Part shown: in pieces, positions 1 through 64,000 of the stretch | Numbering within the stretch: the first letter of the stretch is position 1 | Layout: every line of letters begins with the position of its first letter | DNA from: Rhodocollybia butyracea | Taxonomy: Eukaryota > Basidiomycota > Agaricomycetes > Agaricales > Omphalotaceae | Direction: 5' to 3' | Assembly: GCA_015501585.1 (NCBI GenBank) | Contig: JADNRY010000119.1 | Span: 62,001-126,000, forward strand | DNA: 64,000 nucleotides | Notes under the pieces: generated by a model | Told to the model about the DNA's origin: nothing | The model's input: only the letters and a program-made list of their open reading frames with translations | The model's database searches: none | Made by a program: the position numbers and the translations under genes

Positions 1-1469
1 CTCGAACCAGGTTTAAACCAGCGCGATTGGATCATGCTAACAAAACCGGAGTCGTCGAATGTTCCGGTATCAAATTCCACATCTTTATGGGATATCAGAC
101 GAAGATTGTGCAGTTTTGGAGCAAGAGAGATGGCCTGGTGCTGTAAGGTCGAAATGAGGTGTGGAGTGATTGGACTCTGCCGCAAATAGTATCCAGTAGG
201 ACTCTCGTCAACATCGAGATGAAGTAGCGCTGGAATGACTCGAAGTACTGCAATAAGATCCAAATCCGACAGACATTGATTGTAGAGCGTGAGTGTGGTG
301 ATCATACAAGACGATCTGGAGACGAATGAAATGAAAGCCTCGACTGGCCAGGTAGTGTGGCCGCCTTCTATCACAAGTTTATCCAAGGAAGGAAAGTTGA
401 AGGAGATCAACACCATTCTTAATGATTCATTCACAGTAGCAAGCGATGTAATGTTGGGCCAAGTGCTCTGTCCGACCCGCCACCTCATTAGGCCGTTGGC
501 CATATGCGCACAGATGCCATAGCCAAGACTGAGGGATTTCAGAGATGGGAGATTGCGAAAAGCTATAGCCAGTCCTGCCACTGACCAATCATACAAATTG
601 AGATGATTTAGCTGGATCTTGGATGTTGGTACCGCGAGCAAATCGATGGAAAGTGTACGAAGTCCCGGGAAATGCTTAAACCAATACAACTCCTTCGCGC
701 TGATAATATCGACATCCAGCTCCGTAAGTAAAGGGAACTGCAACGGGGAGAGTATACTGTGGATAGTCGATAACTCGTCTCCTCGATACTTGAATGCTTT
801 CCAACGATGAGCATGTTTCATCAAGGTTATCAGGGATGGAAGGTTCGTAGCCCGTACACCTGAATCTCGTACTTTCAGTGTAAACTTTAACGGCCATTCG
901 CCCGATCTCTCCAGATGGCGAGAAAGAGTATCGAAGAACGCTGCACCGTCAACTTCAGTCGATGTCTCCACCACTATGTTAGCCCACAAATCAGGTGATG
1001 ACAGCGCAAGTTCACGCCAACGGAAGCATACAGAGCTGATTGCCATTGTAGGAAGGTAAGTGATGGCAGGGGATTTGAGTGTGGTATGAGGAGGGTACCC
1101 TGATAGCCATGGGTAGCTCTGGATAAGATTTTCTTCGCATGTATACTGAAAGACACGCAATAAAGTTTCGTTTGGCAACTTCCGCATCGGAGACAGCAGA
1201 GAGCACAGCTTGTCCCGCTGAGTCTCCAATCGTTGCTTTTCTGCCTGGACCAAAATTCGATGGTGGAGACAAGCCACCTCAGGATCATGATCCTCGATGT
1301 CTTTATCTGCCAGAGCCAGTATCGCCTTGAGTTCTTCCGCTTCTTCTAAGGAAACTACGGATGGACCAAACTCCGACCGAAGCTTTCTGTGCAGTTTTTC
1401 TAGTTCTGTGGTGTTGAGAGATACACGTATCTGAGAGGTATTCGAACATCTTGTGCAAGCTGAGTCCAT
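1..1469 (-). CDS. F-box/leucine-rich repeat protein, module 1 copy (3' end outside window)
   Basis: The frame is open from an ATG at 1469 to the window edge, about 489 codons, with an in-frame stop just upstream of that ATG. The start MDSACTRC matches the start of the module 4 paralog (MDSVCSAC). A charged N-terminal helix follows, then an F-box-like segment (MRKLPNETLLRVFQYTC) at about residues 90-110, then a region rich in spaced leucines that resembles an LRR array. F-box proteins of this kind are presumed substrate receptors of SCF ubiquitin ligases; no substrate can be inferred. Three paralogs lie downstream in the same orientation. This copy is the most diverged but shows no frameshift in the visible part. 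The C-terminus lies beyond position 1. Confidence 0.82.
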   Translation of the reverse strand, partial: MDSACTRCSNTSQIRVSLNTTELEKLHRKLRSEFGPSVVSLEEAEELKAILALADKDIEDHDPEVACLHHRILVQAEKQRLETQRDKLCSLLSPMRKLPNETLLRVFQYTCEENLIQSYPWLSGYPPHTTLKSPAITYLPTMAISSVCFRWRELALSSPDLWANIVVETSTEVDGAAFFDTLSRHLERSGEWPLKFTLKVRDSGVRATNLPSLITLMKHAHRWKAFKYRGDELSTIHSILSPLQFPLLTELDVDIISAKELYWFKHFPGLRTLSIDLLAVPTSKIQLNHLNLYDWSVAGLAIAFRNLPSLKSLSLGYGICAHMANGLMRWRVGQSTWPNITSLATVNESLRMVLISFNFPSLDKLVIEGGHTTWPVEAFISFVSRSSCMITTLTLYNQCLSDLDLIAVLRVIPALLHLDVDESPTGYYLRQSPITPHLISTLQHQAISLAPKLHNLRLISHKDVEFDTGTFDDSGFVSMIQSRWFKPGS

Positions 1470-2188
1470 CCAGGTGAGGGGATGACCGATCAGTGCAAGC
1501 GCCCATATAGTTTACCACCGAGCGCCAAAATCAGGTCATGGCAGCTGGTTTGTAGCCGTCTTAACCCAGTGGGCAAACATACAGCCAGCTCTAGATACTT
1601 AACCGACGAACTTCTCGCGAAGATCTGTACAATGGAAGATATATTGCCCAAACGTTGCGGTCAAGCTGCATAATAGGCCACTGCTCTGTATCAGATGCAC
1701 ATTTATCCTAGCAGTTAGCACTTATTTCATGAAATCTGCAGTAGTTTTGGATCTCCCCAACATCTCACGATGCCAACCGTATAAAGCCTCAAGTAGCTCA
1801 GTAGTTTTATCTCTTTGTATTCCGCCCTCAACAAACAGGCAGCGATTTCAAAGGCCTCCTGCGCGTAGTGCTCCATTCATTCCACTCATGCTCTTCGAAT
1901 CCACTGATCATGGGTAACTTCGTTTACTACGGGATAGCGTAGCAGATAGAACCGGGGCAAGTTCGAGGCGGTGAATACATGGAAGAGAAGAATGGGGGTG
2001 AGCAGTCGCGACTCACAGGAAGTTTTTGATTTACAGCGTTGATATACCCCGTCTGGAATAGCAAGTGACTCGGAAAAACCCAAGACTCAAGTATACCGAT
2101 GCATAAAAGCTTAGGGCATGTCAAATCATAACTACAGAATGGATACAGCAGATGAACGCCAAAATTCTATCATAAATATATAAGCAAA
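1470..2188. other. Spacer between modules 1 and 2
   Basis: No gene recognised. About 1500-1540 resembles the promoter segment upstream of the other F-box copies (GCGCCCATA followed by GAGCGC.AAAATC). On the minus strand about 1886-2000 can be read to end in THDQWI. A similar reading (MIHDQWI) lies on the plus strand near 54540-54640, so this is probably a dispersed repeat. The last ~80 bp are the 3' flank of F-box copy 2. The epimerase arm of module 1 was not found. Confidence 0.5.
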
Positions 2189-3878
2189 CTAAGCCTGAAC
2201 TCCATTTGTGCCAGCAACCACGACTCTCAGACCTTCCTTATCCAAAATGCGTAATGGTTTGTAAACTTCTGCATCGACCTTTCGCCAAGAAAACTTGAGA
2301 ACAACAGACCGTATACAGCCTCTACCTATCGCTAACATCTCCGAGGATAAGTCAGAACCAGGCTTGAACCAGCGCGATTGGACCATGCTAACAAAAGCGG
2401 AGTTATCGAATGTTCCGGTATTGAGATAGGATCTCAAATGAAGACTGTAGTTGTGGAACCAAGGACATGGAAGTGGATTGGTGACGAGTGAGGCTCGAGG
2501 TAAGATGCGAAGTGATTGGACTCTGCTCATATTTCAAATTAGGCGCATTTCGGTCGTCGACTTCGAGATGAAGCAGGGCTGGCATGACTTCAAGGACTGC
2601 GATAAGCTCCAAGTCAGATAAAGATATGTCGTTGAGCACGAATGTGGTGATTATACAAGATGATCTAGAGATGAATGAAATGAAGGCATCAGTTGGCCAG
2701 CGGGGGGCCCTGTCTAGTCCCGCATCACCATCTATCACAAGTTCATGCAAGGAAGGAAAGTTGAACAAGGAAAACACCACTTCCGAGTAGGAATAAGAGA
2801 AGTGTTCCTTAATAACAAGGGATGTAATATTATCCCAAGTACCCTGTGCGAATGAATCTTTGAACACTTCATCCCTGGAATCAAGCCTAAGCGATTTCAA
2901 TGAAGGGCAGCTGTGGAGGGCTTTTGCCAAATCACTCAATGACGAGCCACGATAACTGAGATGTTCTAGTTGATTGCACACGGTGGTAGATGTTGGAATC
3001 GTGTCAGTGGCAAGTTCATGGAGTCTCGGAGAATGCTTCAAACAGTTCCAAGGCAGTTGACTGGCCGTATATACATCCAATTCTGTAAGTAGAGGAAAAG
3101 TCAGGAGGGAAAGTATGTTGTAGACCGCAAATGAATCTCCGTGATACAAGAGTGTTTGCCAATGAAAAGCATGCCGTGTAAGGTGGATTAGGGAACAGAG
3201 CTCCGTAGCGACAGGTGAGTGGCTCTGAAAACTCAGTGTAAGCTTTAACGGCCAATCACCCGACCTCTCCAAATATCGGGTAACAGTATCATTAAAACCA
3301 ACCAAGGTTTTTGTTTCGTCCGGGGTAGCAGTGTAGCATATCTCCACCGCTAGGTTAGCCCACAAACTGGGTGATGACAATGCAAGTTCACGCCAGCGTG
3401 AGCATACGGAGCTAACTGCCATTGTAGGGAGGTAAGTGGCAAAGGGAGGTGTGATTCTAGAGGAACGACGTTGGTTCGGCGACCGCGGGGAGCTCCGGAA
3501 AAAATTTACTGTGCACACATACTGCAAAATGCGCAATAAAATTTCGTTTGGCAGCTTCCGCATCGGAGCCAGCAGAGCGCATAGCTTGGCCCGCTGAGTC
3601 TCCAATCGCTGCTTTTCTGCTTGTACCAAAATTCGGTGGCGGAAGCAAGCCAGGTTAAGATCACGATCCTTGATATCTGTATCTGCGAGAGCCAGCATCA
3701 CCTCGAGCTCTTCCACTTCTTCTGAGGTAACCACAGATGGACCAAACTCTGACCGAAGCTTTCTGTCCAATTCAGCTATTTCTGCGAGGCTGAGATCTAC
3801 ACGTATCTGAGAGGTTTTCGAACATCTTGAACAAGCTGAGTCCCCCCAAAACAGCGAGTGGACGAGAGGGTACATCAT
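2189..3878 (-). pseudogene. F-box/LRR protein, module 2 copy, frameshifted
   Basis: An open frame from the ATG at 3878 (or 3875) runs about 491 codons to 2403. It carries the F-box segment MRKLPNEILLRILQYVC and leucine-rich repeats close to those of copies 3 and 4. Near 2443-2446 a CTCT present in copy 3 is CT here. That 2-nt loss moves the last ~85 codons (ending 2189, GLRVVVAGTNGVQA) into another frame and gives a novel short tail. The ancestral start Met before DSACSRC has become Gly, so translation would have to begin about 12 codons upstream. It is either a pseudogene or a protein lacking the last LRRs. Confidence 0.8.
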
Positions 3879-4110
3879 GTGTGAACAAACTTGAAAACAA
3901 AGGCTGACTTAGTCTGACAGTAGAGCGCCCATACAGCCCCAGAGCGCTAAAATCGATCATCTCTTTTCTTGCGACAACTGTGTAACCATAGTCTCCGGAA
4001 CAGTTGGATTTTGTATCGCCTCCTTCGCCGAAAATCCGACTTGACACGAACACGGTGATACGTCTCAAGACCAAGAAACACTGATGTCTATATAATAATT
4101 TGACAAGTAT
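3879..4110. promoter_or_regulatory. Relic of the shared F-box/epimerase promoter (module 2)
   Basis: This aligns by eye with 13739-14040 of the intact module, including a TATA-like TCTATATAAT at 4087-4096 and the following pyrimidine-rich CTTTCTTCTCC tract. It once served a plus-strand epimerase, of which only a stub remains. Confidence 0.55.
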
Positions 4111-4290
4111 ATGGACCTCTTTCTTCTCCTATCATATGAGTCGGCCTCCAGCATGTCACTGGTTAAACTAGTCAATTCCTAGTATCACTCGCAGTATTTT
4201 CCTCCTTTGCTATCCGTGTGCTGGAAACAGCTCACTCCTTCCCTAGCAAAGTCGAGCAATTACCGTCACATCCAACGGCCAAGCTACTTA
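4111..4290 (+). pseudogene. Epimerase (NAD(P)-binding) 5' remnant, module 2
   Basis: The sequence tracks exon 1 of the epimerase at 14060: TCACTGGTTAAACT, then CTCGCAG, then CTATCCGTGTGCTGG, then CCTAGCAAAGTCGAGCAATT. Deletions remove the start region and the nucleotide-binding loop, and homology stops near 4290. It cannot encode a working enzyme. Confidence 0.7.
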
Positions 4291-5950
4291 TACGAACCCG
4301 CTCGTAGCCGGATTGATTCCATTCATGGCCATGACGACGGCAGGTGAGAGGAGCGAGGTTTCAACGGAAACTGATCGAAGCAGTGACATTCGGGAGGAAA
4401 TACGAGCGCTGGAGTAAGCTGCAGCGATCTTCACCCGTCTATCCCGCCCATACAGCATATTTTTCCCTCTATATCACTATGTATATCGCAGCGCTTCGAG
4501 AAATTGTGCACAAACGAACAAACGAGCTAGAACCGACAATGGAAGCTGAAGCTGCAGTTTAAGCTTGACATAGTCCAAGCGTGGACTCGGGTAGAACCCC
4601 TTCTCAAAAACCAGTTTTTCTAGTGTTTTTCATGCTCTTCAGCTAAACAAGACGAGAGGAATACACGAATATGCTTGCGGACCAAATTGAACAAACTCTA
4701 CCTACGATGATTGGAACTTGTTGCTCATTCTATCCCATATAAACAATCACAGTCAGACCATTGGATGGAACCTTCACTACCAAATGCTCAGTCGCGGTAA
4801 TCACTCGAGTCTGGACATTTTAGTATCATTCAATACCCAACATTCAATATTCAAAATGTTTCAGATTTTGGGCTCGAGAGCTGGGTTATTTCGTGGCCTT
4901 TTCGATGGTCGCCTCAACTTGACCTTCCAATCCGAAAACCTTCAAGTTCAATATACTTATAACGTATTTGTTTTTATTAGGCTGACGAGCAGCTAGCCTA
5001 CAGGAATATAACCGCGATCTATTTCTTATTGAAGTTCACGGTACAATCTTGGCTTTTATATATGCACTATCCCGGCCTGATCTCCTTCAGGTACCCGTAC
5101 AAGGGGATCTAGCGCTTTTTCAGCTAAGACTGCCCCCGGTCATCGACAAAGCTGAAGGCCAGGGTGCAGCATGACCTGAGCACGTTGCAATGCTGTCGCG
5201 CCAGAATACCAAAGTCTCTCTCAAATTGTCCGCAGATAAAACCCAGTAGTGCGCCGGATATTTAGCTGATACTGTCCAGTCATTCGGAGAGTCATGCCCA
5301 CCAAGTATGTAACCTAATAGAATCCCGCCCAACCAGTATGTAAATACCTTACTTGTGATTCTGTGAAATACTTACTGTTCAATTCATGCACATAGTTATT
5401 GCATGTTACCGGCATCTGCCTCGACATGCAGTGCTGACACGAGCTCACAAAAGTATCCTTGCGATTCTTCCCTGGCTTGCATACTGGTATGTACCAATTT
5501 CTTGCTGCAGATATATCCCAAAGACTCTATTCATGATTCTGTACGATTTATTTTTACCTAACTCTGAGTAGTAATCGACTACAGTGTTCCCCTTGCAATT
5601 AGGATCTTGAAGAAACTCGGATTTGTCAAAGGGGTGACCGAAAAATGAGGGACTTGCAGTCATCCAGGATTGGAGTATAGCGTCACTTAAGGTGTGAAGT
5701 CCATGCATTCGTTTCGAGGATTTATGTCTTAGCATATGGCCAACTTCCAAGGCTCTACAGTAAGATCAACCGATAGATCTCCTGATTACGCTGCTGCGTA
5801 TGGGCAAACGAATCGTCGACTGCATCTTTGGCATTGACAGAAGCGAAAATATCGGGGTGAACATGGGGAGTAGGTGGGTATTCTTTCGGCATCCGGTAAC
5901 CGACAGACGCAGGTATGTATGTCTTGTGCCTGCTCTACTTTTTCGCCAAC
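4291..5950. other. Spacer, module 2 to DUF6533 fragment
   Basis: No gene recognised. 4310-4560 is clearly related to 11000-11220 (shared CATGACGACGGCAGG, TTCAACGGAAAC, GAGATTGTGCACAAACG), so it belongs to the duplicated module. From about 4560 to 5950 I see only short, unconvincing open frames on both strands. Confidence 0.5.
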
Positions 5951-6690
5951 ATGCCTGACTCTTCCAGTAAGTCCATCGTTGAAGAAGTTATCAACCTTCA
6001 ATTCTCCCGTTATGTGGGCCAAGTGACCGAACCTCAGCACAAACATCCTCATGTTGCTTGTAGTGTGTTAAATGATTATATGGTTCTATCTGCCTATGGT
6101 GAGTGTGGCATCCCCTGCTTGACGTGGCACTCAGACAGCGAATATAACTGACTCATGCCCCGAACCACAGTTTTATGGTTCCATGACTTCTTCCTCACTC
6201 CCTACCGAAGTACGATCAATATGGTCCAGACAACTGACTGGCGGCTCTGCATTATTCATCCTGAGTCGCTACAGTTTTCTGTTATTTGCAGCTATGCAAT
6301 TGGTGGTCTTCCTCCCAGGAAGAATGACAGATACAAGGTTCATTTTCCCTTATTTGCTTGCGTGCTTGCTTGACTCAGATATTGTGCCCAGCTGTAAGGA
6401 TCTTGATTCTATGGTGTTTGTCTTTGCCAGTATCACTGGTGCAGCGACCAAATGTATGTCATTTTCATTCTCTGTTGAGATACCTTGACCGAGAATTGTT
6501 TGCGGTAGCACTTTCCATTTTGAGGGTGTATGCACTTTTCGGTTAAAGGCGATTATTGCTTATTCTGCTTTGCCCGTTAGTCATCGCAGGTATTGTTGCT
6601 ACTTTCCTTTTGTAGAATGGCTTTACTAGAGCCAGATTTTGCTGGTTAATGTAGGCATGGTCTTTGCTTACAGAGCTCAAAAACAAAGTT
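5951..6690 (+). pseudogene. DUF6533-type membrane protein, broken copy A
   Basis: It begins MPDSSSKSIVEEV at 5951, matching MPDSSSDQVITEE of copy C and MSGSSSDQAITE of copy B. It continues with the family signature (LPTEVRSIWSRQLTG, then FILSRYS) and a third-helix region (RVYALF). Next to copy B the phrase DFFLT-LPTEV is broken by a 2-nt loss near 6200, which puts the two halves in different frames. The intron that splits the copies B and C at Y|VGQ is missing, and homology ends near 6690 before the remaining helices. Proteins of this family are predicted multi-pass membrane proteins of unknown function. Confidence 0.65.
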
Positions 6691-6795
6691 GATGAGAATG
6701 GGCATAGTGGATGGGAGATCCAGAAAAGAGCGGTGGATCCATTATAGTAGTGTCTGCAGTGATATCCTTATAATCTGCAAGCTAACAGCTGTTGG

Positions 6796-6961
6796 TGTTG
6801 GTTAATAAAGACTCCTAGACTCTTAGATGGCTCTGAGATGGCTCTGAGATGGCGGTTCAAGACTACTATTAGATTGTTATCAAGGGTTGTAGTTACACAT
6901 CATTTGTATATATGTGTTTGTCCACAGCCTCGATTGAGCAGCCCAGGATAAATATCCAACA
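6796..6961 (-). repeat. 3' LTR of the gag-only element
   Basis: 166 bp, TGTTGG...CCAACA. It contains the internal duplication AGATGGCTCTG x2. It is the 3' LTR because Gag reads on the minus strand towards it. Confidence 0.93.
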
Positions 6962-6971
6962 CTCCCCCTCT
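6962..6971 (-). promoter_or_regulatory. Polypurine tract next to 3' LTR
   Basis: The minus strand reads AGAGGGGGAG directly before the 3' LTR, the expected place for the plus-strand primer of reverse transcription. Confidence 0.65.
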
Positions 6972-7009
6972 GCGAAACAAAGAGAGCTCCCCCTAAGCTA
7001 TAAATATAA

Positions 7010-7281
7010 TCAAGCATGAAAATCAATATACTCCTCCTCTTCAAAGGGTGGACAAGTAGGATGAGCAGAAAAACCATAAGTATCAATAGGAGCAATGAAA
7101 TGTGAAGAGATGTTATTGGGAGGATTGTGAGTGATGTGCGCAGTGTCATATGTGCGGTTAAGACACCAGTGCTTGACTTCCTCTGGCATGTCCTTGACAC
7201 AGTTAGAAGCCTTGTGCGACATACCTCCACAACGGTGACAGCCATCCATAGACATATCGCACCAGCGATTTCCGCGACTGT
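7010..7281 (-). pseudogene. Gag zinc-knuckle segment in a shifted frame
   Basis: Directly after the gag stop, another frame reads RWCDMSMDGCHRCGGMSHKASNC, a CX2CX4HX4C zinc knuckle (CHRCGGMSHKASNC at about 7205-7250), and ends in an acidic tail at 7010. In a normal copia Gag this knuckle continues the Gag frame. The offset implies a 1-nt indel near 7285-7300 or a programmed frameshift. Confidence 0.7.
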
Positions 7282-8106
7282 CTATAAATCCTTGTCCATC
7301 TTCATGGCCGCTTCCATTGGAAGCTCCCCCTCTTCCTCCCCTCTACCACTAAAACTTTCCCTAGTACCAGATCCATTCCGACTTCCTCCTTTACTTCCCT
7401 TTCGGAAAGCTGTAGCATAAGCATGAGCAGCCTCTACACGGGAGGATGGTTCAGATGGGTTATTAATCCCATCTAAAATTTCATCGGCTCTCTTCTCAGG
7501 GTCAAATGAAACCATAGCACTCTCAAGAACAGTGCGGCAGGTTTTAAGATTGGGCTCGCCAGTAGGTTGGGCGAGAAGAGATGTTTTCCAGGCCTCGAAT
7601 GATGAATGAAGGTTCTGGAGCATGATATCCTTGTGATAACTATCAGAGATTGTTTCACCGGAAGGGAGTAGTGCCTGAAGACGAGCACGCATATCATCCA
7701 AAGCATCAAGATAGACTTTGGTTGGTTTAAGCGGATCATGCATAATGCGGTGATAGGCAGCACGTGTAGCTGAACGTGAGGAAAATGATGATTTTTCAAA
7801 ATAGGAGACAAGTGCACTCCAGATTTCGGAAGCATTTGTCTTATCCTTGTAGATGTTTCGGCAGTCTCGATTAGTGAGGGATTTAATGATGGACGCAGCC
7901 TGTGAGTTGAGTCGATCCCATTCCTTGGCATCAGCAGCCTCTGATGGACGTGAAGTCAACCCTGTGGCAATCTTGGCGCTCTGACCATCTGCACTAAGCA
8001 CCATTTGCAGAACATCCTCTTTCCAGTTGCTCCAGTCATCAGCATTTGTAGTGGAAAGTAGGGGAATGTTCCTTCCAAGATTAAGAAGAGCTGAAAGTGT
8101 GGCCAT
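7282..8106 (-). CDS. Copia-type Gag (UBN2-like) of the retroelement
   Basis: 274 codons from ATG 8106. It opens with a segment around NADDWSNWKEDVLQMVL, the usual copia Gag N-terminus. The helical UBN2-like core follows (EIWSALVSYFEKSS, then AAYHRIMHDPLKPTKVYLDAL, about residues 95-150), then a basic, Gly/Ser-rich tail. Gag forms the particle that packages element RNA. The frame stops at 7282 just before a CCHC zinc knuckle that lies in a different frame. Confidence 0.9.
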   Translation of the reverse strand: MATLSALLNLGRNIPLLSTTNADDWSNWKEDVLQMVLSADGQSAKIATGLTSRPSEAADAKEWDRLNSQAASIIKSLTNRDCRNIYKDKTNASEIWSALVSYFEKSSFSSRSATRAAYHRIMHDPLKPTKVYLDALDDMRARLQALLPSGETISDSYHKDIMLQNLHSSFEAWKTSLLAQPTGEPNLKTCRTVLESAMVSFDPEKRADEILDGINNPSEPSSRVEAAHAYATAFRKGSKGGSRNGSGTRESFSGRGEEEGELPMEAAMKMDKDL

Positions 8107-8235
8107 AGTGAATGAATATGAGTCGTTGAAAAGGGATTGGGGATGGGATGATGAAATGAGTGAGATTGAGTGATTGGGTGAAAAGTAAAGCTCCTAGATG
8201 ATGAATAAAACTCCTAGATGTATAGTGTGGACACG

Positions 8236-8247
8236 GGGCCCATAACC
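8236..8247 (-). promoter_or_regulatory. Primer-binding site (initiator tRNA-Met half-molecule type)
   Basis: The minus strand reads GGTTATGGGCCC directly abutting the LTR. This is complementary to the anticodon stem-loop of initiator tRNA-Met (GGGCCCAUAACC), the internal priming type known from Drosophila copia, and not to the tRNA 3' CCA end. Confidence 0.75.
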
Positions 8248-8413
8248 TGTTGGTTAATGAAGACTCCTAGACTCTTAGATGGCTCTGAGATGGCTCTGAG
8301 ATGGCGGTTCAAGACTACTATTAGATTGTTATCAAGGGTTGTAGTTACACATCATTTGTATATATGTGTTTGTCCACAGCCTCGATTGAGCAGCCCAGGA
8401 TAAATATCCAACA
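8248..8413 (-). repeat. 5' LTR of the gag-only element
   Basis: 166 bp, one base different from the other LTR. It is immediately followed, reading on the minus strand, by the primer-binding site and then the gag start at 8106. Confidence 0.93.
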
Positions 8414-8418
8414 GTTGG

Positions 8419-8793
8419 CACCTACTTATGTGGGATGCGTAGGAGTCTCGTCCAGCTGCTTGCCTTAGAGTGTAGGGAAGATGTGATTCACCATTCTTTC
8501 CTTTTCCAAATATTTATAAGCTATTTGTTATTTAAACCAGGTACTCATTTTGAAGAAAGGGCTATTTATTCTTATTCAGATACTCTCTTACCATGCTCTC
8601 AAGGATGCAAGGAGCTATGTATTTATTTTACTTCCTAGATGTGTTGATATGCCGTCCAGAATAGCAGAAAAATCCAAGATTCATTTCGTCGTCGCTATGA
8701 TCTTGGTTGAGAAACTTGAAGATAAGCCAAATCCTAACTATAATGAGCAACGACTACAAGAAATCGAAATGTCGTCGCAAATAAATACGTAAA
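8419..8793. other. Spacer downstream of F-box copy 3
   Basis: No gene. It is homologous to 11720-12070, the matching 3' flank of F-box copy 4 (shared TTGGCACCTACTTATGTGGG, AGAAAGGGCT, CCTAGATG.GTTGATATGC). It is part of the duplicated module. Confidence 0.6.
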
Positions 8794-10514
8794 CTAAACC
8801 TGAAGTCCATTTGTGCCTTCAACCACGACTCTCAGACCTTCCTGATCCAAAATGCGTAATGGTTTATAAACACCTGCATCGACCATTCGCCAAGAAAACT
8901 TGAGAACAACAGACTGTATACGGCCTCTACCTATTGCTAACATCTCTGAGAACAAGTCAGAACCGGGCTTGAACCAGCGCGATTGGACCATGCTAACAAA
9001 AGCGGAGTCATCGAATGTTCCGGTATTGAGATAGGATCTCAAATGAAGACTCTGTAGTTGTGGAACCAAGGACATGGAAGTGGACTGGTGATGAGTGAGG
9101 CTCGAGGTAAGATGCGAAGTGATTGGACTCCGCTCATATTTCAAATTAGGCGCATTTCGGTCGTCGACTTCGAGATGAAGCAGGGCTGGCATGACTTCAA
9201 GGACTGCGATAAGCTCCAAGTCAGATAAAGATATGTCGTTGAGCACGAATGTGGTGATTATACAAGATGATCTAGAGACGAATGAAATAAAAGTATCAGT
9301 TGGCCAGCGGGGGCCCTGTCTAGTCCCGCATCACCATCTATCACAAGTTCATGCAAGGAAGGAAAGTTGAACAAGGAAAACACCACTTCCGAGTAGGAAT
9401 AAGAGAAGTGTTCCTTAATAACAAGGGATGTAATATTATCCCAAGTACCCTGTGCGAATGAATCTTTGAACACTTCATCCCTGGAATCAAGCCTAAGCGA
9501 TTTCAATGAAGGGCAGCTGTGGAGGGCTTTTGCCAAATCACTCAATGACGAGCCACGATAACTGAGATGTTCTAGTTGATTGCACACGGTGGTGGATGTT
9601 GGAATTGTGTCAGTGGCAAGTTCATGGAGTCTCGGAGAATGCTTCAAACAGTTCCAAGGCAGTTGACTGGCCGTAAATAAATCCAATTCTGTAAGTAGAG
9701 GAAAAGTCGAGAGGGAGAGTACGTTGTAGACCGCAAATGAATCTCCGTGATACAGGAATGTTTTCCAACGAAAAGCGTGCTGCGTAAGGTGGATTAGGGA
9801 ACAGAGCTCTGTACCGCCAGGTGAGTGACCCTGAAAACTCAGTGCAAGCCTTAATGGCCAATCACCCGACCTCTCCAAATATCGGGTAACGGTATCATTA
9901 AAACCAACCAAGGATAGTGTTTTGTCCGGCCCGGGGGTAGCAGCGTAGTATATCTCCACCGCTAGGTTAGCCCACAAACTGGGTGATGACAATGCAAGTT
10001 CGCGCCAGCGTGAGCATACGGAGCTGACTGCCATTGTAGGGAGGGAAGTAATGATGGGGGATGTGGTTTTAGAGGAACGACCTTGATTTGGCGACCGTGG
10101 CGAGCTCTGGAGAAGATTTATTTTGCACACGTACTGCAAAATGCACAATAAAATTTCATTTGGCAACTTCCGCATCGGAGCCAGCAGAGCGCATAGTTTC
10201 GCTCGCTGAGTCTCCAATCGCTGTTTTTCTGCCTGAGCCAAAAATCGGTGGCGAAGGCAAGCCAGTTCAGGATCATGAGCCTCAATATCCGTATCTGCTA
10301 GAGCCAGCATCACCTCGAGCTCTTCTACTTCTTCTGAGGTAACCACAGATGGACCAAACTCTGACCGAAGCTTTCTGTCCAATTCAGCTAGTTCTGCAGG
10401 GTTGAGATCTATACGTATCCGAGATCTCTTCGCACATCTTGAGCAAGCCGACTCAGAGTCCCTCCTAAACAGCAAGTGGAAGATGTTGAAGCAAACGCGA
10501 CGGTCGACAGTCAT
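8794..10514 (-). pseudogene. F-box/LRR protein, module 3 copy, frameshifted
   Basis: An open frame from ATG 10514 carries the F-box segment MRKLPNEILLCILQYVC and LRRs, then leaves frame at a G-run near 9308-9313. Copy 2 has six G where this copy has five. The last ~150 codons continue in another frame from about 9246 to the stop at 8794 (GLRVVVEGTNGLQV). The ancestral start Met is lost, as in copy 2; the usable ATG gives MTVDRRVCFN ahead of the conserved CSRC. It is nearly identical to copy 2 over roughly 9000-9700. The defect is a 1-nt homopolymer difference, so sequencing error is possible; if so this would be an intact gene of about 560 codons. Confidence 0.8.
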
Positions 10515-10794
10515 GGTGAGCGAAATCGCAACGACGTCGTAAGATAACAAGAGCGAATGGCTTATCTAATGTGCGTACTTAGAATAAACTAGTTACCTAA
10601 GTGGCGGAACGACCGAGAGACGTACAGCCCAGCACTGAGCGCTAAGATCGATTATCTGTAACCATAGTCTGGAACAGCTGAATTTTGTATCGCCTCCTTC
10701 CCGAAAAGCCAGCTTTTTTTCCACTTGACACGAACACAATGATACGCCTCAAGACCAAGTCTATATAATGATTTGACAAGTACTATACCAACCT
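10515..10794. promoter_or_regulatory. Relic of the shared F-box/epimerase promoter (module 3)
   Basis: It matches 13739-14040, including GATACGCCTCAAGACCA and a TATA-like TCTATATAAT at 10760-10769. Confidence 0.55.
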
Positions 10795-10980
10795 CCTTTC
10801 AAGTTGTCTTCTCCGATCATCTCTGAGTCTGCGACTTCCAGCATTTTTTTGGAGCTGCAGGATATGTCGCTGGTCAAACCCGAGTATCTCCCGTAGGAAT
10901 TTCCTCTGCTATCTGTGTGCTGGAAAAACCTAGCAAAGTCAAACAATTACAGTCGTTACATCCAACGGAACAGCCATAGC
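10795..10980 (+). pseudogene. Epimerase 5' remnant, module 3
   Basis: Recognisable pieces of epimerase exon 1 remain in order: TCTCCGATCATCTCTGAGT, then CCAGCATTTTTTTGGAGCTGCAGG, then CGCTGGTCAA, then CTATCTGTGTGCTGG, then CCTAGCAAAGTCAAACAATT. Intervening pieces and everything beyond about 10980 are missing. It is non-functional. Confidence 0.72.
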
Positions 10981-11399
10981 GTCGGACTGACTCCATTCAC
11001 AGCCATGACGACGGCAGGGCTTCAACGGAAACCCGCTGTATTGACCAGGGGTGTGACATTCAGGAGGAAATACGAGAATAAGAGTAAGCTTCACCCGTCT
11101 ATCCCGCCTAAAAAACGCATCCATCGTAATTTTTCCCTCATTCTACATCGTATGCGTATATAGGCTCGTAGCGTTTCGAGAGATTGTGCACAAACGGACA
11201 AACAAGCTGGAACTGACAATCCGCCGTCCCACATAGTTCTAAGGGATAACGGTTTGATGAAATCTAGACATCAAAGGTGGAGAAGTTACAATTGTTGCAA
11301 CCTGTGTATCTTACTATCTTTACCATTCATGCTTCAGTTTCCCCCAGTAAAGTGATCATCTCTAACAATCTTCTTATAGCCTAGCGAATCTCCTGATAC
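10981..11399. other. Spacer of module 3
   Basis: No gene. The first ~240 bp are homologous to 4310-4560 in the module 2 spacer; nothing is recognised in the remainder. Confidence 0.5.
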
Positions 11400-11560
11400 A
11401 TTGTTTTGTTCTCAGCATTCGTGCTTGAAGTTCCTTAACCACGTTGTCGACCATTCTGATGTAACCAATGAATCGAGTTTCAGCAAAATCAAGAATGTTA
11501 TGATTGGGTCAGTTGTGTCGTCGGAGGGACTTTTATCGGGAGCGTTGCATCCCGACAATG
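11400..11560 (-). pseudogene. DUF6533-protein C-terminal remnant
   Basis: Plus-strand text GTAACCAATGAATCGAGTTT, CAGCAAAATCAA and GGGTCAGTTGTGTCG aligns with 33993-34070, which encodes the C-terminal tail of DUF6533 copy B (around DFAENRFLGNIGAP). Only this tail is present and it is not open. Downstream sequence (11588-11780) is shared with 6685-6790 and 8414-8460, linking both spacers to one ancestral arrangement. Confidence 0.55.
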
Positions 11561-12070
11561 GGATGAAGCGCGGATGAGTTCCAAAACAAAGTCGAGCATG
11601 AAAATGGGCATAGTGGATGGGACATCCAGGACAGAGCAACGGATCCATCGTAGTGGCTGTGGTGACCTCCTCATAATCTGCATTGCTGATTCCGCAAGCT
11701 GATAGATGTTGGTACCAAGTTGGCACCTACTTATGTGGGGTGTGTAGGAGTGAGGTGTTTGCATCCAAAGTGTGGGGAAGATGCATTTCACCATTGACCA
11801 TATATTATTTTTCCAAATATTTATACACTGTTTGTTCCCGTTTTGGAGAAAGGGCTGTCACTTATTCATGCCCTCAAGGGTGCCAGGAGTTTTTGACTAC
11901 ATATCTATTTTACTACCTAGATGCGTTGATATGCTGTTCAGAATAGCAAGGAACTCAGAAAATCCAAGCGTTGCTATGATCTCGATTTAGAAGCTTGGAG
12001 ACAAGTCAACCCGTAGCTACAAGTACCGCATACAACAAATCGAAATCTCACAAATAAACAAGTATACAAA
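11561..12070. other. Spacer downstream of F-box copy 4
   Basis: No gene. It is homologous to 6685-6795 plus 8414-8793, i.e. the same spacer without the retroelement, so it serves as a paralogous empty site for that insertion. Confidence 0.6.
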
Positions 12071-13738
12071 CTAAACCTGAAGTCCATTTGTGCCAGCAAC
12101 TACAACTCTCAAACCCTCCTGATCCAAAACGCGTAATGGTTTGTAAACCTCTACATCGACCTCTCGCCAAAAAAACTTGAGAACAACAGACCGTATACTG
12201 CTTCTACCTATTGCTAACATATCTGAAGACAAATCAGAACCAGGCTTAAACCAGCGCGATTGGACCATGCTAACAAAAGCAGAGTCGTCGTATGTTCCGG
12301 TATTGAGATGGGATCTCAAATGAAGAGTGTGGAGTTTTGGAACCAAGGAGAAGGAAGCGGATTGGTGCTGAGTCAGGCTCGAGGTAAGACGCGAAGTGAT
12401 TGGACCCCGCTCATACGTTGAAAGGATGGGATTAAACGCTTCTCTGTCGTTGACTTCAAGATGAAGTAGAGCTGGCATGACTTGAAGGACTGCGATGAGC
12501 TCCAAGTCAGACAAAGATATGTTGAGGAGCAAGAATGTGGTGATCATACAAGATGATCTAAAGACGAATGAAATAAAAGCATCAGCTGGCCAGCATAAGG
12601 TTATTTCTTCTCCCGCATCACTATCTACCACAAGTTCATGCAAAGAGGGAAAGTCGAACATGGGAAACACCACTTCCGAGTAGGAATGAGAGAAGTGTTC
12701 CATAATAACAAGGGATGTAATATGCCAAGTACCCCGTGCGAGTGGATTCTTCTTTACTTGATACTCGGATTCAAGTACAAGTGATTTTAATGAAGGGCAG
12801 CAGTGGAGAGCTTCTGCTAAATCTCTCAGTGACGAGTCACGGTAAAAGAGATAGTCTAGTTGATTGCACACGGTCATGGATGTTGGCATCGTGTCAGTGG
12901 CAAGTTCATGGAGTCTCGGAGAATGCTCGAACCCATTCCAAGCCACTACGTCTCTCTCGGCCGTATATACATCCAATTCTGCAAGTAGAGGGAAAGTCAC
13001 TCGTGAGAGCATGTTGTAGAACAATGAACTTCCGGCACACTCGAACGATTTCCAACGAAAAGTGTTCCGCATAAGGTGGGTTAGGGAAGGGAGCTCTGTA
13101 GCGTCAGGTGAGTGACTCCGGAAAACAATTAGTTTAAGCGTTAACGGCCAATCGCCCGACCTCTCCAAATATCGGTTAACAGTATCAATAAAACCAACTA
13201 GGGTTTTCGTTTCGTCCGGGGTAGCAGGAAATATCTCCACACCTAGGTTAGCCCATAAACTGGGCGATGACAATGCTAGTTCACGCCACCGTGAGCATAC
13301 GGAGCTGACTGCCATTGTAGGGAGGGAAGTGATGATGGGAGATGTGATTGTAGAGGAACGAGGTTGGTTCGGTAACCATGGGTAGCTCTGAAGAAAATTT
13401 GTGTCGCACACATACTGCAAGATGGGCAATAAAGTTTCGTTTGGCAGCTGACGCATCGGAGCCAGCAGAGCGCGTAGCTTGGCCCGCTGAGTCTCCAATC
13501 GTCGCCTCTCCGCTTTTACCAAAATTCGGTGGCGGAAGCAAGCCACTTCAGGATCATGATCCTTGATGTCTTTATCTGCCAGAGCCAGCATCACCTTGAG
13601 CTCTTCCTCTTCTTCTGAGGTAATCACCCCTGGACCAGATTCTGACCGGAGTTTTCTGTCCAATTCAGCTATCCCTACGGGGCCGAGATCTACACGTATC
13701 TGAGGGGTCCTCGCGCATGCTGAGCAAACTGAATCCAT
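12071..13738 (-). CDS. F-box/leucine-rich repeat protein, module 4 (intact)
   Basis: A single uninterrupted frame of 555 codons starts at ATG 13738. The start was chosen because MDSVCSAC matches copy 1; the frame also extends upstream, but only from a non-ATG codon. Order: Cys-containing N-terminus; charged helix (LDRKLRSESGPGVITSEEEEE, about residues 20-45); F-box-like segment MRQLPNETLLPILQYVC at about 95-112; then leucine-rich repeats to the C-terminus (GLRVVVAGTNGLQV). By family it is a presumed SCF adaptor with the F-box binding Skp1 and the LRRs binding a target; no target is inferable. It is divergent from the epimerase at 14060, separated by 321 bp, so the two may be co-expressed. It is the only copy that is complete within the window. 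Confidence 0.88.
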   Translation of the reverse strand: MDSVCSACARTPQIRVDLGPVGIAELDRKLRSESGPGVITSEEEEELKVMLALADKDIKDHDPEVACFRHRILVKAERRRLETQRAKLRALLAPMRQLPNETLLPILQYVCDTNFLQSYPWLPNQPRSSTITSPIITSLPTMAVSSVCSRWRELALSSPSLWANLGVEIFPATPDETKTLVGFIDTVNRYLERSGDWPLTLKLIVFRSHSPDATELPSLTHLMRNTFRWKSFECAGSSLFYNMLSRVTFPLLAELDVYTAERDVVAWNGFEHSPRLHELATDTMPTSMTVCNQLDYLFYRDSSLRDLAEALHCCPSLKSLVLESEYQVKKNPLARGTWHITSLVIMEHFSHSYSEVVFPMFDFPSLHELVVDSDAGEEITLCWPADAFISFVFRSSCMITTFLLLNISLSDLELIAVLQVMPALLHLEVNDREAFNPILSTYERGPITSRLTSSLTQHQSASFSLVPKLHTLHLRSHLNTGTYDDSAFVSMVQSRWFKPGSDLSSDMLAIGRSSIRSVVLKFFWREVDVEVYKPLRVLDQEGLRVVVAGTNGLQV

Positions 13739-14059
13739 CCGAAACAGTGAGTGGCACGATGCACGAACACATGTACTGTTGTACAATGTACATACAATAA
13801 AGTATACAATAAAGCGCCCATGGCCGCTGAGCGCTAAAATCGCGCATCTCTTTTCTTCTGCACACGAACTTTGTAAACCAGGGACGGTTGGATCTTGTAT
13901 TGCCACCTTTGCCGAAAAGCTAGCTTTTTTCGCCACTCGACAAACACGATGATACGCCTCAAGACCAGGGTACACTGATGTCTATATAACAATTCTGACA
14001 AGTACTTAGTACTTTAGTACGAACCTCTTTCTTCTCCGTTCACCTCTGAGTTTTACAAC
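13739..14059. promoter_or_regulatory. Shared divergent promoter, F-box (minus) / epimerase (plus)
   Basis: 321 bp between two divergent ATGs. A TATA-like TCTATATAAC at 13981-13990 lies about 70 bp before the epimerase start, followed by a CT-rich CTCTTTCTTCTCC tract at about 14025-14037. Three copies of this arrangement in the window keep the TATA-like box. Confidence 0.6.
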
Positions 14060-15531
14060 ATGTCAGGCTCTAGCATTTTTCTTCTCGGAGCTGCAGGCTA
14101 CATTGCTGGTCAACTCTTAGTCTCACTCGCCGCAGAATATCCCTCTTTTGCTATTCGTGCGCTGGACAAAGACCTTTCCCCTAGCAAAGTCAAACAATTG
14201 CAGTCGTTCCATCCCAAGCTCGAAGTAATCGAGGGATACTTGGCGGATGTTAATATGATTGAAGCAGAGGCGAAGAAGGCTGATATCGTGATAAACGTTT
14301 CGCTTGTGTCGGATATGGATAGTATAAATGGTAAGTTAAATTCAAGTTTGGTTGAGCTTTTTCGTTCCATGCTCGTCATAATAATCATGTTTTCACCAGC
14401 CATTCTCCGAGGTCTCAAACAACGCGGCAGTTCCGGGTCCCTCTCTACCCCAATTTACATCCATATGATGGGCACTGGTCTTTTAGGAGACGATGCCTTT
14501 GGAGAATTTTTCGCACCTAGACACATCTGGGTCGACACCGAGTTCTCTGTCAACACCTTAAAAGATCCGAATTCGTCCAGAAAAGTACTAGTAAAGCTAT
14601 CGGGCTAGGGTCAAATGCTTGCGAGCTTATCGTGGAGGCTAGCAAGACTGGGTTCGTAAGGACGATGATTGCGCTTCCCGGTTTAATCTATGGTAAGAAC
14701 TCTTGGTGCTCCCGCGCTGAATACCGATGTAAGACTGAGAAAAACTCTACTAGGTGTTGGGCCAGGTCTACAACGGGTCTCCCTTCCTCAGCGCGTGTTC
14801 CTCAATCTTGCCTCTCTTACAGGACACGTCGGTGAGCTCAGTTTTCCAGTCCGTCTACCCTTCGCATTATATGTCCTAATGCAACTTGTCAGGTACATTC
14901 GGACCTGGTAGGAACGTCATGAACTTCGTTCATCTCAAAGATGTCGCAAGCGCGATGTTGGCGATGCTCAACGGAGCTTTGGAGGGTAAAAATATGAGCG
15001 AAGGCGAGAATGGATTTTGTGAGTACATATTCACCTACTACGCATTTTTGTCGTGACCTTTCGGTAGATTTTATCGCATCAAAATACATGATTTCTATAT
15101 CGGATTTGGGCACGATCATGGGAGATGTGAGTGACTATGTACTTTCATTTTCCGGTTCTCTCTGTATTAATAATTGTCGCGCTTTCTCTGCATAGACGCT
15201 TTTCAACCAAGGGCTTATCTCAAAAGCCAGGCCGACCCCATTCTCACCCAGGTTGTCGAGAAAGTTGGTCCTGTAAGTACTGTACTGTTCGGTCTTTCCA
15301 TATATGACGCTGATCAAGCTTGAACACGCCTCTGTTCGCATAGTCGCCTCGGCCATAATGAGCTCCAATCAATTCTGTCGCGCTGAACGACTAGCAAAGG
15401 AGTTTGGATGGAGTCCAAGGTACACGGAATCGGAAAGCTTTTTCGAGAGCATACCAAGAGAAGTCGAAGTGTGCGTGAAAGATCTTGGCTTAGAAGCTGC
15501 ATTCAAAGATGCAAAGGCAAGGTCCATGTAA
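14060..15531 (+). CDS. NAD(P)-binding epimerase / NmrA-like protein
   Basis: The start MSGSSIFLLGAAGYIAGQLL carries the Rossmann nucleotide-binding loop GAAGYIAG. Proposed exons: 14060-14330, 14400-14692, 14754-14831, 14893-15018, 15068-15126, 15196-15272 and one ending at 15531, separated by 50-70-nt GT-AG introns. Later motifs fit the family: IYIHMMGTGLLG, then VRTMIALPGLIYG, then FGPGRNVMNFVHLKDVASAM, and near the C-terminus RAERLAKEFGWSP. The family catalyses NAD(P)-dependent sugar or small-molecule conversions, or senses NAD(P); the substrate is unknown. Two places do not join cleanly. Around 14535-14600 only a 32-nt intron or a 1-nt frameshift restores frame. The last exon needs either a weak acceptor near 15362 or another indel. 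It may be decaying like its two relatives. Confidence 0.68.
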
Positions 15532-18500
15532 TAATCACAAGCAATTCTTAGTATCCGCGTACGGCTGTTAATGCACTGATTGTTGCTATCTCGCTTTCGA
15601 CTTGCTCAATGTTGAACTTGTTGAACTTACACACTGCGAAACTGCTTAATGTGGGTTAGGCTCAAACCTTCGACGCGTGGTTAATCCATTCGTCCTAACA
15701 GTGGTGGTAACTTCAAAATATCGGCTCCTCAACTATGGGGTATTCAAATGTTGGTCGGAGAAATCTTCCCACCGTTGAAAACTCTTCTCACGAAAACCCA
15801 GTTAAAGCTAAAGACAATCTCGCGAGCTGGTCGCAATTATAGATACTTCTCGATTCTTACGCATCAGTGCCACCAATCTATTCACCATCACTGCAAGGCA
15901 TAAATCTATCTCGGAGTCGACGCAACCGAGTTTAACGAATCCAAATTCGTACTGGTCGTTGCCCAGACTGTCATTCACAACAGTTCGCATCCATTTGTAC
16001 AATCTAGCTAGATATGAGATTACCTGAAGCTGGTTTGCAAATGGGGAGGTAGAAAGGAAGGAAGTGGATATATTACGCGGCGTAGTCCAAGATGGTAGCT
16101 CAAGTCGAGGCAACAATCCAGTTACCGACAGGGGTACGCTGCCATCTGTCAACGCTTTTACGCTAGCTGGTCCAGTTTGACGCAGGTAATGTTGCCTTGT
16201 AACGCTTTCAGCTTGAGGGTCGGAAGAATACAGCTCATACCTGCTCATACTGGCACTACCACGAAGAGCGACAGCTTACCCTGTCTACTTAGTACTACTA
16301 GATCGCCCAGGAACAAGGCTAATATTCGATATCAAGATCGGCGGCTTATCTTCCGCTAACAACGCCTATCATCAGAGCTTGGACATATGTGGTGCCTCGC
16401 GGTCTCGACCTCATACGGCCATCAAAGTATTTAGCGATGCGCTGAGCTCTGCTGAGCTTGTTCCACGTTCGCCGTCGCAGCCCGAGCCATATGTCGCGAA
16501 TTTATCTAGACCTTCAAGCTTTTTGAAACTTGCGTAACCCCGTGGTCGAGTGCTCAAGATTCAAAGATTCTTCCATGTTCGAGAAAGATACTAGTTAGAT
16601 ACATCAGATGTCTTAGATTCTGTTCGAGCGTCGAGAAGGCGTAATTTGAATATATAAAAAGAAACTTTCCATGTGTTTGACCTCGACGACTCAAGTACTC
16701 ACGACTCGGAGGTGGCGCAGAAACTCGTAGAAAGTAACATAATATCATTCATCGTCGGAATCCCCCTCTTGAACCTCTCAGAAGTTGATCAGAAGGAACG
16801 TTGCATTTCTATGCTTCGTATTCCATGTTTCGGCGTTGATAGGGCTAACAGGGAAAACCCCCAAAAAGTGAAAGATGGGGAGGATTCAGAACTTGGGTGC
16901 AGGATGGCGGTTTGTGGATAACAAAGTTGCGATGATGGCCAAGGATGGCCATCGGTCGGAAAATCGTAGTAGGCTTTAACCGTATTTCAATCGCACTTTT
17001 GGGTCGGTTCTCGGTTTTGAATATTTAAATCTCGAAGGATCTAGCACATAAAGCCCACCCACATACATACGTTGACTTGTATCGAACTCGAGGTCGATTA
17101 CGATTAACATAAGTCCATAAGTCAACCTGGAATTACCTTGAGCCCGAGGAAGCCAAGAACTGAACGCCTAGAAAAAAAACATGTATCTGTATCTGTTCAC
17201 GGGGTGTGGCAATTAGGGGGCAAGTGGCGAGCGTAAGCTTTCCATTCATCAAGGATCTGCGGGGTGTTGCGGGGATTACGGACAAACTTCAAAGTTCCAG
17301 GGGCTCGTCAGCTCGCCAGCGCAGCTCCAAAGATATCATGATCAACCGAGGTACGCGACCGCAGGAGACTTCAGAAATAGCACCGAATCCAAGAGCTGAG
17401 GAGAAGCATGCAATAATTCGAATCGTGCGTTTTCTGAGCTCGTTCGAATCTGAATGCACGTTGATCATGGACATGTGATCCCAAATACCCAAGTAGAGTC
17501 ATCCTCAAGCCAAAAGCGTACACGTTCAAACGTCCATGCATCATGCATCAAGGCGGCGCAAGGTTATCCAGAAAAAAACCCATGTCAGGTTTATTTCCGG
17601 CTTCAGCTTGAGCCCAAGTCCCGATAAGTCCAAGGAAGAAGTCTGAAGATCTTCCAGGCTGATATTATTCGTGTTTAAGCACGTAAAAATAGAACCCACC
17701 GCGGGTGTTGTACCTCGTACCACTTCCGTTTTTCGATAAAAAGTACTTTATCGACAGATTTTTCTGTTCTGTCTGTAAAATGATCTGATATCATATATCG
17801 AATCATTAGCGCATTAGCGCAATAGTAGCTCGTGAGCTGGTTTTCTTTTGGATTCGGAGTTCGAAGGGGCTGAGATAAAAATCGATATCAGGCCATATGT
17901 TTAAAAATATGTTCGGGACAGAGTGGTACGAGTCAAAGCGGCGCAGTGGATGTGCAACTCGGGTGTAAGTATACCGGTCCGAATCGACGTGTCTAACCTT
18001 CGATCCCGTAACCGCGCGCAACTTTTTCGATTGAGAGGGGATCGGGATACGGGCATTTTCGTGGCGCGTGTTCGCGTACGCTCCTTAAAAGCTGTAAAAG
18101 TTGTCCGTCCCCGTACTCACTGCTACTCACTGCCACTGTCAACCCCAGCCCTTTTGAATAGCCCTTCACCAGATCTATAACTATTAACCAGGGTCCCCAA
18201 TTTATGAAGCACGTTTTTGGGGCGGTGAACGAACCCTTTCCGAAACATGTCCACACATCGTGCGAAGTTTCATTGGTAAGTAAGATTTGAGAGATTCGCT
18301 TGACTCAGGAAGACATCGGACTATCCTTGTTCATTCTGGATTCTCTGGATTCTCTGGCTTCGACACAAGACTGGCTTGGCGCTTTGTGCTTTTCAGGAAC
18401 CACTTCCCACCCGAGAAAGTCTTGCCGATCAAACCAAACCAAGCTGGCCAGTGGCCGAGATATTCGGCCAACATTTCGGCAAAGGATGCCTTGTGGCTCA

Positions 18501-20153
18501 AGCGTTGGATATTCGGCAGAATTGAGGCAAAGCATATCAGTGTGAACACACCGCGACATTTGCGCGACATATACTTACGCCTGTATTGGAATAATAAAAT
18601 CAGCTCGCATACGCGGATATTTATCCGAAGCTTCCGTTAATTTTCTGGTTCCAATCTCATGTCTGTGTATGTCCATTAATTTCTGCCACTGGTTTCCCCA
18701 GGGTTGGCTGGATAGGTTGGATAGGTTGGACGGGGTGCGCTCTGTTCGGTGCTCACTGATACGTTCACTATAGCGAGGATCCCATAGGCAGCCATCAACC
18801 AGTCTTTATTATCGCGGGGACTTCGGGCCAAGTCCCCGTAGTAACTGACACCGGCGCCCTCGCCTCGTTGCAGTTGCCAACGAGCGATAATAGGGTTTTA
18901 TAAGGTTTTATACACTAACCCTACACCATCTCGGTAACGGCCCTTGACCTCCCTTGACAGCTGAATATATCATACTCTGAATCTTTATTATTATTCTGAG
19001 CTCTTTACGCTCTTTACCCTTTTTGAAACCCTGGCGCTGAATGGAAGTGTCCTTCAGATCTAGTTCCGTCTCCGTTTATCTAGGATTTCCTATGGTACAT
19101 GTACATATGCGAGTATATGAAGCAGATCTTGGTCCATTAAAGCAGAGTCGCGGCGACAACTGCAAAGTATTTTCCGTGTACATTCCCCGTCGGAGCGTTC
19201 TCGGAAACTTGCAGATTCATGAAGAAGGTCCGGAGGAGGATGCCGCTTTCCCTCGCTTTCCCTCGAGTCATACATACGAAAACCCTTACAAAACATTCCT
19301 CTATACTCGGGGAAGATCGGGTATAATACTTTTCACGCGTACGCACATGAAGATTCTGGAATCGGGGCGATAAAGCGGCTGTGATGCTGACTGTGGCCGT
19401 CCACACTGGTGGGTACGGCTGACTCGGAATAATTCAGAAGCATTCAGAAGAGACTCAGGAGTCGAGTCTACAAGATAACAATGATTTGGACGCATGTAGT
19501 ATGTCCGTGTAGTATATCCGTCCATTCCGAGTGTAGTCATTTGTCTTTACGTAGCGTTCCGTCGGGATGCTGCAATTATCCATCTTAGCGCAGTATCCAT
19601 CTTAGCGCAGTAACGCTGAAGCAACAGAGAAAGACACATATGCATATGGTACCATAGTATACTATACTGCGGCAGCCCCGTCATTAGAGGAGATTGGCGC
19701 GCAGTAGCGGTTACTAGCAGCCTTGCCAAGCAGCCTTGCCATCCAAATCAATCAATGTCAGACAGACGAGCGTGGTTCCAACTCTCAAGTCAACGATCCA
19801 AATGTACACGAGAATTGATAAATTCTGATCTCCGTAGAGATATATTCGCATTTGCGCTACGACAAGACAATTGAGCGTAGATATGGATAGAGTAAGGGTG
19901 TTAGAAGGCAAGGGAACTAAGTGGTAAGATATGTATGGTGCGAAGTAAGGTATAACTTAAACTAATAATGCAAGAGATGGCGGCCGAAACATTGAGTTGG
20001 ATGAGATGCAAAAAGATAATGATCAAGTAAAAAAAGTGCGTGGGGGAAAGCAAGTGGGCAGTGAAGCAGAAGCATCCGTAAAGGAGCGGGAAAAAGCATG
20101 CGTGACAGACAGACAGACAGAGCAGAGAAAAAATAGCAAATGAGCGAGAGACA
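15532..20153. other. 4.6 kb without a recognised gene
   Basis: I find no family signature. The longest open frames (e.g. minus 15808-16248) have no recognisable motif and look random. The stretch contains several short perfect tandem duplications, such as TCCATCTTAGCGCAGTA x2 near 19580-19610, AGCAGCCTTGCCA x2 near 19717-19742, and GGATAGGTT x2 near 18710-18728. Confidence 0.45.
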
Positions 20154-21148
20154 TCAGACCCGTATTGGGATCTGTGGATGATGCGAAGGAAGAGGAAAGG
20201 AGCGTATTATGTCTCGTAGACCGGAATCGGAAGCTACGGATGATTTTGTGGGGATAAATGATTTAGGGGAGTTGTTCAGCGTCGAAGGTGTTTGTGGTGA
20301 TGATGTGCCGTCTGAAGACATTGGGCTCGAAGGCTCGAGTTCAGGACACGAAGTGCGGTTATGATTGCGAACTTGCTGATGAGAGAGCGGAGGATGACGG
20401 GAAGAAGAATGAGGGACATATACGTGTCGTCGAGGAGATGAAGGAGTGAGGATAGCGGTGATATTGGCGTGGTGAGATAGGATATCAGCTTCTGAAATGT
20501 TTAGCTCCCAGTCGAGCACATCGAGAAACTCGCGTTCAATTCGGCCGACATCTCGCTTGCCAAATACCCCTGTACACAGCGCCCAATGTACATTTTTCAG
20601 CGTACTGTCGTTAAGGTTCTAAAGAAAAGGATAAATGAGTTACGATGTGAAACGAATTGATTAATTACACACTTTGGAAGCGATGATTAAAGCGCCTAGG
20701 AAAACTCGTTCTAGTGCCCATTCTTCGAGGGCAATGTGTAGATGAGGCCGTGCGCGATCTATGTAGACAAGCGCAGAGAGAAGCACTGGCGTTGTGACTT
20801 CAGCTCGGGCAAGAACATTTGTGGCAAAAGTTGTGAATTTGGAGAGTTCAGGGCGACGAGAAGGTGTTCTGCCCCTTGGATGAAATGTTCTGCCCATAGC
20901 AAAGTCAACAGTATCTGCGACACAGTCTACAGCGTAATCTGAACGAAAAACTAAGTAAAAGATTTTTTTTTCTACGTGTAAACTAACTCACCAATTATTT
21001 GTTTCGAAAGTTTCACATTGACGAGTTGTAGAAGAGCTGGGGAGTGTATCGAGGGATCTACGAGACTTGCGTGGTGGACAGGTGAAGACCTGCTGGACAT
21101 CGAGGACGACGACGATGAAGAACTGGAAGAGCTGTCACTTGAGAACAT
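20154..21148 (-). CDS. PCL/PHO80-type cyclin (Pho85-like CDK partner)
   Basis: Three exons join in frame: 20992-21148, 20673-20938 and 20154-20618, giving 295 aa. Each intron has GT and AG ends and about 53 nt. The N-terminus is a poly-serine run. Residues ~80-190 form a cyclin box: FATNVLARAEVTTPVLLSAL, then YIDRARPHL, then ERVFLGALIIASK joined across intron 2 to NLNDSTLKNVHWALCTGVFG, then GRIEREFLDVLDWELNI. These are hallmarks of G1/PCL1-like cyclins that activate a Pho85/CDK5-type kinase. The C-terminus is Ser/Pro-rich with many SP/TP sites (SSPMSSDGTSSPQTPS), consistent with CDK phosphorylation and turnover. It is the only recognised gene between 15.5 and 27 kb. Confidence 0.92.
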
Positions 21149-24100
21149 TTGGTGGCAGGGAATAACGGATTAAGGATCCTGTCGGGAGTTGTTTTATACT
21201 TGCCATGACTCAGGAAAGCAAGATGCGGATGCGTAGCGCTCGGCAGATCTCTGATTTCAGATTCTGACGATTGTTCCCAAAGGGGTTAGTTCACCGCGAA
21301 CCACGAACTGGTTCGGCTGTCCGGCTTGTTTAATGTGTTCAATTGCCGAAAGGCCAAGCAAGTTCATATTACAGGTCATTCTTCAACGAATACTCAATAC
21401 TTGCATTTCTAGATTATAGATTATTTAGCCGCAACTTATTGAACAGTCATCCATGATTTTTGCTGACTATACACCAAGTATTGCGGTAATTTACTGGTTG
21501 CGAATCCTTCGGCCCCATGACAGCTTTCAGCCAAAGCTCCCGCTTTGGCACAAACACACCTACCGGAGGAGTCCCTTTCAGGAAAAACCGGCTCGTAGCA
21601 AGACTACAACCAAAATGGACGCCACGTATGTACTGACAATCCTCAACTCAGGCCACATATCGTATGACACGCATGATACTCATAAGGTGAGGTTCTGTCT
21701 CAACCTCCTTGCTTCCACGGAAGCACTTCGTGTGTACTCGTGGCCTCGTCTATTCGTCTGACTCCAGCGACAGGATCAGAACCTGTGGGCTTCTACAGCT
21801 ATGCCATCCCACACCTCTTTGAGGCCAAACGGGATGCCTCAAGGACCCAAGTCGCAGTAAGATGACATATCATGTGTTACTTTCGGCCCTCAGTTCTTCC
21901 CAGAATTAATTAACTGCGTATTTACCTCGAGTTAGCTTTCACCGCCCAGAAGTATCAACCGACGGCTGCCTGTACTTGCTTTGACGGGGGTACCTACTGG
22001 CATGGTTACTAGTACGCTCCGCGTTTCGTTTCGCAGATCGTTCATCGAACAATAAGCACGAACAATGGAACAGATCACAATGGCGCGTTTTCTATGTATG
22101 TATGTTCCTCATTAGGATGGCGTCAGTCCATATCCGACAAAGCTTGCTTGCTTGTACAGGATCTACGTTTCCGCAAATGAAATTTACCTTTCAATTCAAA
22201 CCCACTCATAATACGCGACCTTTGAGCTGGAACGGCAGTACGACGATAGAGCTGCCAGGATGACGTGTATGCCACGTCTGATTAACTCGCAAAGCGACAA
22301 CTACGAGATAGGTAAATTCATCTGAGTAATGAATGCCGTCTAATGTAACTAGATCGCCAGCCAACAATCGAGGAATCGACGAGTACGAAAAACGTTAACA
22401 GTGGTGTAATGGTAGTAATAGCGCCGGCTATCACAGTGGAACTCTCCCCGGAGCCTTAGCAATTAACACATACTGAATAAAAATTCGCCTCCGTCCTCGT
22501 CTCCCAATTCCAAGTATTCATTCCAAGATTATGTTTTCCTTTCCTATGTCTTAACGTTCCTTCAAAGAAAACCCTTCTCCTCTTTTGACGCTCCTCGGAC
22601 CTCGCAAAAACAAATTCTTCGGCACCTTAAAACGTTCAAAAGCTTCGCGCTCCCAGCCCCCCAACAGGCAATTAGCAAGCGAACGCGAATTCTACGCATA
22701 AAGGAATGATTGAGGTTTCTCATCGTAGTGTTCCGAAAGAGAAATCTAATCAACTGCCAGTGTTCTTTCTGTTGCGTGGCGTACATACGAACACTCACTG
22801 AGTGCAGACCCCTTGAATTGAACAGATTGGGCTTCAGCATTCGGGCTACGAGCCTTTCGGAAGGGGCACATCGGTGACACTGAACGCCGTGCCCCCACTG
22901 GCATGGACGAGGTCAGCGCTGCAAGGCGCCTAGATGCCCATCTCGCTGCGCCCTGGCGATTCCTTGCTCGTGTTCTCCACAGCTCATCTGGGACTCGTGT
23001 CCAAGTATATGTTGCACACGCTTGCGAGTTCATCTCTCGTTACTTTTTTCATTGGGGACATGTAAGGACGTGTAACATATCTATTCTGATCCTGAAAGTT
23101 CATGTCAGTCAGTTCAGTCAGTTCTTTGGGTCTATATATTTATCACTGAATGATATAAGTTCGATCAAATAGCTGCGCCAAGCACCGTCGTGGTCGTGGA
23201 TGAGTATGTACGGCGTCTATGAGCGACTAACCCCGCAGCCACGCAAACCTTATGCTCATTCGAGCCCCCTGAGGCGCCTGAATAGCTTTCATCTCTATTG
23301 GAGCTGCGGCCCCAGTTCACCTCGAGATCTTCCAATTTCCACGCAGCTTCAAGACCGTTATCATCTCTACATGGCCAGTATCATTCCTGTATCAAATTAC
23401 GCATTACACCAGTACACGTTCCTCTATCCACAAATACAGCTTCCACCAAGCTTCCACTGGTGTTCTACAGGTTTTCCTGTGTAATTCAGCTCGTTTCTCG
23501 CTTCCTATTTCATTCTTATCCATTCCTATCATTAGTTAAGAGAGAAGCCAAACCCGCGTGTGAGAACGAACAAATTGAAAAATTTACCCATGTCCTATGT
23601 AGACTAGTGGAAGCGTACTAAAAAAGCTGTAGACCATGGTAACTTGTTTAGAAGCCCTAGAATTTCGAACAGAAGACTCCTCTTCCACTTGGCCTGGTTG
23701 ATGTCGATGAGGCGATACCGCCTGATACCGTATGTGAACTAATAATAAAGCCCGCCGCGCCTGGGCGCTTAAGCCGCCAACAACTTCCTTTTTGGGGCGA
23801 TGACAGCTTCTGACTTGACTCTATGACTGACTCATTTGATTGGCGAAAGTCTTTTACGACAGCTTGTAGAACTCTCGAGTCACTTCGAACTCTTCTGATT
23901 TTGACTCTTCCTTCTCAGTTACATTCATAAACATTCTTATAAACATTCTGTGGGTCCTGCCGATACCTCTTGACTTCGTTCTTGACTTCGCTTGTCAACC
24001 TATTGTCCTCTCGATTCGGAATCAAGCCTCCCATTGTCCTTTTCCCTGTTCAGTTCGGTAACTGAGGACCTACAACATAGCCTTAAGGCCTCAAGTTCAT

Positions 24101-27075
24101 AGCAACTTTTCCGATGTCTCCGCTAGAGATTCGCACACGACAAGGACAAGGACAACACAGTTACACGCGACACGACATCGGTGAAGCTCTTATTGTTCCC
24201 TTATTGTTCCATTTCGACAGCGCAGACGTCGGCCGGCCCCTCTTCTGTCCCGAAGCCTAGGATCCACATAATTGGGCATTTTCGAACAGCGCGTACTTGC
24301 TCCTACCGATTGATACGCGCGCTGTCACAGAGATATGTATGTGGATAACATGACCGACGTCTTAAATTGATGCATTTACTCAGTCAGTCACGGTTATGCA
24401 CCCTTAATACTCATGCACCCGTGGGTTCGTCGCTCGAAATCATCGGGTGCTTACTGAGATTCTGAGAAGGATTGTGGATTAATCAATTATTTGGCACGCT
24501 CTGACTGCTCGTGGTATTGATGCTTACTGACCAGCTTCGATTAGAAGAGGTTCCATTTTCTAATGAGCAGGTTTGCAGGATGCAATCTGTCACTGGAAGA
24601 GGTGTGTCTGTATAAGATACTTTCCACTTTATAACTCGAATTTACGCCACTACTTAGGCGTTGTATTATCTTCCATGATCGACGTCCTACCCTTTATGAG
24701 TGATTGATATTTAATGCTTTGCGATTCTGATGAAATTTGTGGCGACCGCTGTTGGACCGGCTCACATTCGGATTTTCCAGCACGCTTCAATCGTGACCAG
24801 AGTGGCTCGTCCTTGGGGAGGCAGCTTGCTGCCTCGGCCTTTATAGCATCATGCATCAACCATTCGTTTATCATCTTGGCTATGGGAACAGTTCTTACCG
24901 CACTCCATCTCAAGTCTATACAGGTCGTCTAATAACGACTACATACTGTATTTGTGGCGAATCTTTCCCTCGTGCGAGGAACATAATGAATCAATCCCTG
25001 GAGTTCTGGAGGTCTGTTAATCGACGCTTTGATCAAGTTTTCAACTCTAATCTTGAGGCAGGTTCCCTCGACGAGTACAATTAGGCCATCCCCTAAATCT
25101 CAAACAGTTCTCGTGCAGCTCTAGCACATGGCTGCACGTTGGCCCCTAGGACTCAAATCAACAATATCAGATTATCAACGGAGTATACCTGCACCGGAAA
25201 CTGGAGGTTGATGTTGTATTTGATGATAGAGCAGTTGGGATCTAATTTCCGAAGCCCCCCAGCGTGTAAATCTGCAGCGTACCTGACTTGCTGTTGAAAC
25301 GCTCCCTAGGTCAATAAATGTTCCCTCAGCGACGATGACTGTCTCGAACAATAACCGCCCAAAACCAGTCCAATGCTGTGATACAGGTTTGTATGTTTCC
25401 AGTCCCCGGGCGCCTTTTCTCCGGGTTAATTATGATACGGATTATAGCCTTCGTCCTCCCTTGTCTTCTGTAAATCATGATATCTGTGTCTGCTCAAGTC
25501 TCGAATTCGCTCCTCTTGTATAAGACGATCCAGCTCAGCGGCGTCCGCCATTTGTCCACTTTTTCTGAATGAGTGGCTGTCCACCGAAAAGACCATCTTG
25601 ACTCTCGTGGGTGGCAAGTTGTGCTGCTGAAGGTTCCTATCACGCGCTGCCACACGGTATCTAATCGTAGTCCGACATCAAGTCCATCGCTTGATCTCCC
25701 TCCTTCGCTGCCAGTCTCTATGGAAAAGACCCCCCACACCTGACCGCCTGAGGCTTCTAATGCGCCCTTGACGGGGAGATGCGTTAGGAACCTATTGGGC
25801 TTCAGTACTTTAGTTACCGACTTCGGCACAGTCGGTCCTCGCATCAGTTCCGCGTCCCCACGTTTCGAACGCTAATGAGCGGAGTATTGGCGGAGCATAA
25901 AATCGAGGCAGGCCTTTCCCTGCCTTTCCTCTGCTTTCCTACACCTTCGTAATGGTTATCCGGCCCCGTCTTTTAACTACTTACTCCAAACTTACTCGAC
26001 TCAACTTCGGCCGTTGCATATGTCAGCTTGTTTACATAAGAGTCCACTGACACTGATCTCATTGAAAGCGCTTTCAATGATCCTACTAAAAGGTAGCCAA
26101 AATCCAAAAAAAAATAATTGAATTCCTGTTTGGTATTCGCCTCTGTGTAGCGTATGTGGGCGATCCCTTCAGCACTTCGTAATCATATACCCTTGGGAAC
26201 TTCGTCATCCGTGCGTTTTGAGCGTGGAGCAACAGTGGGCTTAACCACGATTGAATATCGAATACCCGAAGGTGTCCGCTCAAAACTCATTTCTAGTAAC
26301 CTTGCTGAAGAGAGGTCCCTTTACCACCAACATCCCGATTTCGCTATATGTTTTGGCTCGCCAGGAGCTCATGCTCCTCGACAGATCTATCGTTCTCAAA
26401 CCAGCATCATGCCAGCGATGAACGTTGAGCGCTGTCGTCAATGCACACGCGGTAGAAACCGGAGTTTTGCTGAGTCCTGCATAGGAGAATATGCGTTGCG
26501 AAACACCGATATCTACGTACTTGACAATTCAAAATGTCTTGTAATATGTATGTTACCTGACAGGCAAATTGCTGCTGAATTAAATAATCAATTTTATTTG
26601 AGCGCGGTGGAAGTTTATCACCGTTGAGAGAATCCCGAAAAGCTATACTGCTGCCAATTATTGAAGTATGTATTATATATTACAGCTGTCGCTCAGGTCT
26701 GGAGAAAGCCAGAGCCGGTCAGTAAAAAGTCGTTGGAGCCGGACGTCTTGAAATGAACGCGACACATGCAAGGGTCAGAGCTGAGCTAGCTCGCGGAATT
26801 CAAGTTGGAGGTGCACTATTCATCAACCTAACTGGCGACGTCTAGCATATCTTATTTGGTAGAATAGTCAAGATTTCAGGACTCGAAAAAAAACTTAAAT
26901 ATACATATCGTTGAACTTGTTGGAGTGAGCGCCTACTTTCTATATCGAGATAACTCAGACGCCCAGGTCCCTGGATCGTCCAACTTGGGCTGTGGTGTCT
27001 GAACAGCAAATTGTCGAATATAGATAGGTCCAAGCATAGTAATAGCGCAGTCATTAATACACAGCGATCCGATAC
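21149..27075. other. 5.9 kb without a recognised gene
   Basis: No conserved family was recognised on either strand. The longest frames (plus 26154-26627, 157 codons; minus 25494-25844) have no motif I can name and no convincing intron-joined extension. The stretch holds short tandem duplications (GTCAGTCAGTTCAGTCAGTT near 23104, TTATTGTTCCC near 24191). It also holds the upstream region of the cyclin gene. Confidence 0.45.
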
Positions 27076-28884
27076 CTACGCATTTTTCACAAGATTTGCA
27101 TTATCAGTCAAGATCTTGTTTAACCCGTCCCTCTTTTCGCACTCTTCATACTGGAAGCTTCTAGCCATCTCGTCCAGCTGCTTCTCATCCATTCCAACGA
27201 AATGCGCCGCCCACTCCTTCACTAAAAACTCAGAAACCAGGATATTTCTCGCCAACCTGCCCACCCGACCGCTCAGCGTCCACACCGGCGCGGGATAGAG
27301 GTCACGGAATTTCTCAGGAATTTCTTCGAGGACATGATCCACAAGAGGCTTGTATACATGGTCAACAGCAGAGGTATCAGCTCCCCAAGCATCGACGGCG
27401 AGCCGGTGCTTTTTAGCCAAAAAGTCGGCAAGTTTTGTCATGTAGGCAGATTTTGTCGAAACGTAGACCATGCCTTGGAATCCAATATCTTTGTAGAGCC
27501 TGTTTCGCTTTCGTTAATAACAGGTTTGCATTGACCAAGATTGGAAAACCCACCATATAGACCAGCTTAGACGATCCTAAACCCATATTTTTAGGACGAC
27601 CAGAAAAAATCAAACGATGTGTACGAACCTTGTTGTAGATGGCTAGTTGGTCCTTCAGCACATGGTATCTAACTTTGTTAATTCCCTCGGTAGCTTCGCC
27701 CTCATATTGCTTCCTCGCGTATACTGGGCCCCACTCGCCATTCCAGACACACAGCCCTCTTTGATCCATCCACTCCCTCTTTTTCTCGTAACTTCGCCTA
27801 AGCCTATGTTGCTGCAACTCTGTACCAGTGTACTCTTCTGGAGCAGCAGGGAATCCGAATACGCTGTAGTCGTGGATTGAATAGGCAGTATTCTCCCATT
27901 TCTTGTGAGAGTCGCCAAAGTGCGAAAAGTCGGAAGCGAAAGTGTTACCGTCGAAGAAAATGGCATGCTCGGAGTCGACTGCGCGAATAGCGGTGTAGAC
28001 TCGGTCATAGAACTCGATCACACGGGTGTGGAATGGATCGGTAGGTCTGATAGAATATAATGTCAACGCGGCTGAGCGTAAGGTTTGTCTAGAAGCTTAC
28101 TCGTTCAACGGGTTATAACCAGCAATCCATTTGTTTCCTTTATAATGAGCGGCGAGCTTCTCCCAAAGCCAGATCGTACGGTCTTGGAAATCCTTGTGGT
28201 GCCAAACTACCAAGAGAAAAACACTGGTCAGACGAGTATATTCAGGTAAAACGGAAAAGATACCGACAGTTCGCGATATGTCCTCCATGGTCACTGTGCC
28301 AGTCAGTGTTCTGACCCCCGGGTGCAGTGTGCAGATCGAGAATAGTGTAAATGTTGTGCTGAGCACACAGTTCAATCACCCGGTCTAGATGTTTGAAACC
28401 CGATTCCTTGAGCACCCGAGGGTTCATATCGTCTTCCGATACGAAAGGCATCAGACAAACGTCCGTGATACGGGCATGGAGAATTACCTTCAAAGTGGTG
28501 GTAATTGAAAGGGAGACGGATACAGTTCAACCCAAGGCTACTGAAGAATTTCGCGTCCGGCTCTTGGAAGAAGTATTCCAGGAACTATGTAAGACTTCAG
28601 CACCAGCTTGGTGAAGAGCATAACCGATGTAAGTACCTTGTCAAAGAAGAATTCCGATTTCTCTGTTCCTATTGCCTCGGCTAATGCAGCGCGGATTTGG
28701 TATTCACATCCAGGATATCCTGAGATAAAATTCTCCATGCTACGAGGAGGAGTGATATGAGATGAAGAATAAGACCGAATGCAAGCACTTACTTCATCCA
28801 TCCGCCAAGCCCCGCTCCGCGAAGAACTACTTCTTCGCCTTTCTCATTCACGATCTTCGTACCAGAAACTTTGAGGAGAGACAT
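27076..28884 (-). CDS. Exo-beta-1,3-glucanase, glycoside hydrolase family 5
   Basis: Eight exons join in frame to 475 aa: 28793-28884, 28637-28739, 28488-28584, 28268-28432, 28101-28206, 27629-28046, 27554-27576 and 27076-27499. It hydrolyses beta-1,3-glucan from non-reducing ends, a cell-wall remodelling activity. Visible motifs: MENFISGYPG near the N-terminus; LNCIRLPFNYHHFE; ILDLHTAPGGQN; YNPLNEP with the acid/base Glu across the exon 5-6 junction; and WNGEWGP with the nucleophile Glu. No signal peptide is seen (MSLLKVSGTKIVNEKGEEVV), so it is either intracellular or exported unconventionally. Exon 7 is only 23 nt and encodes the conserved SWSIW strand. Intron 4 has an unusual GTCGGT donor, but the frame requires it. 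Confidence 0.93.
27554..27576 (-). other. 23-nt microexon of the GH5 gene
   Basis: It encodes DRLSWSIW together with the first base of exon 8, the conserved strand before LYKDIGFQGM. It is flanked by a 52-nt and a 54-nt intron with GT-AG ends. Skipping it would shift the frame. Gene predictors are likely to miss it. Confidence 0.85.
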
Positions 28885-28926
28885 GGGGGCAATTACTAAT
28901 AATGAAACCCACACAAGGCCCTACTC

Positions 28927-28932
28927 TTTATA
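28927..28932 (-). promoter_or_regulatory. TATA-like box of the GH5 gene
   Basis: The minus strand reads ATATAAAG about 43 bp before the start codon at 28884. The rest of the 395-bp gap up to the MAK10 stop (28885-29279) has no other feature that I recognise. Confidence 0.4.
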
Positions 28933-29279
28933 TGGCCGTGGTAGAAAATATCTTGCTGGGATCGGAACGGGCCGACGAAAGGAGCAGCTGGACATTTGGC
29001 CGAGGTTACACCGCTCGACACAGTCTAATTTATAGCGCAAGATCGCACGCTCCACCAAGCTTTCTGTGTATATGAAGATGTCAACTAAGATATTAACTAG
29101 TACCACTTTTATCGGTAGCTTTATCGCGCAATGAAGGGAACCAAGGCGTTTCAGGCATATTTTGGAAGCTCCGGGACCAATCGAGGTCTGACAGGCCAAG
29201 ATGCGAGGTATCTCCTGCAGAGGCGCGAAGCCGTTGGCTTGTCCCCAACATCAATCTCAAAAGCTAATTATCCTTGCGA

Positions 29280-31983
29280 TTAGGCAAAACAAAACTCCGA
29301 AACGAGGGAATGACGAATGTTCACCTTTAATCGATCCTCACCCCAACTACCCCATAAAACACCCGTCTTCTTCGATGCTATGAGGTCGTGTAGCAAGCTC
29401 TCGGAGCGTTCAAAATATTTTGAAGGGGAGCGTAAACTTGATTGCTGTGACACGTTGCGGATAAAAGTTAGCGAACAAAAAAGCGCCCAAGCAAGCTTGC
29501 AACGTACAGAATTGTCATCGTTCCCGTCCTGAACTTCCTGAACCGTCTTCAAATATCGAACAAAGTCCGGCTCCATCACAACAGGCTCGAACATGAGTAT
29601 ATCGTCCGTCACATTGAACGCCCATTTGTATCGTCGACGGAGGTTAGCTCGAAGTTGCTCCCATTGGGTGAATATTGAATTTCGAGGTAGATTACGAATT
29701 AAAAGCTAGGAAGAGAAGGGAGAATTAAATAAAATAACGTTGTGGGCAATCGTGATGAAACTTACGACAAACATCGCCAGCGACATGGATTGTAGCGCTC
29801 CGAGGAAATCACGTTGGTATAGCATCTCTTTACGACCGGGTGAATCTGCAAAGAGGGTTCAAAGCAAACACAAGCACCGGATATTGGAAACTCACCTGGG
29901 ATAACGAGACCCTCGGTATCACTTAGCAGCACATCCAAATATCCCAAATGGACATCGATGACTTGCGAAGCAAACCAATAAGCGAACGGGCGTTCCATGG
30001 GGTGATATAACTCGAGCTGAAATCCTGACAGGATGACCTCCCGTATGGAGGTAAGGCGCCATAGAACGATTGCTTTAGGAAACTGGTTCAGGATACGGAA
30101 CGTTAAAGGGTCCATGTCCTAGAAACAGAAAGGAACACATGTATTGGTAGTACATCCACGATCGGTTGTCTAATAACACTCACGGAGGTATCTAAACCTT
30201 CGATGAGAACACATATCTGTTCATACACCATATGCCACTCCATTATCGAGTTGCCGAGAGAGCGTCTCCGCCGAGAGGGGTTATTCCATTGGTTTTGGAT
30301 ATGGGGTATCAAAACCTACAGCACATCATACGTGAGGGGCGTGATATTAGAAAACACGTAAATGAACCCACACGAATCATTGCTCTTTCGAGTTCTAGAA
30401 GCGACGGTGATCCCGGACCACCCCAATGTCGCGCGAAAACTGCATAAGAAGCCCCAATCGTCTCTTTGAACAGACAGTCAGCCACCCATCCTGGAGGTTT
30501 ACTATGTAAAACCTGAATCCCGTCGTAGAAGAGGGTCTATAGCGATATTAGTTAACGCATCAAGGTAAAAGCATCGAAGCCACCTGTGTTAATGACCGAA
30601 TGTAAGCAGGCCGTGCAGCTAGTCCATTGAACCAAGATTGTTGGCATCCGACCAACTACATCGCTATTAGACCGGTTGCAGACGACAAAAGGAGATGAGA
30701 CTTACATCCCATGCGGTGATATCGTACGTCCTAGATAGTTTTGCAAACTCCTCCCATCCGTCAAAGATTTTTTCATAGGAATCGTACACCTGTGAGGAAG
30801 AAGGAACGTCGATGACCCTCACAGGTAAAAAGGTATTAAGCTTCCTCGCGATATATGGATCAAACGCCGCATATGCAGGAGAGGAAGGCAGGGGCTTTAA
30901 TTCGGAAAGTGAATCGGCGCGAATGATAGAGAGTAGTCGTCTCGCGATTTGAATATTTGTCGTAAATTCTTCACAACCGGTTGTTGGAAGGGATTTGGTA
31001 GAGTTCATGAGCAACAGAATGACCCGGCGGAATTTGAGCCTGGTTTTGAGAGCTTCGTTCCATAGCGGTGATACTGTAAAGAACAAAGTTCCCTCCAAGT
31101 CAGTTTTAAATGAACGGCGTTTGCGCCTAAAACAGAATTAGACGGACGAGCCTTTGGTTGTTGTGGATAGCCAAGAAAGAGCGGAATCAAGGCGCGTTAC
31201 CGCAGCGTTGACAGGCCAGCCTTCTAACAGAGAAACCTCGCTCTTGTCGCTCTGCCAGTCTTCGTTCTGGACATTGGTCACTTGGGATTCGGTGGACATG
31301 AAGGAGCTTCAACGTACATCTTTTAGGATTCCTTTCGACAAGTCTGTCCAAGCCAAATTACAAGACTTGAGCAGGCCACAAGTCCAAGCACGCAGTACAA
31401 TGGTGATGAGTTCCAACGGTCTTGCTGGATCCAAATTGATCATTAGAAGAAACGGAAGGACATCCGGGTCTAGATCTTCGAGATAATGGACGTGTAGCAT
31501 GGTGAATATAGTATGAGCAAGAGGACTCGAGGCATGCCATTCTATCTATTGAAAAAAATTAGAACCGAATGCAATCAGAGATAAAAATATCAACTCACCT
31601 CGTAGGCCAATGATTGATCTATTATCCAGCAGATTTCTTGGGGCAACAATGGAGTTAGCGGGTCGAATTCTGGACGCGCGACAGTTTCCATTTGCATTCC
31701 TGTGTCCAGCCGAGGTTCACCTATCTTGGAAGAAAAGTAATGAATTTGTGGTACGTATTTCGAGGGATCTTTTTACCTCTATTGCGCTCATTGCGTCGTT
31801 TAATGAAAACCCGTCAATAGCGATTATTGAACCGGGATCCATCTCTGAAAAAAACTCGAGATCTTTGCCTGTTCAAATGGTATTGTGCACACCTTTTGAG
31901 GCTGAAGCAAAGATAGCTGTTACATCACGAAAGTCGCTGCCTCCAGGTTCTTTGGGTGTTGGTATTTCGTCGCCGCCAACCAT
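29280..31983 (-). CDS. MAK10: NatC N-alpha-acetyltransferase auxiliary subunit MAK10/NAA35
   Basis: It starts at ATG 31983 (MVGGDEIPTPKEPGG). The first four exons are 31893-31983, 31777-31844, 31599-31724 and 31318-31545. Joined, they read ...DFRDVTAIFASASK-EMDPGS, IIAIDGFSLNDAMSAIEIGEPRLDTGM, then LTPLLPQEICWIIDQSLAYE and LAHTIFTMLHVHYLEDLDP. These are the hallmark N-terminal motifs of Mak10/NAA35 (DAMSAxEIGEPRxDTGM). The subunit anchors the NatC acetyltransferase to the ribosome, where NatC acetylates nascent Met-Leu/Ile/Phe/Trp termini. Later exons continue through NEALKTRLKFRRVILLL (about 31060), DPLTFRILNQFP (about 30110) and a last exon ending at 29280. Internal splice sites after about 31150 were not all resolved. 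Confidence 0.88.
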
Positions 31984-33837
31984 CTGGATTGAAGAAATTC
32001 AAATGAAGCAAGAAGAAACTTGAAAGTCAAAGATAAACACGAGATAAAAACACGAGAGACAGCTCGTGACACAACTCACGCTCCACGCTCGGGCGCTAAC
32101 GCGAAGAAATTTCACGTTCGTGAATAGACACCCTCGCTAATCTTTTGCGAACAGGCTACTCGTTCGCATGTAAACACGCTCGCCGTCATTATGATGATTT
32201 CGAACACGAATTGAGTACGAGCTCGTGTCATTCAACTGACTTTCCAAGTAGCTTTGACATTTTCGGAGGAAATATACCTTCACTCTGCCACCGCCTGGCA
32301 CTGCCGCCACGACCAGTTAGCAGGGGAGCTCAAGAGGAAATCTCCTACTCTCAACCAGCTGCGAGCCCACCGCAAGAATCAACTATCATCAGTATTACTG
32401 TTGCACTTCTCTCCACGGATACGTTGCCCGTGGTGAGCTATGCGCACTGGTTTGAGTTGGAACTTAACAACCGCAGTGGGGAAAATCGAATTTCGGTCGT
32501 GGCTTGCATATCATTCAAACACAAGTTTAACCACATTCTCAAATCTTCACTAGATCCATAGCCGCACTCCGAAGTGAGCGTGAATGCTCAGATGCGAGTA
32601 TATGGACTCACAGAATTGTGGAACACGGTAGAGAAGCATGACCTCCGTAGCTCAAGTACTCATCTCATGACCCAGTAATTCTGGGCTACTATGGTCTAAC
32701 ACGTCGAGCTTTTCCAAGATCCCAGTCACGCTTGCACTGAGCCAACGTGTAATGTACGTTCCTTCTACACGCGGAATCGTTACTGTTGTGACCAGGGAGT
32801 GAATATATTTCGAGTTCTTATCTCGGTTCGATGGGGACATGGAGTCCCTCGATAGACGAGGGGCTTTCCTGTAGTGCTCAGGAACTTGAACAAGAGCCTC
32901 TATTTTTCGTGAATAGATATATGTTCTGATTCGTGATTGTTCGCAGATATGTGCAGCTTTATTTGAAAAACTAGTGCTACTTCGTACTGAATAATTTCGC
33001 CCCTTCCTTCCGCTTGTTTCTACGCTTGTTATTCTTTTTTTTCGGGACGAAGCAGGTACCGGCGGTGGGTCCATTATCCATCTCATCGTCCCCAGTGACC
33101 ACAGCAGTATCGACCGTTAATTACTACATCTCAGGTCCGTGTTAAGTACTTTTGTGGCTTTTGTCAGATAAACCGGATACTTATTCACCTCCCTCTGGAT
33201 GTATCTGGGACGAACCAAATCCAATGGATCGAATGTCACTTATGACTCATTCGCATACTCTGACTTGCTTTTTAGCCTGAGCCTGCGTCTAGAACTCTTG
33301 TCCACTGGGAAATTACGAGCCCTCCTCGCCATTTGATGAAGGTGGATGGTTGCTGTAAACGTTAGAAAAGACGCATAGGTAATAATCATTGACAGGAATC
33401 TGGTGCCTATCTGCAGTCTTTCCTTTTTATCGGCGGTTAACTCTTTGTGTGTCCATTTCCGAACTCTCGATTTGTTTTGGGTAGCGGCAAGAAGCCTCTG
33501 CACCAAACAGTCGCCTTCATGAAGGCATCATTCGTAAGAAAAGGTTGCAAGTACTGCTACAAAAAATTGAAGCGGAATCGGAGCAAGTATCAGCCGCTTG
33601 GAAGTCTTGATCTCCTATACTTTATCTTTTCCTGCGACCAACGCTAGGGCGGTAAATTGAGACTCATGTTTCTATGCATTCTGAGCATTCTGAGCTTTGT
33701 ATTTAAATTGAGCAGGCTGGCTAGCAGCGTTGTACTTCCGATCTTTTCAGGAAAGTCAACAACGAGAAGCTTCCCTCTGCATCGGCACAAATCTGACCGG
33801 CCCCTCCTTATATATCTGTAGTACCGGATGTTGTCAA
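31984..33837. other. Intergenic, MAK10 to DUF6533 copy B
   Basis: No gene recognised. The frames at 32145-32561 (plus) and 32652-33086 (minus) show no family features. 33200-33640 is related to about 54970-55060 and 62600-62790 (shared TCCATTTCC..AA, CAAGAAGCCTCTGCAC / CAAGGAATCTCTGCAC), i.e. the flank of the duplicated DUF6533 unit. Confidence 0.45.
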
Positions 33838-35636
33838 CTAGCACAGGTAAGCAGATACCACTGAACTCACCACAGGCACTAGTGTAGTCAACGGATCTAC
33901 CATATTGTCCACAATCTCCCATTCAATATCCTCGTCTTCGTTTTCAAGCTCGTCCGCATTATCCCATTGATTATAGTCCAATGGAGCCCCGATGTTACCA
34001 AGGAATCGGTTTTCAGCAAAATCAATCGTACTAAGTGGAGGGGCAGTTGTGTCGAAGGGGGCTTTACCAGAATGCTGGACAGTCTGGTTGGAGAAAGCAC
34101 GAAGGTTGAGGACAAAACGATTTATTAGGATGTTGGATAGGCTGGAAGAAGTTTGTTATCAGGTTATCAGAAAAGCAAGCGTGAATGATAAACATACACT
34201 TCGAGACACGGGTTGATGGTGTCTGCTACTAGTTCCCATGTATTTGACGACTAGACCATGCAGCATTTTCAAGCTGTCATCCTTCCACTATCCTCCAGAA
34301 ATATGGTAAACTTACTGTGTAGATGGATGCCTGTGTGGGAGGTTAGAAGGAGCAATATACAAAGTTAAATAGGACTCACCACTCCAAAAGCAGTATCAAT
34401 ACCTGCAATTATGAAGATGGTGCTAAAATAGGCAATACTCCGTTCGAGACTGTCATAGAAACTTCAATAAGGAACTTACAAGAAGTATAGAGTGCCTAGA
34501 CATAAATACACCTTAGTACTGCCTTGGTGGTGCTGTAATAGACGTTTCACTTACCATCACACAGAACAACCTCCGCGATGCTATAGATACCAGATTTTCG
34601 GGATTCTATGATGTGATGAGCAGTTTGGACCAAAGTCAAGATGAAGATGATACTGTCAAAAGCCAATTGGAGGAGAGGAGAAATAATGGTCACTAAGATG
34701 TAGATTGATTGACCTGAAGTAATCTTGCCAGTCAACAAAACACTCACAGCTGGCAGTGAAAAGATAGAGTAATCAATACAACAGAAAGATAGGAGGAAGG
34801 AATGTGCTGACATTCCGGTCTCCAAGACATTACCAGTGTTGTGATCTAAACATGGTGCGAATGGTTCCAAGTGCGTTCCTTGGCTGGTGCTTACAGAAAA
34901 TGAGGACAACATCTACATGGAACAACACAACCTGAATGTGGAACTTCAGACTTGCAATAAAGGGCGTACCAGGATACCACTGATGACATCCACAATAATG
35001 AATGGGCAGAGCAGAATAAGCAGTGATCGCTTCTGACGAAAGAGTGCATACACCCTCAGGATGGAAAGTACTATGGGGAGCGACAACTCTCAGTCGAGCT
35101 ATTTCGTGACCCGGCAATGAAGATGACACACATTTCATTGTTGCGTCGTTAGTACTAGAAAAAACGCGCCCTACAAGGATCAGATCTCTACAGCTACGCA
35201 TAGTAATCATATACTGAGTCAGGTGCGCTGCAAGCAAATACAAAGGGAAACTAACCTTGTATTTGTCAAAGTTTGTCCAGGAAGCGCGAGGTTTCCAGCC
35301 AGAAAGAGAATTTGGTGCAGCAGCAAGCTGTAGCGACTCAGAATAAATATCACAGAACTGCCAGTCAGTCGACGGGACCATATCAATCGAAGTTCGGAAG
35401 GGAGTGTGAGGAAGAAGTCATAAAAAAATAAAACTGTAGTACAAAGTATGAGCGAGATACATTCACTCTTGGACAAGAGAATAATCTAACCAGAAGAAGA
35501 TAGTGTCGTGTAGTTGTCCAACCTAGAATTACAATGTAATATGACATGATGATCTATGTACAGCGAATTGCTCAACGTACTGGAAAAATATGATTTCGAA
35601 TTCAGTGATGGCCTGATCACTGGAAGAGCCTGACAT
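33838..35636 (-). CDS. DUF6533-type seven-helix membrane protein, copy B
   Basis: It starts MSGSSSDQAITEFEII at 35636 and ends ...DPLTTLVPVVSSVVSAYLC at 33838, with several short introns. The first intron splits Y|VGQLHDTIFFW. The signature FFYDFFLTLPSELRLIWSRR, then TGSSVIFILSRYS (about 35290-35440), marks the DUF6533 N-terminal domain found across Agaricomycetes. Further hydrophobic segments follow (RVYALFRQKRSLLILLCPFI, then CCIDYSIFSLPAVSVLL, then AFDSIIFILTLVQTA). The cytosolic tail is acidic (LDYNQWDNADELENEDEDIE). The function is unknown; the layout resembles a seven-helix receptor. A close paralog lies at 55277-57293, and fragments at 5951 and 11400. Confidence 0.75.
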
Positions 35637-36640
35637 GGCGGCGAAAAAGGAGAGTGCTAATCCTCAATTTTCTGAGACATATGTATAAGTACTAGCAGCC
35701 TGAGGGTCACTGCCAGAACACAGGGGTAGATCAGTAAGTGTATGCAGAATGGTGGTTGATGCAATATCTGCAACTCTCATCAGTCATTCGTCACTTATTG
35801 TTCATCTTCAAATGATGATTTGGCAAGCAACAGTGTCTTAACGGGAGTTGAACTTGTTGCTGACTGCGTTGCCAGGAGGGCCAATCGCGCGGTGTTGGTA
35901 TAATTTTTTGGCGCTCTTGTTGCTCCTGTGAACTGTAATGTTAAGAAGCGATTATTAATGCCTACCGATTCTCGAGAGGGACGTCTATGGCGGTTTGTAC
36001 TGGTACCTATAATACTTGTTCTGACTCGGATACTGGTAAAACACAGGTCCAGACTACTTCCTCGACGCCTTCTCAAGATTCCCTCGCCGTGGAACGATTG
36101 ATGATGTCCGGAGCTTCGATGGAGAAGTAGGAGTTGTGTGATCGGAGACTCTGAAGTAATAAAGTCTTGATCACATTTCGCCCGAGTCGATAAAGACTTG
36201 TAGCCCATAGAGTGGATGATCATCTAGCTACCAGGTACATACGTACCTGGCACCAGTGCAAAGTTTGACCGGGGTCTTGTCAAAAGATAACCCTACATAA
36301 TGATCGGATAACAAAAACCCGGATCGAATAGTCATATTAGTGATATCACTTCAACTGTCAACACTGTCCTAAGGAACAATTCACGGATCTTCAAGAAAAA
36401 ATGGGAATATCGCTGACGAGGTACAGCACGTTGCATGTGTAGCTGAGGCACTAGCAACTTGAGGCCTGAGGTTTCAGGTCGCCGGTATGTCGTGGCTAGT
36501 AAAGAAATAGTGGAGCCCAGATCCAGGTAATAGAGGAATAATCTATGTCAGGAATGGTAGTGAACAAAAAGCCAGAAGACAGAGAAAGACGCGTCTGACT
36601 CACGCGCAAGCGCTATTCGTAGTACTTAAACAGTTTTCCA
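35637..36640. other. Spacer between DUF6533 copy B and repeat block A
   Basis: No recognised gene. A 142-codon minus-strand frame at 35795-36223 is basic and serine-rich without family motifs and could be chance. Confidence 0.4.
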
Positions 36641-36649
36641 GGATACTTT

Positions 36650-38600
36650 CTTCGAACAAATACTCTTACTGCGCTCTTACTTGCTCCTCTATCTATCCTG
36701 ACATTTTCACTGCCACCAGCTATAATGATGCCGATTCGGAGGACAAGGGCCCACATCGATGATGCAATGATAGCCCTTGGGTTAAAAAGCAACCAGGCTT
36801 GGTATAGTAGATACACGATGATATCATATTTATCACTCGGCCAATGATCCCCGTGCTCAACTTGGTCGCAAATGAGCATGACTATTGAATATCGAAACGA
36901 GTGTGTGGACTTGATACAATAGTAAGGCAAGTGTCTCTCCGTCACGTGGCCACGGTAGTTTGCTCATGTCTGGGTCATCCAGTCATGGTCGGGACAGCTC
37001 CTAGTTTCTTCAAGCTACTGAACTGATACAATGTGTAATTTAGCCGTACCCCGGCACCTCCTGGCGGACGTCCCATATGTTTAGTGTAGAAATGTGTCGA
37101 TAATCGACGAGCCTTCCTAGAGTGTCTTGACGCTCTCAAGCTTGGAGTGGAAAGTAAGCCTTCGGGCAATGCTGTCCATGTGTCCATGTTCATCTCCTCA
37201 ACGTCGACATCATCAGTGGTCAAGTCAATGGCTGCAACTTGAGTTGACGTTTCAGAAGTTGCTCAGGCTACCGGCCTCGGACACCGGGTCCTATGCATTC
37301 CTCAACTGGTACTTCCCGACCACATGATATCGAACCGCAACTTTGAGCTCTTGAACAGTCCCATTCGATTTGAGGAATATATCAAAGGTGGTTCGGACTC
37401 CGGTACCACGACAGGGTAATGCGAGTGCTGGAGTAGAAGGTCTGTAACATCGGCAGTTCCATTTAGCGCACCAACAGTGCCGAAATATGAGACTCGGTCA
37501 AGGATATTCCAACTTCGCGTCTTGGAGGTTCAACGTTCAGTGAGCGAATGGCTTTGATGGTTCTAGTCAACGCGGAGGAAGTGTACACGGTGTCTTGAGC
37601 CTCGCAGTACGTGTCGTTCACTACATCCCCGAAGGTCCTATAGAGCTGATAGAGGTTGACCGACATGAGTTAACAGTAGTAACAGTAATGAAAGAAAGCG
37701 AGGAAATTTCCCGCTCTGTGATGGAAAAGACTAAACTTTAAAGGTCACAAGATTATAGCGATAAAATTTGGAGACAACAAGTGCACTAGATAGATGGATG
37801 CATGCGCCATATTTCGTGTCATCCCTGGGATAGTTCCAGATTTGTGTTTGTCGGGTTTCGAGCTGCTGCTTTTGCGCCTGAACCGGGATGGGCTAAATGT
37901 TGTTGAGACTTTGCAGACAGGGGTTCCTTCCTTTATAATGCAAAATACGCGAAAACAATGGCTACATCTCGACTGGTCAGAAGGAAAGTAAAGACAAGTG
38001 GCTGATAAGCATAGTACCCAAGGCTAGCTCGACAGCCTAGCATAGCATGACCTCCCCAGCTGTTTGACGCGAGGACTAACCACAAATAAACCAAAGAACG
38101 AGTTAGTTCTCCATGACGCGTCGATAACGCGAATAAGCGCGCAAACCTGTTCAGCCCAGGCGCTTCCCACATACATTTTGCCGTGCAGCTGATGCGTGGT
38201 GCGTGCTGGGTGATCTCACCAGTACTGGTGTTCTGCCAGATTTAACTGGATTGCTTCGTCCCGGCCACTGGACTACGAAGGACGATCTTGCAAAGGATTA
38301 CATTTATTTACCACAATAAATAAGAATTTTTCTCATTTGGTCTATTACCGGTGGCACTTAACCGACACCTTTTGCGACGTTTTTCAATAATTCCTACTAT
38401 CTCGACCAACCTTGACTGCGGGCACAAAAAACAGTTGTACTATGTCTTCTTAAAGAGAAAAACCAGGGTCTTATCTGGCATGGCAGATATCAGAGAACAC
38501 TGTTCCCGACTCAGGGCCCCTGGAAATCCATCAGCACCAATAGTTGTGCGGGTTTCGTGATATGCTTGCTTAGAATATGGAGGGAAGCTTCTCCTAGAAG
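36650..38600. repeat. Repeat block A (low-copy, diverged)
   Basis: It is related to block B (42370-44708 plus 53249-54870) and block C (59520-62560). Shared pieces include GACAGCTCCTAGTTTC (B: GACAGCCCCAAGTTTC), AACTTTGAGC.CTTGAACA, GTTTCGAGCTGCTGCTTTTG, GAATAAGCGCGCAAACC and TTAACTGGATTGCTTCGTCC. On the minus strand 37463-37666 reads MSVNLYQLYRTFGDV, and block B has a similar MSINLYQPYGTFGDV with stops. That suggests one ancestral gene now mostly decayed. I do not recognise its family. Confidence 0.6.
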
Positions 38601-38856
38601 TGGCCTACTCACCATTTGACTCAAACTTTCAAACTGTCAAATATACTCAGGTAGGAGCGGAATAGAGCTACCAGCTCTATACCCATGGCTGTCACATCTT
38701 GGTCCATTACTGTTCAGAGACCAAAGTTCAAACCTTCGATCTGCAAGAGTCAAGACTGCATTACTGTATCATTTCAAGCACTCAAGAAAAATTCAAAGCC
38801 AGAATTCAAAAGAAAAATATACAGTATGACGCGCCTGAGTGGCTAAAGCGGAGTTA

Positions 38857-38940
38857 GGATTGAGGTGGAGTGTGGTTGGAGTGAGGGTTGAGGTGGAGTG
38901 AGGTTGGAGTTAGGATTGAGATGGAGTAAAGTTGAATGGT
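38857..38940. repeat. 28-bp tandem repeat, three units
   Basis: Units at 38857-38884, 38885-38912 and 38913-38940 share the pattern GG.TTGAG.TGGAGT.....TTG. The first two are about 90% identical and the third is more diverged. It is a minisatellite-like array with no further sign of function. Confidence 0.7.
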
Positions 38941-39445
38941 AAAATGGAGCTGCACTCCGCTTACATTTTTGGCCAGGAGTTGTGACCAGGAGCCAGTGAA
39001 AATAATCATTATTGGAGTCCTTACTTTGTACAAATAAATCATACCCTGCCGGAGGACGAGTCCTCATAATGCTGTAACAATGTCAAGAGTCAAACTTTAT
39101 TGCCTTCGGCAGGCTCTTCCTTACTGATGTAACATACATGGATCAAAAATGTCAAATGGAAGTTGGACCTGCTGATATCCGACGCTCCGTTTGTCATACA
39201 AGGGAACCATCTTGCACATTATTATAGTATTATTGCTGTAGGAAGATTATGCTTGCCATGTCAACGTGTGAACTTGGATTCCATTAATTCCATCCCCAAC
39301 CCAGGTAATGTTGCAATAACGAAGGTATTTTCTGACGTCAAATTGGCACAGAGGTGTGAGTAAATACCTTCCATACCAGTATTTCACAAGCGAAACGCCC
39401 TTGTATAAAAACCCTCTTCCAGTGTAGCTGATCACCGCAACCAAA

Positions 39446-41891
39446 ATGACAATATTTGGATTTACCGCACTTGCTGTACTATTGACTATCGCATTAGCCT
39501 CCCCTTCTCCCCTCATCCATTCCCGGGATAATAACGTGCCCATCATCGATCTAGGATATGCAAAGTATCAAGGCGCCTTTGACTCACTTAACAATGTCAC
39601 CAGTTATCTTGGTATGCGGTACGCCGCGCCACCCGTTGGTTGGTTCTTTCCATAAACTATGACGAGATGCTAAGAATATGATACCTCTGTAGGTGAATTA
39701 CGCTTCAGAGCCCCTCAAGCCCCTGCCAACAACACTACTATTGTCCAGGAAGCTAACACGGAACCTATACCATGCTTTCAAGCGCCTATGGGCTCAGCTC
39801 CCACCAACCCTCTCGAAGCGATGAACAAAAGACAAATGGTAACGGAAACTGATGATTGCTTGTTCTTGAAGTGAGTTCTACCCATCCTTTACCTATCTAT
39901 GATATACTTATCTGTTGATGCATTTCCAAGCACTTACTTCCCTGGGGACAGCATTCCAACTACGCCTTTGCCAGTCTTAGTTTGGATTCATGGCGGAGGG
40001 TATTAAATTAAAATTTGTCTTGGCTGCCGAAGCTGAACATATTTCTTCAGTTATGCCTTTGGCGACGCTGCTATGTATCCCGGTTCTGATATAATAACTG
40101 AGGCCCATAATGAAATAGTGCTAGTTATTATACAATACAGACTAGGCGTTTTCGGTTCGTGCGCATCGAGGCATCTTTTATCTCTCTCTCAAATATAGTC
40201 TTCACTTGATAGGTTTCCTTGCAGGATCAGAAGTCAAAGAAAATGGGAGCCTCAATGCTGGATTGCGTCGGTCTGATCTACTACCTATTTCCACGACGTG
40301 ACTGATAGTTGGTTGGATGTAGTTGACCAAGATTTCGCACTACGTTGGGTACAATCGCATGTCAGTATCATTCTTTTTTTCTACCGAAGTTGGTTCTGAT
40401 ACTTGCTGTATAATCTAGATCTCCAAGTTTGGTGGGGATCCAACGAAGGTGACAATCTGGGGGGAGAGCGCAGGTTTGGATGCCTTTGCCTCCGATCATA
40501 TTTGCACCACCTGATTGACCACTTACAGGTGCTGGATCTGTAATACAACACATTGTGGCTCAGGATGGACAGACTTCCCCACAGCTATTTCGAGGAGCTA
40601 TAACAAGCTCGACTTTTTTACCATCCCAATATTTGTACAATGATACTATTCCCGAGGTATACTCTTACTTGGGCACCAATATCCTAGAAGCTAACAATAA
40701 TCTTGATGCTTAGTTACTATACTCTGAAGTTGTTGCTCAAACAAAGTTTGTTCACCTTTCCGTCTAGATATAGAATCTGTCCTGATCCTTTTTCTCCAGT
40801 TGCACTTCTGCAACTAGTGCTTTGGCCTGCCTCCGATCCGTGGATGCCAATGCCCTTGGTAAAATCAATGTAAACATCAGTTCCGGAGGTTTCTTTGGAA
40901 CTTTTATTTTCGCGCCAGTAGTAGACGGATCTTTCATCCGACAACGTCCTACGGAATCCTTGAAGCAAGGGAAAGTCAATGGAGTAAACCAAAATAGTTT
41001 CCCACTTTATCCATATTCTGACCAAATCTACCCAGAAAGCACTCCTTTCCATCACCAATACAAATGAAGGCAACATTTTTGTGAACCAGACTGACCCAAT
41101 GAGCGCATCCATCTACTCCAGCATGCTCTTCCCCAAATTCGGTCCACAGCAAGCCAACCAGAGTGCTCAGCTCTACGAGGATTTAGGTATGCCGATCGAG
41201 CAAAATAACTTAATCATGGGCGAATGTAAGGATTTTCCGCGCTGTTTTCTTAAGTGATACTTTGCTGATCGAGAAATGGACAGCAATTTTTATTTGTCCT
41301 ACATTTTATCTCTTGGGTGCTTTTCCGGGAAGCTCATGGAAGGTATGTATGCATATGTTGATCCGACACAAACCTCATATTGGCCAACTTGAATAGGGAC
41401 AATTTGGTATGTACAAGAACAAAAAAAATTTAATATGATACTAACATATTTACTAGCAATCCCTCCCGCACATCACGCGCAAGATGTTTTTTACTATTTC
41501 CCCAGGTAAGATAGCATGCAGTGGCTTGGTGCGCATAAAGATTCTCAAAGTATAGTATAGTGCAGGACCTCCACCCTTTAACAACACCCAATTCCTTGAG
41601 GCATTCCAAGGAGGCTTCATGGCGTTTGTGGTTTCGCAGAACCCTAATGACATGATAGCACCAACCATTACACCTTCTTGGAAGCTTTACTCAGAAGACA
41701 ACACCCAAATGCTATTTAATAAAACTGCTGATAATAAAACTAATATTCAAGTCACCCCCATTGACAACGCCCAACTTTCACGATGCGAGTACGTCAAACT
41801 TTTCTTTCAGGGTGCACTTCGATTTACTCCGACCGGTGTACAGTTTCTGGGAGAGTGTTGGGGCACTGACAGGGCAATAAAGATGCAATAA
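39446..41891 (+). CDS. Secreted type-B carboxylesterase/lipase
   Basis: The start MTIFGFTALAVLLTIALASPS is a signal peptide. About eleven exons; the first junctions checked in frame are 39446-39638, 39693-39870, 39952-39999 and 40051-40154. Family motifs appear in order: YLGMRYAAPPVGELRF; DDCLFLNI; VLVWIHGGGYAFG (oxyanion hole); VLVIIQYRLGVFGFLAG; DQDFALRWVQSHISKFGGDP; and VTIWGESAG with the nucleophile Ser. The C-terminal exon ends ...LGECWGTDRAIKMQ. Several NxT/S sites fit a secreted glycoprotein. It hydrolyses esters or lipids outside the cell; the substrate is unknown. It lies alone between blocks A and B. One intron uses a GTCGGT donor. Confidence 0.87.
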
Positions 41892-42369
41892 ACCAGGCAT
41901 TCTGCCGGCATCTTTCTCTGCTTTGTTATGGGGCCGTTGTCGTACTTATTGTGCCAAGGACTCCTTGCTATACGAGGATAATTATTTCGGACAGCCCTGT
42001 ATTTAGCGACGACCCCTTTTACCTACCTACCTACCTTAATAATACTTTTTTCTTTTTCATTTAGCAATCTAGCTGAGGTCACAAATCCAGCAGTGCCGAA
42101 CCTTTAGGTTTCAAGTTGGCTTCCTACATACTATACATGAATGATGAATTGAAGTGAGCTATATTTGGTCAAGTCTTGCCTTAATGAGGCAACCCTTTTT
42201 GAATGTGTGGAGTGTGGCAACTGGCGACGACTCTGATATTAATATACAACTTGTTATCACAAGTAGTACCGTGAAAATAAATATTCCCTCGTGATAGCAA
42301 GAGAGGTCACAATTATAAATACCTTGCTATTGCTAAGTTTAACCACCCAGGTGGGCATCAGGACTCGAT
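41892..42369. other. Spacer downstream of the carboxylesterase
   Basis: No gene or repeat recognised, apart from a short CTAC repeat (CTACCTACCTAC) near 42020. Confidence 0.4.
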
Positions 42370-44708
42370 GTTTTCACTGCCGGTGGCAGCTACAATGACG
42401 CTGACGACAATTTCGTATCATGAAATGAATCGGCCGTTGATCATCGTGAAGCTTTGTCTTTCTCCGTCGCCGCCATCTGGACCCACTCCTGGCAGATACG
42501 ATTGTATAATTTCGGCGAGGAAAAGCCCGGAAACAGGATAGGCTTGGTGTGTTATCGATCGTGCTATACATGATAATATGCTCAACTTGTCGCGTCCAGA
42601 ACATGAATTCTCGGAGGCGAATGTATGGACTTGATGCCTTGGATAGTAACGTATGGGTTTCTCTCGCTTCGTTTGACCACCGTAGTTCAGCGTTTAGCAT
42701 TGATCTCATGCCCAGGTCCATAGTGGTTGGGACAGCCCCAAGTTTCAGGCTTAGCACGGGAATAAAATCTGTCGGTAATCGACGAGCCTTCCTAGAGCGC
42801 TTTGAGGTTTTTCAAGAAGTTTGTTGTTCGAAATGAAAAGTATGTTGTCCCACGAAGCAAACGTACTCGTTTGTAGGACTATTGTGATTTAATTGATAGT
42901 ATCCAATGGTTACTGCGGTTACCTCTTTAGTTTCTACTTCTTCGCAATGAGTATCTCCACCCCTTTCTCCTTCGCTGTTTCACCTCCGTCTCGTTCGAAT
43001 TTTTCGCTCTTACGGTTTCCTAATTAGCGAAGCACTAGAAGCGGAGGGTCCGTATTCATATCCTCATTAACACTGAGTTGTTTTGGTCATTAGCCGTTGT
43101 AAAGGCCATAATCGATGTTCAAGAAGCCCCTTGGGAGCAAGAAACGCGCAGGATCCCTGCTCAAACCGTTTCCTGGGAAGACGAGGGTTTCCGAGGTTGC
43201 GTTGAAACAACGAGATAGCATGTAATGGGTGCTAGAAAATCATGTCTGAGAAATCTGTGTATCGTAACCAGATTATTGAGAAAACACGAACTGATATAAA
43301 AGCTTCTAGGGCTCAGGCTTTGTTCTTTTGTTTTTCTTCGATGTAAACGCGTCGATCATTTGAGTCCATCAGCTCAACCAACGATGCCAGCATCATTTGA
43401 GTTACATTAAATTCGCCTAGACTGCGTCGTCTGAGGCTTAGCTTTCGTGCTTCCGATTCACCCCCACAAAAGGCCTCTGGCAAGTCAATAGTGAGATTTT
43501 CCGAATGTTACGTGGTACGTAGTTATCATACAGCCTCACGCGTATTACATCCCATGGATTGCGAAGGAGCCTGAGCCTGGAGGAGAGGCATTCTTACTTT
43601 TCGTATATACCACCGTATCTTGACCTCGAGGAGAGATTTCCAAACGGCCATTTTGGATGACAGCAGCGATGACTTGTCGTTTAGAGCCGACTGCAGGGAA
43701 TCAGGGTAGAGTCAGCAGTGCTCACGAGATGTAGATTGAAGAACGCGTACGTCTGCATATGTAGCTTGGAAACGCCACACTGTGCCTATGAATCAGTTCA
43801 TCGGGTGAGGTAATACTAGTTTTCGGTAGTACTCACCGGCCCAGACACCATATCCCTGTTCATGAAAAAAATTCTCGCTCGCTATATCGACTTGTCCCAA
43901 CTCGGAACTTTGAGCACTTGAACATTCCCTATTCGACTTGAGCAATATACATACAGCTGCATTGGGCTCCGGTAGTACGACGAGGTGATGTGGGCTCGGG
44001 AGTGGAACGGTCTGTACCGGAATTCTCATTACCATGTAGTGCGTCACCAGCGCTGGAAGCAAGAGATATTGCACAGTCATCGGCTGAAGATAAAGACTGG
44101 TCCAAGGGTGTTCTACCTTCGTGTCTTTGAGGTCCAGCAATTGAATCATGTAAGGCTTTGGAAATAGTAGTGGTTCTAGTCGAAGTGAGTGCGGAGGAAG
44201 TGTGCGCAGTATAAGCGGTAGTGACAGCGTCGCAGTACATGTTGTACATCCCCGAAGGTCCCATAGGGTTGATAGAGGTTGATCGACATTGGTTAACCAA
44301 GGGCAAGAAAGGGAGGGACTCTGATGGAAAAGACTACGAAAGGTTTATTCAAAAGACTAGAGTGATAGAATTGGAGATAACAAGCGCACCGTGCCATGCG
44401 CCATGTCCTGCATTCTCGCCTTATCCTGGCAAAGTCGTGGTGCACCTTCCGCATTTGTGAGCGAACAGGGTAGGATGGTCGGCCGGGTTTTGAGCTGTTA
44501 CCTTCGTGCTTGAACCGGGATGAGCCGAAGGTACAGTTTCGTCGAGACTCTGGAGACGCATCTCGACTCCGGTCAGAAAGAAAAGACAAGTGGCTGATTC
44601 AGATAAGCATACTTAAGGCTAGTTCAACAGCGCATGAGTTCTCCTACTATTTGACGCGAGGACTAGCCACAAATAACCAGATCCTGAACGAAGTCTGTTT
44701 TCCATGAG
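42370..44708. repeat. Repeat block B, left part
   Basis: It is homologous to block A and block C. 43080-43690 matches 59520-60125 in the same orientation (e.g. ACACGAACTGATATAA.AGC, GGCAAGTCAATAGTGAGATT, CCAAACGGCCATTTTGGATG). 43790-44300 matches 60360-60760 in inverted orientation. Minus-strand frames are interrupted by stops. The block is cut at 44708/53258 by the TIR element. Confidence 0.62.
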
Positions 44709-44717
44709 GTAGTTCGC
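44709..44717. repeat. Left 9-bp target-site duplication of the MULE
   Basis: GTAGTTCGC, identical to 53249-53257. Nine base pairs is the usual Mutator/MULE duplication length. Confidence 0.93.
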
Positions 44718-44860
44718 GGAAAGCGTGGCTGCACAAAACTTCGTAATGCGCGACGCATAAGCGATAGGGTAATGTCATTTACTAAAGGCGTGTGTAAGAA
44801 TTTCTCAAGAGCAGGTGACAGACAGATAACAGACAGATAAGATTTTATTTAGATAAGATT
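44718..44860 (+). repeat. Left terminal inverted repeat of the MULE
   Basis: It aligns with the reverse complement of 53118-53248: GCACAAAACTTCGTAA, then TAAGCGATAG.GTAATG, then AAGAGCAGGTGACAGA, then ATTTAGATAAGAT. The left copy has an extra 10-bp duplication of the CAGACAGATA unit. Confidence 0.92.
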
Positions 44861-45194
44861 GTTCTACCGTCGCGTCGCGTCATTAATCGCACAATCAGTT
44901 AGGCGCGCTCTCCGCTCTTTAGCCGCAGTTCCTTGGATTGACAGGACGCTTCTCTTCTCCAGATATCACAAAATAAAAACCTGTCAACCGTCCCCAAAAG
45001 ATCGCAATCTAAGGGCCCGATACCGGAGGGAAACGCTCCTGCAGAATGCTTTATAGGCGTCATTTGGGGCTCTGTTTTCCCCCATTCTTTTCTCTTTTCT
45101 ATCCTCTCGCTTTCTTGAAACCTTGCGTTCTCGTCCTCTCGCTTTCTCACTTTCTCACTCTTGCTCTCATTTATTCCGTCCATCTGCTCGAAAA

Positions 45195-46481
45195 ATGCCC
45201 GCAGACCGTTTTATCAGTGCCTACGACGCAGATGGCAGAGCCACTGACTTTCCCTAGTACGTGTTCTCCTCTCCCTCGTTTATTTTATTATATGTTTCCG
45301 CTAAATTTATTTTCTAGCCCGTATGCAGCTAACGGCCTTCCTGAACTGCCCAAGCGCGTTGTTCAGATGCAATCCGAGTACGAAATAAACCTGTTCTGAG
45401 CGCATAGGCTACGCTGCAAAGTGTGGTACGTTAACCCGACCAGTAGTTTTCTTTGCTGTCCGAACCAGAAGAACCATCGTTGCGGTCTTTACCGTAAGTC
45501 GTTCCTTTATTTCCTATTAAAGCGGGTTTTGAATAGTTTCTTAGTTAAGATAGACGATATCCATGCTCCTCTTCTTCAAGGGTATTGCGCCAGCCAAACG
45601 AAACCTTCTGGTCCATACCCATCTCCGCCCGCTTCACGCAAGAGGCCCTCCGTTAATTCAGAAACTAATACAACCCCTACAAAACGTCAGAAGAAATCGT
45701 CGAAGGTTCCTGAGTCTCCGCCTCTGTCTACCACTGCTACAGCTACCAGCAACCTTCCTTCTCCGTACATTCCAAAAGGAACGTACTTTACAAGCCCCCC
45801 CTTGGAGCTTAAGGGACCCCTTCTACCTGACGCTGACGATGATGGTGCGTATTTCTTCCTTTCGCAAGTGGGAGAGTAGGACGTTTACATATTTTATATA
45901 GAAATTGTTTCGTTTTTCACCGACGTTAAAGATGCAACGGTGGGTCTTAAGGGGGTGCTTATCTACGATGATTCCAGTAAGTGTTATATCCCCCGTTTAT
46001 CTACTGAACGTTATGAACAAATTTCTGGCAGAGACGTCTTTCGGGATTTTTACGCACCTTTCCACCGTTGACATTGCCATCCTTATCCAGCAACTCAGAG
46101 ACGTATTGTTCCCAGGAACCCAAGCTGGTAGGTTTCCTAGGCATTATGGGAGTTTTTGCGTTCGCTGATTGATTTGCAGAGCTCATGCGCTTGATCCAGG
46201 ACGTCCCTGGCGCTGGAATTGGGAAGAACAATGAAATGATTGGACCACCTCCGTTGCTTGCTACGGGTACGTCCCTTAACTTTATCCGTTCTCGACTTTT
46301 ACAGTCCCACCAGGTTTGACGGCGGACGATCCTATCGATGTAGATTTAGGTACGCTATCCTATTCTATCATTGAGCTAGCTAATACATTTTTTAGAAGTC
46401 GAAGTCTGCGCCGATTGTGGTTGGGAGGTTGACTCCGACATTCACTGGGAACTTTGTTTTGGTATGACTCGAGACGGTTGA
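45195..46481 (+). CDS. MULE cargo protein with C-terminal C2HC metal site
   Basis: Exon 1 starts MPADRFISAYDADGRATDFP at 45195. The next piece reads YPYAANGLPELPKRVVQMQSEYEINLF. Further exons encode a Ser/Pro-rich basic region with a candidate nuclear signal (TPTKRQKKSSK, about 45680), then FTDVKDATVGLKGVLIYDDS (about 45915-45970). The final exon DLEVEVCADCGWEVDSDIHWELC ends at 46481 with a CX2C...HX3C arrangement that could bind zinc. The joint near 45398-45420 contains a stop in the simplest reading; a 1-nt indel or an unrecognised intron is needed there. The family is unknown to me. Its place inside the TIRs, convergent with the dioxygenase, argues for a transposon-borne role such as DNA or protein binding. 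Confidence 0.55.
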
Positions 46482-46692
46482 ACCCAAACCTGCACCTTGC
46501 TAGCTATTGGTGTACGAAACACCGCCTGTTTATTGTGCCTCAATACTTAATCGCTCTAATCATTAAAAAAGAAATCAATAACTGTAATACTGTATGTACT
46601 CACTCGTTTATGCACCGTACCCAATATGATTGTAACTTGATTGTAACTTGTACTTGAATGCAGAGCTCGTTGAGAAGTACTAATGGTATCGT

Positions 46693-48187
46693 TTATTCCA
46701 ACATACTAAGTAACTCGTCTACTGTAGAATATAGACCTAAGCGTCGAGAAACAGCTGTTGCCTTGTCCTGTATCATCTGGCAATAGCGAACAGGGTCTGC
46801 CTTCTTTAAGTTATCCTCTGTCAAACATCCGTTCTCAACCCAACGAAATATTGCTCCAGCGGTGTACTGAGTGAATGACGTTCGAATGTCACCTTCTGCA
46901 ACCGGGGTGTTCGAGTGAGTGATGACGGCGGAGGGGATTAGAATGGTGGATGCATGGGGAAAGTCGATAACGAGCTTCAACTCCCACAGAATGAGCTGCG
47001 CGCTTTGTGTTGCATCGAAATTCCCCAGTGCTGTAATGGCGCACCAGCCGAAAGTCCAGTTCTGGAAATCCCGGTGCTTGAATGTCCATACATTTCCTCC
47101 AAAGTTAAATGCAGCAGCGCCAAAAACTCCACCCGGGAAGTTGTTCCGGAGACTAGGCACCTTCTCCCACATGGTCTTTGTTGTATTTTCGTACACCTCG
47201 TAGACCCTCGGGGCCCAAAGAGAAAACGCTGCTATTGAGAATGAATACCCAAATATGAGAGATACAGAGAAACTTACTGTTCTGATACATCGCCATCCTA
47301 CGCACAGACTTGTGGCCAACAAGGCGCTCCAAAACTTCCGTCATATTCTTTGGATCCAGCTGGACGGGATGGGGGTTGCCCATACCCATGCTAGCCCCGC
47401 AATTGAAGGCCGGGAACCAACCCCGCGCACTGGCTCCTTCGGGCGAGGTCGCCTCTAGTCCAGCTTCTCTACCTTCTCGCGTCATCTCTTCAAACGCATC
47501 GCTAAGCTCAGAAGCATAGCCGGAGCCAGGTTGACCTGCAAGAACCCCAACAATACGGCCGAAGCAATCAATGAGGGGAAACGGAGTACTATGTAATTGG
47601 GGCTAATTAGGAAAATAACAGACAAATGGCAACAGATTGGCGTACATTCCATCCCACTTGATATGCTGAAATTCCCGCTGAAGAAGTTCAGTCAGAGAAT
47701 AAGTCCGACGCATATCTGCTTTGGAACCCCGTTGCTTTTTGGTCCCTGGTTTCGCGGTGTGGGCCCCCAGAGCAGCGTCGAAGTCGGCGGCGTTTAGATC
47801 AACTTTGATAGTGTTACCCTCTGACAGAACATTTGCAAGGGTTCGTTTTGAAGGCCCTGAGGCCGGAAGTTCTTCCTCTGCTTTTCGTTTTCGGTCCTCC
47901 CGTCGCTTGGAGTTGCGAAGGGATTGAACGGCGGGATTGGGCTTTGAACAGGGGCAGGAGGGGAGAGGAGGAGTTTTGGGCTTCTTATAAAAGAGGGGTT
48001 GGAGTAAGGTGGCGGCTTTTGAAAGTAGGGAAGGGGAGGGCGGAAGTGGCTGCGGAGTAGAGAGAATATCCGAAGCAGGTTCTGAGTAGGAGTAGGGAAG
48101 CTGTGCTTGTAATGCTGCGTGTTCTCGAGCCCGCCGGTTAGCAGTCTGGCGGCGGCGTTTATCGCGGCGTCGGGAATTATTGCGCAT
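46693..48187 (-). CDS. TET/JBP-family 2-oxoglutarate/Fe(II) DNA dioxygenase (2OGFeDO)
   Basis: Three exons join in frame to 463 aa: 47646-48187, 47278-47588 and 46693-47231. The start is ATG 48187. The N-terminus is highly basic (MRNNSRRRDKRRRQTANRR), followed by a Pro-rich linker. The double-stranded beta-helix core in the C-terminal half has the Fe(II) HxD motif in FKHRDFQNWTFGWCAITALG, the strand LILWELKLVIDFPHASTILIPSA, the distal His in ITHSNTPV, and the 2-oxoglutarate-binding Arg candidate in GDIRTSFTQYTAG. The family oxidises 5-methylcytosine or thymine in DNA. All expected catalytic residues are present and the frame is intact, so an active enzyme is plausible. It is carried within the MULE about 1.5 kb from the transposase and in the same orientation. 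Confidence 0.9.
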
Positions 48188-49682
48188 TTGAACCCCCGTC
48201 CCTCGTCTATCCCCAAATCGTCTTCTTCGTCAATTCCTAGGTCCCTCCCTATGGGAATTTGAGGTGCATCTGCTATAGATGCTTGAGTAAGTGCCAGAAA
48301 GTCGAATCCAGGAGGGGCACTAAGGGGTTGAACTCGCTGCAGAGTCTAGCATCAATTCGGGTGGCTCTGGGAACCGTAGTCTGTTGCTTACTGCGTTATT
48401 TAATAGGTAGATCATGTATTAAAATTATCTGTGTCTAGAAGAGGGTATAACTCTAATCAGCCTGTCAATCCTGGAGAAAAGGGAAGGAAGATACGCTGGA
48501 AGCCCCAAGCTTAACTTTTAGACTGGAGGACGCAGTTAGGTCCGATAGGGTCCGAACCAGTAGCCCTGCATCCTTAACAGCCTATCATAAAGCTCCCAGG
48601 GCTTCCTAGGCGCGTCCATACGCGTCGAATGTTACCCCGTCCACCCCAGAGGGATCCAGAACTGAAGTTCCGATTCGCCGCTCTGAGGCTTCTGGGGTTC
48701 ATTCATATGCGCTAAAATAAAGAGGAATATGGGCAGAGACTTACCTTAAGCTAACCGTACTAAGTTCCAGCGTTATCAGTCGTTGTAGTTGGTAGAAGAA
48801 AGGTAGTCAACAGAATCTAGCGCCTTGTTACGCGCCCACGTGATGGGCGCTAATTCAATCACCATTATTCATAATATTCATTGACCGTCTCCTCCTCCAC
48901 TCACAGTCCAGAGATTCCGAGTACGACTCTTGAACCTCCGCGCGCGCAGAATGCTTTACAGCCGGTCACAATCTTAGCCTTTTTCACTGGGTTCACCTCC
49001 ATCTCTCTCTCCTCGTAGTTGTATGCAGCTGTGCTACGACTCTTACAGCTACAACTCTTACAAACGCCCATGACCATGCTACCGCTAACTTTATCTCCAT
49101 TGTTTCCGCCTCCCTTGACTATTATCCTACTTTCAGCGCTCTGTTTCCCTCAATCCAGGGTTCGTCCCCGACTGCCTACGCACCCCCCAGTGAAGGCAGG
49201 CTAAAGGACCAAATACTCGGACTGGAGAAGGATGAAATGCGCTTTCAATAGGTTGGGTTGTGCTGTTTGCTACGATTCAAACTGAGGAGACAAGCTACTT
49301 GTTAGTTACGCTGTAGTTTAAGTAAGTAGCCTAAAGGCGTTGTCCTATATAGATAAGCTAATGTATCCCCCTTGAGATCTTCCGTATTTGCTTCATCTCC
49401 GGAGATGGAGCCCGAAGAATAGGACCGGATTGTGCACGAATGAGCTTCCGGGACTTGATTCTGGGAATGGGATCGTCCTGCTGCTGCGGTGAAGCTGGAA
49501 CGGAGGAAGGCGCTGGGTCAGAGGCTTTCGTGTCTGCAACAAGTAACTTAGACAGCGCGGAGGATAGAGAATCTAGCGTATGTATGAACTCCATTATCTC
49601 AGGGTTTCACTGAGATTGGAAGCTCCTGCCAATGTGCTTTCCATTCCGTATAGTCGAGGGAGAAGGGAACTAGCTTCGTGTG
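48188..49682. other. Interior of the MULE between dioxygenase and transposase
   Basis: No confirmed gene. A minus-strand frame at 49358-49594 (MEFIHTLDSLSSALSKLL..., then basic) could be the last exon of the transposase or a separate small gene; I could not join it. The remainder would contain the promoter of the dioxygenase. Confidence 0.4.
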
Positions 49683-52600
49683 TTATACGATTACAGATCT
49701 GTGCATTAATCGAGGCTTTTTGTCCTTCATAAAGATTTGCAGGCTAGAAGGGATCAGGATTAAATTTGTATTCGTTATAGGAATGAGCTGAACAAACCAA
49801 ATCAAGGGTTCAGAACTGCCCGTATCCAATGTATCAAAATCGCTATCACTGCCCTGCTCACCGTCAGACTCATGATCGAGTTCACCACCTAACACGCTCA
49901 TATCACCTCCAAGTGCTTGCAGAGCTCGCCAAGCAGATACATCGACTGTTTCCACAGGCAGAGGTAGCGGAAGTACCGCCTCAAGTGAGGGAGTAGACTC
50001 TCTAGGAGGTTCTGTGCGCTGTTTTATTCCTTGGGCAATTGCAAGAGTTGGCGGATAGCACAGCGGAGCGCATAATCCCTGAGCCACCCACGTCTCGATA
50101 GAAGTTCGAAACGCACGCAAGTGTTTACAAGCTCCCCGCGACTGTAGAAATCTGGACAGTTGCAGGATCCATTTCCGTTTCGATAGAGCTTGACCTCGTA
50201 GGGAGAAATGCCTGGTGTAGAGGAACTACAAAGGCAGGAGAATACATCCTTTTCTGGCGTGACAACTAGACCATGAAACCTGTTTGTTCTAATAATCTCT
50301 TTTGCTTGTATATCCCGTGCGGTATCCGTTGGCCACCAGCACACACTTCGGAGAACTCGGGAACGTTCTTCCTTGGACTCGGCCAGTTTCTTTTGTAAGT
50401 CTAAGAGGTTGTGACCACCAGCAGCCACGGAAAAGCGTTCGTTAAGGAAACGACGGTGTTCCCGTAGGAGACGACGGTGGTTGTATATTTGAGGGAGGAT
50501 TTGTGTGATTAGGAGGAAGATAAGGATATCGAACCGAAGTCGGTGGCCAGAGTGTACGTGCTGTTGAATATATTTTCTCTTCAGAACCGCGTTGAATGAT
50601 TCAAGGTGATTAGTAGTAGGGATGATGCCCTCGACTGGGATTTTTATTGCGGCTGCAACAGTTAAACGACCCCACTCCGACCAGCTCTGCCAGAGTGAAA
50701 GGCTCATCCAGTTAGCGTCAAGGTAGTTGAGATGGGCAAGTCCACCCTCTGCTGCCGGCTGCGCTGTGTTATTTGTGAGTAGGCCAGTCAGGTACTCACG
50801 TTGATTTGCGATCAAAGTAGTAGCACTAGAGTGCTCTACCGTCAAGATGAGTCTAAAAATCATACGTCAATAAAAATAGATGAGGGTAGAGCTGCACGAA
50901 CTTGGTTTCAAGAGTAAAGAGGTATCATTGACTTTATTACCCACGAATCAATGGATTCCGATGATTTGATCTTTACGGCCTTTTTACGATGATTTGTCCA
51001 GCACTGTCGAAGATGGAACTTGCAAAGGAGGAGAATGATTGAAGCCCACGTGTTCAAGAGAGCCCGCGCTCCTTTGTATCTGTATCCGTGATACATGAGC
51101 GAGGCTCAAATGCACCATACCTGCGAACGATATCAGCCTTCCAAGCAGCCAGAAGTTTGGTAAGTATTGCTGTATTGTACGATGCATGAGTTGCTTTGGC
51201 ACCCGTCGACGCTGAGAATAGGAAAAATGCAATCGGAAGTCCCTTGCGATCTTCATCAATAGCCAATGCAATAAATAGCAAGAGTCGTGAACTGCATATG
51301 CCAAACGTACCATCCAACACCATCTGAGAGTGGTGAGCATACTTGTGAGCAGCTTCGCTCATCTCTGGAGTGGATATGCAGACCTCGAAACGGTCGCCGC
51401 GCTCTGCACGTTTGGAATAGTGGAAAACAGCTTCTGATATCTCTGACCTGAAGTTTGGGCTATGAGGGTTAAGCCAGTCGTCCACATTATATTGCGGAAG
51501 CTCCCGAGTATCCACGCCGAGTCCTTTTGCGGCCTTGCGATAGAGGAGGAATGGTCGGTAGGGAGGAATATGTAACGAACGTTAGCTGTAGCGGGGTCGT
51601 AGGTCTTCATGTCATGATACCGTTTGGCGTTCATCATCTCTTGATTCTTTTCTTGAATTGCAGTTATACTAAAACAAATAAGCCGAACGATTGAGCCCGT
51701 GTAATTGAATTTACCTTGCACCATTACGGAGCTGTTCAAGAGCAACTTCGTATACGTGCTCATGAAGCGGAACCGGAGGCGGCGTTCAAGAACAGCGTTT
51801 TGGCAAGCTGCGTTATGATCAAGTATTCCTGCAATCCAAGTAACACGGCCGTCATCTTGCTCGATGATTTCTATGTGAGCTAGACAACCGGTGAACGGAT
51901 AAGGCGTAGAGCGTTCCCAGTCCCCTTTGTAGTTACTAGCGCCTTTACTCTCTTCCAATTTCTGTCGAGAATGGTGGTCATATCCACAACGGCTGGTAAT
52001 TAATTAGTATCGGTAGGTAGCTGAAATGGGATACAAACCATTGAAACAAAGTACGCTTTCGCGTGTTATTAGACCATTTTACTGAATGTCGGACGCTCCA
52101 TCGCGTTGTAAGATCTTTACGTGCGTCTGAATCAAGCCCTAGTTCTTGGAGTTTCTTCAGTGCCTTCTGCTGCTGCAATTTGTCAAGTGAATATTCCTCT
52201 GAGAAATGGCGGAATGAGGCGTAGATATTTTCGATAACAGATTTTTGCGCTTCGTTAATGCACAGTCTCGTTATTAATACCTTGGGCAGTTATGGGCGGA
52301 GTTTCTCTTCCAAAAACCTACTGGACGTACGTGCTTTTTTATCTCTGGAATCACCGGGTTCTTAAATAATGAGGAGTCCTCGAATGGGGCTGCAGTTTGA
52401 ACGAAAGGCTGTTTCTTCCATTCATACCATTCATAACGTAGTATGTAGGAATGCACTTACCGATGGAGAATGAAAGTCCTGTAGTGAAAAGGAACGGTGG
52501 GGAGATGCGGGAGCGCTGTCTGACCGGGGCCGTTTTAACGAGTCCTTTGTACACAAGTTAGAGAACAAATAATGCTAGAGATTAGCGACACCGACAGGAT

Positions 52601-52703
52601 TTAAAAATAGGCTAGGTTCTTCGATTGAGAACTTGGCCGTATCATTGACAAACGGCGAGAGCTCCGCTAGATCCATGAGCGGAAAATTAGTATACGGAGG
52701 CAT
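49683..52703 (-). pseudogene. MULE transposase with SWIM zinc finger, two frameshifts
   Basis: It starts MPPYTNFPLMDLAELSPFVNDT at 52703 and has several short introns. A DNA-binding N-terminal region (TGCLAHIEI, then ILDHNAACQNAV) is followed by the MULE catalytic core. That core contains the first Asp in MVLDGTFGICSSRLLLFIAL, ITDTDTKERGALL, and LLLCKFHLRQCWTNHR. The core ends with NHLESFNAVLKRKYI and a SWIM finger begun by CNCPDFYSRG. Two single-base losses break the frame. One is at about 51541-51546, between LPTDHSS and YRKAAKGLGV. The other is in a C-run at 50134-50137 (plus strand), inside the SWIM finger, where CKH is in a different frame from CNC. As read, it could not make a full transposase. 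Confidence 0.85.
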
Positions 52704-53117
52704 GGTAGAGGCGGCGTTTCGTTGCGTTTGTCGCGGTTTGAGCTCAGGTAAATTCTCGAATCTGCGTCACTGTTCTTGGGCTCATCACTGCGCTTAATTC
52801 GGCCAGTGTTTGCGAATCAAGATTAAGCGTAGATAAAGTACAAGAAAAGTATACTTTTGTATTGATTTTCTTGGAGCTCTCGCCGATAGTGAGCGATCTT
52901 GACCCAATGCTGTATTCAAAACTTGACATGAAGCCGACGAAAGTTGTTGTGACATCGGAGCCAAGAGACTGGCACTGGAGAAGAAGAGCCCTGATATCAC
53001 ATCGTTGTACCAATTTGGAAACGAAGATCACCAATCTAGCAACGAAGATCACCAAGTCGGATGGCGAGTCCGAGTTTCCGTCGCTTCAGCTTTGGCGCGA
53101 AGCTCATCTATCTATCT

Positions 53118-53248
53118 ATCTTATCTAAATGAAATCTTATCTATCTGTCACCTGCTCTTGCAAAAGCATGACACACGCCTTGAGTAAATACCATTACTCT
53201 ATCGCTTACGCGTTGCGCTTTACGAAGTTTTGTGCGGGCGCGATTTCC
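53118..53248 (-). repeat. Right terminal inverted repeat of the MULE
   Basis: Inverted partner of 44718-44860. Inside it on the plus strand is a CTAT microsatellite (53105-53120). Confidence 0.92.
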
Positions 53249-53257
53249 GTAGTTCGC
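53249..53257. repeat. Right 9-bp target-site duplication of the MULE
   Basis: GTAGTTCGC, identical to 44709-44717. Confidence 0.93.
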
Positions 53258-55276
53258 TAGAGATGTGAATAAGCGCGCAAACCTTGTTCGGTCCGGGCCC
53301 AGATCTGTGTTTTCCGCGCTTCCCATCCTGCTCCCATCTTACCGTCTCGCCTGCGAAAGTTTTTCATTGCTTCATCTGACGGTGGATAAATCGATACCCG
53401 TACGTGTATATTATGCCATAAGTTTTCTTCTCTCACTAGTGTTTTGTCAGATCTAACTGGATTGCTTCGTCCTCGCCAAATTACAGAACTTTTATCAACT
53501 TCCACCACACCTACTACAGCGCTACACGTAGATCTAGAAGGCACCTATTACAACAATACATTTAGACTTACTTACAAGAATTTCTCCTTATTTGGTATCC
53601 TGCCCGATTCTTTTACTGGTGCAGCCGACATTATACATACTACTTCGACTGACTGCAAGCACGAATCACACTTTTAGTCTCTTTCTACTGCGATATACCA
53701 CCAAGGTCATCCTCTCTGTTGCAGGAAACAAGCTTCAAGAGTCAATACCCTCCCGATAATCAAAAAACTATGGCCCGGAGACTTTGCTGTTGGCGGTGCC
53801 GGTGAACCTCTGTCAACCTGTGCAATAGATCGATCTCTCTGCATCCACTCCATATCGTCTACTTGCCTTGAGCTCTGTTACTGGTGCCTTGGTTCATTTT
53901 TTTTATGGCTTTAATATCCTCTGATTACACACCACAATCTCGTCGCGCCAACCATGCCCCCGTGGCCAACGATTTTTCTTCGTTCTCATGAATTTTGGCG
54001 TGCAAGACTACGCTGCGGCTTGCAATTTTTCTATCGGTCGCATAGCAGCCACTCTTCACAGCATTGTCATCTCATTCGTTCTGCCAATGCGCTTTCGTCG
54101 ATCATTCTGTGTAATCAATGGGGCAGTTCCGTCGTCAAGGGGTGCTGTAACGTTGGGATCAGCGAGCTGGTACCTTGACATGGACCACCAGAGACGGGCT
54201 GGGAAACTGGAGGAATAAGGTGAGTAATCGCTGGAAGATCAGTGGACTTTTGCTTATGACCTCGTACAGTACTCCGTTTATCGACTTGGGTCTAAAATGC
54301 GGCGAAGCGCAATATCTTAGTTCGTCGTCACCCAATGCCTCTATCATTGCTTAACATAGAATCGGCGTCTATACTGTAAATGATGTTTCGTACCGCCTTC
54401 ACCACCAACAACTCTGATGGCCATCGGTCTAGTCACTAGTGATGTCTGCCCATGCTGTGAACCTAGGTTCTGCGACAGCAATGCAACTGGCGTGTTTCCT
54501 CACAAACACTGCTCTACCGACTCCAAAATTGGTGTTGCAATCATCTCTCTTCCGTTTGTCCATATCTTACCTCTACCTCTACTACATCATCCTATAGCAG
54601 ATGAGATGATCCATGATCAATGGATTCCATTGGGAGGGAAAGAATGAGCTGGATGTACAGCGCTTGTTTTCAACACTGCCAGCAACTCCAATAGCTATTG
54701 ATTCAGTGACATCTGCCTATGCTGCGGACTTAGGTCCTAGAACGGTAATACAGCTGGCGTGTTTGTTCCATATATCCCACACCATTTTTGGTGTCGTTGT
54801 AGGTTTTCCGGTGTTTTTTGAGCTTTGGGTGCTCGCAGATAAGACAGATGATGCGCCAGATTAATGATGGCCGTAAAGTTGCAGGAGACGACACGCTAAC
54901 CGATGGTTTGAATCGCTGCCTGGAAAATCTGTGGCTATCCGAGTCTCCAGGCTGAGTCCCTTTTTACCAGTGGTCGACTTTTCGTGCGCCCATGTCCAAA
55001 CTTTCTGCATTATCAAGTTGGTTTGATAGTGGCAAGGAACTCCTGCATTGAATTACTTATTACTTGCCTCTGTATCAGTGGTAGGTTGTCTTGAAGGCAT
55101 TATTAGATGTAGATTCAAATCGGGTAACAACCTATGGAAGTCTTGATCACGCGTGTATTTCATCTTGTCGTGCAATTCCAAAGCTTGCAAAGCTAGAGCA
55201 GTCAGTAAATAGATAGGAATTTTGTTTCGATGCATTGTACCAGTACATCACGTCCGTGTAGTATTTATACACAACT
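53258..55276. repeat. Repeat block B, right part, and spacer
   Basis: It continues block B after the MULE (GAATAAGCGCGCAAACC; TAACTGGATTGCTTCGTCC). It matches 61320-62560 of block C in the same orientation (shared CAACTGG, CTCCCGATAAT, GGCCCGGAGACTT, GTCTACTTGCCT). Two subcopies lie at about 54400-54560 and 54690-54860, both around CTGCCTATGCTG.G / CTGCCCATGCTGTG. No intact gene is seen. Confidence 0.55.
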
Positions 55277-57293
55277 TCAAGTTGTTGTAAGTACATGGAG
55301 CACAATATTGACAACAGGCTGCCTAGCAGCCTTGTGCTCAATAGTCTTTTCAGAACAATCACAAACGAGGACCAGGTTCCCTCTGCATAGGCACAAATCT
55401 GACTGGTCCCCCCTTCTCATGATCATATATCTGGAGCAACAGAAGTCATCAGCTGAGAGATTGCAAGCATATACTACCTTGCTCACCACAGGCACCAGTG
55501 TAGTCAATGGATCTACTGTGTTGTCCAGAATCTCCCATTCAGTATCACCATCCCGTTGGTCAACTTCACTTTCAAGCTCATCGTCGTCCCATTGATTATA
55601 ATCCAACGGAGCCCCAATGTTACCAAGGAATCGGTTTTCAGCAAAATCAAGTGCGCCAAGTGGAGGGGCAGTTGGACTGACTGGGGCCTGACCAGAATGT
55701 TGGACAGTACGGCTGGAGAAAGCACGAAGGTTGAGGACAAGGCGGTTTATCAAGATATTTGTTAGGCTGGAAGAAGTTTGTTATTGGGATGATCAATCAA
55801 TCACGTCCAAACAGCAAGTGTGAGTGATAGACATACGCGTTGAGAAACGAGACACTACTGTCTGCTACTGCGCCCAATGTATCTGATAACTAGGTCATAC
55901 AACATTTTCAAATTGTCATTCTCTAGGACTATGCAAGAGAGAGGATGGCTTACTGGTCCTGGAACGATTGATGCCTAAATGGGAAGTTAGAAAGATTAAC
56001 ATGGGAAGTTAAATAAAACTCACAAATACAAAAGCAGAATCAATACTCGTAATTATGAAGATGATGCTGCGGGAGATGGTATCAGACTCCATTTGAAGCT
56101 GTCACAGAAGCTTCAATAAGGAACCAAGTAAAGAACTCACAAGAAGTATAGACTGCCTATTGCAATATGCCATATTAATAACCAGTTTTCTATTTTCACA
56201 ATAATTCACTGACCGTCACTTAGGACTACCTCGGCAATACTATGAATATGAGATTTTCGGGATTGCATGATGTGACCAGCAGTTTGAACCAAAGTCAAGA
56301 TAAAGATAATACTGTCAAAAGTCAGTTGGAGGAAAGGAAAAATAATGATAACTAATATGTAGATCAATTGACATGGAGCCATATTGCTAACGAACAAAAG
56401 GCTCACAACTGGCATTGAAAAGATTGAGCAATCAATACAAGAGATAGCTAGGAGGAAAGAATGATGGACATACTGACATTTCAGCCTCAAAGTTATTGGC
56501 ACTCAGAAATAAACATGGTGCAAATGGCTCCAAATATGTTCCTTGGGTGGTGTTTATTATTGCCACGGACCATAGCTACACAGAGCACAATCTGAACCAG
56601 TACCCCAAACTTGCAATAAAGGTCGTACCAGGATAGCACCAATAATATCCACAATGATGAATGGGCAGAGCAGGATAAGCAGTGATCGCCTCTGACCAAA
56701 GAGTGCATAAACCCTCAAGATGGAAAGTACTACAGCAAATGATTCTCAGTCATGCTACTGCATTGGAGAATGATAACATACATTTCATTGTTGCACCATT
56801 AGCACTGGCAGCAATACGTGCTACGAGACCAAGATCTCTACAACTGGGCACAATATATTGAGTCAAGCGCACTGCGATAAAGTGAAAAAAGGGGTAAATA
56901 AACCTTGTATATGTTAAAGTTTGTCCTGGCAAACTGATGTTTGCACTGACCAGCAAGAAGAGTAGGGACAGCAGACCGATGTAGCGATTCAGAATAAATA
57001 TCATAGAGCTACCAGTCAATTGACGGGACCATATCAATCGAAGCTCAGTAGGGAGTGTGAGCAAGAAGTCGTAAGATAATAAAACTGTAGTTTGAAGTGT
57101 AAGCAAGATAAGTTCACCCTCCTGCTATAGACCAATCTGACCAAAGGACGATAGCGTCACATAGGAGCCAGTCCTAAAGATAATATCAATGGCCATGTGA
57201 CATGCTATTCATACAAAGCCTAGGTTGCTCAACGTACTGTATTAGTCCCAAGATTTCTTCAGTGATGACCTGATCACTGGATGAGTCTGGCAT
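55277..57293 (-). CDS. DUF6533-type seven-helix membrane protein, copy C
   Basis: It starts MPDSSSDQVITEEILGL at 57293, with the same exon pattern as copy B. The signature YDFLLTLPTELRLIWSRQ, then TGSSMIFILNRY, lies at about 56920-57080. Later hydrophobic segments are CIDCSIFSMPVVSLLF, LIYILVIIIFPFLQ and FDSIIFILTLVQTAGH. The tail is DFAENRFLGNIGAPLDYNQWDDDELE, ending with a longer C-terminus than copy B (stop at 55277). I saw no clear frameshift but did not resolve every splice site. The function is unknown. The pair with copy B is in the same orientation, 21.6 kb apart, as part of a segmental duplication. Confidence 0.72.
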
Positions 57294-57340
57294 GATAGTA
57301 AAGTAGAGTGCCAGTCCAAGACACAAGTATAAGTACTTAC

Positions 57341-57539
57341 TGTTGGATATCACAAGATATCAGTATCATTGTTATGATTGATCAAGCTCGTAGTTATCTC
57401 ACACTCATTATTGACATGTACTTACACCGTTACAAATACTTATTTCCTATCACCCCCATTACCAGTATATAAGCAGTAGCTAGATATATGCTACCTCATC
57501 CGATTGTGTTGGATAATAAAATAGAATACAATATTATGG
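57341..57539 (+). repeat. Left LTR, internally deleted with inverted 3' end
   Basis: 57341-57506 matches the right LTR directly. 57507-57539 (TGTTGGATAATAAAATAG...) matches the reverse complement of the right LTR's last ~30 bp. The flipped piece lies between CCGATTG (57500-57506) and CAATCGG (57540-57546). Confidence 0.75.
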
Positions 57540-58405
57540 CAATCGGATCCTAGCCAGTCTAGCAGGCTAGTAAAACATAGTGCTAAAGAAGGATTAAGGA
57601 ACAGTCCCATCCTTATCGCGACTCGGAAGCTCATACGAGTTCTTACTCAAGTCACACGGCGCTGTGCACTTATTCACTCACTCACACTGCACATCACCAT
57701 CATCTATCATTGTCCATCAATTATTCACGAGTCATCATTTGATTGTGTCTCAAATATTGTTGTTAAACTGTGTTTGACTGAAGTGTCATGAGAACACTTA
57801 TTGGGATAAAGCTGTGTGTTTCAGACTCATCGCGTTGGAGCGCGAATTTAGTGTCAAGTTGTGTATTTGACAAGGCATTGGACATCGGACAAGCACCAGA
57901 GGCATGCTACCAGACGGTGTGAAACTTCAATTGAGTTTGCACTCGTATTGAAAAATCGAGTTCGGCGGGGGACCTTCTCGAGATTTAGCCATTCCCTACA
58001 CGTCTCAGGTGACAGGGAGGCATCTCCGAAGCGCTGTGATCAAGATGGTGGTTTGGATCCAAAGTATTCTTCTTTGTCTCAGTACAAGTACGGTATCTAT
58101 ATACTGTAAATATTTGTGCAAAGTACTAAATAAAGTAATATGACGAGATTCATACGTAGACGCGTATGAAGCTCGACAACGGACATACATTGTTGTTCAT
58201 ATTGTGAGTTGAACAGACCATTTCGAGACCATTCATTGCATCAGATCATTTTTCCATGTCAAAGTGTTTTGCTCGAAAGTTAGCTACTATGTTGCACGTA
58301 CACAGATTATTGGCCCTTAGGTGGAATTAATGCAGAATTGATTGATTGGTATATTGTTACATTTGTTTTATTCTTTGTTGGACTAACTACAAGCTTGCGA
58401 GGAAG

Positions 58406-58678
58406 TGTTGGATATCACAAGATAAGTATCAGTATCATTGTTATGATTGATCAAGCTCATAGTTATCTCACATTCATTATTGACACATACTTACACGTAC
58501 TTATTTCCTATCACCCCCATTACCAGTGTAGCTAGATATATGCTACCTCATCCGATTGCCCCTCTCTCTGTAGTACTGTAGGGGGCAAACAGAATATATT
58601 GTGCTTTTCACTCTATTCTTCTGTTGTGCTATATATTATCCCGAGTGGTAATATCGTGTTCTATTTTATTATCCAACA
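58406..58678 (+). repeat. Right LTR
   Basis: 273 bp, TGTTGG...CCAACA. It retains about 75 bp that is missing from the left copy (CCCTCTCTCTGTAGTACTGT and following). Confidence 0.78.
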
Positions 58679-58683
58679 CTTAC

Positions 58684-59519
58684 TCTGAGTCTGGAGGCAG
58701 GGTTTGGGTAGATATCAGGACGTGCATGCAGAAGTCAATTGCAGCCTCTACATTGATAGGGATCCGCACCGTAACCGTAAGATACGGTTTACGGTTATGG
58801 CAATACAGGTATATTTTTACGGTGCGGAGGCCTACTCTACAACCGTCATCAAATATTGTTCATGTTCAGATGCCAAGACACAGTGGTTGATGATTTTAGT
58901 AAGCAACGGTGTCTTGAAGACAATAGCGCTTTCGGAGCATGTTGACTGCCATGCTCTGCAATGTGTTGTGAAACTTAGGTAGCTTTTAAGGGCTAACCGA
59001 AGTTCCGAGTTCGTTAGGGGTCTCGAGTAGTCACAATCGAAAGAGTCGATCCCTTTTAGAGTGTACAAGTAAGTAAGAACAAGTTTTATTGAGTAGTAGT
59101 AAGTAGGAAGGTAAAAGTAGATAATATGAAAATTTACTTAGAACGTGTTGGAACTTGTTAGATAAGTACCTACTTTTGGTAAGTAAGTAATAGGCTACTA
59201 TAAGTACATAACTGACGAGTTCCTCACGGAAACCAATGAGGAGCTCGACAATGTGCCTGATTTTTGTTCACTGAGTTCAATGCACCTATCTATGATGGTT
59301 GTACTTGTACCTAGGATACTTGCTCGCGTTTGTACCTCAACCTTTCATCGTTACAATTTCCCGATTCTTCCAGGGAGAACGCTGGAAGGGGGTCCATATA
59401 CCAACCATATACATCCCATTGTTGATGCTCGTTTTTGTCATCAGCGTTGTAAGTAGTCATAATCAGTCTATAATCAGTCTATAAAGGATATTCAATCATC
59501 ATTTGCGTTTTGGGCTCGC
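58684..59519. other. Spacer with nested inverted repeats
   Basis: No gene. A perfect 12-bp inverted repeat TCCGCACCGTAA (58763-58774) / TTACGGTGCGGA (58817-58828) encloses a second hairpin, TAACCGTAA (58772-58780) / TTACGGTTA (58789-58797). AAGTAAGTA-type repeats occur at about 59065-59195. Confidence 0.6.
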
Positions 59520-62500
59520 ATTTAAGCAACCCCAGTTGGACACAAGAAACGACTCCGAGTATCGTTCTATGCCACGGGCGAGAGATCGGAGGCTATGTTG
59601 GAATAGCGAGATAGCACATTGAACCCGTAAATTGGGATGCTGTAGAACATTAGGCCCGAGAAAGCTGTGGATAACGGAAAACCACGAACTGATATAATAG
59701 CCAGGCCTTCTCCCTTCGCTGTGAATGCGTCTATTGAGTCCATAGCGTGGATAGATGCGGCGATAGCAGCCTCATCCGAGTTGCCTGGACTTCACCGAGG
59801 CTGTGTCGATGACAATGAGTCTAAGGCTACATTCACATATCGTAGCCGTCGTGCTTCAGTCTACTCGAAGAAAGGCTTCTGGTGAGTCAATAGTGAGGTT
59901 TTCCGAGTGTTACAATAAGACGTTACTTGGAGTTAATACGTTTCACGTCCCATGGCCTGGGAAGAAGGCTGAGCCCGGGCGAGGGTCAGTTTTGTTTTCC
60001 GCATCCGTTCAATATAAGTATGTAAACGCCACGAAAATTTCATCCAGCGTGTGTTGACCTCGAGGGAGGATATCCAAACGGCCAGTCAAGAACAGCCATT
60101 TTGGATGAAAAGGAGCAATGAGAGTATCACCCTTTGCTTCCACAAACCCGGAAGCTGCGCTGTTGGACTACAACTAGCGCAAGGGTGATGCGAAAATGCG
60201 AGACTCTGGTTATACGGCGCATGGGTCCGTCGAAATGCATGCATCTGGTGCGCTTGTTATCTCCGATTCTATCACTATCGTCTTTTGACTCTTTATCGAA
60301 ATCTTCCGCAGTCTTTTCATCACCGGGCGCGAAATCTCTTCCCTTTTTTAACCTCTATCGGGTTCATGGGATGAAATGAACTACATGTGCTGTGGCGCCC
60401 AAGACACTACCGTTTACTCTCCTCACTTCCTCCGCGTTGACTCTGACCAGAACCACCACTATCGCCAGAGCCTTACACGGTTCACTCACCGAACCTCCAA
60501 GACAGTCATCGAACGAAACTCGGACATCCTCGGACTCGTCTCTCTTCACTCAATGAAAGTGTAATGTCTCTTACCGCTGATGCGCTACATGGCAATGATG
60601 ATGTTGATACTACTCCCGAGCCCCCATTACCTCATCGTGGTACCGTAGTCACGTATATTGCTCGAATCGAATGGGGAGTGCTCAAGAGCTCAAAATTGCG
60701 GTTCGGGACAGGCCGGTATAGCGGGCGGAATGTACCAGTTAAACGATTTTTTTGAAAACAGGGATTCAGTGTCCAGGGCCGGTGAGTACTACCGAACATC
60801 GTTGTTACTTCACCCGGTAAACTGATTCATAGGCACCGTGTATTGCTGGAAAAGATACAAATAGCGTTTCCGAACTATATATACAGATGTACGCGTTCAA
60901 AACCTCGTGAACACTACTCACCTTACCCTGATTTCCTCACGTTGACTCTGAACAACAGGTCCGAGTTTTGAACTTGAACTGCTGCTTTTGCGCCTGAACG
61001 TTTGAACCGGGATGAGCGTATTGTACAGTATAGTCGTCGATTTTTCCATGAGCTAGCGCAATGACACAAAGAGAGAGTTTTCTTTTGCCTTCCAGAATAC
61101 ATGAGAAGGACTGCTACATTTCGACAGGTCAGAAAGAAAGTACGGCAAACTGGTCGATAAGAATACCTGAGCTCTCCTCTTGCTCTTCGAGGACTAACCA
61201 CGATCGCCGGGTGAACCAAAACCTGAACAGAGTTTGTTTCCCATGAGCCAGTTCCGAAGAGCCGTGTACTTTGCAAGGCTTCAGCCTACTTCAACTTGGT
61301 GGTGCCCGTCGATTCCAAGAAAGGATAAGCGCCCAAGCTTATCGCATGTTCGGTCCGATCAGCGCCTTTTTTCCGCGCCCATCTTGCTCTGTCTTTACTC
61401 ACTCGTCTGGTCGCAATTTTTTCATGGCTTCATCTGACGATGGATAGCCGTTAACCGTACGTATACTATAACATAATTCTTCCTTCCCTCACTGGTTTTT
61501 GTCAGCTTTAACTGGATTGCTTCGTCCTCGCCTGATTACAGAATTTTATCAACTTCTGGATTGCTTTGTCCTCGCCACTGGACTACAAAGGATTGCAGCC
61601 ACTGGACAACGAAGGATTACACCTACAGTGCTACATAGAATGCATTGATTACGACAATATAGTTAGATTTTTCCTCATTTGGTGTACTGCTCGATTCCTT
61701 TACCAGTGGTGGTCGACATTATACCACCTTGACTCAATGACTGCGGACACGAATCACAGTTGCGGTCTTTTTCTACTGCAGGTGGATGCCGTATACCCCA
61801 GCAAAACCTCTCTGCTACTGGCAACAAGCTTCGAGAGCTGACATTCTCCCGATAATAAAAACACTGGCCCGGAGACTTCATTATTGGCGGCAAACCTTCA
61901 TTGAAGCTCTGTAAACCTGTGTAGTAGATTTTTCTGCAGCCACGCCGTACATTTACATGTAGTCTACTTGCCTCGAGCTCCGTTACTGGCGCCTTAGCGT
62001 AGGTTCGTTCCAAGCCTCTTCGTCCGAAAGTGATGCCGAATGATGCCGGTGTTTGCGTATATTGATTGTTTGGCATCATTTACTTCGCTTTCGGAGAAGA
62101 TCTTGCCCCTACCTCTACTGTATAATCCTACAGCAAATGAACTGATCTTCAACGAATTGGAGGGAAACGCTTGTGCAGTAGGCTTTCGAGTGCATATTGC
62201 GTGTGGTAAGTAATACCTGGAACCACGTCATTGAACTGTGGCTTATAACCTGGTACGGGAGTCACCGCCGTTTCATGAACTTTTACATAATATCTCAGCT
62301 CATTGCTCCCGTCATCTTCTCAACACACGCAAAATCCCTGCCCAGCGTACTGAGAATTGGCATCTCTCTGGAAAATGACACTGGACTGTTCTCACCTCGA
62401 ATGACTTTGATAGCTGTCGATTTAGTGGTGTCTGCTTATGCGGCGGACGTAGGTCTTGCAACGACAATGCAACTGGTGTTTTTGCTCCATAAATCCCGAA

Positions 62501-62860
62501 CAAATGGATCGAAAAGGTCAGAAAAAGGACGTGAGAAGACAAAGACGATGAGCTAGATTAATTATTATTAGTGACTATTATTGCAATTTGCCATAAAAGT
62601 TTTTATCATTGGTCAACTTTTCGTGCATCCATTTCCAAAATTTCACCACTATCTGTTTTGATAGAAGCAAGGAATCTCTGCACTGAAATACCCATGAAAA
62701 GATTGCTAGGATATTACAAAAAAGTCACAAAAAATCTGCAGCAGATTCGGAGTGATGTTGTAACAAGCTGTAGAAGTTTTGATCACATACATCAGCAAAA
62801 GAGTAGGTCCACCGTAAGCGGTGACATAGGAAAACAAGGGCATACCAGCCGCGCATAGCT
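59520..62860. repeat. Repeat block C with an internal inversion
   Basis: It is related to blocks A and B. 59520-60125 is direct to 43080-43690. 60360-60760 is inverted to 43790-44300; there the plus strand reads DALHGNDDVDTTPEPPLPHRGT, against DALHGNENSGTDRSTPEP on the minus strand of block B. 60940-61260 and 61320-62560 are direct again. 62600-62790 repeats the flank seen at 33330-33590. A short exon-like frame at 59667-59885 (ending SVYSKKGFW before GTGAGT) has no known family. Confidence 0.58.
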
Positions 62861-63080
62861 TGCAAGGTCGGCGTACCTTGTATGCGCTTGTTTTTACTGA
62901 AAGATTACAAGCGCTTACAAGGTATGCCAGATTACAAGGCAATACAAGCCCTTACAATTCCTAGAGTGAATACAAGCTGATACAAGCTGATACAAGCTAA
63001 TACAATTCCTCGAGTGATTACAAGCTGATACAAGCCAATACAAGCCCTAGAGTGATACAAGCCAACACAAGGCTCTTTTA
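62860..63080. repeat. Subterminal TACAAG repeats, probable end of the Plavaka element
   Basis: About twelve copies of TACAAG(C/G) are scattered within 200 bp, with spaced GATACAAGC and ATTACAAGC units. Three CTAGAGTG/CTCGAGTG spacers lie between them. Dense subterminal motif repeats are common transposase-binding regions in cut-and-paste elements. This array lies about 250 bp before the transposase frame. Confidence 0.65.
62870..62928. repeat. 22-bp inverted repeat with 15-nt loop
   Basis: Arms 62870-62891 and 62907-62928 pair at 20 of 22 positions (GGCGTACCTTGTATGCGC... with its partner ...GCGCTTACAAGGTATGCC). It lies at the outer edge of the TACAAG array and may mark the transposon terminus. 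Confidence 0.7.
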
Positions 63081-63324
63081 TCATACCAAGCATCTGATTT
63101 TTATTACCCTTATTACTATCGTTCTTGATGATACTGAAACAGTGTATTTGAAGTGAATGAATACAACAGCGAGCAATGAACAAGCAACTACAACGATAAG
63201 CGAGCAATGAGCAATAAGCAGTAAGTAACTACAACAATAAGTCCAAGATATACGCGAAAGTGAGCAAAATGAGTAGTGTAAGTGATGATGGTACAGCAAG
63301 AAGTCCGATGCGCGATGGGATACA

Positions 63325-64000
63325 ATGGTTCGTGAGAGTGAAGAACGTCGGTATAAAACAATTCAAGAGCCAATGGAGACTAATTCTAAGTTGGAGCACC
63401 AATGGCGTGAGCGGGAGCAGCATTTGCAAACATCATCTGACCCACACCCCTTTGATACTGAAAGTTCATCTTCAAGCTTTAATCCGTTTGCTCCCTTCCC
63501 CAATGCATCCACCTACTATATGATGAAGTTTGCCTACAATGGCAACGACTCCGATGGCCTTGCTTATATCCAGCGCTTGAATGACGAGGTTATCCAGCAA
63601 CCTGACTTTGATCCAAAGGATCTGCATGGCTTCAGCGCTCGAAAGGAAGCAAAACGGCTCGATGCTCCCAATCTGGATGCTGAAGGTCTGCCGTTCAACA
63701 CGCATGCTGGGTGGAAAAAGAGCTCTGTCAAGCTATCTCTCCCCTGTACTGGATCAAAAACTCGAGAGGAAAAAGCTCCAACAGTAGATATTGATGGTGT
63801 TATTCACCGGGATCTCCTTGATGTGATGAGAGAGGCATACTCATCTGAAGCGGCCTCTGAGTACCATCTACGGGGGTATAAGCAGATGTGGGAGCGCGAT
63901 GGGTACCCCGAACCTATTCGTGTTCACGGAGAGGTTTATTCATCAGATGCATTTTTGAATATGGAAAAAGAAGTTCTCACTAGTCCGCCTGAGCCAGGAT
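63325..64000 (+). CDS. Plavaka-type transposase, N-terminal part (runs off window)
   Basis: An open frame runs from ATG 63325 (MVRESEERRYKTIQEP) to the window end, 225 codons; an in-frame TGA lies 12 codons upstream. Characteristic pieces are DVMREAYSSEAASEYHL, then YKQMWERDGYPEPIRVHGEVYSSDAFLNMEKEV, then SPPEPG. These resemble the N-terminal region of the large Plavaka transposases abundant in Agaricomycete genomes, ahead of their catalytic core. The core and the 3' end lie outside the window, so activity cannot be judged. Subterminal repeats at 62860-63080 fit its 5' end. Confidence 0.8.
   Translation, partial: MVRESEERRYKTIQEPMETNSKLEHQWREREQHLQTSSDPHPFDTESSSSSFNPFAPFPNASTYYMMKFAYNGNDSDGLAYIQRLNDEVIQQPDFDPKDLHGFSARKEAKRLDAPNLDAEGLPFNTHAGWKKSSVKLSLPCTGSKTREEKAPTVDIDGVIHRDLLDVMREAYSSEAASEYHLRGYKQMWERDGYPEPIRVHGEVYSSDAFLNMEKEVLTSPPEPG

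Follow-up and report, generated by a model that had tools for sequence, protein, structure and literature searches.

A MULE transposon of Rhodocollybia butyracea that carries a TET/JBP-like dioxygenase gene, a candidate for a self-encoded anti-silencing enzyme

The element, its genes, and its insertion sites

The window analyzed here, a stretch of 64,000 nucleotides from the basidiomycete Rhodocollybia butyracea (contig JADNRY010000119.1, here C212), contains at positions 44718-53248 a complete MULE unit of 8,531 bp. Its features are listed by window position with the strand in parentheses; the copy in the window is called A, and further copies in the 95.6 Mb of genome searched are called B (contig C494), C (C877), D (C547), E (C1017), and F (C706).

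44709..44717 (no strand): left 9-bp target site duplication GTAGTTCGC, a perfect match to the right one
44718..44859 (+): left terminal inverted repeat, starting GGAAAGCGTGGCTGCACAAAACTTCGTAA, with 6 CpG in its outer 60 bp
45195..46481 (+): ORF3, the third gene of the element, with 8 exons by comparison with copy F and an in-frame TGA near 45397 in the window copy
46693..48187 (-): gene for a TET/JBP-like dioxygenase, its open frame of 463 aa starting at an internal ATG, with exons 47646-48187, 47278-47588, and 46693-47231 and splice sites placed by hand
46912..46926 (-): VITHS codons, second iron-binding His
47068..47082 (-): FKHRD codons, iron-binding HxD, with Asn at the predicted 5mC-pocket place three residues past the Asp
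48913..49202 (no strand): 290-bp stretch in copies A and C, missing from B and D
49358..52289 (-): core exons of the MULE transposase gene, which is frameshifted in the window copy and intact in copy F
50135..50164 (-): start of the transposase SWIM finger (CxC...), whose CxH comes in another frame in the window copy
50591..50614 (-): transposase motif TNHLESFN in the window copy, which we take to hold the catalytic Glu
51078..51089 (-): transposase motif TDTD in the window copy, presumably the second catalytic Asp
51300..51317 (-): transposase motif LDGTFG in the window copy, assumed to provide the first catalytic Asp
53118..53248 (-): right terminal inverted repeat, with 8 CpG in its outer 60 bp
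53249..53257 (no strand): right 9-bp target site duplication GTAGTTCGC, a perfect match to the left one

The terminal inverted repeats (TIRs) are about 140 bp long and are complementary at 84% over 113 nt and at 89% over 37 nt. Target duplications of MULEs range from 8 to 11 bp. Copies B, C, and D, found with the left end of the window element, are each flanked by a perfect 9-bp duplication (ACGTTGTTT, TTCATCGAT, and TTGAACTTA, respectively), and copy F (C706:23511-31864; duplication ATCACTTAG) represents a sister subfamily with a diverged TIR and a DNA likeness to the window-type elements of about 65-82%, counted over alignable parts only. A perfect 9-bp duplication, different each time, borders every one of the five complete elements (A, B, C, D, and F), which all hold the TET and the transposase gene; ORF3 is present in these five and in the truncated copy E. 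The family is thus represented by five independent insertions, each with transposase, TET, and ORF3. An earlier sequence-only reading of this 8.5-kb unit had its coordinates, its inverted termini with their TIRs, and its perfect 9-bp duplication right.

The empty site of the window insertion lies on contig C770, where the flanks are joined without a gap around one copy of the target and are identical at 195 of 200 positions. Because C770 is an empty allele, the 8.5 kb including the TET gene arrived in a single event. Five elements with their own duplications, together with this empty site, bear out the earlier proposal that the TET gene is part of the MULE and is mobilized together with it, and we regard capture of TET by the MULE and their co-mobility as practically certain. 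For copy F, no near-identical second copy of the flanks was found, and hence no empty site was seen. Over this region C212 and C770 are 98-99% identical, and both of its alleles, at least, were assembled, so that copy counts may include allelic pairs.

Short elements of 0.55 kb (MITEs; L016, L017, L018, and L020) have the outer 33 bp of the TIR in common with the element, their likeness to it by BLAST being limited to about 70 bp at the ends; a perfect 9-bp duplication was found in three of five MITEs. An apparent 8.2-kb copy on contig C728 (L019, 125-8348) was rejected as a full element, as it proved to be a MITE interrupted by about 7.7 kb of other DNA. By eye, the 290-bp stretch at 48913-49202 has short inverted ends.

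The transposase frame in the window changes at least three times, near 51.78, 51.06, and 50.1 kb, although assembly errors are possible at these points. Copy F encodes an uninterrupted spliced product, modelled at 945 aa without its N-terminus, in which DGTFG, TDTD, TNHLESFN, and the CxC...CxH finger all lie in one open frame. The gene of copy B has one stop and one frame change, that of copy C is split by a 1.85-kb insertion, and that of copy D by several insertions. Against the PF10551 model (cut-off 27.6 bits), copy F scored 29.5 bits for the 773-aa part scanned and a Lentinula relative (P0123) 31.4; C494, C877, and C706 were above the cut-off and C547 just below it, and the window exon alone, from the frameshifted gene, reached 14.3 bits, below the cut-off. 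With the SWIM zinc finger model (cut-off 19.6 bits), P0123 scored 21.1 and copy F 12.9, with CxC...CxH visible in the latter. The element is a MULE by its transposase domain, its D/D/E motifs, its 9-bp duplication, and its SWIM finger. Of the SWIM-finger MULE transposase first read in the window, the motifs are present; the window gene itself is frameshifted, and the intact version is that of copy F.

ORF3 was omitted from the sequence-only reading. In copy F it encodes 308 aa with two Cys/His clusters discernible by eye, and it matched 11 proteins, including seven from Rhodocollybia and three from Lentinula, the only genera with named relatives. A Pfam search with ORF3 gave no match, and its structure model (pLDDT 39.8) was too poor for a fold search.

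The TET-like protein, its relatives, and its exchange

The TET gene had been described as intact-looking with HxD...H. Its HxD, its His, and its open exons 2 and 3 hold up, but because the upstream part of exon 1 is out of frame relative to copy F, as read from the alignment, the window frame opens at an internal ATG. Single-base deletions occur in exon 1 of copy B and in exon 2 of copies C and D. Pfam placed the protein weakly: the window exon scored 14.4 bits against PF12851 (Tet_JBP; cut-off 34.9), five of 21 relatives matched at E<=0.1 (best 1.6e-5), and the best match to this model in the whole genome reached 25.5 bits, none being above the cut-off. Sequence and profile searches of solved structures with P0001 (the annotated TET gene of copy F), profile A1, P0097, and two further TET exons of the same genome returned no TET match. 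A structural model of P0001 (pLDDT 84.9) ranked closest to CcTet of Coprinopsis cinerea, followed by NgTET1 and TET2, all above AlkB, FTO, and PHD2. On this model, the copy-F protein clearly has the predicted double-stranded beta-helix fold of the TET/JBP type, with TET structures as its nearest neighbors. All 21 relatives keep the HxD and nearly all keep the downstream His, and in an alignment of 11 rows neither varies.

The genome holds at least 150 TET matches, which merge to at least 133 loci, and at least 144 matches to the KDZ transposase (PF18758), proximity being counted among the matches listed. Within 6 kb of a TET locus, a KDZ transposase was listed for none of the 25 loci with at least 56% identity to the window TET, for none of the ten between 48% and 56%, and for 27 of the 98 below 48% (0/25 vs 27/98, p 0.002). 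In a tree of 71 TET domains, all 12 MULE-labelled rows fell inside a 45-row clade (100/99) and all ten KDZ-linked rows, some with long branches, fell outside it. For ten of these 12 rows the transposase belongs to the same element or is no more than two locus tags away, the assignments of copy E and P0005 being weaker; the rest of the clade consists of 31 rows without a context assignment and two rows of a second clade without MULE. In this tree MULE-linked TETs are separate from KDZ-linked ones. The linkage of TET to KDZ that the earlier reading named for basidiomycetes is seen here too, in the 27 loci listed, and the separate placing of MULE-linked TETs that it suggested looking for was recovered both in the tree and in the absence of listed KDZ neighbors from the 25 close loci. 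At the pocket positions described below, eight of the ten KDZ-linked TETs (L023-L031 and L033) likewise carry Asn and Cys, and the other two gave no motif match; the Kyakuja AG type is described with Gly/Ser and Asp there.

The transposase queries matched six loci, five with TET and one, C993, holding just a fragment where its contig begins; family members without TET, which would have pointed to a chance association, were not seen among them. Six other PF10551 loci had no TET within 9 kb among the matches listed. Conversely, six of the 11 TET loci with at least 75% identity had no transposase within 9 kb among the matches listed, namely C1017, which runs into a contig end, and C222, C611, C1083, C1272, and C954, which were counted from the listing rather than from their sequence; these six may be broken elements or TETs outside MULEs. 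Fourteen loci, 56-75% identical to the window TET, make up the second TET clade, which groups weakly with the Rhodocollybia MULE TETs (92/69). Two of its loci, on C556 (L036+L035+L038) and C470 (L039+L034+L037), share a 5.5-kb block with TET that is 88% alike; neither the copy-F transposase nor ORF3 matched there, and TIRs were looked for without success.

In other species, TET and transposase matches were paired by shared contig and locus tags among the best 120 of 334 TET and the best 120 of 173 transposase matches. Among these, pairs no more than two locus tags apart occur in Paramarasmius palmivorus, Marasmius crinis-equi, M. tenuissimus, and twice in Marasmius sp. AFHP31, a linkage known from gene order rather than TIRs. 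A further listed pair lies on a 192-kb contig of Lentinula novae-zelandiae, and another on a 6.9-Mb contig, far apart. Across seven pairs, TET and transposase distances were correlated (r 0.59, permutation p 0.007), and in the transposase tree the seven TET-linked rows need five changes, the other rows being without TET status. The two trees conflict for Marasmius sp. AFHP31, whose TETs join Paramarasmius (100/99) and whose transposases join other Marasmius (100/99). Within R. butyracea, copies A and D are 96-98% identical over the TET block (2.0-4.2 kb of the element), 83-92% over the ORF3 region, and 79-84% at the transposase start, and copy B matches A in its left part and D in its right part. 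These comparisons show that the TET block has had a history different from the rest of the element. Given the uneven identity of A, B, and D together with the Marasmius conflict, exchange of the TET block between MULE subfamilies seems to be the best reading.

Methylation scars, selection, and the role of the TET

Copies A and C differ at 48 positions, 40 of which are CpG transitions. CpG bases make up 962 of the 8,496 compared, yet they hold 42 of the 48 changes (p 1e-33), and the corresponding figure for the allelic flanks is 5 of 28 (p 2e-8 against the A-C element). Where copies B or D allowed polarization, 25 of 27 A-C CpG transitions were CpG losses by hand count. Older pairs are less skewed (B-D 149/356, A-B 110/423, and A-D 203/704 CpG transitions), and MITE pairs, which are older and short, show no CpG dominance, with 3-10 CpG transitions among 8-36 changes. 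Such an excess of CpG transitions is what deamination of 5mC is expected to leave behind, and five PF00145 matches are present in the genome. In the 5' part of the transposase fewer CpG bases differ between A and C (4/344 vs 38/618 elsewhere), but this deficit is absent in B-D and so gives no evidence of local protection. CpG observed/expected is 0.97 in the element, 0.89 in the window to its left, and 0.81 to its right; the outer TIRs are CpG-dense in A-D, and the right end of F is not. From the A-C scars we infer that this MULE family was methylated despite its own TET, which gave the copies no lasting protection from methylation as far as this decay records it. The CpG-directed decay of methylated copies speaks against a full escape from silencing.

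Selection on the TET depends on the depth of the comparison. For exon 3, comparing E with A-D gave a dN/dS of 0.11-0.14 at a dS of about 0.3, and comparing F with the others gave 0.03-0.05, where dS of 1.5-2.3 is near saturation. Among young copies the TET values were 0.89 for A-C, on few changes, 0.54 for A-B, 0.38 for A-D, 0.33 for B-D, 0.32 for C-D, and 0.29 for B-C; for the transposase they were 0.09 for B-C, 0.06 for B-A, 0.20 for A-D, 0.22 for C-D, and 0.97 for B-D. These substitution ratios show purifying selection on the TET over longer times, and the difference between young and older comparisons suggests that copies decay after insertion while still-moving lineages keep the gene. Very probably, then, the TET is a useful part of the element.

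The reading that we favor, with a probability of about 0.6, is that the MULE carries the TET as a self-encoded, exchangeable anti-silencing enzyme, its activity and benefit being proposed on the evidence above. The host would methylate CpG of the element, including its CpG-rich TIRs, and the TET, acting in trans on members of the family, would oxidize 5mC there; this could keep or restore promoter activity and leave the TIRs accessible to the transposase until the element has moved, after which old copies would remain methylated and decay. Weighing against this reading are the scars on the copies, the six close TET loci with no transposase listed nearby, the near-neutral ratios between young copies, the single-base deletions in B, C, and D, the weak Pfam match, and the silencing that accompanies oxidized 5mC in two other Agaricales. 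Escape from silencing is accordingly put forward as the somewhat favored benefit of the TET.

An improbable alternative is that oxidized 5mC dampens expression, or labels copies that are excised or freshly replicated, and so limits movement to one phase of the life cycle. In Laccaria and Coprinopsis, both Agaricales, high levels of oxidized 5mC accompany silencing (PMC8889193), although stronger silencing would presumably be of little gain to an element. Slightly less plausible is a TET carried without benefit, as a captured gene of the Pack-MULE kind. The near-neutral A-C value and the single-base deletions in B, C, and D would fit such a passenger, but the low dN/dS over longer times (0.03-0.14), the retention of TET in five of five complete elements, and its recurrence across genera argue against it.

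Equally unlikely is a chemistry directed at, for example, 6mA or thymine rather than 5mC. CcTet, which has the nearest solved fold at about 11% identity, acts on both 5mC and 6mA, its use of 6mA being tied to the pair Gly331/Asp337; Gly331 corresponds to Asn1387 in TET2 and Asp234 in NgTET1, a side chain at this place binds 5mC and clashes with 6mA, and Asp337 corresponds to Thr1393 in TET2 (PMC11040006). Copies A-F and 106 of 120 homologues, however, have Asn and Cys 5 and 11 residues past the His of HxD, so that, by spacing from HxD rather than by structure, the 6mA pair is replaced and a conventional 5mC pocket is predicted, Asn at the first place being described as binding 5mC and clashing with 6mA (PMC11040006). 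The predicted chemistry of the MULE TET is therefore probably 5mC oxidation.

Finally, a single chance fall of a TET gene, or of another TET-carrying element, into a MULE has a negligible probability, for although TET is very abundant in this genome, it is ruled out by the empty site and by five insertions that share one gene set but differ in their duplications, and is further opposed by a sister element only about 65-82% alike in its alignable DNA and by TET-MULE gene neighbors in four other species.

The anti-silencing reading can be extended, more tentatively and at somewhat less than even odds, to an Agaricales MULE lineage that has had a dedicated 5mC-specific TET, with a conventional Asn pocket unlike that of CcTet, since before the split of Rhodocollybia, Lentinula, and Marasmius. 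Its TET would then be an anti-silencing module that passes from one MULE subfamily to another and clears methylation from CpG-rich TIRs, an enzymatic counterpart of VANC, the anti-silencing protein of the plant VANDAL MULEs. The intact sister copy and the single-allele insertion make the role of transposon TETs testable by 5mC/5hmC mapping and enzyme assay.

Comparison with known TET-carrying and anti-silencing transposons

In the abstract and the passages of results and discussion consulted, Kojima 2025 describes 11 lineages of TET-carrying fungal transposons and does not name MuDR/MULE among them (PMC12730594). Among the titles and abstracts covered for TET-carrying transposons we met no TET in a MULE/MuDR element; in the passages of one further paper (PMC8290104), the methods name MULE and Kyakuja, and TET/JBP occurs in the title of a cited reference. 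The present element resembles those of Kojima, as described there, in being a complete DNA transposon that encodes both its transposase and a TET/JBP protein, in its proposed escape from methylation, and in the exchange of TET between elements. It differs in its superfamily, MULE (MuDR), and in its 9-bp duplication, those described being 7 bp for Kyakuja, 8 bp for Zisupton and Dileera, 7 bp for hAT7, and 6 bp for IS3EU (PMC12730594). Unlike the AG type, for which that text reports finding no passage between superfamilies (PMC12730594), the MULE TET has Asn and Cys, at places set by spacing, and not Gly/Ser and Asp, and unlike the PE type it has HRD (HxD) and not HxE. The same replacement, of Gly331 and Asp337 by Asn and Cys, sets it apart from CcTet (7w5p, 7vpn, and 8jkk). 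In contrast to KDZ transposons, no KDZ transposase was listed within 6 kb of any of the 25 TET loci with at least 56% identity to the window TET.

An anti-silencing role for transposon TETs is not a new idea, since Kojima had already proposed it in the text consulted (PMC12730594). What is new is the evidence, namely a MULE carrier, an empty site, a predicted pocket, and methylation scars. A MULE is added to the superfamilies of fungal transposons that carry a TET-like enzyme, and complete copies, an empty site, and methylation scars are all readable in one genome. As stated in the same text, plant VANDAL MULEs encode a protein against their own epigenetic silencing (PMC12730594), and because self-encoded anti-silencing is known in plant MULEs, two routes to one end can be compared: in VANDAL, VANC is a sequence-specific regulator, whereas the agent proposed here is a 5mC-oxidizing enzyme.
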